Below are positions 1 to 64,000 of a stretch of DNA of 64,000 bases, piece after piece. The position numbers and the translations under genes were made by a program. How positions within the stretch are numbered: the first letter of the stretch is position 1; every line of letters begins with the position of its first letter. Source of the stretch: Gemmatimonadota bacterium (GTDB lineage Bacteria; Gemmatimonadota; Gemmatimonadetes; Longimicrobiales; Gaopeijiaceae). The stretch lies in the NCBI GenBank assembly GCA_003248075.1, contig QJYK01000076.1:1-64000 (forward strand). Direction: 5' to 3'. The notes below the pieces were generated by a model. It was not told the DNA's origin and searched no databases. It saw nothing but the letters and a program-made list of their open reading frames with translations.

Positions 1-687
1 TCTCGTGGAATGCTCCTGCACGAGGTGGACCGGAGCCCGGGCTGGATTCGGGTGAGGCGGCGGGCCTGGGTGTGGTCCGCCTCGGTGACCGAGACCTCCG
101 TTGCGGTGGTGGCTCCGGCGCAACCGGCTGGATCGCCCCCGCGGGATGCGGGTGGTGGCGGCTTCGCCACCGCCGGCGAGGGGGGCGCGTCGATCCTTGT
201 CGCACCGGGCGGAGACACCTTGGCCCGCACCGTGCCGAGCGCGGAGCTGGCGGTGGTGGCGCGGCAGGGCAACTGGGCGCGGGTGCGTCTGGAAGGCTGG
301 ACCTGGCTGCCCTCGACGGGCGCCGCGGGTCCCCAGGGAGACGCCCCCTCCGCCGAGGCCCTCACGCCGGCGGCGCTCACCGCCGACCCCACCGGATACC
401 GCGGTCGCATGATCTCGTGGCAACTCCAGTTCATCTCCCTGGAGCGGGCCGAGAAGGTGCGAACCGACTTCTACGAGGGAGAACCCTTCCTGCTCACGCG
501 CTTCGGCGGACCTGATGGGCCGTTCGTCTACGTCGCGGTGCCCCCCGATCGGGTCTCCGAGGTCGGAGGCCTCGTGCCCCTCGAGCGGCTGACGGTCACC
601 GGTCGGGTGCGCACCGGGGCTTCTTCCCTCACGGGCACCCCCATCATCGACCTGCTCACGATGGAGCGCGCCCGGGCTCCGGGATGA
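1..687 (+). CDS. SH3-domain protein, 5' end outside window
   Basis: The frame is open to the window edge, so the true start probably lies upstream; the first in-frame ATG is at 10. Two SH3-like segments are visible, each ending in a Trp-rich strand (WIRVRRRAWVW near the start and WARVRLEGWTWLP at about residue 100). An extracytoplasmic-looking domain of about 100 residues follows, possibly an OB-like beta fold. The first SH3 repeat is cut by the edge, which supports truncation. It overlaps the next lipoprotein gene by four bases (ATGA), so the two are probably co-translated. Bacterial SH3 domains often bind cell wall, but the partner here is unknown. Confidence 0.7.
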   Translation, partial: SRGMLLHEVDRSPGWIRVRRRAWVWSASVTETSVAVVAPAQPAGSPPRDAGGGGFATAGEGGASILVAPGGDTLARTVPSAELAVVARQGNWARVRLEGWTWLPSTGAAGPQGDAPSAEALTPAALTADPTGYRGRMISWQLQFISLERAEKVRTDFYEGEPFLLTRFGGPDGPFVYVAVPPDRVSEVGGLVPLERLTVTGRVRTGASSLTGTPIIDLLTMERARAPG

Positions 688-2828
688 TCCCGCGCGGCAC
701 GCTACTGGGCGTGGCCCTGGCCGCTGCCGTTGCGGGCTGCGGCGACGGATCGACGGGCGTGGACCTGCCAGAGGTGGAGGTCACCGTCCAATCCGGTGAC
801 GGGCAGTATGCCGAGTCGGGACGGGAGCTGGGGTTGCCCCTGGTGGTGCGGGTGAGCGACCGGACGACCGGTGACCCGGTCTCGGGGGTGGAGATGACCT
901 GGAGCGTGGCGGAGGGCTCCGCCACGTTTCCGTCGGGTGCCGCTGGCATCACCGACGCGTCCGGGACCGTTTCGGCGTCGGTCCGTGTGGAAGGTTCCCC
1001 GGGTCAGGTGCACATTCGGGCGGAGGTGCGAGGGCGACCCGAGGCCGCCGCCGAGTTCACCGCGTACGTCATCGACCGGCCGACGCTCGACCGCATCTCG
1101 GTCACCCAGGCACAGGCCGGGTCGTCGATCGAGCTGGTGGGATCGGGCTTCAGTCCGGTCCCGGAGCACAATATCATCCTGTTCTCGGGCATCCGTGGTC
1201 GGGTGGTGAGCGCTTCGCCGACCGCCCTGACCGTCGACGTGCCGGGCTGCTTGCAGACCCGCGAGGTCGAGGTGACCGCCCAGCTCGGACCCCTGGTCAG
1301 CGGCTCGCTACCCCTTTCGGTGGAGTCGAACGGCGAGGAGCCGATGGACATCGCGCCACGTTCCTACGTGGACGTGGACGACCGGGAGGGTTTCACCTGC
1401 GTCGCGCTCGGTGGGGACGGCGGGGCGGTCTACCTGCTCCTGGTGGCTTCGACCGGGACCGTGGGAGCGGCCAAGTTCGGCTTCGGGCTGAGGGGCCTGG
1501 CGGCTGGCAGCGGGGCAGGCCCGTCGGCCGGATGGCCGTCGGCCCCGGGGGATGCCCGTCCCGAGCGGAATCACCTCCTGGACCTGAGCTTCGAGACCGA
1601 GCTGCGCCGGACCGAGTCCGCTTTCCTGAAGAGCCGGGCGGCGTCTCCGTCGGGGCCTACGCTCGCGCCCGCACGGGTCCCCGAGCTCGGCGAGCGGAGG
1701 ACGTTCAAGGTGCTCAACGCGGAGAGGACCTTCGACGAGGTTTCCGCGGTGCTGGAATACGTCGGGGAACGCGCCGTTTTCTATGTCGACGAGGCGGCAC
1801 CTGCAGGCGGCTTCACGTCCGACGATCTGCAGAGCTTCTCGGCAGCCTTCGACGAGGTCATCTATCCGACGGTCACCAGTGCCTTCGGGCAGCCGTCGGA
1901 CCTGGACGAGAACGACCGTGTGGCCGTGCTCTTCACCGCCACGGTCAATGAGCTCACCCCCCGCGGGAGCGGTAGCCTGGTGGGTGGCTTCTTCTACGGT
2001 CTGGACCTCCTCGACCAGGAGGGCAGCAATCACGGCGAGATCTTCTACGCCATGGTGCCCGACCCGAACGGAGCGCTGTCGGATCCCCGCTCGAGGACCC
2101 AGGTGCTGGAGGTGATCCCCGGAATCCTGGCCCACGAGTTCCAGCACATGATCCACTTCAACGAGCGCGTCCTGGTCCGCGGCGCGGCCTCGACGGAGGC
2201 GCTCTGGCTGTCCGAGGGCCTGGCCCAGATGTCCGAGGAGCTGGTCGCGCGCGCCTACTACGGCAGGGACGACGCTCCTACGGGCGACCGATACCGCAGC
2301 GGCAATCTGCTGAGGGCCCGCCGCTACCTGAGCAGCACGTCCTCGGTCTCCCTCATCGTGGCGACCGGGCAGGGAACGCTCGAGGAGCGCGGGGCGGGTT
2401 GGCTGTTCACGCTCTACCTGTGGGATCGAGGGAGCGGCGACGGTACGCTGGGGGCGCTCACGAAGACCACCAGGACGGGCGCGGACAACGTGGCTGCGGT
2501 GGCCGGCCTCGCCTGGCGGCCGCTCTTCGCGGATTGGGCAGCCGCGCTCTACCTGGACGATCTGGGATCCGGGTCGTACCCGGCCGAATACCCGACGGTC
2601 GACCTGCGCGCCTTGCTCGCCGGGTCGAACGGATCGTATCCGCTGGTCCCGGAGATCCTGGGCTTCGGAGACTTCGCGCGGTCCGGTGCACTGCGGTCAG
2701 CCTCCCCGCAACACTACATTGTCTTGCCCCCGGTGGGCGGACGAGTCGTCCTGCGCGTGGCTGGTCAGGGGGGTGCTGCGGCACCCCCGGAGGCGGGGCT
2801 CCACGTGCGCGTCATCCGACTCTACTGA
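684..2828 (+). CDS. lipoprotein zinc metallopeptidase with Ig-like and IPT/TIG domains
   Basis: A 714-residue exported lipoprotein. The lipobox VAGC sits at the end of the signal peptide (about residue 19). A Big/Ig-like domain spans about residues 30-130, and an IPT/TIG-like domain about 132-215. A long linker leads to a metallopeptidase domain. Its zinc motif HEFQH is at residues 484-488, followed by a WLSEGLAQ segment that matches the third-ligand Glu of gluzincin-type peptidases. It probably acts at the cell surface or periplasm on proteins. The start overlaps the upstream stop (ATGA). The substrate is unknown and the family assignment rests on the motifs alone. Confidence 0.8.
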   Translation: MIPRGTLLGVALAAAVAGCGDGSTGVDLPEVEVTVQSGDGQYAESGRELGLPLVVRVSDRTTGDPVSGVEMTWSVAEGSATFPSGAAGITDASGTVSASVRVEGSPGQVHIRAEVRGRPEAAAEFTAYVIDRPTLDRISVTQAQAGSSIELVGSGFSPVPEHNIILFSGIRGRVVSASPTALTVDVPGCLQTREVEVTAQLGPLVSGSLPLSVESNGEEPMDIAPRSYVDVDDREGFTCVALGGDGGAVYLLLVASTGTVGAAKFGFGLRGLAAGSGAGPSAGWPSAPGDARPERNHLLDLSFETELRRTESAFLKSRAASPSGPTLAPARVPELGERRTFKVLNAERTFDEVSAVLEYVGERAVFYVDEAAPAGGFTSDDLQSFSAAFDEVIYPTVTSAFGQPSDLDENDRVAVLFTATVNELTPRGSGSLVGGFFYGLDLLDQEGSNHGEIFYAMVPDPNGALSDPRSRTQVLEVIPGILAHEFQHMIHFNERVLVRGAASTEALWLSEGLAQMSEELVARAYYGRDDAPTGDRYRSGNLLRARRYLSSTSSVSLIVATGQGTLEERGAGWLFTLYLWDRGSGDGTLGALTKTTRTGADNVAAVAGLAWRPLFADWAAALYLDDLGSGSYPAEYPTVDLRALLAGSNGSYPLVPEILGFGDFARSGALRSASPQHYIVLPPVGGRVVLRVAGQGGAAAPPEAGLHVRVIRLY

Positions 2829-2946
2829 GCCGGCGCGGACGCCGCAGGGACCCTGCCGCCCCGGGGGGGGTTGGAAGGCTGTTGCGGTGGATGAATCTTA
2901 CCTCGATTGCCCCCGTAGTGAGAGAAACTCGCAGAATCTTCCGAGA

Positions 2947-3744
2947 ATGACGGCGTCGATCTACCCCATGCGTTGCTCCACCTGCGGAGAGACCCTCCAG
3001 CCGGGTGTGACCCAGTGCCCCACCTGTGGCACCGGAACTCCGGTGGGGATGGTGTTGACCCGGCCTGCGGGGGTGCGACGCTGTCCTCGGTGCTCGTACC
3101 AGGGGGAGGGGATTCCGTACTTCCGCCGGGGAGGCCACGTCGGTCTGCTCGTAGGCGTGAGCGTGATCACCTATGGCTTCGGGGGCCTGGTGTACTGGCT
3201 GGCGCGGCGCAGGCACCTGATCTGTCCGCGGTGCGGCCTGGGATGGGAGCACGCCTCCAGAGCCTTGTCCCTGACCGGTCCCGAGCCCGAGCGACAGGCG
3301 CTCGAGGCCCAGACCTCCGACGAGCGCCTCCCGAGCACCGGCATCAAGCGTCGCGTCCTGGGCGTGGCGATGGTGTTGTTGGCGAGCCTGATGGTCCTCA
3401 TGGGCTTCGTCGAGTGGGAGATGGCGGCGGTCGTGGTCGGAAGCGTGGTCGGTGCGGGCGGGTCGTTGGCGTTCTACTGGGGTTGGCGAGGCCTTCAGGA
3501 CCGGCGCAAGGCGATCATGCAAGGGCTCCAACGCCGGATCCTAAGGATGGCGACGGCGCGGGGTGGGACGCTGACCGTCACTGAGGTGGCGGCGGAGATG
3601 AACCTCTCCCTTCCTGCCGCGGAGAAGATCCTCGGCTCGATGGACGACGGCTTCCGCGTGCGATCCGAGATCTCCAAGGAGGGGGTGCTCTACTACGAGT
3701 TCCCCGACGTGCTCCACCGGAAGGAGCTGGGCCCGGGCGCCTGA
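2947..3744 (+). CDS. zinc-ribbon membrane protein with C-terminal winged-helix-like region
   Basis: A 265-residue protein. It begins with a CxxC...CxxC zinc ribbon (CSTCGE and CPTCGTG), followed by two more CPRC motifs around a hydrophobic segment. Two or three transmembrane helices follow (about residues 65-85 and 135-175). The C-terminal 60 residues resemble a helix-turn-helix (VTEVAAEMNLSLPAAEKIL). The frame is open further upstream to 2686, but that part has shadow-like composition; the ATG at 2947, or at 2968 just before the first zinc ribbon, is preferred. The function is unknown. The 3' end overlaps the convergent EamA gene by 52 bp. Confidence 0.7.
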   Translation: MTASIYPMRCSTCGETLQPGVTQCPTCGTGTPVGMVLTRPAGVRRCPRCSYQGEGIPYFRRGGHVGLLVGVSVITYGFGGLVYWLARRRHLICPRCGLGWEHASRALSLTGPEPERQALEAQTSDERLPSTGIKRRVLGVAMVLLASLMVLMGFVEWEMAAVVVGSVVGAGGSLAFYWGWRGLQDRRKAIMQGLQRRILRMATARGGTLTVTEVAAEMNLSLPAAEKILGSMDDGFRVRSEISKEGVLYYEFPDVLHRKELGPGA

Positions 3745-4628
3745 CCACCCCGCCGGGCAAGGTAGATCCCCAGCAGGATGATCGCGGCGCCCGTGACCTG
3801 CCACGTGGTGGGTACCTCGCCCAACCACGCCCATGCGGTCAGGAGCGCGGTCACCGGGACCAGGTTCGAGTAGACTGCCGTCCTCGAGGTCCCGAGCCGG
3901 CTGACGCCACGATACCAGAGCAGGTACGCGACCCCCACCGAGAAGACTCCCGCGTACGCGACCCCCGCCCAGATCCACGCGGACATCGATTCCCAGCGCG
4001 TGTGTAGCAGGGACGGGGTCCCGACCACTACCAGCACGGGGGTGCCCGACCAGAGCGTCCACGCGGTGGCGCGCAGCGAACCATACCTTCGGACGAGCCC
4101 CGCGGAGCCGACGGTATAGATCGCCCACAGGACCGCGGCGCCCACCATGAGCAGATCTCCCTCGAGGGTCTCGGCGCCCAGCGAGAGGCCGTCGCCGCTC
4201 CCGAGGACTACCAGAACCATCCCCGCCAGGGTCAGCCCGGATCCGCCCGCGACCAGCAGCGTGGGGCGCTCGTGACCGACCATCGCGGAAAAGAGCACGG
4301 TCCACACTGGTGAGCTGGCAAGCAGCAGGCTTGCGTTGCCCGCCAGGGTCCGGTCCAGGCCGATCACGAAACAGAGCTGGTACGCCACGTTTCCGAGCAT
4401 TCCGAGCGCGACCAGTCGGGGGAGGTCGGCGCGCGCGAGGCGCAGCCCCGGGGAGCGACGGAGGAGCACCGCGAGGACGCCGGCGGCGAGGGGGAATCGC
4501 AGTGCGTTCAGCGCCAGGGGATCGACGGTCTCGAGAATGACCTTCACCACGGAGAAGTTGACGCCCCAGATCACGGTCAGGGCGAGCAGGCCCAGGTCGG
4601 TCGCCAGATCTCGGTGAGGGTCCGTCAT
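3693..4628 (-). CDS. EamA/DMT-superfamily transporter
   Basis: A 311-residue polytopic membrane protein with about ten hydrophobic helices arranged as two repeated EamA halves. The N-terminal pattern (LLALTVIWGVNFSVVK) and the second-half LWYRGVSRLG are typical of drug/metabolite transporters of the RhaT/YdcZ type. It probably exports a small metabolite or amino acid; the substrate cannot be read from sequence. Its last 52 bp overlap the convergent zinc-ribbon gene. The GTxxTAVYSNLVPV segment near the C-terminus is a family hallmark. Confidence 0.88.
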   Translation of the reverse strand: MTDPHRDLATDLGLLALTVIWGVNFSVVKVILETVDPLALNALRFPLAAGVLAVLLRRSPGLRLARADLPRLVALGMLGNVAYQLCFVIGLDRTLAGNASLLLASSPVWTVLFSAMVGHERPTLLVAGGSGLTLAGMVLVVLGSGDGLSLGAETLEGDLLMVGAAVLWAIYTVGSAGLVRRYGSLRATAWTLWSGTPVLVVVGTPSLLHTRWESMSAWIWAGVAYAGVFSVGVAYLLWYRGVSRLGTSRTAVYSNLVPVTALLTAWAWLGEVPTTWQVTGAAIILLGIYLARRGGQAPGPSSFRWSTSGNS

Positions 4629-4769
4629 GAGCGGAAAACTCGGAGGGTGAAGCGGTGCGTGAAGCTATCCGGGCGCCGAGCGGTGTCCATGGCCGGCGTC
4701 CCCTGGAACGCCCCCGAGGCTCGTCCTATCTTCCGCCTCGGAGGAGGAGAGAACCCCGGGGGTCGAAAA

Positions 4770-5021
4770 ATGAGGCAGTTCGAGGATCAGGAAGGACGCC
4801 GCTGGACCGCTCGCCTCGGCGAGCGCCCGGGCAACGACTACAAGGGCCGCTATTTCCTGGTCATGGAGCCCGACGACGGGGCCCCGGCGTCTCTGGTGGA
4901 CGTCCGCTGGAACAGCCGGAAGGCGGCCGACCGAGCCCTGGGAACGATGTCTTTGGTGGAGTTGAGACGCCGCCTGCGCTCGGCGACCGGTCGGGCTGGG
5001 TCGGCGACCCCAGCGGACTGA
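4770..5021 (+). CDS. small conserved-looking hypothetical protein
   Basis: An 83-residue soluble protein with no signal peptide or membrane segment. The ATG at 4770 is preferred because a strong purine-rich ribosome site (GGAGGAGAG) lies upstream; the open frame continues to 4614 but overlaps the divergent transporter start. The core (YKGRYFLVMEP...VDVRWNSRKAADRAL) looks like a small mixed alpha/beta domain. Function not recognised. It faces the PBP4-type gene convergently, 13 bp away. Confidence 0.6.
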   Translation: MRQFEDQEGRRWTARLGERPGNDYKGRYFLVMEPDDGAPASLVDVRWNSRKAADRALGTMSLVELRRRLRSATGRAGSATPAD

Positions 5022-5034
5022 GCCACGCCCGCGC

Positions 5035-6813
5035 TCAGCGCGCCCTGACCCCGCCGTCTGCGGAGGAAAGGGGCGGGATCTCGAGCCAGTCGCCGATCCG
5101 TAGCGCTCTCGGCTCAATGCCCGGGTTGGCGGCGATCAGCTCCTCCAGACCGACCCCGTACCGGCGCGCGATCACGTCGAAGGATTCCCCGGCTGACACC
5201 TGGTGCCTCGATGGGCCGCCGGAATCCACTGGAACCGGCGGTGGTGGGAGCTGGGCCACCGACAGAGGGAGGGCGCCGTCGTCGACGCCCCGTTCGAAGG
5301 ACGCCAGTCGCACCCCGATCTCGTTCTCGATCCGCTTCGCACCGTTGGTGGACGGCGTTCCGTTGACCAGAATCGAGAAAGCCAGTCGTTCTCCGTCGCG
5401 GGACTGGACCACGCCGCTCAGAGCGGAAACACGCGCGATGGTCCCGGTCTTGGCCCGTAGGTTGCCCGCGGCGGCGGTCCGGTACATGCGCGGCAGCTCC
5501 CGCCGGTTTCCGGCCTCGGGGAGGGTCTGCCAGTACTCGCTCCACAGGTCGGTGTCAGCCATTCCTTCCAGGATCGACACGAAGGTGGAGGCGCGCACAC
5601 GGTTGCCTGCCGACAGCCCCGAGCCGTCCAGAAGGACCAGCCCGGTGGTATCGACGCCAAGCCCTGCCGCAGCTTCGGCCATCACGCGCGCCGATGCCTC
5701 AGGGGAGGCCTCGCCGTAGCGGACCCTCCCGAGGGTCCGGAAGATCAGCTCGGCGAAGAGGTTGTTGCTGCGCTTGTTGACCACGGCGAGGTAGTCGCGC
5801 AGTGGCGGCGACACGTGGGTGGCCAGGATGCGGGCGCGGGGCACGAAGTCGCGCGCAGGGGCGGCGACCCGGCGACCTGTGACCACGGACGAAGACTCCT
5901 CGGTGACCGCGCGCGTCGACCCGCGAATCGTGATGCCCTGATCCTCCAGCACCGACCGGAAGACGGACATCGTGAACCGGGTGGGATCCGGAACCGTGAG
6001 CTGTCTCCAGACGTCACGGCCCTGGCGTTGGATCTCGCCGATCACCCGGATCGAGTCGAGGGGGTGGTCACGGCTGATGAATACCCGACCCCTCCCCTCG
6101 ACGGTGACGGCCTGGTTGTCGATGGGCAGATCCGCGTGGTCGGGCAGGGAATGGACGATGGGACGCCAACCCGCCCGCGGCGCCGGCTCGATCCTTATAC
6201 TGACGACGTTCTCGTTGAAGGAGACCGCGGAGATGCCGGGCGCGAAGTGGTCGTTCAGGTCCGCCGCGTCCCATCCCTCGGGACGCACCGGTCCGGGGAG
6301 CAGGGACGCGTCTCCGACCAGGTCGCCTTCCACGGCTCGAATCCCCCGGGCCAGGAGTTGCTGGGCAAGCTCGACGAAGACCGCGTTGCGGTCCCGGTAG
6401 AAACGGTCCGAGATCCCCGGGTCGCCTGTCCCATAGAGGATCAAATCACCGCGGAGAACCGAGTCGCTCACCATCCCGGTGGTCACCAGATACGTGCGGA
6501 AGCGGAAGTCCGGTCCGAGCTCCCGAAGCGCCGCGGCCGTCGTCAGCAGCTTGAGGTTGGAGGCAGGCGCCCGCGGCGTCTCTGGCTCGTGGGCGAACAG
6601 GGTGTCCCCCCGGTCGAGGGAGACCACGAGGACGCTCCACTCGGCGCGGCTCCAGCGGACCGAGGCCAAAAGGCCCTCCAGCGCCGACCCGAGCCGCTCG
6701 AGCTCTCCCTTCCGGGGGGCGGGCGACGACGCCGGCGCCGCGGCGCCCACGGTCAAGGCCACCGCCAATGCCGCCGCCGCGAATACGACTCTGCGCAGGC
6801 TCACGGCGAGCAC
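5035..6813 (-). CDS. dacB: D-alanyl-D-alanine carboxypeptidase/endopeptidase (PBP4, S13) with C-terminal LysM
   Basis: A periplasmic penicillin-binding protein of about 592 residues that trims or cleaves peptidoglycan crosslinks. All three serine-acylase motifs are visible: SxxK as SNLK, SxN as SNN in VNKRSNNLFAE, and KTG in LRAKTGT. The last 45 residues form a LysM domain (VSAGESFDVIARRYGV...), an addition to the usual S13 architecture that would tether the enzyme to glycan. The start is set at GTG 6813 (GTG 6804 is also possible) because a signal-peptide-like hydrophobic stretch follows. The frame upstream to 6993 is Arg/Pro-rich and not protein-like. Confidence 0.88.
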   Translation of the reverse strand: MLAVSLRRVVFAAAALAVALTVGAAAPASSPAPRKGELERLGSALEGLLASVRWSRAEWSVLVVSLDRGDTLFAHEPETPRAPASNLKLLTTAAALRELGPDFRFRTYLVTTGMVSDSVLRGDLILYGTGDPGISDRFYRDRNAVFVELAQQLLARGIRAVEGDLVGDASLLPGPVRPEGWDAADLNDHFAPGISAVSFNENVVSIRIEPAPRAGWRPIVHSLPDHADLPIDNQAVTVEGRGRVFISRDHPLDSIRVIGEIQRQGRDVWRQLTVPDPTRFTMSVFRSVLEDQGITIRGSTRAVTEESSSVVTGRRVAAPARDFVPRARILATHVSPPLRDYLAVVNKRSNNLFAELIFRTLGRVRYGEASPEASARVMAEAAAGLGVDTTGLVLLDGSGLSAGNRVRASTFVSILEGMADTDLWSEYWQTLPEAGNRRELPRMYRTAAAGNLRAKTGTIARVSALSGVVQSRDGERLAFSILVNGTPSTNGAKRIENEIGVRLASFERGVDDGALPLSVAQLPPPPVPVDSGGPSRHQVSAGESFDVIARRYGVGLEELIAANPGIEPRALRIGDWLEIPPLSSADGGVRAR

Positions 6814-7206
6814 CGGGCCGCCCGGAACGCCAAGACGACGCGAACACGGCGGTGCCGGCGACCGCGCTCCGGGCCACGCCCGACCGTCGGGTCGGCGGGC
6901 GAACAGAGCGGATGGCGCCGCGCGCGCTGGCGGAGGACGATCAGGGGGTTCGCGTGCACGTGTCCGTTCCCGGCGTGCCCGAGACGATCGCATCCGTCGG
7001 GCTCCTCCCGAGGATGCCCTCTATTCCATCAAAGTACGCCACCCGCCCGCTCCGCGGCAGCACCTCGTGATGCGGCAGGCCTTCCCGCGCCCCCTCCCGT
7101 GGGGCCGTGGAGCCGTTCGGGGCGGCCCATGATACCCCGGTGCCCAGGGCTGCGCCATCGCGTTGGAAAGGCGAGCCCGTCGGTGGGTTCAGACCCGGAC
7201 TCCGCG
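6814..7206. other. 393-bp interval without a convincing gene
   Basis: Between the PBP4-type gene and the Fur-family gene, both on the minus strand. All six frames are either short or have Arg/Pro/Gly-rich shadow composition. Short minus-strand stretches vaguely recall known proteins (around 6960-7050) but are out of frame with each other and lack starts. I see no clear promoter for the PBP4 gene. It may be leader or decayed coding DNA. Confidence 0.4.
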
Positions 7207-7671
7207 CTAGGCGATGGCGATTTCTTCGGGGGCGCAGGAGCCACAGTACCCGGACAGCTCCAGACGGTAGCCGGTGACGTGGAAGCCGCCGACACTGCCG
7301 CGGAGCTCGGCGAGGTTGCGGTCCGGGATGGATCCAGCGACGTCCATCACGCGGCCACACGCCAGACAGCGCGCGTGATGGTGCGGGTCCGTCCGCCCGT
7401 CGTAGCGGGCGGAGCCGTCGGAGTAGGTGAGCTTGACGGCGAGCCCGCATCCGACCAGGGTCTCGAGGCTCTTGTACACCGTTGCGAGCGAGATTCCGGG
7501 AAGCTCGCGGCGAACCGTGGAGAAGACCTCGTCGGCCGAGGGGTGTACGTCGGTGGAGCGGAGGAACCGGAAGACCGCGGCCCTCTGCTCTGTGAAGCGC
7601 TGTCCGTTGCTCTCCAGCGCCTCGCGAAGGATCGTCTCGCCCGGCCTCGTCGGATGACCCGTCTTCTCCAA
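7207..7671 (-). CDS. Fur/PerR-family metalloregulator
   Basis: A 154-residue metal-dependent repressor. The winged-helix domain contains the Fur signature (RFTEQRAAVFRFL, then ISLATVYKSLETL). The metal-sensing region DPHHHARCLACG holds His and Cys ligands, and a second CGSC pair near the C-terminus completes a structural Cys4 zinc site as in PerR and many Fur proteins. The start is TTG 7671, preceded by AGGAGG at ideal spacing; an upstream ATG at 7791 would lie above the promoter and inside the divergent gene. PerR, Fur and Zur cannot be separated by eye. The likely target is the nearby metal-ATPase operator. Confidence 0.88.
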   Translation of the reverse strand: MEKTGHPTRPGETILREALESNGQRFTEQRAAVFRFLRSTDVHPSADEVFSTVRRELPGISLATVYKSLETLVGCGLAVKLTYSDGSARYDGRTDPHHHARCLACGRVMDVAGSIPDRNLAELRGSVGGFHVTGYRLELSGYCGSCAPEEIAIA

Positions 7672-7720
7672 AGAATCCTCCTGCCGGGCGCATGCCCGGT
7701 ACCCGTCGTTCACGCTCGAA

Positions 7721-7748
7721 ACTAAAGATCGGAAAAAAAACGTGTCAA
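7721..7748 (-). promoter_or_regulatory. candidate sigma70 promoter of the Fur-family gene
   Basis: On the minus strand, a perfect -35 TTGACA (7748-7743) is followed after 16 bp by TTTAGT (7726-7721), with a T-tract in the spacer. Transcription would begin near 7714, leaving a leader of about 42 nt before the TTG start at 7671. The -35 box overlaps the start codon of the divergent gene at 7742, so the two genes may interfere with each other. Confidence 0.55.
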
Positions 7749-8299
7749 CCAAGCCCGGAGGCGGGGACCTCGACACTCTCGAGCCGGTCATCGACGCCGT
7801 CCAGGACGGGATCCGTTCGGCAGGCTGGGAGCTGTCCGGACTCCAGAAGACGACGAGTCACCACTACGAAGGCCGCTGGGCCGGCGACTCCACGCGCAGC
7901 GCATACCTCTTCTTCCACCGACCCGAGGGTCCCGACTGGGCGGAGCTGGACGTCTTCCTGGACGAGACGTCGCGGGGGTTGTCCGGCGACTTCGCTCTGG
8001 TGGTCGACGGGAAGCGACTGGGAGCGCTCGGGGACGCACGCGCTCTCCTGGCGGACCTGAGCCGCTTGACGGCTGGATTCCTCCCGGACGGGTGTCAACG
8101 ACCCCTGAGCGTGCGGTTCCGCCTGGAGCATCCCGACGACACGCCCGGGAGCGCGAGCACGGAGATCCGGTTCAAGCTGCGGATCCCGGAAGTCGCGATC
8201 CACGCGGGTGGACGCGTGCTGACGTCGCTCGCCTCGGCCACCGCGTCGGCATTCGTGAGCATCGTATCCGATCCCGGCCTCATTCCGTTTCTCGAGTGA
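7742..8299 (+). CDS. hypothetical protein divergent from the Fur-family gene
   Basis: A 185-residue soluble protein of unknown family. The only start available is GTG 7742, with a weak GGA upstream. The sequence is mixed alpha/beta, with a segment (SAYLFFHR..., ELDVFLDETS) resembling a small beta-sheet domain; no signal peptide is seen. Coding composition matches its neighbours. It sits between a Fur-family regulator and a P1B-4 metal ATPase, which hints at metal or oxidative-stress physiology, but this is context only. Confidence 0.6.
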   Translation: MSTKPGGGDLDTLEPVIDAVQDGIRSAGWELSGLQKTTSHHYEGRWAGDSTRSAYLFFHRPEGPDWAELDVFLDETSRGLSGDFALVVDGKRLGALGDARALLADLSRLTAGFLPDGCQRPLSVRFRLEHPDDTPGSASTEIRFKLRIPEVAIHAGGRVLTSLASATASAFVSIVSDPGLIPFLE

Positions 8300-8323
8300 C
8301 GGGTGGTGCGCCCCCCGGGGCCC

Positions 8324-10276
<1,953 letters not shown>

Positions 10277-10298
10277 GCCGTCCCTCGTGGGGTTCCTT

Positions 10299-10344
10299 AT
10301 CGAGAATCGTTCTCGATTATCGTTCTCGGCGAGGAGCGGATCAA
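10299..10344 (-). promoter_or_regulatory. promoter and repeat operator of the metal-ATPase gene
   Basis: The minus-strand promoter reads TTGATC (10344-10339), a 17-bp spacer and GATAAT (10321-10316). Two head-to-tail 13-mers sit on the -10 and start region, at 10303-10315 and 10316-10328 (AGAATCGTTCTCG and ATTATCGTTCTCG), sharing a 10-bp core. The palindrome at 10299-10317 has perfect 8-bp arms around TCG. The layout and A/T-flanked GAGAA/TTCTC arms resemble Fur-family boxes, so repression by the nearby Fur/PerR protein is plausible. The same interval is upstream of acs. Confidence 0.6.
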
Positions 10345-10441
10345 GCGCCCATGGGGCCCAGACCGGCTTGCCGCAGGCGGTGCGGGGTGCAGATTGCCAG
10401 GACCCCGGCCCATTCCATTCCTCTCCAGGCGAAGGTTGGTC

Positions 10442-12397
10442 ATGAAGAGCGACACCGGTGCGCTCGATGCACTCCTCTCCGAGGATCGTCGATTCCCACC
10501 CCCCGCCGACTTCTCCGCCGCCGCGGTCGTGCGCGATCCCGAAATCTACCGGAAGGCCGCGGAGAACCGGGAGGTGTACTGGGCCGAATGGGCCGGGGAG
10601 CTGGACTGGTTCGAGCCCTGGCACACAGTCCTCGAATGGTCACCGCCCCACGCGAAATGGTTCCTCGGTGGCCGCCTCAACGTGTCGCACAACTGCCTCG
10701 ACCGTCACCTGAGCGGCGCTCGGCGTGACAAGACGGCGCTGTTGTGGGAGGGCGAACCGGGAGACGTGCGGCGATACACCTACCAGCAGCTCCACGCGGA
10801 GGTCTGCCGCTTCGCCAACGCTCTGCGAGGACTGGGGGTGGAGAAGGGGGATCGGGTGACCATCTACCTTCCGATGATTCCCGAAGCCGCGGTGGCGATG
10901 CTCGCGTGCGCGCGGATCGGGGCCATCCACTCGGTCGTTTTCGGGGGCTTCAGCCCCGAGTCGCTCGCGGACCGCAACAACGACGCGAAGTCGAAGGTCC
11001 TGATCACGGCGGACGGTGGCTGGCGCCGGGGAGGAATCGTCCCCCTGAAGGCGAATGCCGACGAGGCGCTGCGCGATTCGCCCACGATCGAGCATGTGGT
11101 CGTGGTCCGCAGGGGCGGTGAGCTTTCCGAGAAGGTAGCGACGGGGCTACAGGACGGGCGTGATCACTGGTATCACGACCTGTTGGCGGGGGCCTCCCCG
11201 GAATCCGAGCCGGAGTCGATGGACTCCGAGGACATCCTCTACATCCTCTACACGTCGGGAACGACGGGGAAGCCGAAAGGGGTCGTTCATACGACCGGTG
11301 GCTACCTCACCCAGGTCTATGCCACGACCCGGGCGGTGTTCGACCTCAAGGAGGACGACGTCTACTGGTGCACCGCGGACGTGGGATGGGTGACCGGGCA
11401 CTCCTACATCGTGTATGGACCGCTCGCGAACGGGGCCACCGTCCTCATGTACGAGGGTGCGCCCGACACGCCGGATCGTGGACGCTTCTGGGACATCTGC
11501 CAGCGCTACGGCGTCACCGTCTTCTACACGGCGCCGACCGCGATCCGGGCCTTCATGCGCTGGGGCGATCAATGGCCCGGGAGGTACGACTTGTCGGGCC
11601 TCCGCCTCCTCGGGACTGTGGGAGAGCCGATAAACCCCGAAGCGTGGATGTGGTACCACCGCGCGATCGGCGGTGAGCGTTGCCCCATAGTCGATACGTG
11701 GTGGCAAACCGAGACCGGGGCCATCATGATCACCCCTCTTCCCGGATTGACCGACACGAAGCCCGGCACGGCCGCGCTGCCGTTCCCCGGGATCGAAGCG
11801 ACGATCCTGGACAACAATGGTGAGGAGACGAGCGCTGGATACCTCGCTGTCACCTCTCCCTGGCCCTCCATGCTCCGCACCGTGTGGGGCGACGACGATC
11901 GGTACCGGGCGACCTACTGGTCCCGGTGGCCGAACGTCTACTTCCCCGGGGACGGCGCCAAGCGGGACCAGGACGGATACCTGTGGATCCTGGGGAGGGT
12001 GGACGACGTGCTCAACGTGGCAGGCCACCGGATCGGGACCATGGAAGTGGAGAGCGCCCTCGTCGACCATCACGCGGTCGCGGAATCCGCCGTGGTGGGG
12101 AAGAGCCACGACATCAAGGGCCAGTCGATCGCCGCGTTCGTTACCCTCAAGGAGGGCTTCGAGGGCACCGACGCCCTCGAGGAGGAGCTCAGGGAGCACG
12201 TCGGCAGGAAGATCGGCGCGATCGCGAAGCCGGAGCTGGTGATCTTCTCGGCCGACCTCCCCAAGACTCGCTCGGGGAAGATCATGCGGCGCTTGTTGAG
12301 GGATATCGCCGAAGGGCGGACCGTGGGGGACACGACCACGTTGGCGGACCCCGCGGTGGTGGCACGTCTGCAGAAGATGTACGCCGAGGAGGAGTAG
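10442..12397 (+). CDS. acs: acetyl-CoA synthetase (AMP-forming)
   Basis: A cytosolic enzyme of 651 residues, the usual length, that makes acetyl-CoA from acetate, ATP and CoA via acetyl-AMP. The adenylation P-loop-like motif [11 protein letters not shown], the core TWWQTETG and the C-terminal [11 protein letters not shown] are all present. Lys613 in SGK is the residue that is reversibly acetylated in characterised Acs enzymes. The start is ATG 10442; the frame is open upstream to 10253 but would overlap the divergent ATPase start. It ends 3 bp from the convergent acyltransferase. Confidence 0.96.
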
Positions 12398-12400
12398 CGC

Positions 12401-13228
12401 TCAGGCTTCGTCGGCGAGCGGGTCGGTCGTGGGCGGAGCCTTGGCCGCCCGTTCCTCGGCCGACTTCTCCTTGACGGGGCGGGCGGGAACGCCGACGAAG
12501 ACCCAGTGCGGTTTCGTGTCGCGGGTAAGGATCGAGCCCGCACCGACCATCGAGTCCTCTGCGACAGTGGTTCCCGCCAGAATCGTGGCGTGATACGTGA
12601 TCCGGACCCCGGCACCGATGACGGTCCTTGGCGTGAAGACGATGCGCCCGTCCACGATGTCGTGGCTGTGCGAGTACACGTTCGCGAAGTCGGATACCGA
12701 CGCTCCGTTCCCGATCTCGATCCCCCCTCGGTCGTCGAGCAGCACATGGCGGTGGATGACGACGCCGTCTCCCACCTCGAGGTTGTAGCCGAAGGATACG
12801 CGCACGTGCGGGAACGCCTTGAAGTTCCTGCCGCAGCGCTTGAAGACGTGACGCGCCAGGAGGCGTCGGAACTTGATGCCGAGGTGGACGTTCTCCCCCA
12901 GCGCGCTGCGGTCGAACATCTCCCAGAGCCACAGAAGCGGCTTGCGTGGCGCGTACAAGGCCTCGTCGAGCTCCTGGTAGTACTCGGGCTCGAGCGTGAC
13001 GTTGCGGGGGTCCATGTGGGCCAGCGCCACGCGAACGGTTTCCGGGAGCTCCGACGGGTCGAGATCGGCGAGCCGCGGATAGTAGATGTCGGTGAGGATT
13101 CGACGGCAAAGCTCGTTCCGATCGCAGTCCGGCCGCTCGAGCTCGCCCTCCAGCCACGCGAGCCAGTCGTCGTACAGGGACGAGGCCTCGGGCGCGATCG
13201 GCACCGGCCTCAAGGGCAGGAAGGGCAT
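12401..13228 (-). CDS. hexapeptide-repeat (left-handed beta-helix) acyltransferase
   Basis: About 275 residues. The N-terminal half is helical with no recognised domain; the C-terminal half has hexapeptide repeats typical of the LbH superfamily (VGDGVVIHRHV, IGNGASVSDFANV, VGAGSIL) and ends with VFVGVPARPVK, as in maltose/galactoside O-acetyltransferases and serine acetyltransferases. It probably transfers an acetyl or acyl group from a CoA thioester. ATG 13228 is the preferred start, though no clear ribosome site is seen and upstream starts are possible up to 13330. The acceptor is unknown. Confidence 0.7.
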   Translation of the reverse strand: MPFLPLRPVPIAPEASSLYDDWLAWLEGELERPDCDRNELCRRILTDIYYPRLADLDPSELPETVRVALAHMDPRNVTLEPEYYQELDEALYAPRKPLLWLWEMFDRSALGENVHLGIKFRRLLARHVFKRCGRNFKAFPHVRVSFGYNLEVGDGVVIHRHVLLDDRGGIEIGNGASVSDFANVYSHSHDIVDGRIVFTPRTVIGAGVRITYHATILAGTTVAEDSMVGAGSILTRDTKPHWVFVGVPARPVKEKSAEERAAKAPPTTDPLADEA

Positions 13229-13393
13229 GGTGTCGGTGGTGATGGGTACCCGGCTGAGGATCCGGCCTTCAAGTACCCGGGGGCCCGGATGGGTTCCTGT
13301 CCCACGCGAGGACTGCGCCGCGACGCGCAAGGCTTTAGACTACTCAGGCGGACCGACACCTGTCCTGAGCCGCGAGCCTGAACCGGAATCAAC

Positions 13394-13783
13394 ATGCACG
13401 ACGTCCTGCGGCAACGCCTGCTTCGTCGGATCGAGAGCCTGCCGGAGCAGCAGATCTATCAGGTGCTGGACTTCATCGAGTTCCTGGAGTCGAAGTACGC
13501 CCAGGCTCCGGCGGAGCACGCCAGCGGGCTCCAGAAGTTCGCGGAGAACCTGGAGGACCGGCTCCGACGGCGGGCCGTCAGCCCGGCGACCATCCGCGAG
13601 GCGTTCCAGCTCATCTCGGCTGCGGACCGGGTGCTCTCCGGCGTGTCGTCGGCCGGAAAGCAGATCCTGTCCGAGCTCGGCGAGGCCCTCGAAGGGCCCG
13701 CCTCCCCCCCGACGCGCGGCCGCGTGCCGGCCCCGACCGACGCGGATCGGGGCGACTCCGAGGGAGGGGGTGGGGGCGGTTAG
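13394..13783 (+). CDS. hypothetical protein with DUF2281-like N-terminus
   Basis: A 129-residue small soluble protein. The N-terminal 40 residues (SLPEQQIYQVLDFIEFLESKY) match the short helical motif seen in DUF2281-type proteins, which are often toxin-antitoxin associated, but no toxin gene follows here. The middle is helical and the tail is Pro/Gly-rich and probably disordered. It is upstream of, and co-directional with, guaB, from which it is separated by 165 bp and a separate promoter. Confidence 0.6.
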   Translation: MHDVLRQRLLRRIESLPEQQIYQVLDFIEFLESKYAQAPAEHASGLQKFAENLEDRLRRRAVSPATIREAFQLISAADRVLSGVSSAGKQILSELGEALEGPASPPTRGRVPAPTDADRGDSEGGGGGG

Positions 13784-13813
13784 AAGCCGCCGGAGCGAAG
13801 CCCGGCGATCCGG

Positions 13814-15445
<1,632 letters not shown>

Positions 15446-15514
15446 CAGACCCCGCGGGGCAGACCGCGCGGCCGGGCCCCGTAGCCTGACCAACCTCAAC
15501 GTATCCCGATCCCG

Positions 15515-16630
15515 ATGACCACACCGTTCCCCATTCGGCCTCGACTCTTGCTCGGCCCCGGTCCGTCGCCCGTTGCCGATCGGGTGCTCGAGGCGCTCTC
15601 GCGCCCCACCGTCGGACACCTGGACCCGCAGTTCCTCGCCGTCATGGATGACGTGAACGAGCGGCTGAGACGGACCTTCGGGACCTCGAACGCGCTCACG
15701 TTTCCCGTGTCTGGCACCGGCTCGGCAGCCCAGGAAGCAGCCCTGGCCAACGTCGTGGAGCCGGGCGACAAGGTGGTGATCGGTGTCAACGGCGTGTTCG
15801 GCGGTCGCCTGGCGGAGATGGCCAGGCGCATGGGGTGCGACGTCGTCACCGTCGAGGAGGAATGGGGTCGCGTCTTCTCTCCCGATCGACTCATCGAGGT
15901 CCTAGGGAGGCATCCGGACGCCAGGGTGCTGGCGGTGGTGCACGCCGAGACGTCGACGGGTGCCTGGCAACCTCTCGAGGACCTAGGCACCTACGTTTCT
16001 GGAACCGACACGCTCTTCCTGGTGGACACGGTCACCTCGTTGGGTGGCGTTCCCGTCGAGGTCGACCGCAACCGGATCGACGTGGCCTACTCCGGAACCC
16101 AGAAGTGTCTCGGGGTGCCACCCGGACTCGCGCCCCTGACCTTTTCCCATCGAGCCATGGCGCGTATCCGTTCCAGGCGGCAGCCTTGCCAGAGCTGGTA
16201 CCTGGACGCGGCTCTGCTGGCCGCCTACGTGGGAGAGGGGTCCGAGCGACGCTATCACCACACCGCGCCCATCAACATGATGTACGCCTTGCACGAGGGG
16301 CTGGTGGCCGTCGAGGAGGAGGGTCTTGAAGCGCGGTACGGGCGGCACCTGGATGTCGGACGACGACTGCAAGCGGAGCTCGTCGAGCGAGGCTTCGAGC
16401 TCTTCGCCCAGGAAGGTCATCGCCTGCCCCAGCTCACGGCGGCCGCGCTTCCCGGCGGTCGCGACGAGGCGCCTCTTCGCCGGGCGCTGCTGGATCGATT
16501 CGACATCGAGGTCGGGGGTGGTCTCGGGCCCGCGAAGGGCAGGATCTGGCGCGTCGGTCTCATGGGTGCCGGAGCTACCCACGAGAACGTCGACCGCCTC
16601 CTCGCCGCCATCGACGAGCTTCTGGACTGA
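15515..16630 (+). CDS. class V pyridoxal-phosphate aminotransferase (serine/alanine-glyoxylate type)
   Basis: A 371-residue PLP enzyme. The start RLLLGPGPSPV is characteristic of the serine-glyoxylate/alanine-glyoxylate aminotransferase group, and the PLP lysine is Lys197 in SGTQKCLG. The segment LVDTVTSLGGVPVEVD holds the cofactor-binding Asp. Likely reactions are transfer of an amino group from serine or alanine to glyoxylate; the donor cannot be fixed from sequence. It is 69 bp after guaB and followed closely by a lytic transglycosylase gene. Confidence 0.88.
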   Translation: MTTPFPIRPRLLLGPGPSPVADRVLEALSRPTVGHLDPQFLAVMDDVNERLRRTFGTSNALTFPVSGTGSAAQEAALANVVEPGDKVVIGVNGVFGGRLAEMARRMGCDVVTVEEEWGRVFSPDRLIEVLGRHPDARVLAVVHAETSTGAWQPLEDLGTYVSGTDTLFLVDTVTSLGGVPVEVDRNRIDVAYSGTQKCLGVPPGLAPLTFSHRAMARIRSRRQPCQSWYLDAALLAAYVGEGSERRYHHTAPINMMYALHEGLVAVEEEGLEARYGRHLDVGRRLQAELVERGFELFAQEGHRLPQLTAAALPGGRDEAPLRRALLDRFDIEVGGGLGPAKGRIWRVGLMGAGATHENVDRLLAAIDELLD

Positions 16631-16649
16631 CCGCAGGGGGAGGGGAGGG

Positions 16650-17825
16650 GTGCTGACGGGGGCTCGGAAGACCTTGCTGGCCGGCCTCGCTTCGGCCGCC
16701 TCGGCGTGCGGCGGGACGACGCCCATCCCCGGCGTACCCGAGCCGGTGACCCTGCCCTCCATCGACGCGAAGGCGCCGGCGCTCGACGTGGAGCTGGGGG
16801 AGCTCCACCTCCCGCGGCCCGTCTACCCTTCGGCGGTCGACGACGACCTTCTGGCGTCGCCGGTGCTGAGGGACCCGGACTTTCAACGGGAAGTGACGCG
16901 TTGGATGGAGTTCTGGCGCGGGCCCGGGGCGCGCTGGTTTCCGGACTACCTGAACAGGATGACCTGGTTCGTCTCCACCGTGGACTCCGCTCTGGCCGCT
17001 CGCGGGCTTCCTCCCTCGTTGCGCTACCTACCCATCGTCGAGAGCGGGTACAACCCGAGGGCGGTGAGCCGGGCGGCGGCGGTCGGACTCTGGCAGTTCA
17101 CCGCGCCCACGGCGCGCGGATTCGGGATGCAGGTGGGCCCCCTCGTGGACGAGCGTCGAAATCCGTTCCTCGCGACGGACGCCGCGGGGGAGTACCTGGG
17201 CTCACTCCGGGCGCGGTTCGGCTCGTGGTTCCTCGCGCTGGCCGCATACAATGCCGGCCCCAACCGGATTGCCCGGGTTCTGGACACGCACGCTCCCCTG
17301 GCTCCACGCAGCGACCAGCTGTACTGGGAGATCCGTGCCCATCTGCCCCGAGAGACCCGCGAATTCCTGCCCCGGTTCTTCGCGGCGGCGGCCCTCGCAT
17401 CCGACCCTACGGCCTACGGCTTCGCGCCGCCGACACCGGGTGACTTCGTGTTCGACGAGGTCACCGTTCCCGACGCCACGACCCTGGATGTGGTCGCCGA
17501 GGCGGCGGACAGCGATCAGGAGGAGATCGAGCGGCTCAACCCCGAGATCGTGCGCGGGATCACGCCGCCGGGAAAGACCACGAGGCTCCGGGTTCCACAG
17601 GGACGCGGTGCGTCGTTCGCCGAAGGGTACGCCCGGATTCCACCGGACGAGCGCGTCACGGTCGTCGAGCATCGGGTCACGCAGGGCGAGACGTTCACGC
17701 ACATCGCGCGCCGGTATGGGGTCGCCCTCACCGAGCTCCGGGCGGCGAACCCGGGGGTGGAGCCCCGTCGGCTCCAGATCGGCCAGCGCATCACGGTTCC
17801 GATCGTACCGCGACGCGGACGCTGA
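16650..17825 (+). CDS. lytic transglycosylase (MltD-like) with two LysM-like segments
   Basis: A 391-residue exported murein hydrolase cleaving MurNAc-GlcNAc bonds. The SLT domain shows the catalytic Glu in ESGYNPRAVS followed by GLWQF, and later ALAAYNAGPNRI. A C-terminal LysM (VTQGETFTHIARRYGV) and a weaker one before it bind glycan. GTG 16650 follows a very strong GGGGAGGGGAGGGG site and yields a short signal peptide with Cys at its end, perhaps a lipoprotein. In-frame sequence further upstream lies within the aminotransferase gene and is not used. Confidence 0.85.
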   Translation: MLTGARKTLLAGLASAASACGGTTPIPGVPEPVTLPSIDAKAPALDVELGELHLPRPVYPSAVDDDLLASPVLRDPDFQREVTRWMEFWRGPGARWFPDYLNRMTWFVSTVDSALAARGLPPSLRYLPIVESGYNPRAVSRAAAVGLWQFTAPTARGFGMQVGPLVDERRNPFLATDAAGEYLGSLRARFGSWFLALAAYNAGPNRIARVLDTHAPLAPRSDQLYWEIRAHLPRETREFLPRFFAAAALASDPTAYGFAPPTPGDFVFDEVTVPDATTLDVVAEAADSDQEEIERLNPEIVRGITPPGKTTRLRVPQGRGASFAEGYARIPPDERVTVVEHRVTQGETFTHIARRYGVALTELRAANPGVEPRRLQIGQRITVPIVPRRGR

Positions 17826-17826
17826 T

Positions 17827-18312
17827 TCAGGGCTCCGCGGACCAGCTTCCGGAGCGTCCCCCCTCCTTCGCGAGCAGTCGCACGCCTTCCAGCCTCATGC
17901 CGCGGTCCACCGCCTTGACCATGTCGTAGACGGTGAGCAGAGCGGCCGACACGGCCACGAGCGCCTCCATCTCGACGCCGGTCCGTCCCGCGACGCGGGC
18001 CTCCGCGCGGCCGCGAATGCCCGGGAGGGACTCGTCCACCTCCAGCTCCACGTCCAGGTGGGCGTCCGGTAGCTGGTGACAAAGGGGGATGAGCTCCGAC
18101 GTCTTCTTGCCCGCCATGATCCCCGCGATCCGCGCGATCTGGAGCGGGTCCCCCTTCGGGGTCGTACCGTCCAGAATGCGGCGCAGCGTCTCGGGGGCCA
18201 TCAGGATGCTCCCGACCGCCACGGCACGGCGGTCGGTGACGGCCTTGCCCGTGACATCGACCATCCTGGGTCGACCCGACTCGTCGAAATGCGTAAGACT
18301 GTCCGGAGTCAC
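17827..18312 (-). CDS. moaC: cyclic pyranopterin monophosphate synthase
   Basis: A 161-residue enzyme of molybdopterin cofactor synthesis, acting after MoaA. The conserved [12 protein letters not shown] and [12 protein letters not shown] segments and the MVKAVD stretch identify MoaC. The GTG start is one base after the holB stop and has GAGGG upstream, implying co-translation. No other molybdenum cofactor gene is in the window. Confidence 0.94.
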
Positions 18313-18313
18313 A

Positions 18314-19480
18314 TCACCCTCCTCCCACGACGGCTTCGCGGGCGCCCAGCTCCCGCCGCAGCCGGCGCACCAGGCCGGAGACCACGAGCTGGGGGTTGAC
18401 GTTGCCCCGGGCGAGCTCCCGGGCCTGCTCGAGCGCGGGCATCGATGCGGCGACCCGGGAGGCCTCGAGAGGCGAGTCGCGCAACAGTTTCTCGAGGTGC
18501 GTGATCGCATCCGCGTTCAGGATGCGGTCGCGTGCGCCGGACGACAGCGCGGCAACGTCGCGGATCCACTCTTCGACGTGGCCGAACAGCTCCACCAGCG
18601 TCCTTGCCCCAGCCACGGGGAACTCCAAGGCGGTCAGGTAGGACCTCCCTCGATCCGGGGCCAGTGCCGCCTCCACGATTCTCAGGGCCTCCCGCCGCAG
18701 AGCCTCCGCCGGACCGGGGTCGTCCCCGTCCGGGAGGAACCCCAACGCTCGTCCGATCGAGCCCTGGGACAGAGCGGCCGCGCGTCGGGCGGTCGGTTCG
18801 TCCGCGGCCGCGTGCTCGACCAGGAAAGCCGCGACCCGCTCCGTCGCGAGGGGGGACAGCAGCATGGGGACCGATCTCGATCTGATCGTGGGCAGGAGGC
18901 GCCCCGGCTCGCTCGAGGTGAGGACGAAGCGCGTCCCTGCCGGAGGCTCCTCGAGCAGCTTGAGCAGCGCGTTGGCCGCTTCGGGGCTGGCCTCCTGCGG
19001 TACGAGGTACTCGGCATCTCCGATGACGAAGACCTGAACCCGACTCTCGGAGGGGAGCTGGAGCGCCCGCTTTCTGAGGCCGTGCACGAGCGCGAGGTAG
19101 AGGCCGCGCAGCTCGTCCGCTTGGCTCGGCCGGAGGGGGCGGGCCCGAAGCTCGATGAGCGCGTCGGCCCGTGCCGCCTCAAGCGCGTCGCCGAGCCGAT
19201 CCCCGCCCACCCCCTTCGGACGGGCCAACGGGAAATACCAATGGAGATCAGGATGCTCCAGACCGAGCGCCAGGCGGCAGGCTCGACACGCCTCGCACGG
19301 ACCGTCCGGACCCGGTCGCTCGCACAATTGGAGCTGAGCGATCCAGAGCGCCATTCGCTGCTTGCCCACGCCGCGCGAGCCGTGAAGGAGGATGGCGCCC
19401 GGAAGCCCCCCCGTCGCGTGCGCGCGGGCCAGGACCCGTCTCGGCTCCTCGTGCCCGGCCACTGGGTGAAGGTGGGTCAC
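18314..19480 (-). CDS. holB: DNA polymerase III delta' subunit (clamp loader)
   Basis: A 388-residue clamp-loader AAA+ protein. It has a P-loop (GSRGVGKQ), a zinc-binding Cys cluster ([16 protein letters not shown]), a sensor-like [16 protein letters not shown] segment and SRS near position 215. The GTG start overlaps the upstream EnvC-like stop as GTGA, so translation is coupled. Some bacterial delta' proteins have lost ATP binding, but here the Lys of the P-loop is kept. Confidence 0.85.
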
Positions 19481-20715
19481 CGACGGCCCGCGGGTCGTAG
19501 CCACAACATCGGGTCCTGGGCCTGCGGCGTGCCCCCGTCCACCGGGGCACGGATCTGGAACTCCACGTGGGAACCCTCGGGCGTCTCCGCGCCGCCCACC
19601 GTTCCCACGACCTGGCCCACCGTGACCGTGCGCCCTTCCACGACCCCGATCTCCTCGAGATAGAGATACAGGGTGTAGAATCCGTTGCCGTGGCTCAGGA
19701 TGACCGTGGGTCCGTACCCTTCGAAGGGCCCGGCGAGCACGACGCGTCCTGATCGCACCGCGCGTACCGGAGTCCCGGTCGGCGCGCGGATCCCGATGCC
19801 GTGCCAGCGCAGTACGAGCCCGTTGGGTCTTCGCTCCCGGCCGAAGCGGTAGAGGATCTCACCCTCCACGGGCCAGTCGAGCGTGCCCGCGTCCTCGGGG
19901 GTGAGCGCGTCGGCGTCACCGGCAGCGACGCGCGCACGCTCCGCCTCGATTCGCCGACGCTCCAGCGCGGAGATCAGGTCGGTCATGCGTCCCTCGTCCG
20001 CGTCGAGCTGCCCGAGTCGGCTCTCCGTGCTTCGCTCCCTGCTCCGGAACTCCTGAAGGGTCTGCTGCCGCTCCGACTCCACGGCCCTCAGCTGGACGAC
20101 CTCGCTCAAGCGGTTCTGCCTCAGCGAGCCCAGTTCGGCCATGCGCTCCTGGAGCTCCTCGTTCTGGGTGGCAAGGGCGCGACCGAGCTCCTCGACACGG
20201 TCGACCAAAGCCCGATCGAAGGATGCCACTCTCTGGAGATACCGATACCGGTTGAGGAGGTCGGTGAAGGACGAGGCTCCCAGGAGGACGCGAACGCTGT
20301 GGAGGGGACCCATCTTGTAGATGTCCCGCAGACGTCGGCGGAGGACCGCCTTGCTCTCGGCCTCCTCTTCCCGGGTCAGCAGCAGGTCGCGGGTCGTCCC
20401 CTGGATCCGCTCGGCGACGGCGTCGGACTGGAACTCGATCTCGGCGAGCACGGACCGGGAGGCGGACAGCCGACGCTCGACGTTGGCGAGGTCCGCGGAT
20501 ACGTCGCGCACGCGGATGCGCACGCCCTCCATCTCCTCCTGCAATCTAGCCCGCTCCGCTCGGATCTCCTCGAGGCGACGCTGGCTCTCGAGGATCTCAC
20601 GTCGGAGGTCCGTCTGTGCCGATAAGTGGCCCGGGCCCGCCAGCGAGCACAGGGTCCACGCCACGATCCCCAGAGCGGCGGCGCGCCCCCAAGGCCTGCC
20701 CGGGGTTCCTCCCAC
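19477..20715 (-). CDS. EnvC-like murein hydrolase activator with degenerate LytM domain
   Basis: A 412-residue exported protein. It has a signal peptide, a long coiled coil (about residues 35-285), then a LytM/M23-like domain. The domain lacks the zinc ligands of active peptidases: the first His-x-x-x-Asp is replaced by WHGIG, YxHL is YLYL, and HxH is HVE. This is as in E. coli EnvC, which activates amidases rather than cutting peptidoglycan. It lies directly after ftsE-ftsX (1-bp gap), the same functional trio in which FtsEX gates EnvC. GTG 20715 is preferred because a signal peptide follows it. Confidence 0.85.
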
Positions 20716-20716
20716 C

Positions 20717-21571
20717 TCACACCTCCCGGAGGTATCGCCGGATCGCGAGGCCGCTGGCGAGTACCCCGAACGCGATGCCCGCGGCGAGCCCGAGCGCGAC
20801 CCAGACTCCCGGAATCCAAGCCACGGCGAAGAGGAACGCGTAGACGCCCCGGTAGGTTGCCCAGGTGGCGAGCCAGGCCATGATGCCTCCCAGCATACCC
20901 GCCATGGCTCCCTCGAACAGGAAGGGGCGTCGAATGAACCCGTTGGTCGCGCCGACCAGGCGCATGACGTAGATCTCGTCACGCCGCGCGAAGATCGCGA
21001 TGCGCAGCGCCGTGCCGATGATCAGCGCGGCGACCGCGAAGAACGCGGCCCCGAGCACGAGGGCACTCACGGCCCCGATTCTGCGGAGCGTGAAGAGCTT
21101 GTCGACCCACTCCTGACCGTAGCGGACATCCTCGACGAATGGATATTTGCCTGCGTCGGCCGCGACGCGCTCCACGCCCTCGCGGGTCCTGGACCCCGGC
21201 CGGAGTTCCACCTCCAACGACTGCGGAAGCGGGTTGACATCGGCGCCCCCGAACAGCTCCGAAAACTCGGGCAGGTCCTGCTGTGCGCGCTCCAGCGCGT
21301 CACGCTTGGACACGTAACGGACGCGCGCTACGTCGGGGATGTCGGCCAACTCGGCCAGCGCCAGGTCGATCTCGCTCTGGCGCACGTCGTCGCGCAGGTA
21401 CACGACCACCTCGACGCGCTCTTCGATGGAGGTCAACGCCAGGCCCAGGTTGAACGCGGCCAGGCCGAAGAGCCCGACGACGTACAGCGCGAGTCCGACC
21501 ATGGCGGCTGACAGCCCCGTGAGGAGCGGTGCACGCTTGAAGGCCGAGAGCGCTTCGCGAATCGAGTACAC
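20717..21571 (-). CDS. ftsX: cell-division protein FtsX
   Basis: A 284-residue inner-membrane protein with one N-terminal helix, a large periplasmic domain (about residues 55-160) and three C-terminal helices (about 170-190, 220-245, 260-280), the FtsX topology. It forms an ABC-type complex with FtsE that relays a signal to the EnvC-like activator. The start is GTG. It begins 4 bp after ftsE. Confidence 0.93.
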   Translation of the reverse strand: MYSIREALSAFKRAPLLTGLSAAMVGLALYVVGLFGLAAFNLGLALTSIEERVEVVVYLRDDVRQSEIDLALAELADIPDVARVRYVSKRDALERAQQDLPEFSELFGGADVNPLPQSLEVELRPGSRTREGVERVAADAGKYPFVEDVRYGQEWVDKLFTLRRIGAVSALVLGAAFFAVAALIIGTALRIAIFARRDEIYVMRLVGATNGFIRRPFLFEGAMAGMLGGIMAWLATWATYRGVYAFLFAVAWIPGVWVALGLAAGIAFGVLASGLAIRRYLREV

Positions 21572-21575
21572 GTCG

Positions 21576-22247
21576 TCAGGTCGGATTCGAGTCGAAGACG
21601 AGCCGCCCCTGGTCCAACTCCAGGACCCGAGCGTTCGGATATCTGCGCACGAGCTCCAGGTCGTGCGTCGCCATCAGCACGGCCATCCCCCTGGCGTTCA
21701 GGTCCCAGAAGAGCTCCACGATGCCGCGTGTCGCTCGGTCGTCCAGATTGCCGGTCGGCTCGTCCGCCAGGAGGACGAAAGGGTCGTTGGCGAGCGCGCG
21801 AGCCACCGCCACGCGCTGCTGCTCACCCCCGGAGATCTCGTGCACCAGCGCCCCGGCCTTCGGGGCGAGCCCCACCTGGCTGAGTAGCCTCTGGGCCCTC
21901 GGTTGGATGGTCTTCCGCGGGGCGCCGGTCACCTCGAGCGCGAAAGAGACGTTCTCCTGGGCGGAGCGCCCCGGGAGAAGCCTGAAGTCCTGGAACACGC
22001 ATCCCACGCGCCGTCTGACCTTCCAGATCTCGCGGTCCGGCATTTTGTCCGAAGAGTACCCCGTGACCCGCACTTCCCCGGAGGTGGGCCGGTCCGCCAT
22101 GTGGATCAGCCTGAGCGTGGTCGACTTTCCCGAGCCCGAGTGGCCCATGAGGAATGCGAACTCACCCTTCTGGATCTGAAAGGACACGTCGCGAAGCGCG
22201 AACCCACGCTTCGGATATTCCTTGGATACGTTGGAGAGCTTGATCAC
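21576..22247 (-). CDS. ftsE: cell-division ATP-binding protein FtsE
   Basis: A 223-residue ABC ATPase with Walker A MGHSGSGKST, signature ISGGEQQRVAVARAL, Walker B LLADEPTGNLD and switch His in ATHDLE. Its partner is FtsX, and the ATPase cycle is thought to control peptidoglycan hydrolysis at the septum through EnvC-like proteins. First gene of the ftsE-ftsX-envC trio. Confidence 0.95.
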   Translation of the reverse strand: MIKLSNVSKEYPKRGFALRDVSFQIQKGEFAFLMGHSGSGKSTTLRLIHMADRPTSGEVRVTGYSSDKMPDREIWKVRRRVGCVFQDFRLLPGRSAQENVSFALEVTGAPRKTIQPRAQRLLSQVGLAPKAGALVHEISGGEQQRVAVARALANDPFVLLADEPTGNLDDRATRGIVELFWDLNARGMAVLMATHDLELVRRYPNARVLELDQGRLVFDSNPT

Positions 22248-22292
22248 CGGACCGGGAGGATTGGGACGGTGGGGAACGCCGGGTACCGGACA

Positions 22293-23270
22293 CTAGACAT
22301 CCGGCGAATCACTGTCAAAGCGGGCCCGCGCCATGGTGAGGGCGAGACGGACCGCCTCCGTCATCGACGTCGCGTCGGCCCTTCCGGGGTGTGAGGCGAG
22401 GTCGAACGCGGTCCCGTGATCCGGCGATGTGCGAACGAACGGAAGGCCGAGCGTCACGTTCACGCCGCTCCCGAAAGAGGCGGTCTTGAAGGCCGCCATG
22501 CCGACGTCGTGGTACGGCGCCACCACTGCATCGAACTCTCCCCTCAGGGCGCGGGTGAACACCGTGTCGGCAGGGAGCGGGTCGGAGGCGTCGATCCCCC
22601 GTGAGCGCAGCAGGTCCACCGCGGGGGCGTAGAACCGGGCCTCCTCGTCTCCGAACAGTCCCTCGTCCGAGGCGTGGGGGTTGAGCGCACAGAGCGCGAT
22701 CCGCGGGGCCTCGAGTCCGAAGTCCCGGCGCAACGCGTCGTCCAGCAGCGTCGTCTGTCCGACCAGGAGGTCCCGGTCGAGGAGCGACGGGACGTCCCGG
22801 AAGGCGACGTGGGTCGTGGCCAACAACACGCGAAGCGCGCGACCTCCATGCGTGCGACTCGCGCACATCAGCATGCCGACGTGGTGGCTGCCGCACAGCT
22901 CCTGCAGAAGCTCCGTGTGGCCGGGATACCGCCACCCTGCTCGGTGGAGGGCGGGCTTGTGGATCGGGGCGGTCACGATGCCGCCGACGTTTCGATCGAG
23001 GGCGAGACGGGTAGCGGCCTCGATCGCGAGTCCGGCGACGCGACCGGCTCCCTCCTCCGTGCTGTCCCAACCTTCAACGGGATGGACGTCCCAGAGTTCG
23101 GGGCCCACGCCCGCGAGCTCCTCGGGGCCGATCATCACCACGGTCAGTTCGGGCTCCTGCTCGAGCACGGCGGCGCATGCGCGGCGTGCCACCTCGGGGC
23201 CGATCCCCCTCGGGTCACCCAGGGTGATGGCCAGCCTGCTGCGACGCGCGCTCGCGGCGGACGCGGTCAA
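22293..23270 (-). CDS. pdxA: 4-hydroxythreonine-4-phosphate dehydrogenase
   Basis: A 325-residue enzyme of DXP-dependent vitamin B6 synthesis. Conserved features include ITLGDPRGIGPE at the start, GHTELL with the metal-binding His, and PYHDVGMAAFK with another His ligand. It directly follows the SurA-like gene (7-bp gap), an arrangement also seen in the E. coli surA-pdxA operon. Confidence 0.93.
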   Translation of the reverse strand: MTASAASARRSRLAITLGDPRGIGPEVARRACAAVLEQEPELTVVMIGPEELAGVGPELWDVHPVEGWDSTEEGAGRVAGLAIEAATRLALDRNVGGIVTAPIHKPALHRAGWRYPGHTELLQELCGSHHVGMLMCASRTHGGRALRVLLATTHVAFRDVPSLLDRDLLVGQTTLLDDALRRDFGLEAPRIALCALNPHASDEGLFGDEEARFYAPAVDLLRSRGIDASDPLPADTVFTRALRGEFDAVVAPYHDVGMAAFKTASFGSGVNVTLGLPFVRTSPDHGTAFDLASHPGRADATSMTEAVRLALTMARARFDSDSPDV

Positions 23271-23277
23271 AACCGCC

Positions 23278-24588
23278 CTACATCCGGATCTCGATGTGGG
23301 TGCGCTCCTTGAGCCGGGCGATCATTCGCTCCAGGAGCCTCGTGCGCTGAAGCTGTTGGGCCAGCTGCGGCTTGACCTCCTCGTAGGTGTACGCCCCCGC
23401 TTCGCGGATCTCTCGCACGCGCACGACGGCCAACCTGGTCTCGTTGCGCGCGGTCACGTATTCCAGCGGGCCCACGACCTGTCCCTGGCCGACCGTCCGG
23501 AGCGCCCCGTATCCCGGCGGCAGCTGGTCCAGCTGGTCGAACGTCACCGTGAGCGTGTCCGGGGCCAGGGGGTCGGAGTACTCGTCGAACAGATCGGCCA
23601 TCGATTCACCGGAACGGGCGCGATCCGCCACACTGTCGGCTCGGGCCCGAAGCCGGCTCACGTCCGCTTCTCGCATTTCCGGCACGATGAGGATGTGCCT
23701 GCCCCTTCGCTCGCCGAGTCGTGAGCGCTCGACCTTGATGATGTGGTAACCGAACTCGGTTTCAACCACGTCGCTGACCTGCCCGTCCGCGAGCGCGAAG
23801 GCCGCGTCTTCGAACTCGCGGATCATCTGACCGCGACGGAACCAGTCGAGGTCTCCACCGTTCTCGGCAGTGCCGGGATCGTCGGAGTACCTGCGCGCGA
23901 GCTCCGCGAAGTCCGCCCCTGCGTGGATGCTGTCCAGGAGTCGCTCCGCCTCCGCCCGGGCCGAGTCCTTGGCTTCCTGGGAGGGAGTCGGCGCGAGCAC
24001 CACCTGCTCGAAGCTGAGCGTCCGCGGCCGCTGCTGGAGCTGCGCCCGCGCCTGCTGGAAGGCTTCGAGGAGCTCGTCCTCGCTCACCTCGACCGGGTCC
24101 GCTCCCTGGAGCGCTCGCTGCACGAAGAGCTGCTGGACCTGTGACTGCCGAACCTGGCTGCGCAGGATCTCCCGGTAGGAGGCGAGCGTGAGCCCCTCGC
24201 GCTGCAGCGCTTGCTGGAACGCGACCTGGCCCCCCACGGCTTCTGCCCGACGATCGAGCTCCTGGGTGACGATCTCCTCGACCTGTTCGTCCTCGACCCG
24301 GACGAGCGTGTCGCGCGCGGCGGCCTGGAGTACGAGGACCCGATTGACCAGCTCGTCGAGGACCTGGCGCAGAAGGGCGTCGTACGCGGAGGTCCCGGGT
24401 TGCGGCAGGGTCGTGCCCCGCGAGCGCTGGAACTCCATCTCCTCCAGCACCTGGCTCTGGAGCACGGCGGAGTCGCCCACGACGGCAACCACGCGGTCCA
24501 CGACGTCGGCGGTCTGGGCCTGGGCCGCGGCCGTGCCCCATGAGAGTGCCGCCGCCGTCAACGCGGCGATGCAGCTACGGAAGATCAT
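23278..24588 (-). CDS. SurA-like periplasmic chaperone/peptidyl-prolyl isomerase
   Basis: A 436-residue exported protein with signal peptide (cleavage after AAAQA). The SurA N-terminal region ([15 protein letters not shown]...) is followed by a parvulin domain (about residues 190-300, [13 protein letters not shown]... and GYHIIKVE), with a C-terminal helix. It should assist outer-membrane protein folding. Only one clear parvulin domain is seen; the second-domain region is degenerate. Confidence 0.88.
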
Positions 24589-24639
24589 GACTGCTGCTAA
24601 ACCTCCAGATGTGGCGGGTTCCGCGTGGTCGGCGAGCCC

Positions 24640-26082
24640 TCAATCGCCGCCGCCCGGGGCGGCTCCGCTATCCGGAGCGGCTCCGCTGTCGGGGACCTGA
24701 TCGATGGGTGCCGGACTCCGCTCCGCACGGACCCGGCCCACGGCCAGGACCACCTCCCCGAGACCGGCGTCGTAGATGGTGGCCGGAGTCCGGGCCCTGA
24801 GCTGATACGCGATCTGGCCCAGCGGGACCTGTCCGGTCGCACCGGTGAGGATGTCCTGCAAGGCGTCGTGCACGGCTCGTCCGATCGCAGGCTCCAACGC
24901 TTCGCCGGGAGCCTGCTCGAGACGCCTCAGACCGATCTCGCCAGCGACCGACAGGAGCTGAGCGCGTGCGTCGGCCACGAGAGAGTCGACGCGCTGTCGC
25001 GGGGGGTCGAGGCCGACGGTGCGCGCCTCCTGGATCAGGAGCTGCCTCTGCACGAGCGCGTGGAGGAAATTCTCGAGCTGGTCGTCCGGGGCATCCGCCA
25101 CCTGGGAGCGGAACGGGGGGGCACGGGTCTGCATGAACCGCTGGTAGTCACCCACGGTGTACGCGCCTCCCTCGAAGCTGACCAGGGGACGCGCCGCCGC
25201 GCGGCTCGAGAGCCTGGTCGACGGATCGCGCGCAAGCTCCTTGAGGACGTCGATCGCCCCTGCGGCCGTGGTGGGCTCGGCTCGGGCCTCGATGGCCGCC
25301 ACGAACGCGGATTCCGCGCTCATGACGCGCCGATCGCGGACGCGCGCACGGAAGGCCTCTCTCATCTGCTCGAAGCCCGGAGCCCTGCGTTCGTCCACCC
25401 GGATGAGGTGCAGCCCGTAGGGGGACTCCACCACGTCGCTGAGCTCTCCCGGCGCGAGCGAGAAGGCCGCCTCCTCGAGGGGCCGGACCATGTCGCCGCG
25501 CCCGAAGTCCCCGAGGTCACCACCCCGCTCCGCGGAGCCCGGATCCTGGCTGTGCTGGCGCGCCATCGCGGCGAAGCTCTCTCCCGCCACGATGCGCTCG
25601 CGGAGCCCCTGGATCGTCGCACGCACCGAGTCCCGTTGCGCCGGCGTCGCCTGTTGGGGGTAGCCGAGCAGGATGTGACTCGCCCGCACCCGCGCCTCGG
25701 GCGCTTCGGCGTCGTACATCTGGCGCAGCTCCTCGTCGGCGATCGTGGTGTCGACCTGGATGACCGAGTCCACCAGTTGGCTGATCAACTCCTGGCCGAG
25801 CTGGTCTCGGACCAGAGGCTCGAGGTCCAGACGGGAGAGCGTGCTGTCCCGCGCGACCTCCATGGCGAGGAGCGTGTAGTCGGTCCAGAGGTCCGCCAGC
25901 GCCCGCACCACGTCCACCTGGTTCGGGAGGTTCTCCACGTCCATGAGGAGATCCACCAGCTGGGGTACGGTCAGCACCGACGCACCTGCGCGCGCCACGA
26001 CGCCGTCCTCGGGCTCCGACCCCCCACAGGCGACGATCGGGAGCAGGCCCGCCAAGGCCAGTGAGGTTCGCCAGATCTTCAT
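24640..26082 (-). CDS. PpiC-type parvulin lipoprotein
   Basis: A 480-residue lipoprotein (lipobox IVAC) with an N-terminal chaperone-like helical domain, a parvulin domain (about residues 130-235; ASHILLGYP, GGDLGDFGRGDM, YGLHLIRVD) and a long helical tail ending in Ala/Pro/Gly repeats. It likely helps fold envelope proteins. It sits just before the SurA-like gene, suggesting related or partly redundant work. Confidence 0.88.
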   Translation of the reverse strand: MKIWRTSLALAGLLPIVACGGSEPEDGVVARAGASVLTVPQLVDLLMDVENLPNQVDVVRALADLWTDYTLLAMEVARDSTLSRLDLEPLVRDQLGQELISQLVDSVIQVDTTIADEELRQMYDAEAPEARVRASHILLGYPQQATPAQRDSVRATIQGLRERIVAGESFAAMARQHSQDPGSAERGGDLGDFGRGDMVRPLEEAAFSLAPGELSDVVESPYGLHLIRVDERRAPGFEQMREAFRARVRDRRVMSAESAFVAAIEARAEPTTAAGAIDVLKELARDPSTRLSSRAAARPLVSFEGGAYTVGDYQRFMQTRAPPFRSQVADAPDDQLENFLHALVQRQLLIQEARTVGLDPPRQRVDSLVADARAQLLSVAGEIGLRRLEQAPGEALEPAIGRAVHDALQDILTGATGQVPLGQIAYQLRARTPATIYDAGLGEVVLAVGRVRAERSPAPIDQVPDSGAAPDSGAAPGGGD

Positions 26083-26120
26083 CGGGTGGGGTCCCCCTCC
26101 ACGTTCCGGGTTCGACGTCG

Positions 26121-29100
26121 CTACGCGGCCGCGTGCTTCGCGGCCCTAAGGGCCTCCAAAGCTAGCACCAAAGTCTCTCCCAACGGCTCCGTACCCCGCT
26201 GCTCCAGGACCAGCGAGAGCGGATCGATGCGCCGCACCTCGACCTCCACGTTGCGTCGGCGCAGGGGTCCGTCCATCACGGCCATCCTGGGCACGACGCC
26301 GGCTCGGAAGGTGAGGCGGGCGGCACCCTCCTGCAGGAGGATGCGCTCCGCTCCCACTTGCCTGCCCAGAAGCCGCAGGGCCGCCGCCTGGAGGAGTCGC
26401 TCGACCTCAGCGGGGAGCGGGCCGAAGCGATCCGCCATCTCCCGGGAAAGGGCCTCGATCTCCGAGCGATGCCGGACCTTGGAGAGCCTTCGGTACAGGT
26501 GCAGCTTCTGGCCGGGATCTCCCACATACCCCTCGGGAAGGTAGGCAGATCCCGGCAGCGACACGTCGGGATCAGGGTGCTCTTCGACGTCCTGCCCCCT
26601 GCGGAGCCGTTCCACCGTCTTCTCCATCAACCTCAGGTAGGCGTCGAGGCCGACCTGGTGCGCGAAGCCCGACTGATCGGCGCCCAGAAGGTTCCCCGCG
26701 CCGCGAAGCTCCAGGTCACGCAGGGCGACCGAGTAGCCGCTTCCGAGCTCCGTATAGTGCTCCAGTACCTTCAGACGGCGCTCGGAATCCTCGGTGAGCG
26801 TCTCCGGGACGAGGAGGTAACAGTATGCACGCCGGTCCGAGCGGCCCACGCGGCCGCGGATCTGATACAGCTGGGACAGACCGAAGCGGTCGGCGTTGTC
26901 GACGACGAGCGTATTCGCGTTCGGCACATCCAGGCCGTTCTCGATGATGGAAGAGCAGACCAGGATATCCACGCGTCCGTGCACGAACCGGCGCATGATG
27001 TCGTCCAGCTCAGCGCCCGGCATCTGGCCGTGGGCCACGGAGATGCGCGCCTCGGGGATGAGCGCCCGGAGCTCCTCCGCGATGGTGTAGATCGTCTCGA
27101 TGCGGTTGTGCAGGAAGAAAGCCTGCCCGCCGCGGTCGAGCTCACGCTGCAGCGCCTCTGCCAGGACCTGGTCGTTCCATGGCAGGACGTGGGTGAAGAT
27201 CGGCATCCGGTCCCGGGGCGGGGTACGGATCAGCGAGAGATCCCGGATCCCGGAGAGCGAGAGGTAGAGGGTCCTGGGGATCGGGGTGGCCGTCAGCGTC
27301 AGCACGTCGATGGACGCGCGCAGGGCCTTAAGACGCTCCTTGTGGCGCACGCCGAAGCGCTGCTCCTCGTCGACCACCAGGAGCCCCAGGTCCTTGAAGA
27401 TCACGTCGTCGGACAGGATGCGGTGTGTGCCGACGACGATGTCCACCGCGCCGTCGGCGAGTCCGGTCAGCAGGTCCCTGGTTTCCGCGGTGGACCGGAA
27501 GCGGTTCAGCGCTCCCACCCGCACCGGGTAGTCCGCGAGACGCTCCTCGAAGGTGTGCCGGTGCTGCTCCACCAGGATCGTGGTAGGTGCGAGAACGGCC
27601 ACCTGCTTCCCGGCCTGAACCGCCTTGAAGGCGGCTCGGATGGCGACCTCGGTTTTTCCGTAGCCGACGTCGCCACAGACGAGTCGGTCCATCGGCCTTG
27701 GCGACTCCATGTCGCGCTTCACGTCCTCGGCCGCCTGGCGCTGGTCCGGAGTGTCGTCGTACAGGAAGGCCGACTCCATCTCCTTTTGCCAGCGAGTGTC
27801 GGACGGAAAGGCGAAGCCCCCGGCCTCGGAGCGCCGCGCATACAGCTCCAACAGCTCCGCCGTCATCCGCTCGATCGCCTGCTCGGTCTTGCGCCGCAGC
27901 GCCTTCCACCGCTTCCCGCCGATCCGGTGCACGCTGGGGGGCTCGGCTTCGTCGGTCTCCCCCACCCAGCGCTCGATGAGGTCCAGCCGGTACACGGGCA
28001 GGCGAAGCACTTCGCCCCCCGCGTACTCGATGGCCAGCGCCTCGATCTCCTCGCCGAGGACCTCGATCCTCTCGAGCTGCACGAAACGGCCGACGCCGTG
28101 ATCCATGTGTACCACGAAGTCACCCGGCGTCAGCTGCGCGAGGCTCTCGAGCGCGACCGCGCCCCGGAACCGTCGCGAACGCCGCAGGCGTCGGGTTCTG
28201 CGGAAGATCTCGTGATCGTTGAGAACCCTCAGAGGCGGGTCCGAGTCGGGGAGCTCGAAGCCCTCGGAGAGGGCCCCGATCGCAAGGCGGGTACCAGGGG
28301 GGATGCGCTCTGGGCCCCCCAGGATCTCCTCGAGGCGCTGGAGCTGCCCGTCGTTGTCGCACAGGACGAGTGTCTCGAAGCCCCGGGCGGCTCCGATCCG
28401 GAGATAGTCGTCGAGGCGGGACGTGTCGCGCTCGATCGCCGGGGGCGGCACGGAGCGAAAAGCGGGCTCCGTTTCGGTCGACCCCGTGAGCTCGAGCCTC
28501 GGGAGCCGCGCCAGCGCTTCACCCAACTCCTCGGGCCTCAGGAAGAGCGAGTCGGGTCGAGGCGGCCTCGCGCCCGAGTGCACGAGATCGTCGTAGAACG
28601 TGCTGATGCGCTCCCAGCCCCGTCGGGCCTCGGCCCGCTCGTCTACGCCAGGGAGCACGACCACGACGGCGTCGGTGGGGAGGAGCTCGACGAGCGAGCG
28701 AGACACGGTCCCGCCATCGCGTCCCCCTCGGAGATCCACCGGGAGGATTCGCGCTTCCGGGAGCTCGTCCACCGATCTCTGATCCAGGATGTCGAAGCTG
28801 CGCAGCGACGCGATCTCGTCGTCCCAGAGCTCGATTCGAACCGGGTCGGAAGATCCGACGGAGAAGACATCGAGGATGCCTCCCCGCACCGCGAACTGGC
28901 CGACCTCCTCGACCAGCGGGACCCGATCGAAACCGCGGGCCTGGAGCGCCTCGATCAGCGCAGAAAGATCGACCGGCTGACCCACGGTCAGCGTCAGCCG
29001 GAGGTCGGCGAGGCCGGACGGGATCGGGGTCCGCTCCTGCAGCGCCCGGGCGGTGGTGACCAAGATGCGGCAGCGTCCTGACCAGAGGGCCTCGACGGCT

Positions 29101-29429
29101 TCGACACGGAGCGCTCCGATCTCCAGGTGCGGCTCGGTCTCCTCGTAAGGGAGTGCCTCCCTCTGCGGGAAGAGGTGGGCGACCTCCCCCGCGCCCGACA
29201 GCGTCTCGAGGTCGGCCTCGACCCCGGCCGCCTCGCGAGGCCCGGCGGCGATCACCACGAAGACGCGCTCCGGATGGTGTCGGTGCAGGGCGGCCACCAG
29301 AGCGGCGCCGAGCGCCCCGCGGATCCCCCCGAAGGAAGCGGTGCCTCCGGGACCCGGGAGAGCCGCGGAGAGGGCTGCGAAGGGGCGGCAGCTACCGATC
29401 GCCGCCAGGATGGGGTCAGGACGGGCCAC
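26121..29429 (-). CDS. mfd: transcription-repair coupling factor
   Basis: A 1102-residue ATP-dependent DNA translocase that removes stalled RNA polymerase and recruits UvrA. It contains a UvrB-like N-terminal part, a CarD-like RNA polymerase interaction domain (LTPGDFVVHMDHGVGRF), a RecG-like helicase with Walker A GDVGYGKTEVA and DEEQRFG, and a TRCF C-terminal domain. The start is GTG 29429, overlapping the preceding stop by 14 bp. Confidence 0.97.
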   Translation of the reverse strand: MARPDPILAAIGSCRPFAALSAALPGPGGTASFGGIRGALGAALVAALHRHHPERVFVVIAAGPREAAGVEADLETLSGAGEVAHLFPQREALPYEETEPHLEIGALRVEAVEALWSGRCRILVTTARALQERTPIPSGLADLRLTLTVGQPVDLSALIEALQARGFDRVPLVEEVGQFAVRGGILDVFSVGSSDPVRIELWDDEIASLRSFDILDQRSVDELPEARILPVDLRGGRDGGTVSRSLVELLPTDAVVVVLPGVDERAEARRGWERISTFYDDLVHSGARPPRPDSLFLRPEELGEALARLPRLELTGSTETEPAFRSVPPPAIERDTSRLDDYLRIGAARGFETLVLCDNDGQLQRLEEILGGPERIPPGTRLAIGALSEGFELPDSDPPLRVLNDHEIFRRTRRLRRSRRFRGAVALESLAQLTPGDFVVHMDHGVGRFVQLERIEVLGEEIEALAIEYAGGEVLRLPVYRLDLIERWVGETDEAEPPSVHRIGGKRWKALRRKTEQAIERMTAELLELYARRSEAGGFAFPSDTRWQKEMESAFLYDDTPDQRQAAEDVKRDMESPRPMDRLVCGDVGYGKTEVAIRAAFKAVQAGKQVAVLAPTTILVEQHRHTFEERLADYPVRVGALNRFRSTAETRDLLTGLADGAVDIVVGTHRILSDDVIFKDLGLLVVDEEQRFGVRHKERLKALRASIDVLTLTATPIPRTLYLSLSGIRDLSLIRTPPRDRMPIFTHVLPWNDQVLAEALQRELDRGGQAFFLHNRIETIYTIAEELRALIPEARISVAHGQMPGAELDDIMRRFVHGRVDILVCSSIIENGLDVPNANTLVVDNADRFGLSQLYQIRGRVGRSDRRAYCYLLVPETLTEDSERRLKVLEHYTELGSGYSVALRDLELRGAGNLLGADQSGFAHQVGLDAYLRLMEKTVERLRRGQDVEEHPDPDVSLPGSAYLPEGYVGDPGQKLHLYRRLSKVRHRSEIEALSREMADRFGPLPAEVERLLQAAALRLLGRQVGAERILLQEGAARLTFRAGVVPRMAVMDGPLRRRNVEVEVRRIDPLSLVLEQRGTEPLGETLVLALEALRAAKHAAA

Positions 29430-31359
29430 GAACGGCCTTGCCGGCCTCGGGGGCGGTGGGGGTCGTCGCCGCGCGGCGCCCCGCCGACGCGAGGGCCGCC
29501 TCCAGGAGCAGCAGGAGCAGAGTGAAGAGCAGCAAGGCCCTGGTCAGCCGCGGTCCTCTTCGAGCGCGGAAGACCGATCGCTCCCAGGCGCCGTCTCGAC
29601 GGACCACCGTCACCTCGCTCCCGAGTCGTTCGTCGAGCGACGCCGGGTCCACCGGGGTGAGGTCGGATTCATCGGGGGCCGGATTCACGGCCTCGACCGA
29701 AACCACGCTGTCCCCGGCGAGGAAGGTGTAGAAGCCCGCTTGGTCGGTGTCGCGCAGCATGCGTGTCCCGTCGATGGACAGCGTATCTCCGGACGGCAGC
29801 GCGACCCTGTCGGCGGGTCGCGGAGCCGACAACGGCATTCCGGCGACCCGTGGCGGCACGGCCCCACCGGCGGCTGCCCATTGGCTTGCGACCCAATCCA
29901 CGAAGCGCACCATTCCCGTGGAGACCGGCAGGGACGTGGACGATTCGTCAAGCGCAGAGGCGAGCAGGAGATAGCGTCGACCGCCGGCGTCGGTACCCTC
30001 GACCAGCCACGGCATTCCGGCGGCGTCGGCCAACGACGCCGCGGGGGCTGGGGGTGCCCCCGCGAGTGAGAGCCCGTAGGCATGGCGCACGTGGACGCCG
30101 GCCAGTGGCTCCGGCAGGTCGTCGCCGTCGAGTGTGGTCTCGCCCTCTTCCGATCGACGCTCCGCGCGCCACGGGATCCCGCGCGCCACGAGGCGACGGT
30201 TGAGAGCGGGGAGCTGGGTCGGATCGGTCGGGGGCACCACCAGCATCGCGCCTCCTGCACGCAGGGCCTCCGCACCCTCGGCTCCTTCCGACAGCAGAAC
30301 GGTCGCGCGGCCGGGCTCCGTAAGCGTCAGTCTCCCGGCCGCCTGCAGCACGGTCAGCGCCTCGAGCACGAACAGTCCCGGGTTCCCGCCCACGGCCACC
30401 GACGGCGGAGGCCGGGAGTGATACACGAAGTACCTCCGGTCGTCGGCGCGGAGCGCGTCCGCGTCCTGGTCGACGTAGCCGCGTACCCAGCCGGAGGGCG
30501 TAGGCGGAAGTGGTAGCGACAGCGCCGCCCCGGGAGGCAGACCCCCCGCGCCCCGAACGCGCTCCTCGATCACGACCCTCACCGAGATCGGGACGCTGTC
30601 CGCCGGATCCTGGGAGGCCGAGCGGGCGGTGACCTCGCTCCTCTGACCTTCAAGGGGCGGGAGGCCCCCGCCCACGACCACATCCGTGAGCCCCCGGTTC
30701 ACCCGAGGCTCGCCGTACCATGAAACGACGACGGGCACGTCGCCGGCGGGCATGTGGTCCTCCGAGAACGCCGTGGCCTGCAGGTCGGACAGGACGTGGA
30801 TCTCCGCCTGCCCCATGCCCGCCGTTCGAACCAGGTCCGCTGCCCTCGCCACTGCCGCGGACAGGTCGCCATGGGCGGCGCTGACATCGACTCCGGCCAG
30901 CTCCCGCCGTGCGTCGGCGGGTCCACCCGGGAGCGCGGTCCGCCACGGACGTCCGGCCTCGAGCACCCAGATCCGGTCCCCGGCGTTGGCGAGGTCGACC
31001 GTACGAAGCGCCACGGCCTTGAGCCGATCGAGCGTGCGCTGCTCGCCCTCGACGTAGCCGCTGCTCATCGAGTTGTCGAGGACGATCGCGAGGGCCGTGG
31101 GTGGATGGTCTCCTCCACGTCCCCTGAAGAAGAGGCCGGCCCCGGCGCCGACGAGCGTCAGCACGATCGCGACCCGCAGGAGCAGGAGCAGCAGCTGCCT
31201 GGAGCGGATCCGACGTGCGTGCTCCCGCTCCGTACGCGCCAGGTAGCGAAGCGCCGGAAAAGAGATCCTCTGCGCCTCGTGCCGATGGAACAGGTGCAGG
31301 AAGATGGGTACGCCAACCGCGAGCGCCGCAACCAGAAACAGCGGGCTTATCGCGCCCAC
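29416..31359 (-). CDS. BatA-like membrane protein with von Willebrand-type domain
   Basis: A 647-residue membrane protein. The start (FLVAALAVGVPIFLHLFHRH) is the BatA N-terminal two-helix domain. A VWA-like segment has ALAIVLDNSMSSG, where DxS is the partial MIDAS motif. A large extracellular region and a C-terminal helix follow. In other bacteria BatA partners DUF58 and MoxR-type ATPases in envelope stress; here DUF58 is present but no MoxR gene is in the window. Confidence 0.82.
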   Translation of the reverse strand: MGAISPLFLVAALAVGVPIFLHLFHRHEAQRISFPALRYLARTEREHARRIRSRQLLLLLLRVAIVLTLVGAGAGLFFRGRGGDHPPTALAIVLDNSMSSGYVEGEQRTLDRLKAVALRTVDLANAGDRIWVLEAGRPWRTALPGGPADARRELAGVDVSAAHGDLSAAVARAADLVRTAGMGQAEIHVLSDLQATAFSEDHMPAGDVPVVVSWYGEPRVNRGLTDVVVGGGLPPLEGQRSEVTARSASQDPADSVPISVRVVIEERVRGAGGLPPGAALSLPLPPTPSGWVRGYVDQDADALRADDRRYFVYHSRPPPSVAVGGNPGLFVLEALTVLQAAGRLTLTEPGRATVLLSEGAEGAEALRAGGAMLVVPPTDPTQLPALNRRLVARGIPWRAERRSEEGETTLDGDDLPEPLAGVHVRHAYGLSLAGAPPAPAASLADAAGMPWLVEGTDAGGRRYLLLASALDESSTSLPVSTGMVRFVDWVASQWAAAGGAVPPRVAGMPLSAPRPADRVALPSGDTLSIDGTRMLRDTDQAGFYTFLAGDSVVSVEAVNPAPDESDLTPVDPASLDERLGSEVTVVRRDGAWERSVFRARRGPRLTRALLLFTLLLLLLEAALASAGRRAATTPTAPEAGKAVRGPS

Positions 31360-31381
31360 GCGGGTCCCTCCCGGGGCCAGG

Positions 31382-32311
31382 TCACCCGAGCCGCTCCCGC
31401 TTGCGCAGGTACGCGCGTAGGGCGGCAGAGAGGGGCTGGGCGGTGTCGATCACCTCGTAATCGATACCGTGGGGTCGCAGCGTGCGCTCCCACTCCGCCA
31501 GAGCGGCGCCGACCGCGTCGCGGTAGTCGCGGCGGATATCCGCCACGCTGACGGTCAGCTCGTCCCCGGTCTCGGGGTCGAAGAAGCGGGCCTCGGAGGC
31601 CGCCGGCAGCTCCCGCTCCCCGGGGTCGACCAGGTGGAAGACCAGGACCTCGTGGCCGTGGTGTCTGAGGAACCGCAGCGCCGTTCGGGTCTGCTCGGAT
31701 GCCACCAGCAGGTCCGACAGGAGGATCACGAGGCCGCGCCGCCGCAGACGGAGCGCCAGGTCCCGGAGGGCCGATTCGGCGGCGGTGCCCCCCGCCGGAG
31801 TCAGCGGGGCCATGCGCCTTACCAGCTCCGTCCACTGCCTGCGGCCTCCCCGCGTGTGGACTCGCTCCACGATCCTGTCGTGGAACGCGGCCATTCCGAC
31901 CGAGTCACCCTGTCGCAGCAGCACGAGTGCGATGCATGCCGCCAGATGCTTCGCGTACCAGAGCTTCGTGGGAAGCGTACCCGGGTTCGAGCTCCAACCC
32001 ATGGACTCGCTGACGTCCAGTAGGAGGTGGGCCCTCAGGTTCGTCTCCTCCTCGAACTGTTTCACATAGTAGCGGTCGGACCGGCCGTACATCCTCCAAT
32101 CGATGTAGCGTAGATCGTCCCCGGCCTGGTAGGCCCTCAGCTCGGCGAACTCGGCGGAAAAGCCCCGGTGGGGCGAGCGGTGCAGGCCCATGAGAAAGCC
32201 CTCCACGACCTCGCGCGCGATCAGCTCGATGCCACCGAGCTGGGAGAGCGTCACAGGGTCGAGGAGGTCGGGCCGATCGGCCGCCGAGGGGGTGCGTCGT
32301 TCCTGGGTCAC
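31382..32311 (-). CDS. DUF58-domain protein
   Basis: A 309-residue protein with the DUF58 core: AGDDLRYIDWRMYGRSDRYY, then LLLDVSESMGW, a VWA-like MIDAS segment. It is usually encoded with MoxR and BatA. GTG 32311 is the preferred start; the frame extends to 32389 but the added residues are not conserved-looking. It starts the long leftward gene run. Confidence 0.85.
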   Translation of the reverse strand: MTQERRTPSAADRPDLLDPVTLSQLGGIELIAREVVEGFLMGLHRSPHRGFSAEFAELRAYQAGDDLRYIDWRMYGRSDRYYVKQFEEETNLRAHLLLDVSESMGWSSNPGTLPTKLWYAKHLAACIALVLLRQGDSVGMAAFHDRIVERVHTRGGRRQWTELVRRMAPLTPAGGTAAESALRDLALRLRRRGLVILLSDLLVASEQTRTALRFLRHHGHEVLVFHLVDPGERELPAASEARFFDPETGDELTVSVADIRRDYRDAVGAALAEWERTLRPHGIDYEVIDTAQPLSAALRAYLRKRERLG

Positions 32312-32839
32312 CGGATGAGATCGATCAAACTGGGGAAGCTCTGCACAGGTATGGCACCCCGCGTTGGGAGCGCCACGGCCCGCATCCAAGGCGGTTCGCC
32401 GACGGCATAGCCTAAGCTACGTCGAGGCGAACCAACGACGAAGATGGGGCCGTGCCGCCGTAACCCACAACCGCGTAAGAGCACGCTATCCCACGAAGTT
32501 GCGGGCGCAGGGGAGTCGCTGGCTGATGCGTTGTCTCTCCTTGTCGCCGTAGCCGGGCTACGACTCCTCGTCGTTCCGCGCGTGGGCCTCGCGAGCCCCC
32601 TGCGCGCGGCCGCACCCCATTGCGTGGACAGGCTCCCAGGGGTGGTGGCCGCGCGGCTCAACCGCACGAGCCGGTGCGCGAACCGGCGGTCGCGGGCGCA
32701 GAGGGGTGTGTCCCAACGACGGCGGTGGGATGTCCACCCCATGGGACGGACGTCGAGGCGAGACCCTCTTGCGAAAGGGCTCCGGGGCTGGCATGGGTCC
32801 TGCTCGATCCGTCGGTAGCATCCCCGCGATGGAGCGCCC
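32312..32839. other. 528-bp hairpin-rich intergenic region between divergent genes
   Basis: Between the DUF58 gene (minus) and the DUF4384-type gene (plus). No frame looks protein-like. It holds a long imperfect hairpin (32393-32433), a 7-1-7 palindrome (32548-32562), a perfect 6-bp-arm hairpin (32670-32687) and a 12-bp direct repeat (32419-32430 and 32750-32761). Function unknown: an RNA, a dispersed repeat, or regulatory DNA. Confidence 0.5.
32393..32433. repeat. 41-nt imperfect inverted repeat
   Basis: GGTTCGCC (32393-32400) pairs with GGCGAACC (32426-32433). Inside, GACG pairs with CGTC and TAGC with GCTA, around a CTAA loop; unpaired GCA and GA bulges break the stem. There is no T-tract on either side. 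It could be a terminator-like element, a REP-like repeat or part of an RNA. Confidence 0.6.
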
Positions 32840-34237
32840 ATGCGTACCGTTCTTCCCTGGACCCTGATCGCGCTGTCGGCTTTCGGCGTGCCGCGCGCAT
32901 CCGGCCAGGAATACGCCCAGGGGGAGTCGCTGGAGGCCCGCGTCTGGCTGGACCGCGGCGAAGAGCCCCTGGTCCAGCGCGGAGATCGGGTGCGGCTCTA
33001 CTATCGGACCTCGGCCGACGCCTACGTCACGATCTTCCACGTCGACACGGACGGGTCGGTTCGGCTTCTCTTTCCCCGCTCCCCGGACGACGACGATCTC
33101 GTGCGCGGTGGGCGAGACTACCGGCTGCTCTTCCCGACCTCGCCATACTGGTACGTCGACGAGGACCCCGGTCAGGGCTACTTCTTCATCCTGGCGTCGC
33201 CCGAGCCGTTCGACTACAGCCCGTTCGCGTACTCGCGCTACGACCGCAGCTGGGACCTGGGGGGCGTCGGCCGCACCGTATATCAGGACCCCTACGTGGC
33301 GATGGACGACTACGTGGCGAGCCTGCTCCCGGGATGGGAGGACATCCCGTACGCGCTCGACTTCGTGTCCTACGACGTGGGTGAGTCCCACGACTACCCA
33401 CGGTTCCTCTGCTACGATTGCCACGGCTTCCAGAGCTATGCGACCTGGAACCCCTATACCTACGCGTGCTCGAGCTTCCGGGTGGTGGTCTGGGATGACC
33501 CGTACTTCTACCCGCGTTACCGCTACCGGGGCACCCGCGTGGTGTACGCCACGCCCAGACGCGCCGTGCCGCGCTTCGAGTTCACGCGGCGGGGGCCGGG
33601 GGAAGGGTGGTCCACCGTCTGGAGGACGCGCCAGCCCCCGGTGAGGCGGGTGGAGTACGTCGAGCCCTCCGTCGTCCGGCCCCCGGGAGGGGATATCGTA
33701 CCCCCGCGTCGTCGGGTCGTCCCCAGCGATGCGGTGAGGTCCGGGGGGCGCGAGTCGACAGGAACGAGCCGCACGGTGGGCCCCGGGACGACGCGCACGG
33801 GGTCGCGACCCGGGACGACGCCTGGGAGCGTCGCCCGCCCCTCGTCCGGAGGCTCCCGCGTGATCCGAGCCCCCACGCCGGGGCGGGGCACCGTGGTAGC
33901 TCCCTCGCGCGAGCGCCCCATGTTGGAGCGCAGGCCCCCGTCGGCCTCGCGCTCCACGCGCCCGTCGGGGTCCGTCGCTCCGACCCGGGGTTCCAGCGCC
34001 CGTCCGTCGTCCGGGGGGGTGCCGGGAGCGGGTACTCGGGTGGTCCGGCCGCCCGTTCGCGGAGGGAACACGGGGGCGAGCCGGTCTCCGGCACGGCCTT
34101 CGGCGCGGCCGACCGCGGGGTCGCGGCCGCCCACATCGGGGGCCCGCCCCGCGGCGCGCCCACCCGCGCGGAAGCCCTCCGGCTCCCCGGCGCGCCCGGC
34201 CCGACCGAAGCCGAAGGGCAAGTCGGGCGGCAGCTGA
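32840..34237 (+). CDS. exported DUF4384-type protein with basic low-complexity tail
   Basis: A 465-residue exported protein with signal peptide (cleavage near ASG-QE). Residues about 30-110 form a DUF4384-like beta domain (EPLVQRGDRVRLYYRTSADAY, HVDTDGSVRLLFP). The middle is rich in Tyr and Asp, with a CYDC pair. From about residue 275 the chain is Arg/Ser/Pro/Gly/Thr-rich with little structure and ends very basic. It may bind acidic polymers or be anchored, but nothing shows how. Related domains occur in effector-like and surface proteins. Confidence 0.7.
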   Translation: MRTVLPWTLIALSAFGVPRASGQEYAQGESLEARVWLDRGEEPLVQRGDRVRLYYRTSADAYVTIFHVDTDGSVRLLFPRSPDDDDLVRGGRDYRLLFPTSPYWYVDEDPGQGYFFILASPEPFDYSPFAYSRYDRSWDLGGVGRTVYQDPYVAMDDYVASLLPGWEDIPYALDFVSYDVGESHDYPRFLCYDCHGFQSYATWNPYTYACSSFRVVVWDDPYFYPRYRYRGTRVVYATPRRAVPRFEFTRRGPGEGWSTVWRTRQPPVRRVEYVEPSVVRPPGGDIVPPRRRVVPSDAVRSGGRESTGTSRTVGPGTTRTGSRPGTTPGSVARPSSGGSRVIRAPTPGRGTVVAPSRERPMLERRPPSASRSTRPSGSVAPTRGSSARPSSGGVPGAGTRVVRPPVRGGNTGASRSPARPSARPTAGSRPPTSGARPAARPPARKPSGSPARPARPKPKGKSGGS

Positions 34238-34421
34238 CGATCGGACAGGGGACGTGAGCTAGGAGCGCGGGGCCGCCAGGCGATCCCCGCAAAGAAGGAC
34301 CGGGGTTCTGGAGAGCGCTCGGTGTACGCCAGGCCGATGCGAGCCGTTAACTTTCCCGGCCTGCGTCCGCCCCGCGCCACGCGGTGCGTCGCCGCGACCG
34401 GAGCTTCCCCGAACCCGCCGC

Positions 34422-36230
34422 GTGTCCGTGCGTCTCGACCAGATCCGCAATTTCTGCATCGTCGCTCACATCGACCACGGCAAGTCGACGTTGGCCGATC
34501 GTCTGCTGGAGCGCACGGCCACGCTCGACAAGCGTCAGATGCGCGAGCAGGTGCTCGACGACAACGAGCTGGAGCGTGAGCGGGGTATCACGATCAAGCT
34601 CCACGCCGTCCGCATGGCCTATCGGTCCGTCGACGGCCGGGACTACGAGCTCAACCTCATCGACACCCCGGGGCACGTGGACTTCACGTACGAGGTGTCC
34701 CGCTCGCTGGCGGCCTGCGAGGGGGCGATCCTCGTGGTGGACGCGACCCAGGGGGTGCAGGCTCAGACCCTCTCGAACCTGTTCCTGGCACTGGACGCCG
34801 GTCTCGAGATCATTCCGGTCCTGAACAAGATCGACCTGCCCGGCGCGGAGCCCGAGCGGCGCCGGGACGAGGTGGCGGATCTTCTGGGCGTCGAGCCCGG
34901 ATCTGTTCTCCTCGCCAGCGCGAAGGAGGGCATCGGCGTCGACGAGGTCCTCGAGGCCGTGGTCGCGCGGGTGCCGCCGCCCAGCGGCGACCCGGAAGCG
35001 CCCCTGCGCGCCCTGATCTTCGACTCGTACTACGACAAGTACCTCGGGGCTGTCCCCTCGGTTCGCGTGGTCGACGGAGCGATCAGGCCCGGCATGCAGA
35101 TCACCTTCGGCAACGTGGATCGGCGCTATGAGGTGACCGAGGTGGGGTACCTGCGACTCGGCCGCAAGCCGCAGCCCCAGCTCACCCCGGGCGAGGTCGG
35201 GTACGTCGTGGCCGCCATCAAGGAGGTGACGGACACCCGCGTGGGGGACACCATCCTCGACGCAGACCGCCGCGCGTCGGAGCTTCTGCCCGGCTATCAG
35301 GAAGCGCGACCCATGGTATTCGCGGGGCTCTACCCCACCGCCTCCGACGACTACGAGGACCTGCGCGACGCTCTGGAGCGGCTCAAGCTCAACGATGCGA
35401 GCCTGCACTACGAGCCGGAGACCTCGGTGGCTCTCGGCTTCGGATTCCGCTGTGGGTTCCTGGGGCTCCTGCACATGGAGATCGTCCAGGAGCGGCTCGA
35501 GCGGGAGTTTGGCGTAGACCTCATCACCACGGTCCCGAACGTGGAGTACCACGTACGGCTCACGAACGGGGAGGAGAGTCGAATCGAAAGCCCCACGGCG
35601 ATGCCCGACGCCGGCCGCATCGATTCGATCTCCGAGCCCGTGGTGAAGGCCCATATCGTGTGTCCGTCAGAGTATATCGGGAACGTGCAGAAGCTCTGTT
35701 ATGACCGGCGTGGCGTGTACCGAGGGATGGCCTATCTGGACCCGCAGAGGGTCGAGATGAACTTCGAGCTTCCGCTCTCGGAGATCGTTCTGGACTTCTA
35801 CGATCGTCTGAAGAGTGGAACCCGCGGTTATGCCGCGCTCGACTACGAGTTCCTCGAATATCGCGAAGATGCGCTCGTGAAGCTCGACATCCTCGTGAAC
35901 GGTGATCCGGTCGACGCCTTCAGCGTCGTCATCCACGAAGACAAGGCCTTCGTCTATGGACGGGATCTGGTTCGAAAGCTCAAGGACCTCATTCCCCGTC
36001 AGCAGTACGAGGTGGCTCTGCAAGCCGCCATCGGCAACAACATCATCGCCCGCACGAACGTGAAGGCGCTCCGGAAGAACGTGACGGCGAAGTGCTACGG
36101 AGGCGACATCACCCGGAAGCGGAAGCTCCTCGAGAAGCAGAAGGAGGGGAAGCGCCGCATGAAGCAGGTGGGCTCTGTGGAGATCCCCCAGGAAGCGTTC
36201 CTGGCGGTACTGGATCTGTCCGGCGAATGA
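34422..36230 (+). CDS. lepA: elongation factor 4 (LepA GTPase)
   Basis: A 602-residue translation GTPase with [10 protein letters not shown]-loop, RGIT switch, DTPGHVDF and NKIDLPGA, a C-terminal domain with [21 protein letters not shown], and the LepA-specific tail. It acts on stalled or elongating ribosomes. The start is GTG 34422. Its stop overlaps the next start as ATGA. Confidence 0.97.
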
Positions 36231-37249
36231 GGCAGGGGGCCGCAGCGGACACGAGGCGTCACGTCGTCCGCGCGCCCAACCACCTCGGCGACGTCGTGAT
36301 GGCGCTGCCGGCGCTGCGTGCGGCGCAGGTGGACGTGGTGGTCCGGGGGTGGCTGGCGCCGCTGCTGGAGATGGCGGCGCTGGGTGTCCAGGTGATCCCG
36401 TTGGATCGAGGCTGGGTCGGGTGGGGGGCGGCCGTGCGCCGCCTGCGCCGAGAGGGCTACGAGCGGGGCACCCTGCTCACGCCGTCCTTCAGCGCGGCTT
36501 GGCTCTTCCGCTGGGGCGGGGTCGGACGCCTTCGCGGCACGGCCACCGACGGTCGATCCTGGCTCCTCACCGAGCGCGTCGGGCGAGGGGTGCTTGGCGG
36601 ACTCCATCGGGTGAACCAGTACCGTCTCCTCCTGGACCAGGAGCTCGATCCAGAGCCGTCGCTCCCCCACCTGACCCCGCCAGAGGCCGTCGTCGCCTCC
36701 TGGCGTGCGCGCGTCGGTGCCTCCGGCGCTCCCCTCGTCGGACTTTTTCCCGGCTCCAACGCCCGGGCGCGGCGCTGGCCGACCGATCGCTTCGGGGCCG
36801 TCGGGCGTGCCTTGGTGAGGCATGGCGCCCGTGTCGTCGTGATCGGCGGCCCGGTGGAGCGGCCGTTGACGGCCGCGGTGGCCGCGGCTGTGCCGGGGGC
36901 GGTGGACGCCGGTGGCGCAACGGATCTGGTCGGGCTGGCGGCGCTGCTCTCGATGTGCGATCTCCTTGTGACGAACGATTCGGGCCCCATGCACGTTGCG
37001 GGAGCTGTCGGCACGCCGACCGTCACCCTGTGGGGTCCCTCCGACCCGGCGGAAGTCGGTCCACCCGGCCCGCGGCACGTCCGCGTGGACGGGGGCCCGC
37101 TTCCATGCCGGCCTTGTTTCAAGAACACGTGTCCCCGATCGGGCCCGGGGACCCGGATCGCCGAGGCCCACGAGGAATGCATGCGTCTGATCACGATCGA
37201 GCGGGTCTCGGAGGCGGCCACCCGGTGCCTCGAGGGGATGAGCCCATGA
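36227..37249 (+). CDS. glycosyltransferase family 9, heptosyltransferase-like
   Basis: A 340-residue enzyme of the WaaF/WaaC type that adds heptose to lipopolysaccharide core. Features are the N-terminal [53 protein letters not shown] and the Cys-rich end [10 protein letters not shown]. The substrate is inferred from family only. ATGA overlaps link it to lepA and to the ROK kinase downstream. Confidence 0.85.
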
Positions 37250-38223
37250 GCTCGTGGGTCGTGGGCGTGGACATCGGGGGGACGAACGTCGTGGTGGGGC
37301 TGATCCCCACCGCGGGGGGTCACCCCGTATCGATTCGTAACCGGGCGACCGCCTCGTTGGGAAGCCAGGACGAGGTGGTCGGGCATGTGGGGCGCATGAT
37401 CGAGGAGGTGATCGAGCAGGGCGTCGCCAATGGGGGGGGTAGCCGCGCGGACGTGGTCGGGATCGGCATCGGCACCCCGGGTCCTCTCGACCTCGATCGA
37501 GGCGTGGTGCTGGACGCCTTCAACCTTGGGTGGAGGGACTTCCCGCTTCGGGACCGCCTCGCGGAGGCGACCGGCCTCGCCACCTCCCTGGACAACGACG
37601 CGAACTGTGCGACCTGGGGCGAATACTGGCTTGGCGCCGGCCGGGGTGCACGTACGCTGGTCGGAGTGACCCTGGGCACCGGGATCGGTGGCGGCGTCAT
37701 TCTGGACGGGCGCCTCGTCCACGGGGCATCCGCCAGTGCAGGCGAGGTCGGGCACATGACCATCGACTTCACGGGCCGTCGCTGCAAGTGCGGCAACTAC
37801 GGGTGCCTCGAGGCCTACGCCTCGGGCCCGAACATTGCAGCCCGGGCGCGTGAGGGGGTGGAGGCCGGCGCAGAGTCGATTCTGCTCGAGCTCGCCGGGG
37901 GGGAACTGGAGCGCATCACTGCCGTCACGGTCTACGAGGCTCTGCTACAGGGTGACACGTACGCCCTCGAGGTGATGACCGAGACGGCCAAGATCCTGGG
38001 GGCAGGGGTCGCGAATCTGGTGAACGTGCTCAATCCGGATGTTGTGGTGATCGTCGGAGGCGTGACCCGCGCGGGCGAGCACCTGTTCGCCCCACTTCGC
38101 TCGGAGGTGAGGCGTCGGGCCTTCCGAACCGCCGAGCGCGTGTGCCGGATCGTGCCCGGGGACCTCCCGGAGACGGCCGGCGTCATCGGGGCGGCCGGTT
38201 TGTTCCTGAGTCACCAGCGGTGA
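37246..38223 (+). CDS. ROK-family sugar kinase (glucokinase-like)
   Basis: A 325-residue kinase with DIGGTNVVVG phosphate loop, catalytic Asp118 in LDNDANCA, and the ROK zinc motif CKCGNYGCLE. Glucose is the likely substrate; other hexoses or N-acetyl sugars are possible. The ATG overlaps the upstream stop (ATGA). Confidence 0.9.
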   Translation: MSSWVVGVDIGGTNVVVGLIPTAGGHPVSIRNRATASLGSQDEVVGHVGRMIEEVIEQGVANGGGSRADVVGIGIGTPGPLDLDRGVVLDAFNLGWRDFPLRDRLAEATGLATSLDNDANCATWGEYWLGAGRGARTLVGVTLGTGIGGGVILDGRLVHGASASAGEVGHMTIDFTGRRCKCGNYGCLEAYASGPNIAARAREGVEAGAESILLELAGGELERITAVTVYEALLQGDTYALEVMTETAKILGAGVANLVNVLNPDVVVIVGGVTRAGEHLFAPLRSEVRRRAFRTAERVCRIVPGDLPETAGVIGAAGLFLSHQR

Positions 38224-39254
38224 GATCCCGACAGCCAGCCGACTGGATGTCCCCTTCCGGGGCTGCCGGAGGCGGGGGCAGGACCCTGGGCGCCCTGGGC
38301 ACCCTCGTCTGGGACCGGATCGTCGAGCGCGACCGGAGAGCGGGGCCCGTGGAGGAGTGGGGTGGGATGGCGTACGCCCTGTCTGCGCTCCGTGCGGCTC
38401 TCCCGGACGATTGGAAGGTGCTCCCCATCGTCAAGGTGGGGCGGGACCTGGCCGAGGAGGCGTTCCGGTTCCTTCGCGAGATCCCGGGCACCGACGTGTC
38501 CGCGGTGGTCGTGGTCCCCGAGCCGAACAATCGGGTGGAGCTCCGATACACGAGCGCCGAACGCCGCACGGAGCGCATGAGTGGAGGGGTCCCGCCCTGG
38601 ATCTGGCCCGAGCTGGCACCGCTGGTCGACCTTTGCGACGCGCTCTACGTCAACTTCATCTCGGGCTTCGAGATGGAGCTCCCCACGGCGAGAGCGCTGC
38701 GTGCCGGATACGGCGGTCCATCCTACGCGGACCTGCATTCGCTGTTCCTGGGGATCACAGGGGTCGGCGAGCGGGTCCCCCGCGAGCTGCTCGACTGGCG
38801 CGACTGGCTGCGCTGTTTCGACGCCGTCCAGATGAACGAGGATGAGTTCGAGCTGCTGGGCCTGGCCTCGGGCGATCCCTGGCGCCTCGCCGCGGACGCG
38901 CTCGGACCCGAGCTGAGGCTCATGACCGTGACCCTCGGGCCCCGCGGAGCGGCGTATGTCGCTCAGGCCGACCTGGCGCCGGACCCCCTCACCTGGCGCG
39001 GCCGGCGTGGGGTCGAGCCGGCGCTTCGGGCGCGCTCGGCCCGCGTGCCTCTCGATGGGCTCGCACGGGAGGGCGATCCCACCGGGTGCGGGGATGTCTG
39101 GGGTGCGACGTTCTTCGCGCGCATCCTGGCCGGCGACGGCCTCGAGGCAGCGATGCAGGAGGCGAATCGCCTCGCGTCGCGCAACGTCACCCATCGCGGT
39201 GCGCGGGGGCTCTTCCGACACCTCACCGGGCGCCTGTCCCACGTGGAGGAGTAA
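38220..39254 (+). CDS. PfkB-family carbohydrate kinase
   Basis: A 344-residue ribokinase-fold kinase. The C-terminal signature DPTGCGDVWGATF contains the catalytic Asp. The N-terminal glycine-rich region (GALGTLVWDRI) and sugar-lid segments are present. The substrate is unknown; this superfamily also includes adenosine and heptose kinases. GTG 38220 overlaps the ROK stop (GTGA). Confidence 0.82.
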   Translation: MRSRQPADWMSPSGAAGGGGRTLGALGTLVWDRIVERDRRAGPVEEWGGMAYALSALRAALPDDWKVLPIVKVGRDLAEEAFRFLREIPGTDVSAVVVVPEPNNRVELRYTSAERRTERMSGGVPPWIWPELAPLVDLCDALYVNFISGFEMELPTARALRAGYGGPSYADLHSLFLGITGVGERVPRELLDWRDWLRCFDAVQMNEDEFELLGLASGDPWRLAADALGPELRLMTVTLGPRGAAYVAQADLAPDPLTWRGRRGVEPALRARSARVPLDGLAREGDPTGCGDVWGATFFARILAGDGLEAAMQEANRLASRNVTHRGARGLFRHLTGRLSHVEE

Positions 39255-39255
39255 G

Positions 39256-40152
39256 GTGCAGGTCATTCCCGTTCCCGGATCGCTGGACGCCCAGACCGTC
39301 GACGCGCTCCTGGACCTGGTGCCGCCGGAAGGTACCGCCGGCCGAATCCTCTTCGACGCGCGGCACGTTCGCTGGGTCGACCCGAACGGGATGGTGGGGC
39401 TCGTGGTCGCAGGGACTGTGGCCCGTGATCGCTCGGACACGCTCCCGCGCCTGGAGTTGCCCGAGAGCGCGGACGTACTGTCCTACCTGGGGCGCATGGC
39501 GTTCTTCGATTCGGTCGCGGGCGTGTTCGAGATCGAGCAACGAACGCCCCGCCGCTCCGGCGGCACGTCCGACGTCCTGCTGGAGATCACCCCGGTCCAG
39601 GCCAACTCCGACGTGCACGAGGTGGTGGACCGCGTTCAGTCCCGCGCCGGCGCCATCCTGTCGTCCAAGCTCGGTTACCCGGGAACTTCGGTGGTCCAGT
39701 TCAGCGTCATCCTCTCCGAGGTGTGCCAGAACATCGTCGAGCACGCGGACGGGCCAGGCTGGGTCGCGGCGCAGGCCTACAACTGGGCGCGCCGCCTCGG
39801 GCGCTGGGTGGTGGTCATCGCGGTCATGGACATCGGGCGGGGCTTTCGCGGCTCGCTGGCCGAAGAGCACTCGGCGCGATACGGAGATCGCTGGAGCGAC
39901 GCCACCGCACTCGAGGCCGCCTTCCTCCACGGACTGACGCGGTTCCCCGACTCGGGGCGTGGCCAAGGCATCCAGCAGATCCGCAGGCAAGTGCAGCGCT
40001 GGAACGGAGCGATCACGATCCGGAGCGGGACGGCACGCATCGGCCAGGTTCCGGAGTGGGACGATACGCCCCCCCTCGTGGAGGGGCTGGCACCTTTCCC
40101 TGGATCACAGATCAGCATCGTCCTTCCCGCGAAGGAAGGAGGACAGACGTGA
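39256..40152 (+). CDS. STAS-like plus HATPase_c fusion protein
   Basis: A 298-residue protein. Residues 1-95 look like a STAS/MlaB fold, but the usual DSSG phosphorylation motif reads DPNG (42-45). Residues about 120-298 are a GHKL ATPase: the N-box has Glu155, Asn159 and His163 in SEVCQNIVEH, the G1 box is DIGRGF (192-197) and the G2 segment is GRGQGIQQIRR (234-244). These are features of anti-sigma/partner-switch kinases. A STAS-like protein follows with GTGA overlap. It is in an operon with sugar kinases, which may be its input. The start is GTG with GGAGGAG upstream. Confidence 0.75.
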   Translation: MQVIPVPGSLDAQTVDALLDLVPPEGTAGRILFDARHVRWVDPNGMVGLVVAGTVARDRSDTLPRLELPESADVLSYLGRMAFFDSVAGVFEIEQRTPRRSGGTSDVLLEITPVQANSDVHEVVDRVQSRAGAILSSKLGYPGTSVVQFSVILSEVCQNIVEHADGPGWVAAQAYNWARRLGRWVVVIAVMDIGRGFRGSLAEEHSARYGDRWSDATALEAAFLHGLTRFPDSGRGQGIQQIRRQVQRWNGAITIRSGTARIGQVPEWDDTPPLVEGLAPFPGSQISIVLPAKEGGQT

Positions 40153-40730
40153 CCGACCTACCTCTGGATCCGATCGCCATCGACGTCGGCGACCTGCTGC
40201 AACGGACCGTGGCGTCTCTCTATTCGCACCTGGTCACGAGGCCCACGGGGCGGGCCGTGCGCATGGCGATCGAGACACAACTCGCCGAGGCCGGCGGGCG
40301 TTCCCTGTCTCTGATCGACCTCTCGGAGGTGACGATCCTGGATTTCTCGTGCGCCGACGAGGTGGTGGCGAAGCTCCTGCAGAAGCATCAGGGAGATGCC
40401 GGGCTCGAAGCCATCTTCGTGTTCCGTGGCGTGCACGAACCGCATCGCGACCAGATCCAGGTCGTGCTCGAGCGGCAGTCGCTCGCCGTCGTGGCCGAGA
40501 CCGGGCCGGGACGATTCGAGCTGCTCGGCGCCCGATCGCCGGACGAAGACCTGGCTTGGCGATACCTGGAGGATCAGGGGTTCCTGGGGCGTGACGAGGC
40601 CCATGCCCTCTGCGGCGCCTCGGATCCCGTGCGCGCTTTCGAGGCCCTCTCGGAGCGGGGCTTGGCATTCCGGAGTCCCGTGACGGGCCGGTACCACGCA
40701 CTCAGCCGCCTGGTGGAGCACCTGACCTGA
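40149..40730 (+). CDS. STAS-like domain protein, partner of the STAS-HATPase
   Basis: A 193-residue protein. Residues about 30-120 have a STAS-like pattern (LSLIDLSEVTILDFSCADEV), with DFSC at 65-68 in place of DSSG, so the usual phosphoserine position is Phe. The C-terminal 65 residues are helical and may form a small winged-helix domain. The GTG start overlaps the preceding stop. It is probably the binding partner of the upstream ATPase, by analogy with partner-switching systems. Confidence 0.65.
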   Translation: MTDLPLDPIAIDVGDLLQRTVASLYSHLVTRPTGRAVRMAIETQLAEAGGRSLSLIDLSEVTILDFSCADEVVAKLLQKHQGDAGLEAIFVFRGVHEPHRDQIQVVLERQSLAVVAETGPGRFELLGARSPDEDLAWRYLEDQGFLGRDEAHALCGASDPVRAFEALSERGLAFRSPVTGRYHALSRLVEHLT

Positions 40731-40774
40731 CGCGCGACTGGGGGTCGGGTCGCGCCCGGGAGGGCGATTCCCTT

Positions 40775-40799
40775 AGCTTAGCGCCAAGCGCTCAGAGCT
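40775..40799. other. small hairpin in the leader of the transsulfuration gene
   Basis: AGCGC/GCGCT arms with a CAA loop, flanked by AGCT on both sides. It lies 18-43 bp before ATG 40818. It could be a leader structure or a terminator-like end of the preceding operon. It does not match a SAM riboswitch consensus I know. Confidence 0.3.
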
Positions 40800-40817
40800 G
40801 ATCACATCCGGAGCCTC

Positions 40818-41993
40818 ATGTCCGACGATCTGTCGTTCCGCCGCCCCGGTCCCTCGACGGTGGGCGTCCACGGGGCCAGGAGAACGAGGGTGCCTGGCGA
40901 GCCGGTCGTGCCGCCGATCGTGCAGAGCTCGACCTTCTTCTGGGGAAAGCCCTCGGACGGCGAGCTGCTGTACAGCCGATACGGAAACAACCCGAACCAG
41001 GAGATGCTGGCCCGCAAGCTCGCGGAGCTGGAGGGGACGGATGCCGCGATCGGTCTCGCGAGCGGCATGGCGGCCACCGCGATGACGCTTCTCGCCCTCA
41101 CCAAGTCCGGCGATCACGTGGTGGCGTCGTCGATGCTATACGGAACGACTCGGGCCCTGCTCCGGGATGAGCTTCCGCGTCGCGGCGTGAGCACCACCTT
41201 CGTCGACCCGGATACCGTTCGTGGATGGCGGGCCGCGGTGCGCCCGAACACACGGGTCATCCTGCTCGAGACACCCACGAATCCGGCCGTGCGCATCCTG
41301 GACCCGCGCCCGATCGCCGCGCTGGCGAGGGAGCGCGGATTGACCTTCCTTGTTGATGCGACCTTTGCGACCCCCGTCAATCTAAGGCCGGTGGCACTCG
41401 GTGTGGATGCGGTCATCCACAGCGCGACCAAGTACCTGGGCGGTCACTCCGACCTCGTGGCCGGCGTCGTGTGCGGGCCGCACGGTCTCATCGAGGAGGT
41501 GGGGAGGGTCGCGCGCCTGTATGGTCCCGCGCTCGACCCGCACGCGGCTTGGCTGCTCGATCGCGGGCTGCGCACGCTTTCGGCCCGTGTGCAGCGGCAC
41601 AATGAGAACGGATTGGTGCTCGCGCGCTGGTTTAGCGATCAGCCGGCGGTACGCCGGGTCATCTACCCGGGTCTCGAGGACCATCCCGACCACGGCTTCG
41701 CGAAGGAGCACATGGACGGCTTCGGCGGGATGCTCGCCGTCGTGCTCGAAGGCGGTGGCGTGGCTGCGGACCGTTTCATGCGCTCGCTGGAGCTCGCGAT
41801 TGCGGCCCCGAGCCTGGGTGGGGTCGAGACTCTCGTGTCCCAGCCGCGCTATACCTCGCATATCGGGATGTCGGCCCGGGAGCTGGCGTCTCAGGGAATC
41901 GACGACGGGTTCGTGAGAATCAGCGTAGGGATCGAGGACGTCCGGGACCTCATGGCCGACTTTCAGCAGGCCCTCGAGGTCGCTCGGGGCTGA
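40818..41993 (+). CDS. transsulfuration-family PLP enzyme
   Basis: A 391-residue enzyme of the cystathionine gamma-synthase/methionine gamma-lyase/O-acetylhomoserine sulfhydrylase family. PLP Lys is in IHSATKYLGGHSD; YSRYGNNPNQ and LASGMAATAM are family motifs. It probably makes or breaks C-S bonds of methionine or cysteine precursors. The exact reaction cannot be set without trees. A second paralogue is at 58.8 kb. Confidence 0.88.
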   Translation: MSDDLSFRRPGPSTVGVHGARRTRVPGEPVVPPIVQSSTFFWGKPSDGELLYSRYGNNPNQEMLARKLAELEGTDAAIGLASGMAATAMTLLALTKSGDHVVASSMLYGTTRALLRDELPRRGVSTTFVDPDTVRGWRAAVRPNTRVILLETPTNPAVRILDPRPIAALARERGLTFLVDATFATPVNLRPVALGVDAVIHSATKYLGGHSDLVAGVVCGPHGLIEEVGRVARLYGPALDPHAAWLLDRGLRTLSARVQRHNENGLVLARWFSDQPAVRRVIYPGLEDHPDHGFAKEHMDGFGGMLAVVLEGGGVAADRFMRSLELAIAAPSLGGVETLVSQPRYTSHIGMSARELASQGIDDGFVRISVGIEDVRDLMADFQQALEVARG

Positions 41994-41998
41994 GTCGC

Positions 41999-42036
41999 CG
42001 GCGGCCGGACCCGAGTTGACCGGGTGCCGGCCGCCG
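41999..42036. terminator. bidirectional hairpin terminator candidate
   Basis: A 15-bp stem (10 bp CGGCGGCCGG/CCGGCCGCCG plus ACCCG/CGGGT, one bulged G) with a 7-nt loop, between the convergent transsulfuration gene and pruA. There is no T-tract, so it may need a factor or slow polymerase. Confidence 0.5.
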
Positions 42037-42053
42037 GGCGCCCTGATCCCGGG

Positions 42054-43682
42054 CTACTTGCCGCCCATGAAAGGGTACCGGTAGTCGGTCGGCGGGACGA
42101 AGGTTTCCTTGATCGAACGCGCGCTGATCCAGCGAAGCAGGTTCAGCGCAGAGCCCGCCTTGTCGTTGGTGCCCGACGCCCTGGCCCCCCCGAACGGCTG
42201 CTGACCCACGACCGCACCGGTGGGCTTGTCGTTGACGTAGAAGTTCCCCGCTGCATGCCGTAGCGCGTCCATCGCCTCCCGGGTTGCTCGACGATCACGC
42301 GCGAACACCGCTCCGGTCAGCGCGTAGGGGGAGGTGGTGTTCACGAGGTCGAGGGTACGACTCCAGTCTGCGTCGTCATAGACGAAGACCGTCACGACGG
42401 GCCCGAAGATCTCGTCGCACATGGACTCGTACTTGGGCGTCTTACTCAGGATGATGGTCGGGCGGACGAAGAACCCCACCGAGTCGTCGCACTCGCCACC
42501 CGCCAGGATGTCCGCGTCGTCCGACTCCCGCGCCCGATCGATGTACCCCTTGATCTTGTCGAAAGCCGCGCGGTCGATCACGGCGCCCATGAAGTTCGTG
42601 AAGTCGGTCGGGTCGCCCATCGTGATGCCCTCCACGACCTCGACCAGGGGGCCCTGGATCTCTGCCCAGAGGCTCTTCGGAACGTAGACCCTGGACGCCG
42701 CGCTGCACTTCTGTCCCTGGTACTCGAAGCTCCCGCGCACGATCGCGGTGACCAGCGCATCGGGGTCCGCGCTGGGGTGGGCCACGATGAAGTCCTTGCC
42801 CCCGGTCTCTCCGACGATGCGCGGATAGGTACGGTAGTTGGCGATGTTCGCCCCGATGTCGCGCCAGAAGGAGTTGAAGACCCCGGTGGAGCCAGTGAAG
42901 TGAACCCCGGCGAAGGACGGGCTCGCGAACACCTCCTTCGTGATCTCCCGCGCCTGCCCGGACACGAGGTTGATCACGCCGTCCGGGACCCCGGCCTCCT
43001 GGAAGAGCTTGGCCATGTAGTAGTTCGACAGCATGGCCGAATGCGCGGGCTTCCAGACGACCGTGTTTCCCATCATCGCCGGCGCAGAAGACAGGTTGCC
43101 CCCGATCGAGGTGAAGTTGAACGGGGTGATGGCGTAGATGAAGCCTTCCAACGCCCGATACTCGGAGCGATTCCACATGCCGCGATCGGAGACGGGCTGC
43201 TCCGCGTAGATGCGCTCGGCAAAGTGGACGTTGAAACGAAGGAAGTCGACCATCTCGCAGGCGGCGTCGATCTCGGCCTGATGGGACGTCTTGCTCTGGC
43301 ACAGCATCGTGGAGGCATTCAGGATCTGCCTCCAGGGGCCCGCGAGTAGTTCCGCCGCCCGGAGGAAGATGGCCGCGCGATCCTCCCACCGCATGGAGGA
43401 CCAGTCGTGGTGGGCCTGCGCGGCGGCGTCGATGGCCTTAACCACCTCGTCGGGCCCGGCCCGATGGGCTTTCGCGAGGACCTGACCGTGCTGGTGGGGA
43501 ACGATCACGTCGAAGGTGTCCCCGGTCTTGATCTCCTGGCCGCCAATCACGAGCGGGATCTCCACCGGGGATGCGGACATCTCCGAAAGGCGCGTCTTCA
43601 GCGCCGCGCGCTCGGGCGTGCCCGGCGCGTAGGAAAGGACGGGCTCGTTGATGGGAGGTGGGACCTTCACGTTGCCGCTCAT
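42054..43682 (-). CDS. pruA: L-glutamate gamma-semialdehyde dehydrogenase
   Basis: A 542-residue NAD-dependent enzyme of proline catabolism, delta-1-pyrroline-5-carboxylate to glutamate. The catalytic Cys is in GQKCSAASRVY and the Glu in GETGGKDF; AFTIPFNFTS-like ITPFNFTSIGGN and the end GGARASGTNDKAG are typical of P5CDH. No proline dehydrogenase gene is in the window. The ATG at 43682 has no strong ribosome site. Confidence 0.92.
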   Translation of the reverse strand: MSGNVKVPPPINEPVLSYAPGTPERAALKTRLSEMSASPVEIPLVIGGQEIKTGDTFDVIVPHQHGQVLAKAHRAGPDEVVKAIDAAAQAHHDWSSMRWEDRAAIFLRAAELLAGPWRQILNASTMLCQSKTSHQAEIDAACEMVDFLRFNVHFAERIYAEQPVSDRGMWNRSEYRALEGFIYAITPFNFTSIGGNLSSAPAMMGNTVVWKPAHSAMLSNYYMAKLFQEAGVPDGVINLVSGQAREITKEVFASPSFAGVHFTGSTGVFNSFWRDIGANIANYRTYPRIVGETGGKDFIVAHPSADPDALVTAIVRGSFEYQGQKCSAASRVYVPKSLWAEIQGPLVEVVEGITMGDPTDFTNFMGAVIDRAAFDKIKGYIDRARESDDADILAGGECDDSVGFFVRPTIILSKTPKYESMCDEIFGPVVTVFVYDDADWSRTLDLVNTTSPYALTGAVFARDRRATREAMDALRHAAGNFYVNDKPTGAVVGQQPFGGARASGTNDKAGSALNLLRWISARSIKETFVPPTDYRYPFMGGK

Positions 43683-43734
43683 AGTCTTCCGAGTGCGGGT
43701 CTTCAGTAGGCCGGCGCCGGGTCGGAACTAAGAA

Positions 43735-43767
43735 GGGGGCGGGGGAACCCGACGTTCTCCCGCCCCC
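43735..43767 (-). terminator. strong hairpin in the pruA leader, attenuator-like
   Basis: GGGGGCGGG pairs with CCCGCCCCC, and the stem continues through one G-T and four more pairs to 14 bp with a CCGAC-type 5-nt loop. On the minus strand the stem is followed by TTCTTAGTT, resembling a rho-independent terminator. It is 53 bp before the pruA ATG, so it could end leader transcripts (attenuation) or stop readthrough from upstream. Confidence 0.5.
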
Positions 43768-43967
43768 GCGGCTCCTTCCGGCCAGGATTTTCGAAGGAAT
43801 CTCACCCCGGGCAGACCCTCACGCAACCGGTCGGAACCGAGCGATCGACGCGCGTACCGAGCACACTGCTGGCCGCTACCGGCCGCCCCGGCCAGAATCG
43901 CAGAAAGTCCGCGAACCCGGCCCCCGATCATCCCGCGTAAGCGTCGGATTCCCAAGGACAATCTCGG

Positions 43968-43996
43968 TTGACCCCCTCTCGGGTGACGGATAGATT
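43968..43996 (+). promoter_or_regulatory. candidate sigma70 promoter of the nfu gene
   Basis: TTGACC at 43968-43973, a 17-bp spacer, and TAGATT at 43991-43996. Transcription should start near 44003. Confidence 0.6.
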
Positions 43997-44008
43997 TTCC
44001 CCCGCATA

Positions 44009-44026
44009 CCCACCGGAGACGGTGGG
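44009..44026 (+). promoter_or_regulatory. 7-bp hairpin with GAGA loop in the nfu 5' leader
   Basis: CCCACCG and CGGTGGG form a perfect stem around GAGA (a GNRA-type tetraloop). It lies a few bases after the predicted start point and 33 bp before the GTG start at 44060. Its role is unknown; it may protect the mRNA end or bind a regulator. Confidence 0.4.
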
Positions 44027-44059
44027 CCGGGACTGCCCGACACCCGACCCGAAAGGCCC

Positions 44060-44290
44060 GTGACCCCCCGAGAGAAGATCCTCGAGGTGCTCGACTCCAT
44101 CCGACCCGCCATTCAGGCGGACGGGGGCGACGTCGAGCTTCTCTCCTACCGTGAGGAGGAGGGGCGCGTCGAGGTACGGCTGCTCGGCGCGTGTGAGTGC
44201 TGCCCGATCTCGATGATGACGCTTAAGGAGGGGATCGAGCGTCGCCTGAAGAGCACCGTTCCCGGTGTCCTGGAGGTCACGGCGGTCTGA
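44060..44290 (+). CDS. NifU-like Fe-S scaffold protein (Nfu domain)
   Basis: A 76-residue protein: the NifU C-terminal domain alone. The CxxC motif is in GACECCPISMMTL, and IQADGGDVELL starts the domain. It carries or transfers [4Fe-4S] clusters. Next to Mrp/ApbC, another cluster carrier, this makes an Fe-S assembly pair. The start is GTG. Confidence 0.88.
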   Translation: MTPREKILEVLDSIRPAIQADGGDVELLSYREEEGRVEVRLLGACECCPISMMTLKEGIERRLKSTVPGVLEVTAV

Positions 44291-44361
44291 GGCCGCCGAC
44301 AGGCCTCACTTCCCACGGTCGCCGACCTGTCGCGAGCGCGGCGGCCGTCATCTCAGAAAGC

Positions 44362-45459
44362 ATGAACAGAGAAGAGGTTCGACGCTCGGTCATGGCCGCG
44401 CTGGCGCGGATCCGTCCTGCGGACGGGGGCCAGGACGTGGTCACGAGCGGTCACGTCCAGAATCTGGAGGCGTTCGAGGACGGCACCGTCCGCTTCCAGT
44501 TCACGCTCCGCGCGGGAGACCCCGGCGACCTGGTCAAGCAGGTGCGGGCCGCGGCCGAGGGAGCCACGGGAGTGACCTCCGTGAAGATGAACGTGCAGCT
44601 TCCGCAGATGGGGCCCCCGAGCGCGCGAGGCGGTGGCCTGAAGCCGGGCTCGGTTCCCGCTCCCACGCCCAAGCCGGATATCCTCGCGGACGTGCGCCAC
44701 GTCGTGGCGGTGAGCTCGGGGAAGGGTGGCGTGGGGAAGTCGATGGTGGCGGCGAACCTCGCGGCGGCGTTCCGCACTCGTGGCTGGCGCGTCGGGCTGC
44801 TGGATGCCGACATCTACGGGCCGAACATCCCGATCATGTTCGGAGAGGACCGAAGGCCGCGGGTCACGGGGGAGCGGGGCAAGGAGATGATCGAGCCCCT
44901 CGAGGCCCACGGGGTTCAACTGATGAGCCTCGGCTTTCTCTTGGACAAGGAGCAGCCGGCCATCATGCGAGGCCCACTCATCACCGGCATCCTCAAGCAG
45001 TTCCTGGAGCAGGTCGCATGGGGCGACCTGGACCTGCTGGTGGTGGACATGCCGCCCGGAACGGGCGACGCCCAACTATCGTTGGTTCAGACCATCGACG
45101 TGGACGGTGTCGTGATGGTGACCACGCCCCAGGACGTCGCTACCGGGGACGTGCGTCGTGCCGTGAAGATGTTCGAGCGGGTGAACACGCGGGTGCTCGG
45201 AGTCGTCGAGAACATGAGCGGGCTGTCCTGCCCGCACTGCGGTGAGGTCGTCGACGTGTTCGGTGCCGGAGGTGGGGAGCGGCTCGCCAACGAGATGAAG
45301 CTACCCTTCTTGGGCCGAGTCCCGCTCGATCCTGCCGTGCGGAGTGCGGGCGACGAGGGCAGCCCGACGGTGCTGGCGGCTCCGGAGTCGGCTGCCGGCG
45401 CCGCGCTGTCTGCGGTCGCCGCTGCCGTGGAAGCCAACCTGGGGGCGCTGGTGCCCTAG
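44362..45459 (+). CDS. Mrp/NBP35-family Fe-S carrier ATPase
   Basis: A 365-residue P-loop protein with an N-terminal DUF59/MIP18-like domain (about residues 1-85) and ATPase with SSGKGGVGKS, and a CPHC motif near the C-terminus (LSCPHCGEVVDVF) that holds the bridging cluster in ApbC. It delivers Fe-S clusters to apo-proteins. It lies 71 bp after the Nfu gene. Confidence 0.93.
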   Translation: MNREEVRRSVMAALARIRPADGGQDVVTSGHVQNLEAFEDGTVRFQFTLRAGDPGDLVKQVRAAAEGATGVTSVKMNVQLPQMGPPSARGGGLKPGSVPAPTPKPDILADVRHVVAVSSGKGGVGKSMVAANLAAAFRTRGWRVGLLDADIYGPNIPIMFGEDRRPRVTGERGKEMIEPLEAHGVQLMSLGFLLDKEQPAIMRGPLITGILKQFLEQVAWGDLDLLVVDMPPGTGDAQLSLVQTIDVDGVVMVTTPQDVATGDVRRAVKMFERVNTRVLGVVENMSGLSCPHCGEVVDVFGAGGGERLANEMKLPFLGRVPLDPAVRSAGDEGSPTVLAAPESAAGAALSAVAAAVEANLGALVP

Positions 45460-45478
45460 GGAAGCCCCCTGGCTACCC

Positions 45479-45715
45479 TCACTCGCCCTCGAGCCACTTC
45501 CGGTCGGCCGCGGACAGCGAGTCCGAGCCGCGGACCTTCTGGAAGACCTTCACCACGACCCACCCGACGAGCAGGATCGGGGCGACCTTGAAGAGCAGGA
45601 AGGTCGCGAGCCCGAAGGTCAGCGAGAACACCGTTCCCACGATCGAGAGGACGATTCCGGCCACGATCAGGGTCAGGAGTCCGACTGCGAAGAACGTCAG
45701 GAGCGTGCCGATCAT
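45479..45715 (-). CDS. small two-helix membrane protein
   Basis: A 78-residue protein with hydrophobic segments (about residues 5-30 and 32-60) and a basic/acidic tail (AADRKWLEGE). Function not recognised. It ends the leftward ECF-sigma cluster and is 27 bp after the toast-rack gene, so is probably co-transcribed with it. Confidence 0.6.
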   Translation of the reverse strand: MIGTLLTFFAVGLLTLIVAGIVLSIVGTVFSLTFGLATFLLFKVAPILLVGWVVVKVFQKVRGSDSLSAADRKWLEGE

Positions 45716-45742
45716 GGTTGCCTCCCAGGAGCGCGGCCGGAT

Positions 45743-46582
45743 TCAGCGAACCCACACGACGCGCACGCTGCCGAATGCAGCGTCCAGGTCCACGGTCACC
45801 TGGTGCTGCGCCGTATCCCAGTCGAGAGAGTAGTACGCATCACCTCGCTTCACCAACCCCTCCGAATCCAGAGAGCTCAGGAAGCTCTTCTTCGTCAGCC
45901 TCACGCCCAGCCCTTCCGGGAAGCGGAGCTCCAGCGAGCCCAGGCCCATGTTCACCGCCACCGCGGCGTCCTGCTGCCAGTCCCCGTTGAACCAGAGCGT
46001 CACCTCGCCGACGCCGGCGTCCACCTCGATGTTCCGGGCGTTCAGGTTCCCCAGGTGACGGGCCGTGAAGTCGGCCGCGCCGACCTCGAAGCTCGCCCTC
46101 CGCATCGACGCGGCGTTGGGCTCCGAGACGTTCACCACGGACTCGGACGCACCGGTGCTCAGCTCCAGGGACGTCAGGGCCAAGCCTCCGAGGTCGAGAT
46201 CTGCGCGCACGGCACCGAACTTGAGGTCCAGGTCCATCTCGACGTTGCGGGCCAACTCGATCTCCAGCTCGCCATTCGAGCGGTTCTTCCCCAGCCGGAT
46301 TCCCTCTCCGCCCCCCTCGACGCCGAGACGGAGCCTTCGTCCGTCGAACTCGGAAACCGGCTCGAAAGCGTCCTCGTCGTAGCGAAGCTGCATCTTGTAC
46401 AGGAGCCCCGGTTCCGCGGGGCCGACCGTGAAGCGGCCCGCCCCATAACGGATCTGGACGTCGAGCTGCTTCTCCCCCGAGGCCTGGCGCGACATCGAGA
46501 CGGTCCGCCAGCTCTGGGCTCCGAGGTTCGCAGGAGCCCAGGCCCCGATCCACAGCAACGGGAGCAACCGTGCGAGCCTCAT
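45743..46582 (-). CDS. exported toast-rack-like (DUF2154/LiaF-related) protein
   Basis: A 279-residue exported protein with signal peptide (APANLGAQ cleavage) followed by repeating beta strands of the LiaF/toast-rack type (LDVQIRYGAGRFTVGP, LDLKFGAVRADLDLG, VDAGVGEVTLWFNG). Such proteins often sense or respond to envelope stress. Its start overlaps the upstream stop (ATGA). Confidence 0.7.
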   Translation of the reverse strand: MRLARLLPLLWIGAWAPANLGAQSWRTVSMSRQASGEKQLDVQIRYGAGRFTVGPAEPGLLYKMQLRYDEDAFEPVSEFDGRRLRLGVEGGGEGIRLGKNRSNGELEIELARNVEMDLDLKFGAVRADLDLGGLALTSLELSTGASESVVNVSEPNAASMRRASFEVGAADFTARHLGNLNARNIEVDAGVGEVTLWFNGDWQQDAAVAVNMGLGSLELRFPEGLGVRLTKKSFLSSLDSEGLVKRGDAYYSLDWDTAQHQVTVDLDAAFGSVRVVWVR

Positions 46583-48168
46583 CGGGGCTCCCCCCCCGCC
46601 TCGTCGTCGGCCTCGGATGCGACGTCCTCCCCCTCCACCTCCACCTCGACGTCCATGGCCCGGCTCCAGGCTTCGTCGAAATCGGGAACTCCGTACTCCC
46701 GCCTCCGCCCCGCGCGGGTCAGGAGAACGGCTCCGAACCCGATCTCCGCCGCCACGATGGTGAGCATCACCCCTGCGAAGGCCAGCAGGCCGCGGAGGAA
46801 TCCGAAGAACGGTACCATCGAGAGCAGGTTGGCCGCGATGAAGAACGCAGCCAGGCCCAGGAGACCACCGAACACGGTGTAGACCGGGTTCGAAGGCACG
46901 ATCCAATCCGTGTAGCGATATCCACTACCCGCCAGCCATTCGCCCACGTTGCGGGCGACCGCCAGGTAACCGAGGAGCGCCGCCGCCAGCGCGGCAAGCG
47001 GGAAGAGCGGAAGCCACGCGATCATGACCGGGATGCCCACGATCGAGACCGCGAGCGCGACCGCTCCCAGCACCCATACCGGGACGAGGAGGAACGAGCC
47101 CGCCACGCCGACCATCGCGGCCCGACCGGGCGCTCGGCGCGCGGTGTCGGCGACCGCCTCGAGGTTCGGACCGGCGAACGCCACCACGCCCAGGCCGATC
47201 AGGCCGAGAAGCAGGACCCCGACGAGGTTCGACATCACGCCGCCGACGGCCTGCGCCACCGCGCCGAATACGTGGAATCCGCTTCTCTGGTCACGACCCC
47301 GAACCGCGTCACGCAATTCCCGGCGGAGCTCGTCCCGCAGTTCGTTGCGGATCTCGTCGCGGACCTCCGCCCGCACGTCGCGGTCCAGCTCGCCCCGCCG
47401 GTTCAGGACGTCGACCACCTCGCCATCGACGCGCCCGTCGTTCCGGACGAGCTCGGCCTCGGCAAGGCGCACGTCACCTCGGATCCGGCTTCCCGGGAGG
47501 AGCTCCAGAGAGCCACCGACGACCACCACGTCACCGTCGACGGAGCCCTCGATCGTCGCATCGCCCTGGATCACGACCAGCGTGGTCGGCACCCGCTCGT
47601 CGGCGCCGAGATGGACATCGCGTCCGACCTCGATGCGCACGTTCTCGTCCAGCCCTTCGAGCGCGCCCTGCAGCAGGTCGAGCCTCCCGGCCTGCCCGAT
47701 CAGGGCGCGCACCAGCGCCGCCCCCTCGACCTCTCCCACCGACGCCGCGGGCTCGGAAGCGCCGGACAGGGCCTGTTCGAGCGATGTGTCGATTCGATCG
47801 GCCTCGGACGCCAGATCGGACGCCAGCCCCTGGGGCGGCTGCCAATCCCTGAGCGCCTCCGCCAGGGGCCCGTCTTCGAGCGAAACCGCCTCCCCCAGGA
47901 GCGACCTCCACGCGGCGTCCAGTTCGTCACCGGGCTCGAAGGCTCCCGACTCGGAACCGTTGATGTAGACCACGCGGTCCCGCAACGAGATCTCCAGCGG
48001 TGGGCCGGCGTCGAACTCCAATCGGAGCGTCGCCTCGGCCCGTCCGACCGAGACCTCCTTCGACAGGACCGCTCGCTCCTGTGCCCGCACGACGGCGGGG
48101 AGCGCGAGCAACGCGAGGGTCAGGGCGACCCTTGGGTCAGGAAATCGACGCATGCGCATACCGGCCAT
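46579..48168 (-). CDS. exported polymer-forming (bactofilin-like) domain fused to polytopic membrane domain
   Basis: A 529-residue protein: signal peptide, periplasmic helical region, a right-handed beta-helix of bactofilin-type repeats (about residues 190-250, GDATIEGSVDGDVVVVGGSLELLPGS), a short charged linker, then about six membrane helices (residues 300-480) and an acidic tail. Related proteins with this fold shape the envelope or wall. ATG 48168 is annotated, but ATG 48159 or 48153 could be the start; it overlaps the anti-sigma stop. Confidence 0.68.
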   Translation of the reverse strand: MAGMRMRRFPDPRVALTLALLALPAVVRAQERAVLSKEVSVGRAEATLRLEFDAGPPLEISLRDRVVYINGSESGAFEPGDELDAAWRSLLGEAVSLEDGPLAEALRDWQPPQGLASDLASEADRIDTSLEQALSGASEPAASVGEVEGAALVRALIGQAGRLDLLQGALEGLDENVRIEVGRDVHLGADERVPTTLVVIQGDATIEGSVDGDVVVVGGSLELLPGSRIRGDVRLAEAELVRNDGRVDGEVVDVLNRRGELDRDVRAEVRDEIRNELRDELRRELRDAVRGRDQRSGFHVFGAVAQAVGGVMSNLVGVLLLGLIGLGVVAFAGPNLEAVADTARRAPGRAAMVGVAGSFLLVPVWVLGAVALAVSIVGIPVMIAWLPLFPLAALAAALLGYLAVARNVGEWLAGSGYRYTDWIVPSNPVYTVFGGLLGLAAFFIAANLLSMVPFFGFLRGLLAFAGVMLTIVAAEIGFGAVLLTRAGRRREYGVPDFDEAWSRAMDVEVEVEGEDVASEADDEAGGEPR

Positions 48169-49108
48169 CCGTGGGCTGGGTCAAGACGAGATTGCGGTAC
48201 AGGATCCAAGCCGCCGAGAGCGTCCCGACGGACAACAGGGCGAACGCGGTCACCAGCAGGGCCGGTGAGGCCATCAGGGAGCCGATGAACGAGTAGACTT
48301 CGAAGAGGCCGGTGCTCTCCACCGCGGCGGACGCGATCGACCGCCAGAGCGCCCCTGCCAACTCGGCGGTCTTCCACCAGGCGAACGAGGCCAGGGCACC
48401 GGCAGTGAGCGTGGGGTGCGTGACCAGGGTCCACAGCACCAGGCCGAGCGTCGCGACGGGAGTGACCGCGATCCCCGACAACGCGGCCCACGCCTGGCGC
48501 GTGTGGGGGACCAATCGGCCCAACACCTCGAGGGCGCGCCTCCATTCGGGGGCCGCGCGGGTCACGGTGGGGGCCCGGACCCGGACGTGGGCCATGACGC
48601 GGTCGCTGAACCCTTCGGCAGGTGCGAAGCGACCGACTCCGTCGAGACGGAAGACCAGGGAACGCCACGCCTCCGTGTTCGAGGAGCAGCTCGCGCACGT
48701 CTCGAGATGGGCCTGGACGCGCGCCGCGTGCCGCGGAGAGAGCAGTCCCTCGACGAAGTCCTGAAGGCGGTCGTCGCCCGGGTGTCGTGGCACGCGCACC
48801 GGGACGAAAGCCGCCAGGGCCGCGCGGGCCCGGGCCGCCAACGGGCGGCGCTGCTGGTCCTCGATCCCCTCGATGACCCGTTCGGCGAAGCCGGCGGACG
48901 GGGCCAGGACGGCCAGGTCCTCGAGCTCCTCGAAGAGGGCACGCCAGGCCGTCAACTCGGCGGCGCAGCGCGCACAGCCGAGCACGTGCTGCTCGACGCG
49001 GAGCCGCCCCTCGGGGGGCAGCTGACCGTCGAGAAGCGCCTGAAGTCGCTCGGCGCTCGGATGCTCATGTGGCTGCTTGGTCACGCCTCTGCTCCTACTC
49101 GGTTCCAC
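48137..49108 (-). CDS. anti-sigma factor with two zinc-finger (ZAS) domains and membrane segments
   Basis: A 323-residue protein. Two HxxxCxxC ZAS motifs are seen: His41-Cys45-Cys48 and His134-Cys138-Cys141. Such domains bind ECF sigma factors and can sense redox state. The C-terminal part has two hydrophobic segments, so it likely sits in the inner membrane. Two ZAS copies are unusual. It is next to and probably regulates the ECF sigma gene upstream. Confidence 0.85.
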   Translation of the reverse strand: MEPSRSRGVTKQPHEHPSAERLQALLDGQLPPEGRLRVEQHVLGCARCAAELTAWRALFEELEDLAVLAPSAGFAERVIEGIEDQQRRPLAARARAALAAFVPVRVPRHPGDDRLQDFVEGLLSPRHAARVQAHLETCASCSSNTEAWRSLVFRLDGVGRFAPAEGFSDRVMAHVRVRAPTVTRAAPEWRRALEVLGRLVPHTRQAWAALSGIAVTPVATLGLVLWTLVTHPTLTAGALASFAWWKTAELAGALWRSIASAAVESTGLFEVYSFIGSLMASPALLVTAFALLSVGTLSAAWILYRNLVLTQPTDGRYAHASIS

Positions 49109-49215
49109 CGTCCGTCCCTACGCACGGCGCTCGATCCGGGTTTCACGAAAAGTGGCTCCGATCCCGCCCTTGGGCGCGCGCCCGGAGACGCAAGCGGGAG
49201 AACGGGTTTCGGTAT

Positions 49216-49890
49216 TCATGCCGTAAGGTGCGCCAGCCTGCTCTTGAGCTCGTTCCGCGCCCGGTGCAGGTAGGTCTTCACGGTTCCGAGCGGCAGGCCC
49301 ATGATGTCGGCGATCTCCTCGTACGCGTACCCTTCCACGTGACGCAGGAGGATGACGGTCCGGTACTCCTCGCGTAGCTCACCGATCGCGCTCTCGATCT
49401 GGTCGCCGAGCTCGCGGTGCTCGATGAGCTCGAGAGGGTCCTCGTCGGCCGACTCGATGACGAGTCGGGTCTGACTGACCTCGTCGGCCGTGGTGGCGTG
49501 GGGCGAGCCGTGGATCGAGATCGTGTCCAGCTTGCGCTTGCGAAGGTGGTCGATCGTATGGTTGTTGGCGATCTTGAAGATCCAGTTGCTGAACTTGTAG
49601 CTGGTGTTGTAACTGGCGATGGCGTTGAATGCACGGATGAACGCCTCCTGGGCAAGATCCTCGGCGAGCGTCCGATCCCGGACCATCCGGTAGATCAGCG
49701 AAAACACGGGACGCTCGTAACGCCTCAGGAGCTCACGGAACGCACCCTCACGGCCCTTGGCCGCGGCTGCGGCGAGCTCCCGGTCGTCAAGCGTCGCGTA
49801 GTCCAGGGAGGGCAGCGGGGTCGCGTCCGGACGAGGTTGCGTCAGCCACCCGGGGGTGGCGCGAAGCAGGGAAGATGTGTCGGCGAGCAT
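49216..49890 (-). CDS. ECF RNA polymerase sigma factor
   Basis: A 224-residue sigma-70 family ECF protein. Region 2 contains the RDRTLAEDLAQEAFIRAF segment and region 4 has GYAYEEIADIMGLPLGTVKTYLHRAR. It should direct transcription of the cluster (anti-sigma, bactofilin-like, toast-rack). It heads that cluster. No clear -35 GGAAC site for self-regulation was found upstream. Confidence 0.92.
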   Translation of the reverse strand: MLADTSSLLRATPGWLTQPRPDATPLPSLDYATLDDRELAAAAAKGREGAFRELLRRYERPVFSLIYRMVRDRTLAEDLAQEAFIRAFNAIASYNTSYKFSNWIFKIANNHTIDHLRKRKLDTISIHGSPHATTADEVSQTRLVIESADEDPLELIEHRELGDQIESAIGELREEYRTVILLRHVEGYAYEEIADIMGLPLGTVKTYLHRARNELKSRLAHLTA

Positions 49891-49975
49891 CGGCGCGCCT
49901 TACGCGGCCGTGGCACGCGGGGTTTCGCGGTTGGCGTTGAGCCCTCCGAATCCTTCCCGTAACTTTCGGCCCCTC

Positions 49976-50005
49976 TTCGACCTGGGGCCTCACGAATCTT
50001 ACCGT
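49976..50005 (+). promoter_or_regulatory. weak candidate promoter of menG
   Basis: TTCGAC (49976-49981), 18-bp spacer, TACCGT (50000-50005). A start near 50012 would leave a very short leader before ATG 50023. The match to consensus is only partial. Confidence 0.3.
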
Positions 50006-50022
50006 ACCGATCCGCGACTGTC

Positions 50023-50766
50023 ATGGCGTCCCCGCAGGTCAAGCCCGATCCAGCCGCGCCCCTCTCCGGGCGCGAGCGCGAGCGCCAGGTCCAGCGGATC
50101 TTCTCGGAGATCGCGCCGCGGTACGACCTGCTCAACCACGTCCTCTCCATGAACGTGGACCGCCGCTGGCGGCGGCGCGCGGTCGACCGCCTCGCCTGGG
50201 AGCGGACCCCCGACGGCACGTTCCTCGACGCGTGCTCGGGCACGTTCGATCTCGCCCTCGAGCTCGCGGGGCGGCCGAGCTTCCGTGGCCGGGTGGTGGC
50301 GGCCGACTTCGCGGAGGCGATGTTGATGACGGGCGCGGCGAAGCTGGCGGGGCGGCCTGTCCGCCCGGTCTGCGGGGACACGCTTCGCCTTCCTTTCGCG
50401 GACGGGACGTTCCACGGTGCCACCGTGGGGTTCGGCGTGCGGAATCTGGCGGCGTTGGCGCAGGGGCTCCAGGAGTTCCGACGCGTGCTTCGCCCCGGGG
50501 CCCGGCTGGTCATCCTGGAGTTCACCACACCCCCGAATCCGCTCGTGCGGGCGGGGTATCACTTCTACTTCCACCGGGTGCTCCCGGTCGTGGGCCGCGT
50601 GGTTTCAGGGCACCCGTGGGCCTACACCTATCTGCCGCAGTCCGTGAGGGAATTCCCGGGACCGCAGGCCCTGGAGGCGCTCATGGCGTCGACCGGCTTC
50701 GTCGAGACCGGCCATCACCTGCTCACCCTCGGAATCGCCGCGGTCCACTGGGGGGTGAAGGCCTAG
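50023..50766 (+). CDS. menG: demethylmenaquinone/ubiquinone methyltransferase
   Basis: A 247-residue SAM-dependent methyltransferase of the UbiE/MenG family. Motif I reads FLDACSGTFDLALEL, and RIFSEIAPRYDLLNHVLSM and FGVRNLA are family hallmarks. It methylates demethylmenaquinone. UbiE function is also possible by homology, but no ubiquinone gene is nearby. Confidence 0.9.
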   Translation: MASPQVKPDPAAPLSGRERERQVQRIFSEIAPRYDLLNHVLSMNVDRRWRRRAVDRLAWERTPDGTFLDACSGTFDLALELAGRPSFRGRVVAADFAEAMLMTGAAKLAGRPVRPVCGDTLRLPFADGTFHGATVGFGVRNLAALAQGLQEFRRVLRPGARLVILEFTTPPNPLVRAGYHFYFHRVLPVVGRVVSGHPWAYTYLPQSVREFPGPQALEALMASTGFVETGHHLLTLGIAAVHWGVKA

Positions 50767-50790
50767 CGGCTGCCTTCACCCCCGGGGGTG
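50751..50790. terminator. overlapping hairpins between menG and cysK
   Basis: GGGGGTGAAGGC (50751-50762) pairs perfectly with GCCTTCACCCCC (50772-50783), a 12-bp stem spanning the menG stop. A second perfect 14-bp palindrome (CACCCCCGGGGGTG, 50777-50790) shares the right arm, so the two folds exclude each other. It probably terminates both convergent genes, menG and cysK; there is no long T-tract. Confidence 0.5.
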
Positions 50791-51753
50791 TCAGGCGCCG
50801 TCGAAGAGCGGCGTGCTGATGTACCGTTCGGCGAACGAAGGGAGCACGACCACCATGGTCTTCCCCTCCATGTCGGGGCGGGCAGCCACCTGGTAGCCGG
50901 CCACCATCGCGGCTCCGGATGAGATCCCGCACGGCAGGCCCTCCATGTGCGCGGCCAGCTTGGCCATCGCGAACGCGGCGTCGTTGGAGACGGTGATCAC
51001 CTCGTCGATGAGGTCGGTGTCGAGGATCTCCGGAACGAACCCTGCGCCGATGCCCTGGATCATGTTGCCCGGTCCGGGCTCGCCGCCGGAGAGAACCGGG
51101 CTGAGGTCGGGCTCCACCGCCACCATGCGCACGGAGGGCTTCCGTGCCTTCAACACGGAGCCGACTCCGGTCAAGGTCCCGCCGGTCCCGACGCCGGAGA
51201 TGACGACGTCCACGGCACCGGCCGTGTCGTTCCAGATCTCCTCCGCCGTGGTCCGACGGTGGATCTCCGGGTTCGCCGGGTTCACGAACTGGCCGGCTGC
51301 AACGGCGCCGGGAACCGTGCGCAGCAGCTCGTCGGCTTTGTCGAAGGCGCCCTTGATACCCTGTTCCTTGGGGGTGAGGTGCAGCTCGGCGCCCAGGTGC
51401 CGGAGCATTTTCACCCGCTCCTGGGACATGGTTTCGGGCATGGTGAGGACGCAGCGGTAGCCGCGCGCCGCGCACACCATGGCCAGTCCGATGCCCGTAT
51501 TGCCCGAGGTCGGCTCGACGATCACCGAGTCCTTGGTGATCCGGCCATCCCGCTCCCCCGCCTCGATCATCGCCACCGCGATTCGATCCTTCACACTCGC
51601 CGCGGGGTTGAAGAACTCCAGCTTGAGCAGCACGTCCGCCTTCGCTCCTTGGTGAGCGGACAGGCGCGGAACGCGAACCAATGGCGTGTCACCGATCGTG
51701 TCGAGGATGCTGTCGTACACGCGTCCACGGCCTGCAGTGAACCTGTCGGGCAT
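50791..51753 (-). CDS. cysK: cysteine synthase
   Basis: A 320-residue PLP enzyme that makes cysteine from O-acetylserine and sulfide. The PLP Lys is in ASVKDRIAV, and the glycine-rich loop is [11 protein letters not shown]. The start ATG 51753 has AGGAG upstream. It could also be cysM; cysteine synthase A is more typical by length. Confidence 0.93.
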
Positions 51754-51814
51754 TTACGCATCTCCTGTGATGGGGCCTTTACCCCTCGGAAACCGGGAAT
51801 CGTCGGGAGAAGGC

Positions 51815-53272
51815 TCACGGCTTGGAGGCTCCGGCCACCTCGAGCACCGTGACGTGCCCGAGCGAGCCGAGAGCCTCGAGGTCGATGCGCTCGGGGTCTC
51901 CGACCACGAGGATCGTCATCTCCCCGGGCCTGAGGTTCCGAGCGAAGACCGAGCGCACCGAGGCGGGTGTCACCCGCTGCACGCCCTGGAGATACCGCTC
52001 CAACCAGTCGCGGGGCAAATCCTGCGCGAGGTAGAACATCCGTCGGGACACGATCTGGGCGGGCGTCTCGAAATTGAAGACGAAGCCGTTGACCACCTGG
52101 TCCACGGCCGTGCGGACCTCCTCGTCGGTGGGCGCCGAGTCCCTCATGTCCTGCATGATGTCCAGGATCAGGCGGAGCGCCGGGACCGTGTTCTCCGGTC
52201 TCGTGCGCGTCACGGCGCCCACGATGCCGTCGTAGCGGCGAGGGGTCGTCCACAGCGACGCCGCCGAATACGCGTACCCCTCCTCGGTGCGCACGCGGGA
52301 CAGGATCCTCGAGCTGAACCCCCCCGCCCCGAGAATCGCGTTTCCGATCTGCACGGAGAAGTACGCCACGTCCTCGCCCAGGCGGACGGAGGTGGGGTGC
52401 GCCATGACCAGGACCGACTGGTCCAGGGCCCTTGGGATGAGGAAGACTCCCGGCTCCCGGCGGATGTCCGGAATCGGCGACGGGAGAAGGGGATCGCCAC
52501 AGGCGGGCCATTCTTCCAGGAGTCGTCGGAGGCGCGGCTCGATGGCGGACCACGGCAGGTCTCCCGTGACCCCGAGCACCAGGTTCCGAGGACACACGAT
52601 GCGCCGATGGAGCGCATGTAGCCGGTTCGGCCCGACAAGCTCGGGGGCCAGGTCCGCCTCCTCCATCTCCCACCCGATGGGGTGATCTCCGTAGAGCAGA
52701 CGATTGAACTCGGAGAAGGCGAGGCGCTGGGGGTCGTCCGGGCGTCGACGCACGCTCTCCATCTCACGGCCTCGCCAGACCTCCACCTCGTTCGGGTCGA
52801 AGCGCGGCTCGCGCAGCATCGCACCCCAGATCGCGAGTGCCTCGTCGAGATGCTCCGTGAGCGTATTCAGGCTGCTGGAGATCGCCTCGCCACCACCTCC
52901 GAAGCTGGTTTGGAGCGCATAGTACTCGAGCACCCGGTCGACCGAGTCCGGAGTCATGGTGGCGGTGCCACCGTAGCGGAGCAGCGCGGGGAGCGCAGTC
53001 CCAGCGCCGTAGAAATCGCGCCCGAGCCGCGCGAACCCGCCCTCGAAGCGCGCGAGCACGTTCACGAGAGGAACGGTGGGCTCCCGGAGGAAGAGCACCG
53101 GCACGCCGGAGACCTCGTGGACCTCTGGAGAAGGAGGATGGAAGTCGAGCTCGGGCACGGACAGCGCGGCGGCCGCCGACTTCCCGACGGATTGCGCGTC
53201 GGCGGCACCGGGGAACGCGAGTGCCGCCGTCGAGAGCACGGCCGCCCGGAAACCCTGGAATCGCCGGCTCAT
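51815..53272 (-). CDS. M16-family peptidase-like protein lacking the zinc motif
   Basis: A 485-residue exported protein with M16 fold (GGFARLGRDFYG, NLVLGVTGDL, SRVRTEEGYAYS). The HxxEH motif is replaced (ALPALLRYG), so it is probably catalytically inactive. It is likely the non-catalytic subunit of the active M16 protein encoded immediately upstream, with ATGA overlap. Signal peptide present. Confidence 0.85.
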   Translation of the reverse strand: MSRRFQGFRAAVLSTAALAFPGAADAQSVGKSAAAALSVPELDFHPPSPEVHEVSGVPVLFLREPTVPLVNVLARFEGGFARLGRDFYGAGTALPALLRYGGTATMTPDSVDRVLEYYALQTSFGGGGEAISSSLNTLTEHLDEALAIWGAMLREPRFDPNEVEVWRGREMESVRRRPDDPQRLAFSEFNRLLYGDHPIGWEMEEADLAPELVGPNRLHALHRRIVCPRNLVLGVTGDLPWSAIEPRLRRLLEEWPACGDPLLPSPIPDIRREPGVFLIPRALDQSVLVMAHPTSVRLGEDVAYFSVQIGNAILGAGGFSSRILSRVRTEEGYAYSAASLWTTPRRYDGIVGAVTRTRPENTVPALRLILDIMQDMRDSAPTDEEVRTAVDQVVNGFVFNFETPAQIVSRRMFYLAQDLPRDWLERYLQGVQRVTPASVRSVFARNLRPGEMTILVVGDPERIDLEALGSLGHVTVLEVAGASKP

Positions 53273-54777
53273 CCCCGCCCCGCGCGCCGGTGCAGGGTGG
53301 CGACCGTGCGGTTCTCCTGGACGAGGTACCGGCCCAGCACCGCCCGCACGTTTTCGGCCGTGACCGCCCGCAGCCTGGCCGCCGACCGGAAGGTCTCGCG
53401 CCAGTCATCGTGCAACGCCTCGGACTCGGCCAGCTGTACCGCCAGGCCCATGTTGGACTGGAGCCGCCGCACGTTGCCGGCCTCGATCTGATTGCGGACG
53501 CGACCCAGCTCCGTCTCGTCGGGGCCCTCGCTCGCGAGCCGGTCGATCTCCTCGTAGACCGCGGCCTCCACCTCGGCGGCGGCGTGGGGAGCCCGCGGGG
53601 TCACATCGATCTGGAAGAGCTGGGGGAAACGGTCTCCGGGACCCAGGGACGACACGACGGCCGTGGCGAGGCGATCCTCCAGGATCAACCGACGGTACAG
53701 CCGGGACGTCCGCCCGCCCGTGAGCAGCGCCGACGCCATCGCCAGCGCAGGCGCCTCGCCGGACAGGGATGACGGGACGTGCCAACCGATCCGCAGGGCC
53801 GGCTCCGCATCCCACACCACCTCGACCCGGCGCTCGCCCCTCTGGGGAGGCTCGACGGCGAGCACCGGCGGGGGCTCCTCGCCACGTGGGATCGGGCTCA
53901 TGTACCGATCCGCCCAGGCCACGACCTGGTCCGGATCTACATCACCGACGATGGTGACCACCGCGTTGTTCGGCGCATAGAATCGGCGGAAATAGCTCGC
54001 CACGTCGCGGCGACTCAGCGTCTCGAGATCCGACATGTACCCCACGACGGGAACACCGTATGGGTGCATCGTGAACGCCACGGCGAGGTGTTGCTCGTAG
54101 AGGAGGCCGCCCGGGTTCGTGTCCACGCGCATGCGTCGCTCTTCGGTCACCACGTCTCGTTCGGAGTAGAACTCCCGGAACACCGGCCTCGCCATGCGGT
54201 CCGCCTCAAGCACGAACCAGAGCTCGGTACGGTTCGACGGCAGCTCGACGAAGTAGATCGTCGCCTCACTCGTGGTCGTGGCGTTCAGGCCCTGGGCCCC
54301 GGCTCGGGTGAGGATCCGGTCGAACTCGTTGGGCACGACGTACTGTCGCGCGGTGTCCTCCAGCGCCGAGATCCTGTCGCGCAGGCGCGCGACCTCGGTC
54401 GTGTCACCCCGCGCCCGCGCCGACAACAGGGTGTCGTGGGTCATGTCCGTGCGCTCGAACAGCGGCAGCTCGGCTTCGACATCGGTGGTCCCGATCGACG
54501 TGGTCCCCTTGAAGAGCATGTGCTCCAGCAGATGGGCGACCCCCGTGGTACCGAGGTACTCGTGGACGCCGCCCACGGAGTAGCGGACGACGAACGCGAC
54601 CGTGGGCGCACCAGGGCGGGGGAGCACCATCAGGCGCAGGCCGTTCTCCAGGACCACGCGCCGCACCGGCAGCCGCTCTCCGAGGGTGGGCTCCTGGGCG
54701 ACGACGGTCGAAGTCGCCATCGAAGCCGCGAGGACGGCGATCAGCGGCGCGAGCCGCAGGCTGCCGAAGCACGTCAT
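53269..54777 (-). CDS. M16-family zinc metallopeptidase
   Basis: A 502-residue exported peptidase with HxxEH motif HLLEH in GVAHLLEHMLFKG and a later downstream Glu in ERRMR. M16 peptidases work as a pair with an inactive partner, here the following gene. ATG 54777 is chosen because a signal peptide follows it. It probably degrades peptides in the periplasm or outside. Confidence 0.88.
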   Translation of the reverse strand: MTCFGSLRLAPLIAVLAASMATSTVVAQEPTLGERLPVRRVVLENGLRLMVLPRPGAPTVAFVVRYSVGGVHEYLGTTGVAHLLEHMLFKGTTSIGTTDVEAELPLFERTDMTHDTLLSARARGDTTEVARLRDRISALEDTARQYVVPNEFDRILTRAGAQGLNATTTSEATIYFVELPSNRTELWFVLEADRMARPVFREFYSERDVVTEERRMRVDTNPGGLLYEQHLAVAFTMHPYGVPVVGYMSDLETLSRRDVASYFRRFYAPNNAVVTIVGDVDPDQVVAWADRYMSPIPRGEEPPPVLAVEPPQRGERRVEVVWDAEPALRIGWHVPSSLSGEAPALAMASALLTGGRTSRLYRRLILEDRLATAVVSSLGPGDRFPQLFQIDVTPRAPHAAAEVEAAVYEEIDRLASEGPDETELGRVRNQIEAGNVRRLQSNMGLAVQLAESEALHDDWRETFRSAARLRAVTAENVRAVLGRYLVQENRTVATLHRRAGRG

Positions 54778-54784
54778 CCGAAGG

Positions 54785-55609
54785 TCACGATTGACAGGAC
54801 GGGCAATAGAAGGCGGATCGGTTGGAGAAGACCACGCGCCGAATCGAGGTTCCGCAACGCCGGCAGGGCTCGCCTTCGCACCCATAGACATACAGCTTCC
54901 GCGCGTACGCTCCCGAGCCTCCTTCGGCGTCGCGATAATCACGGATGGTCGTCCCCCCATGGTCGATGGCCGCTCGCAGCACGGTCCGGAGCGAACGCAG
55001 CAGGCCCCTCGCTTCGGCCCGGGTCACCCGGTTCGCCGGTCGCTGGGGATGGATCCCGGCCAGATAGAGGGCCTCCGCCGCGTAGATGTTCCCGACCCCT
55101 GCGATACGACGCTGGTCGAGCAGCCATGACCGCACGGGCGTGCGCGACGTGGCGAGCGAGGCATGGAGCCGGGGCGATCGGAGGGAGGGGTCGAGCGGCT
55201 CCGGGCCCATGCCGTCGGACCGACGGGCCCATACGTCACCGGGGAGCGCCTCCACCGTGCCGAAGCGCCGGACGTCGTCGAAGACCAGGACGCTCCCGTC
55301 CTGGAATCGGACGATCACCGCCGCGTGCCTGGGGCGCCTGGAGCCCTTCGGGGGTCCGGGGAAGGGAAGCAGCCGCCCGGTCATCCCCAGATTCACGGCC
55401 ACGACCGACCCGTCGTCGAGCACATGGACCACGTTCTTGCCGCGACGCTCGACCGAGGTGATCCGGCGCCCCTTCACGTTCCGGCGGAAGGTGGCCAGGG
55501 GCTGGCGCAGGACATCGGGGCGGATGACGCGGGCCGAGGCGATGGTCCTTCCCACCACCGCGCGCCTGAGCCCCCGGACGATGGTCTCGGCTTCGGGAAG
55601 CTCCGGCAC
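54785..55609 (-). CDS. mutM: formamidopyrimidine-DNA glycosylase
   Basis: A 274-residue base-excision repair enzyme removing 8-oxoguanine. The start MPELPEAETI has catalytic Pro2 and Glu3, and the C-terminal four-Cys zinc finger (CRRCGTS...CPSCQS) binds DNA. It also has AP-lyase activity in this family. It follows purD by 54 bp. Confidence 0.95.
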   Translation of the reverse strand: MPELPEAETIVRGLRRAVVGRTIASARVIRPDVLRQPLATFRRNVKGRRITSVERRGKNVVHVLDDGSVVAVNLGMTGRLLPFPGPPKGSRRPRHAAVIVRFQDGSVLVFDDVRRFGTVEALPGDVWARRSDGMGPEPLDPSLRSPRLHASLATSRTPVRSWLLDQRRIAGVGNIYAAEALYLAGIHPQRPANRVTRAEARGLLRSLRTVLRAAIDHGGTTIRDYRDAEGGSGAYARKLYVYGCEGEPCRRCGTSIRRVVFSNRSAFYCPSCQS

Positions 55610-55663
55610 GGTCGTGCCTGCCTCAGTCCCCGACCCGGACCGCGGTTCCCGCGGACGTCACGA

Positions 55664-56947
55664 TCATGTTCCGCCCCTCCTCTCCCGCTCGCGCCACCCG
55701 ATGTCCCGCCTGTGGAAGGCCCCCTCGAACGACACGCCCGCAGCCCCGGCGCGGCTCCGCTCTCCGGCGTCCTGGAAGGTCGCGCCCGTGCCCGTGACCG
55801 CGAGAACGCGTCCCCCCGAGGTGACCAGCCGGCCGTTCTCGACCCGCGTGCCCGCATGGAAGACGGTGACGTCGGCGCTTTCCAGGCCCGGTTCGAACCG
55901 GATCTCCTTGCCCTTCTCGTAGGATCCCGGGTAACCCGCGGAGGCCACCACGGTGCTCACGGCCGCTCCCTGCTTCCAACGGGCCGAGCGTCCGGCCAGG
56001 CTCCCCCCCTCGGCCACCGCGCCCAGCAGCTCGAGGAGCGACGACTCCATCAGGGGGAGGACCGCCTGTGTTTCCGGATCGCCGAAGCGACAATTGAACT
56101 CGACGACCCTGAGGCCGCCCGACGTGAGCATCAAGCCGGCGTACAGGAGCCCGCGAAACGGCGCACCATCGTCCGAGAGAGCCTTGAGCGTCGGTGCGAA
56201 GATCCGGGTGCGGGCCTCTTCGAGGACGGCGGAGGTCGCGATGCCCACGGGGGCATACGCGCCCATGCCGCCGGTATTCGGCCCGGTGTCGCCCTCGCCC
56301 ACCCGCTTGTGGTCCTGGGAGGGGAGCAGCAGCAGGGCACGGGCTCCGTCGGTGAGCGCGAACAGTGAAAGCTCCTCGCCCTGCATGAACTCTTCGACGA
56401 CGACCTCCCGGCCTGCCTCGCCGAAGGTCAGGTCGCCGAGCATGGAATCGAGGGCGGCCTCGGCCTCCTCGACGGTGGGGCACACCATCGCTCCCTTGCC
56501 CGCAGCGAGGCCCGAGGCCTTGATCACGATGGGTGCGCCGCGCTCCCGCACCCAGGAACGTGCGGCGTCACGGTCTCGGAAGGTCCGGTATTCCGCGGTG
56601 GGCACGCCCGCGCCGCGCATCAGGTCCTTCGCATACGCCTTGCTGGCCTCGATGCGCGCGGCCTGTCGGGTGGGTCCGAAGACCGGCAGCCCCTTCGCCT
56701 GGAAACGGTCCACGATTCCGGCGGCCAGGGGAGCTTCCGGACCGACCACCGTGAGGTCGATCCGTTGCGACGCCGCCCACCCCGAAAGGGCCTCGATGTC
56801 GGTGGGCTCGATCGGCACGCTCCCGCAGTGCGGCGCCATTCCTCCGTTGGGCCGAGTGGCGAAGAACAGGGCCCCCGGGGCGTCCCGGCGGAGCTTCCAC
56901 AGGAGGGCGTGCTCCCGCCCTCCGTTTCCGACGATCAGAATGCGCAT
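55664..56947 (-). CDS. purD: phosphoribosylamine-glycine ligase
   Basis: A 427-residue ATP-grasp enzyme of purine synthesis. MRILIVGNGGREHAL starts the N domain; ATP-grasp motifs include IVIKASGLAAGKGAM and GDTGPNTGGMGAY, and FNCRFGDPETQ holds metal ligands. It probably heads the leftward purD-mutM-M16 pair group. Confidence 0.96.
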   Translation of the reverse strand: MRILIVGNGGREHALLWKLRRDAPGALFFATRPNGGMAPHCGSVPIEPTDIEALSGWAASQRIDLTVVGPEAPLAAGIVDRFQAKGLPVFGPTRQAARIEASKAYAKDLMRGAGVPTAEYRTFRDRDAARSWVRERGAPIVIKASGLAAGKGAMVCPTVEEAEAALDSMLGDLTFGEAGREVVVEEFMQGEELSLFALTDGARALLLLPSQDHKRVGEGDTGPNTGGMGAYAPVGIATSAVLEEARTRIFAPTLKALSDDGAPFRGLLYAGLMLTSGGLRVVEFNCRFGDPETQAVLPLMESSLLELLGAVAEGGSLAGRSARWKQGAAVSTVVASAGYPGSYEKGKEIRFEPGLESADVTVFHAGTRVENGRLVTSGGRVLAVTGTGATFQDAGERSRAGAAGVSFEGAFHRRDIGWRERERRGGT

Positions 56948-57002
56948 GGGGGCGAAGATAACAGGTTGGCGCTTCCCGTGGTCGCGGTCGGAAGCGCTTG
57001 CA

Positions 57003-57032
57003 TTGCAACGCCGCGGGCGCTTCGTCTATCCT
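57003..57032 (+). promoter_or_regulatory. candidate promoter of the secreted beta-rich protein gene
   Basis: TTGCAA at 57003-57008 and TATCCT at 57027-57032, 18 bp apart. The same -10 sequence, TATCCT, appears before guaB. The leader would be about 55 nt. Confidence 0.45.
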
Positions 57033-57094
57033 ACGTGGCACCAGGCTTGCACCCGCTCGAGCCGCGACCCCGCCATCCCTCTCCGGAGATGAAC

Positions 57095-57601
57095 ATGCGT
57101 CGATTCCTGGCCGCCCTGGCGGTTGCTGCGATCCCCGCGCTCCTGCCGGGCGATGCGTCCGCCCAGACCGAGGTCGGACCCTATCTCGCCTTCCACGACG
57201 ACCAGGACATCGGTGTGGGAGGCTTCTTCAAGGTCGCGGTGCCGTCCATCGAGCCGGGGCTCTGGTTCGGGGCGGACGTGGGTGCCTTCTTCCCGGACGA
57301 CTCGCCGGGTGTGGATCGGGAGTACTTCGAGCTGAATCTGGACGCCTTCTGGGACGTTCCGGTCTCCGACGCGTCGTTGTCGCCCTTCGTGATGGCGGGG
57401 CTGCGCATAGGCCGCACCACCGCGAAGCTGGATCCGCCCGGGGAGGATCACAGGGACACCAGGCTGGCGATCAACGCGGGCGGGGGCATCGCGTTCGGCG
57501 TCGGAGATGTCCGCCCGGTGGCCGGCCTCAAGATCGAGCTCGGAGACGGCTCGGCTTTCGTGCTCTTCGGACGCATCGCCTTCGGCAGGGGGCGCGACTG
57601 A
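57095..57601 (+). CDS. small exported beta-rich protein, outer-membrane-like
   Basis: A 168-residue protein with signal peptide (GDASAQ cleavage). The mature part has alternating strand patterns and ends RIAFGRGRD; it may be an eight-strand beta-barrel (TTAKLDP, FGADVGAFF, KIELGDGSAFVLFGRIAF). GGAG at 57085-57088 is well placed for ATG 57095, better than for ATG 57089. Function unknown. Confidence 0.65.
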   Translation: MRRFLAALAVAAIPALLPGDASAQTEVGPYLAFHDDQDIGVGGFFKVAVPSIEPGLWFGADVGAFFPDDSPGVDREYFELNLDAFWDVPVSDASLSPFVMAGLRIGRTTAKLDPPGEDHRDTRLAINAGGGIAFGVGDVRPVAGLKIELGDGSAFVLFGRIAFGRGRD

Positions 57602-57633
57602 GCGGCTTGCGGCGGGCACCGCCTGCATGAAGA

Positions 57634-57669
57634 AGCGGGCCGGCTCCCCTGTTCGGGGACCGGCCCGCT
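57634..57669. terminator. bidirectional hairpin terminator between convergent genes
   Basis: A stem of AGCGGGCCGG/CCGGCCCGCT plus TCCCC/GGGGA with a TGTTC loop and one bulged C. It separates the secreted protein gene from the M48 peptidase gene. Short T-rich tracts lie on both sides (GGTTTC, TTCTTC), fitting termination in both directions. Confidence 0.7.
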
Positions 57670-57697
57670 GGTTTCGGGGTGCCCGACGCGCGTGGAG

Positions 57698-58699
57698 CTA
57701 GGAGCGGCGACCCATGAACTGGTCTCCCATCCGTCGCGCCGCCGCCGTCACGGAGTCGAGGAAGTCCTTCGCGCCTTCGGCGTAGGCCTGGGCGGCCTCG
57801 CGCAGATCCTCCCGGTAGGCGGGGTCTGCGTCTCCCTGGCGCGCGTACTCGCCACGGATGATCCGATCGTAATCGCCAGCCTCGATCCACGCGCGCAGCT
57901 CGCTGACGCGCAGCACGTAGAACGGGTGTGTCGATCCGATGAGGTTGAGGATCTTGAAGACCTGGTCCGCTACATCCCCGCCCTCGCGGTACTCCTCGGC
58001 CTGGACGATGAACTCCTGTAGGCTCGTCTCGTCGGTGTCGCCGCCACCCGCCATCTTGAGCATGGTTCGCATCACGATCTCGGGGTCTTGTACGGCGAGG
58101 AGCCCGGCGCGGTCGCAGGACAGCTCGCTCTTACGCGACCATTCGAGGAGGGCCACCAGGACGGCTCGCGCTGCCAGCCCCACGATGGGGAAGCCCATCT
58201 GGGCGAGCTGCAGGAGCAGGTACGTCATCGTGCGATAGAGCACGTGGTCGCTCAGGATGTGCCCGAGCTCGTGGCCGATGACGTACGAGAGCTCGTCGTC
58301 CTCGAGGAGCTTCACCGTCCCCGAGTTGAGGATGATGAAGGGCTGCTCCATCCCGTAGGCGCCGGCGTTCACGATCGGCGTCTGCGAGATGTACATCGGG
58401 TAGTGCGTCTCGCAGTCCAGGGTCTTGAGGACCTCGGTGTAGAGCTCATGGACCCGCGGGAACTGGTTCGCGCTGACCCGGACGGCGTTGGCCTGGAACG
58501 CGAGCCGCACGGGCTTCTCCCCGAAGAATCCGAAGAGCTTGCGCAGCACCTCGTCGAAGACCGGGATGCGTCGGAGGGCGGCCAGGGCCGCCTTGTCCGC
58601 GGGGTGCTCCCAGGAACGGGGCGCGATATCCGTCAGGATGCGGCGTGCCCGCGCCCGCTCGTCCCCCCGCTCCTCGGTGCGATCCTGCTCGTCGGCCAT
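57698..58699 (-). CDS. M48-family zinc metallopeptidase
   Basis: A 333-residue peptidase with HELGH and a following helix pair (about residues 180-215), and SELSCDRAGL carrying the third-ligand Glu. Related proteins process membrane or lipoprotein substrates. ATG 58699 is preferred because GAGGAAGAGAAC precedes it; the frame is open to 58732. No signal peptide; membrane attachment is likely through internal hydrophobic segments. Confidence 0.85.
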   Translation of the reverse strand: MADEQDRTEERGDERARARRILTDIAPRSWEHPADKAALAALRRIPVFDEVLRKLFGFFGEKPVRLAFQANAVRVSANQFPRVHELYTEVLKTLDCETHYPMYISQTPIVNAGAYGMEQPFIILNSGTVKLLEDDELSYVIGHELGHILSDHVLYRTMTYLLLQLAQMGFPIVGLAARAVLVALLEWSRKSELSCDRAGLLAVQDPEIVMRTMLKMAGGGDTDETSLQEFIVQAEEYREGGDVADQVFKILNLIGSTHPFYVLRVSELRAWIEAGDYDRIIRGEYARQGDADPAYREDLREAAQAYAEGAKDFLDSVTAAARRMGDQFMGRRS

Positions 58700-58809
58700 G
58701 TTCTCTTCCTCATCTTTTGGCCCCGCTCCCACACCCGGAGCGGGGCTCGAAACTCGGCTGCTCCCACCTACGGTCCCCTCGGATACGGGGTTTCATACCC
58801 CGCGGGTCC

Positions 58810-59973
58810 TCAACGGTCCAGAACGCGGGCCAGATCCTCGATCAGGTCCGCCTCGTCTTCGATGCCGACGGAGAGGCGGACCAGTCCGGGTGTGAGGCCC
58901 ATCGCCTCGCGGCGCTCCTCCGGCACCGACGCATGGGTCATGAGAGCCGGCACGCTGATCAGCGACTCCACGCCGCCGAGACTCTCGGCCAGCGCGAACC
59001 AGCGGCAATGCTCCGTCAGCGCGCGTGCTCGCTCGATGGTGCCGACGTCGACCGAGACCATGCCGGTGAAACCGTCCATCTGGCGGCACGCCAGCTCGTG
59101 CTGGGGGTGCGATGGCAGCCCGGGGTAGAGGACGCGGTCGACCGCCGGATGCGCCTCCAGGAAGCGCGCGACCGCCATGCCGTTGGCGTTGTGCTGGCGC
59201 ATGCGCACGTGGAGCGTCTTGATCCCCCTGAGCGTGAGGAAGCAGTCCATGGGTCCCGGCACGGCGCCCGTGGACTTGCGCAGGAAGGACAGCTCCTCGG
59301 CGAGCTCGAGGTCGCCCACGGCCACGATCCCACCGATCACGTCCGAGTGACCGTTCACGTACTTCGTAGACGAGTGGACCACGAAATCGGCCCCCAGCTC
59401 GAGGGGCCGCTGGTTGTACGGAGAGGCGAACGTGTTGTCCACGGAGAGCAGGGCCCCGGCGTCGTGGGCCAGCGCGGCGAGCGCGCCCACGTCGCTGATC
59501 CGCATCAGGGGATTGGTCGGTGTCTCGATGTGTATCAGCTGGGTCTCCGGCCGAACAGCCGCCCGCACGGCCTCCACGTCGCTGGCGTCGACGTAGGAGA
59601 ATCCGATCCCCAGTCGGGCCAGGACCCGGCTGAACATGCGGGTCGTTCCCCCGTACGTGTTCTCCTCGGTGACCACGTGGTCTCCCGCCGACAGTCGCTT
59701 GACGATCGCTTCGATCGCGGCCAGCCCGGAGGCGAACGCGACGGCGCCCGCCCCGGATTCCAGGGCCGCCATGTTGGCTTCCAGCGCTTCCCGTGTCGGG
59801 TTGGCCGTACGTCCGTAGTCATAGTGACCGTGTGGGTGGCCGACCGCGGGCTGAACGTAGGTCGAAGTCTGGAAGATCGGCGTCATGATGGCGCCGGTGA
59901 CGGGCTCGGGGGCCACCCCGGCGTGGATCGCTCGCGTGCCGAAGCCGGCAGCGTCGTGGTCGTGTCGACTCAT
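58810..59973 (-). CDS. transsulfuration-family PLP enzyme (cystathionine gamma-synthase/lyase type)
   Basis: A 387-residue enzyme with PLP Lys in VHSSTKYVNGHSDV and substrate-binding motif YDYGRTANPTR. It is the second member of the family in the window and is closer in motif pattern to cystathionine gamma-synthase and beta/gamma-lyases. The start is ATG 59973; the upstream part of the frame lies opposite glmM. Confidence 0.88.
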   Translation of the reverse strand: MSRHDHDAAGFGTRAIHAGVAPEPVTGAIMTPIFQTSTYVQPAVGHPHGHYDYGRTANPTREALEANMAALESGAGAVAFASGLAAIEAIVKRLSAGDHVVTEENTYGGTTRMFSRVLARLGIGFSYVDASDVEAVRAAVRPETQLIHIETPTNPLMRISDVGALAALAHDAGALLSVDNTFASPYNQRPLELGADFVVHSSTKYVNGHSDVIGGIVAVGDLELAEELSFLRKSTGAVPGPMDCFLTLRGIKTLHVRMRQHNANGMAVARFLEAHPAVDRVLYPGLPSHPQHELACRQMDGFTGMVSVDVGTIERARALTEHCRWFALAESLGGVESLISVPALMTHASVPEERREAMGLTPGLVRLSVGIEDEADLIEDLARVLDR

Positions 59974-60172
59974 GATCGTCCTGGAGCGCGCGTACGTGGG
60001 ACCGCCCAAGCTACCGGGCTGGCCTGCGGCCTTCCAGACGGGCCGGCCATGCAGGCCCGGGGGCCGGCGGAATCCCGTGCCGTGCCACCGGGGTTCGTTG
60101 ACGTCGCCCCGGCGTATCCGGCAAGTTGGATCGCGCCACACTCCCAGAACTCGAGACACCGCCACGCGGTCG

Positions 60173-61558
60173 ATGCCGCTCCGACTTCCCTCCGATCTCA
60201 TGGTGAGCGTCTCGGGCGTTCGCGGGCGTGTCGGAGCCCCCCTGACGCCCGAGCTCGTCGCCGCTCTGGCCGCCGCGTTCGGAGGATTCCTCCGATCCGG
60301 GGGCGAGTCCGGGCCGGTCCACGTGGCCCGGGACTCGAGGACGTCCGGGCCGATGCTCGAGCGCGCGGTCATTGCCGGCCTCCAGTCCGTGGGCTGCGAT
60401 GTGGTCCGTCTCGGGGTGGTACCCACACCCACCCTCCTGCTGGCCGTGGAAGACGCCCGCGCGGCCGGTGGCATCGCGGTTACGGCGAGCCACAACCCGG
60501 CGGAGTGGAACGCCCTGAAGCTCGTTTCGGGAGAGGGGATCTTCCTCGACGAAGCCCGCTCCCTGGGCTTCCGCCGCTACCTCGCGGAAGTGGATCCTCC
60601 GAGAGCTCCGTGGGACGCGATCGGGGGCGTCGTCGATGACCCTGAGGCATGGCCCCGTCACCTCGAACGGATCCTGGCGCTTCCCCACCTGGACCTCGCG
60701 TCCCTGCGGGCCGCTCGGCTCCGGGTGGCCGTCGACTGCGTGCACGGCGCAGGAGGGCCTCCGGTTCGTGAGCTCCTGGAGCGCATCGGCTGCACGCACG
60801 TGGGCATCGGGATGGAGCCCGATGGGCGCTTCCCGAGAGATCCGGAGCCGACGGCGGCGAACCTCGCCGACCTGGGCGCCCTCGTGCGGGAAGCCGGGGC
60901 GGACATCGGTCTGGCCATCGATCCCGACGCGGATCGCCTGTCGCTCGTGGACGAGACCGGGCGGCCGCTGGGGGAGGACCTGACGCTGGCGTTGGCCGCG
61001 GCCGCGGTGCTGCGAAGGACGCCCGGTCCCGTGGTCACCAACCTCTCCACGAGTCAGGTGGTGGAGGACGTGGCCCGGTCCTTCGGCGTGCCGCTGTCGC
61101 GAGCACCGGTCGGCGAGGTCCACGTGGCGCGGAAGATGCAAGCGGACGGGGCGGTGGTCGGGGGAGAGGGGAACGGTGGCCTGATCCTGCCGGCCCTCCA
61201 CTACACCCGGGATGCGCCGCTGGCGGTCGCGCTGGTGCTCCAGCACCTGGTGGACGAAGGGCTCGGTCCCTCGGCGGCGGCGGCGCGGCTCCCGTCCTAC
61301 CGCATCGTGAAGAGGAAGGTCAGCTTTCCACGGGAGTCGCTGGCCGGTGCGTACGCGGCGATGAGGGGGGACCTGGATGCATCGGAGGCGGACGAGGCCG
61401 ACGGGCTCCGTCTCGCGTGGCCCGACCGGCGCGCTTGGCTGCATGTGCGTCCCTCGGGAACCGAGCCCGTGGTACGCCTCATCGCCGAGGCACCGGACGA
61501 CCGGATGGCGGAGGCACTGATCCGGCGCGCGGTGGAGGTCATGGAAGGGATCGCCTGA
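60173..61558 (+). CDS. glmM: phosphoglucosamine mutase/phosphomannomutase-type enzyme
   Basis: A 461-residue alpha-D-phosphohexomutase. The phosphoserine is Ser106 in TASHNP, the metal loop is DPDADR, the sugar loop is GGEGNGG and the phosphate loop is RPSGTEP. It is next to glmS, so glucosamine-6-phosphate to glucosamine-1-phosphate is the likely reaction; phosphomannomutase is possible. Confidence 0.85.
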   Translation: MPLRLPSDLMVSVSGVRGRVGAPLTPELVAALAAAFGGFLRSGGESGPVHVARDSRTSGPMLERAVIAGLQSVGCDVVRLGVVPTPTLLLAVEDARAAGGIAVTASHNPAEWNALKLVSGEGIFLDEARSLGFRRYLAEVDPPRAPWDAIGGVVDDPEAWPRHLERILALPHLDLASLRAARLRVAVDCVHGAGGPPVRELLERIGCTHVGIGMEPDGRFPRDPEPTAANLADLGALVREAGADIGLAIDPDADRLSLVDETGRPLGEDLTLALAAAAVLRRTPGPVVTNLSTSQVVEDVARSFGVPLSRAPVGEVHVARKMQADGAVVGGEGNGGLILPALHYTRDAPLAVALVLQHLVDEGLGPSAAAARLPSYRIVKRKVSFPRESLAGAYAAMRGDLDASEADEADGLRLAWPDRRAWLHVRPSGTEPVVRLIAEAPDDRMAEALIRRAVEVMEGIA

Positions 61559-61594
61559 GGGACGGCGCGACGCAGAACGGGAGGGAGGCCGCCG

Positions 61595-63433
61595 ATGTGC
61601 GGGATCGTCGGATATGTCGGAGCACGAAACGCGACGCCGATACTCATGGACGGCCTCAAGCGTCTCGAATACCGGGGGTACGACTCCGCGGGGCTCGCCC
61701 TGGTGAACGGGGAGGGGCACCTTCGGATCCTCAAGAAGCCCGGAAAGCTGGTCGCGCTGGAGGCGGCCGTCGCGCTGGAGGACCCCCGGGGTCGATGCGG
61801 GATCGCGCACACGAGGTGGGCGACGCACGGCGCCCCTACCGAGCCGAACGCGCACCCGCACGGCTCGGGTGACGGGGAGATCGCCCTGGTCCACAACGGG
61901 ATCATCGAGAACGCCGATGCGCTCCGGAGCCGCCTCGTGGAGCACGGCTACGCGTTCTGCTCGGAGACGGACACCGAGGCCGTCGTCCACCTGATCGACC
62001 ACCTCTGGAAGGACGGGATCACGCTGGAGGACGCGGTGGCGGCCGCGCTCGCGCACGTGGAGGGGACGTACGGGATCGCCGTGGTCTCCACCCGGGATCC
62101 CGAGAAGATCGTGGTGGCCCGTCGGGGGAGCCCCCTCTTGATCGGCGTGGGGCACAGCGGGGAGATGCTCACCGGATCGGACGCGGCGGCGGTGGTAGCG
62201 CACACCCGCGAGGTCGTGTACCTGGACGACGGGGACTACGCGGTCCTGACGCCGGGCGATTACAAGACCTTCCATCTCGATCAGGGCGAGGTGAGGCGAT
62301 CCGTCCACCAGGTGACCTGGGACGTCGGCGCCATCGAGCGGGGCGGCTACGAACACTTCATGCTGAAGGAGATATTCGAGCAGCCGGCCAGCATCAGGAA
62401 CGTGCTACGGGGTCGCGTCCTCGAGGACATCGGGGATACGCACCTGGGCGGTATCGCCGCGCACCAATTCAACCTCGGTCAGGTTCGACGAATCGTGGTC
62501 ACCGCGTGCGGGACCAGTTGGCACGCCGGCCTCGTCGGCGAGTACATGCTGGAAGAGCTGGCCCGCATCCCCGTCACGGTCGAGTACGCGTCGGAGTTCC
62601 GCTATCGGAACCCGGTCCTCGAGGAGGGGACGCTCGTCCTTGCCATCAGCCAGTCCGGCGAGACCGCCGACACCTTCGCGGCGCTCAGGGAGGCGCGGCA
62701 GCGCGGCGCCAACACGATGGGCATCGTCAACGTCGTGGGCTCGTCCATCGCGCGGGAAACCAACTTCGGGATCTACCTGCACGCGGGTCCCGAGGTCGGG
62801 GTGGCGTCGACGAAGGCGTTCCTGAGTCAGATGGTGGCCATGGCGCTCTTCACCCTGCACATGGGGCGCCGCAGGCACCTATCGGTCGTCCAGGGCCGGG
62901 AGCTCACCCAGGCGCTGCAGGCGCTCCCGGACCAGGTGAGCGAGGTCCTCGAGCTGAACGACCGGATCCGCGAGCTCGCGGGCGAGTACGCCGGCGCGCG
63001 CAACTTCCTCTATCTCGGGCGCGGTTATCAGTTCCCCGTGGCCCTCGAGGGCGCCCTGAAGCTCAAAGAGGTGAGCTACATCCACGCGGAGGGGTATCCG
63101 GCCGCGGAGATGAAGCACGGGCCGATCGCCCTTATCGACGAAGAGATGCCGGTGGTCTTCCTCGCCCCGAGGGATGCGGTGTACTCGAAGGTCGTGTCCA
63201 ACATCGAGGAGGTCAAAGCTCGAGGCGGCAAGATCATCGCCGTGGTGAGCGACGAAGCCAGCGAGCTCCGGGGGAAGGTGGATCACCTCGTCCGCGTGCC
63301 GCATACGCTTCCCTGCCTCCTTCCCGTCCTGACCACGGTGCCGCTCCAGCTCCTTGCGTACCATATGGCGGTGCTCCGCGGGACCGATGTCGACCAGCCC
63401 CGCAACCTGGCCAAGTCGGTCACGGTCGAGTGA
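61595..63433 (+). CDS. glmS: glutamine-fructose-6-phosphate aminotransferase
   Basis: A 612-residue enzyme with N-terminal glutaminase (catalytic Cys2 in MCGIVGYVG) and two SIS sugar-isomerase domains (TACGTSWHAGL, ISQSGETADT). It makes glucosamine-6-phosphate, first in the amino-sugar pathway. AGGGAGG precedes the ATG. The 36-bp gap to glmM leaves no room for a glmS ribozyme. Confidence 0.97.
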   Translation: MCGIVGYVGARNATPILMDGLKRLEYRGYDSAGLALVNGEGHLRILKKPGKLVALEAAVALEDPRGRCGIAHTRWATHGAPTEPNAHPHGSGDGEIALVHNGIIENADALRSRLVEHGYAFCSETDTEAVVHLIDHLWKDGITLEDAVAAALAHVEGTYGIAVVSTRDPEKIVVARRGSPLLIGVGHSGEMLTGSDAAAVVAHTREVVYLDDGDYAVLTPGDYKTFHLDQGEVRRSVHQVTWDVGAIERGGYEHFMLKEIFEQPASIRNVLRGRVLEDIGDTHLGGIAAHQFNLGQVRRIVVTACGTSWHAGLVGEYMLEELARIPVTVEYASEFRYRNPVLEEGTLVLAISQSGETADTFAALREARQRGANTMGIVNVVGSSIARETNFGIYLHAGPEVGVASTKAFLSQMVAMALFTLHMGRRRHLSVVQGRELTQALQALPDQVSEVLELNDRIRELAGEYAGARNFLYLGRGYQFPVALEGALKLKEVSYIHAEGYPAAEMKHGPIALIDEEMPVVFLAPRDAVYSKVVSNIEEVKARGGKIIAVVSDEASELRGKVDHLVRVPHTLPCLLPVLTTVPLQLLAYHMAVLRGTDVDQPRNLAKSVTVE

Positions 63434-63470
63434 GTGAGCTCGACCCCGGATCGGCGCCCTCACCCCGATC

Positions 63471-63914
63471 GTGAAGGTCGTCGTACAACGCGTGTCGCAG
63501 GCGCGGGTCCGCGTGCAGGGACGTATCGTCGGCGAGATCGGTCCCGGTCATCTGTTGCTGGTGGGCTTCCGCGAGCAGGACCAGGAAGAGCAGCTGGCGT
63601 GGATGGCCGACAAGGTCGTGGGACTCCGCGTCTTCGAGGACGGCGAGGGGCGCATGAACCTGTCCCTCGCGGACGTGGGTGGCGACCTCCTCGTGGTGAG
63701 CCAGTTCACCCTGTACGGCGACGTCCACAAGGGGCGGCGACCCAGCTTCGTCCATGCCGCTCACCCCCGCGTGGCGGTCCCACTCTACGAACGTTTCTCC
63801 GAGCTGCTCCGCGAGCGATGCCCGGGACGCGTGCAGACCGGCGTCTTCGGTGCGCACATGCAGGTGGAGCTGATCAATGACGGACCGGTGACCCTGGTCC
63901 TGGAGCGCGAATGA
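63471..63914 (+). CDS. dtd: D-aminoacyl-tRNA deacylase
   Basis: A 147-residue enzyme removing D-amino acids from tRNA. The active-site motif SQFTLYGD and the Gly-cisPro-like NDGPVT are present. The start is GTG 63471. Its stop overlaps the next start (ATGA). Confidence 0.94.
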   Translation: MKVVVQRVSQARVRVQGRIVGEIGPGHLLLVGFREQDQEEQLAWMADKVVGLRVFEDGEGRMNLSLADVGGDLLVVSQFTLYGDVHKGRRPSFVHAAHPRVAVPLYERFSELLRERCPGRVQTGVFGAHMQVELINDGPVTLVLERE

Positions 63915-64000
63915 CCTCATTCCCGCGTCTGGTGCTGGCCTCGAGGTCGCCACGTCGGGTCGAGCTGGTCCGCCAGCTGGGGCTCGCGGCGGAGGCGCGG
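63911..64000 (+). CDS. Maf-like nucleotide pyrophosphatase, 3' end outside window
   Basis: The first 30 codons are visible (LVLASRSPRRVELVRQLGL), the conserved start of Maf/YhdE proteins, with ASRSPRR forming part of the nucleotide site. The ATG overlaps the dtd stop. The rest lies beyond the window. Confidence 0.82.
   Translation, partial: MTSFPRLVLASRSPRRVELVRQLGLAAEAR

Follow-up and report, generated by a model that had tools for sequence, protein, structure and literature searches.

A probable CapK/CapS-like kinase-substrate pair encoded beside lepA and sugar kinase genes in Gemmatimonadota

The window, a 64,000-nucleotide stretch of contig QJYK01000076.1 from a Gemmatimonadota bacterium, contains two adjacent genes, here termed P1 and P2, at the tail of a tightly coupled gene series. 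P1 (39256-40152, 298 aa) and P2 (40149-40730, 193 aa) both start with GTG, are open throughout and overlap by the 4 nt GTGA at 40149-40152. Further upstream, the junctions are ATGA for lepA/GT9 and GT9/ROK, GTGA for ROK/PfkB and a 1-bp gap for PfkB/P1, all in consistent frames. ORF sizes, overlap and coupled series had been given in the same form by an earlier note on this DNA. The following features were assigned:

34422-36230, forward strand: lepA, elongation factor 4 (TIGR01393, 955 bits)
36227-37249, forward strand: GT9 glycosyltransferase (PF01075, E 2.3e-35)
37246-38223, forward strand: ROK-family glucokinase-like gene (PF00480, E 1.2e-66; in 30 of 40 loci)
38220-39254, forward strand: PfkB-family kinase directly upstream of P1 (PF00294, E 8.6e-8; adjoins P1 in 35 of 40 loci)
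39256-40152, forward strand: P1, CapK-like STAS-GHKL protein, predicted Ser kinase (ORF, hhalign, AlphaFold2 pLDDT 93)
39256-39540, forward strand: P1 STAS-like domain, aa 1-95, with loop D42-P43-N44-G45 (4hyl profile match, 77-locus alignment)
39568-40131, forward strand: P1 GHKL ATPase/kinase domain, aa 105-292 (43-row alignment, Foldseek)
40149-40730, forward strand: P2, CapS-like STAS and winged-helix protein, predicted substrate of P1 (ORF, hhalign, AlphaFold2 pLDDT 91)
40149-40529, forward strand: P2 STAS domain, about aa 1-127, DUF4325-like (Foldseek, DUF4325 matches of members)
40347-40349, forward strand: P2 Ser67 codon TCG, predicted phosphoacceptor aligned with CapS Ser54 (76 of 76 and 8 of 8 sequences)
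40530-40727, forward strand: P2 winged-helix domain, about aa 128-193, poorly conserved (AlphaFold2, Pfam of members, Foldseek)

Upstream of lepA, at 34238-34421 of the window, TTGATC was followed by GGTTA(A/T)CTT-like elements, common to many relatives. These AT-rich blocks look like -35/-10 elements of a vegetative promoter for the operon. No operator palindromes recurring across relatives were found upstream of lepA or after P2. The next conserved gene after P2 was CGS-like, resembling enzymes of Cys/Met metabolism, and not a PIN nuclease. PADLOC detected no defence genes among ten neighbours of P1/P2; the neighbours include lepA, GT9, ROK, PfkB, CGS, RocA, NifU and Mrp.

The description of P1 in the earlier note as an intact fusion of a STAS-like domain and a GHKL ATPase was borne out. 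Pfam matches to STAS_2 and HATPase were weak and under the curated cut-offs. The AlphaFold2 model showed a STAS-like fold followed by the GHKL domain. A P1 profile matched the STAS protein 4hyl over residues 4-86 (E 0.0033). CheA P4 was the closest Foldseek match to the ATPase domain. P43 and G45 of the loop were invariant in the alignment of 77 loci, as were E155, N159, H163, D192, G194, G196, G236 and G238 of the GHKL domain in the 43-row alignment. PADLOC matched P1 to DrmA (E 2e-13). An ORF in another genome (L207:403-1734, G012:C43) encodes STAS, GHKL ATPase and DUF4325 in one protein, in the order of P1-P2, and matched the DrmA model PDLC02567 with 125 bits at model positions 105-395. 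The model therefore seems to include an ATPase/DUF4325 region, to which the match of P1 was put down, and DrmA was rejected as its identity.

P2 itself had no Pfam match, with no DUF4325 above the curated cut-off, and a PDB sequence search returned nothing useful. AlphaFold2 predicted a STAS domain and a winged helix, with helices at 131-169. Foldseek matched the first domain to RsbS 6jhk and SpoIIAA 1tid and the second to the MarR-like 3lfk. Other P2 members showed MarR/TrmB/IclR-type Pfam matches in the winged helix, and five of 53 members weakly matched DUF4325 (PF14213; E down to 0.0089). P2 shares the Ser-x-Ala-Asp-Glu motif with DUF4325 and differs from it by the added winged helix and the missing Pfam match. 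Mean column identity was 0.44 in the winged helix versus 0.64 in the STAS domain. The loop at 65-68 reads DFSC, in the context D-[F/Y]-S-C-A-D-E; both it and DPNG at 42-45 of P1 are real, as previously read. The C-terminal winged helix had been missed, as had the retention of the Ser at which CapS-family proteins are phosphorylated.

Of 395 Gemmatimonadota genomes, 371 contained a match to P1 and 372 one to P2 (about 94%), nearly always in single copy, so the pair is not a chance occurrence. Both were near-universal in the class Gemmatimonadetes and adjacent in almost all genomes. They were jointly absent from families f8, f10 and f11 and from scattered genomes of other families, some of which (G034, G140, G264 and G172) are well assembled. 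A profile search for a divergent P1 in genomes lacking it, run without a positive control, matched none. Second, distant P1-like matches with 30-34% identity were seen at L081 (G036:C35) and L082 (G070:C1); the L081 ORF comprised a P1-like ATPase and a C-terminal end, with no P2-like neighbour in the short stretch seen. A scan of all species with the P2 pattern gave 359 matches, the best 80 of which were Gemmatimonadota or subgroups, except one MAG labelled Gammaproteobacteria. Viral contigs yielded no relative. A core, vertically inherited module of the class Gemmatimonadetes is the best reading of P1-P2.

Neighbourhoods were compared in 40 loci from eight families. P2 followed P1 in all 40, PfkB preceded P1 in 35, lepA was upstream in 34, ROK was present in 30 and CGS downstream in 26. 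The order lepA-(GT9)-ROK-PfkB-P1-P2 recurred across families, which supports the earlier idea of a conserved module beside sugar kinases and lepA. Among 77 loci from 73 genomes, with automatically chosen starts, P1 and P2 overlapped in 64, the commonest overlap being 4 nt (43); for PfkB and P1, a 4-nt overlap was seen in 40 of 69 loci. Members of family f3 (L091, L092, L121) had a cyclophilin gene between P1 and P2, once together with a cupin-like gene. The pair was kept without PfkB in five of the 40 loci and without ROK in ten, one of them at a contig end. Genome-wide, PfkB had no match in G015, G262, G027 and G009, all with the pair, and G034 showed a PfkB match and had lost the pair. The pair is thus conserved as a unit, with sugar kinases as frequent but not obligatory neighbours. 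A specific sugar or lepA role, which the earlier note had considered plausible, was not established.

Relatives outside the phylum were identified by tblastn of P1 against plasmids, which gave Nostoc and Acinetobacter matches, each with a winged-helix gene of about 180-200 aa directly downstream. A BLAST chain led from P1 to the Acinetobacter plasmid protein (E 6e-5) and on to the CapK of IncHI2A plasmids (WP_001567866; E 6e-25), whose CapS is WP_001567865. With the Acinetobacter protein as query, the same pair was found in Enterobacteriaceae IncHI2A, Vibrio and Sphingobium plasmids. Several plasmid pairs stand upstream of multiubiquitin/ThiF or SAVED/nucleotidyltransferase genes. The Nostoc protein also matched Marinitoga phage MPV1, where the partner in a similar pair is a short STAS protein; a STAS-wHTH or STAS gene thus lies just downstream of the plasmid and phage relatives of P1. 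In MPV1 (L220, 33883-40350), the CapK/VapK-like kinase and its STAS partner adjoin a serine integrase. On plasmid pSHV1 of Sphingobium herbicidovorans (L219), a CapKS-like pair is flanked by a RES/Xre toxin-antitoxin pair on one side and a multiubiquitin/ThiF operon on the other.

Chambers et al. (EMBO J 2026, PMC13373217) introduced CapK-CapS as a DNA-damage switch of anti-phage operons, and their paper makes no mention of Gemmatimonadota. In this system ssDNA activates the kinase CapK, whose phosphorylation of Ser54 frees the repressor CapS from DNA (PMC13373217). The DNA bound by CapS lies upstream of immune operons such as Bub and CBASS, and CapK/CapS adjoin an immune operon in 348 of 443 cases (PMC13373217). 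Profile comparison with hhalign linked P1 to plasmid/phage CapK-like proteins with 99.8% (E 3.4e-28, 275 columns) and P2 to CapS-like proteins with 97.5% (E 4.9e-12, 152 columns), in each case over both domains. RsbW and RsbV extracted from relatives of the window's genome served as control and gave 3.2% for P1 versus RsbW and 5.2% for P2 versus RsbV. The pair is therefore CapKS-like and not RsbWV-like. The P2-CapS link is one of profile to profile; searched by itself against the PDB, the P2 profile missed CapS at E<=1.

P1-P2 resemble CapK+CapS in that a STAS-GHKL kinase gene is followed directly, in the same order, by a gene for a STAS-wHTH protein, with full-length profile similarity and with both the catalytic Asn and the phosphoacceptor Ser kept. 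P1 Asn159 aligned with the catalytic CapK Asn218 in 77 of 77 sequences, and this Asn is required for CapS phosphorylation (PMC13373217). P2 Ser67 aligned with CapS Ser54 in all 76 Gemmatimonadota and all eight plasmid/phage sequences. In CapS the phosphosite S54 is Asp+2 in T-D52-S53-S54-F (PMC13373217); its position was checked on WP_001567865.1, the IncHI2A CapS crystallised in that study, where T-D-S-S-F has its second Ser at residue 54. SpoIIAA/RsbV-type sites are at Asp+1, as in SypA, with S56 in L-D-S56-S57-G (PMC10120452). Ser67 was ruled out as a SpoIIAA phosphosite, as the SypA primers put that site at Asp+1. Asp+1 was Pro in 77 of 77 P1 sequences and Phe/Tyr in 69 of 76 P2 sequences, the others having Leu, Cys, Arg or Ile. 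The phosphoserine had earlier been regarded as lost in both proteins. This is correct for the SpoIIAA-type Asp+1 site, but wrong in its consequence for P2, because the CapS family uses Asp+2 and this Ser is invariant in P2.

Differences from CapK+CapS concern sensing, output and genomic setting. P1 starts with the STAS domain and has no N-terminal HTH, a part of CapK that was dispensable in a reporter assay (PMC13373217). Opposite the ssDNA residue CapK Trp68 (VapK Phe54), MAFFT placed a gap in P1. Read without the gap, the equivalent position 9 was Ser/Thr in 64 of 77 sequences, with no aromatic among the residues listed. Without the Trp68/Phe54 aromatic, P1 lacks the one activation route that is known. 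The CapS DNA contacts N145, K151 and G169-G170 (Gly-Gly wing) were absent from P2, an acidic residue (Glu or Asp) replacing K151 in 43 of 76 sequences, and the median net charge of the recognition helix was -1 versus +3 in CapS. Because these residues are missing, ssDNA sensed in the manner of CapK is improbable as the signal, and binding to a TTAA-type operator is improbable as the output. Judged from the residues, the switch chemistry appears intact and the features of the known input and output appear gone. P1/P2 are also core chromosomal genes beside lepA and sugar kinases, with no immune operon, and, as they overlap, leave no operator gap of the kind found between capK and capS.

Taken as a whole, P1-P2 are likely to be a kinase and its substrate, akin to CapK/CapS, and a core, vertically inherited module of the class Gemmatimonadetes. 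Full-length homology, fold, catalytic Asn, acceptor Ser, neighbourhood and translational coupling were observed here and support this assignment. That P1 phosphorylates P2, and with what effect, we infer from CapK-CapS. In such a mechanism, the GHKL domain of P1 would bind ATP, and a signal other than that of CapK would occupy the STAS/GHKL interface of P1, upon which P1 would phosphorylate Ser67 of P2. Phosphorylation would break the STAS-mediated self-association of P2 or its hold on a target and so switch the output. Binding of P2 to some DNA site is slightly favoured over binding to a protein. SpoIIE-type phosphatases, present in 28 of 29 genomes searched, could reverse the phosphorylation of P2; G015 had the pair without such a phosphatase.

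A phosphorylation-free scaffold or sensor, with P1 as a P2-binding ATPase and Ser67 as a structural residue, as the matching Ser of DUF4325 may be, is an unlikely alternative. A matching Ser does occur in the DUF4325 domain of L207 (SSSFADE), and the STAS loop of P1 itself cannot be phosphorylated at Asp+1. To our knowledge, no phosphorylation of this Ser in DUF4325 domains, such as that of L207, has been reported. Against a scaffold, P1 retains the catalytic Asn that CapK needs, and Ser67 corresponds to the residue modified in CapS (PMC13373217). A classical anti-sigma/anti-anti-sigma switch of the RsbW/RsbV or SpoIIAB/SpoIIAA type, acting on a sigma factor, has the GHKL kinase and STAS folds in common with P1/P2, and NCBIfam gave a weak RsbA-type match. 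The relatives searched, however, carry a canonical RsbV (DSSG intact)-RsbW-SpoIIE cluster at one separate locus (G000:C207:49731-52201; L225, L243), against which P1/P2 scored only 3-5%, no significant profile match. The acceptor Ser is at Asp+1 in those systems and at Asp+2 in P2, where Asp+1 is mostly Phe/Tyr and, in P1, Pro. The STAS domain is fused into the kinase P1, and the winged helix of P2 has no counterpart in RsbV. Such a sigma-factor switch is accordingly very improbable.

Likewise very improbable is an arrangement like VapKSC, in which P2 would inhibit a partner enzyme and phosphorylation would free it. Like VapK, P1 is a CapK-like kinase without N-terminal HTH (PMC13373217), and VapS is likewise a STAS partner with a conserved Ser/Thr. 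The loss of CapS-type DNA contacts in P2 also means that its output may be protein binding. P2 nevertheless has a full winged helix, and the equivalent of VapK Phe54 is absent from P1. No VapC/PIN gene lies near P1-P2, the CGS-like gene taking the next conserved position, and no neighbour matched PADLOC. Near-universal occurrence as a core module is, moreover, unlike typical toxin-antitoxin modules.

More tentatively, and as a possibility rather than an expectation, the CapK/CapS-like pair may be a class-wide core regulator belonging to a switch family known only in mobile immune and toxin-antitoxin operons, with the kinase chemistry kept, the ssDNA sensor and operator output replaced and a link to sugar phosphorylation or translation. 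If true, the two forms, mobile and core, would mark the CapK-CapS core as a reusable module whose inputs and outputs can be exchanged. The occurrence of a single-copy relative next to lepA and sugar kinases in almost all of the class points to a housekeeping role. Comparison of the two forms separates the conserved kinase core from the changed sensing and output parts. For annotators, the pair, whose second member has no Pfam assignment, now has a name and a Ser that can be tested, and the RsbV-RsbW-SpoIIE cluster provides a ready partner-switching control for the class.
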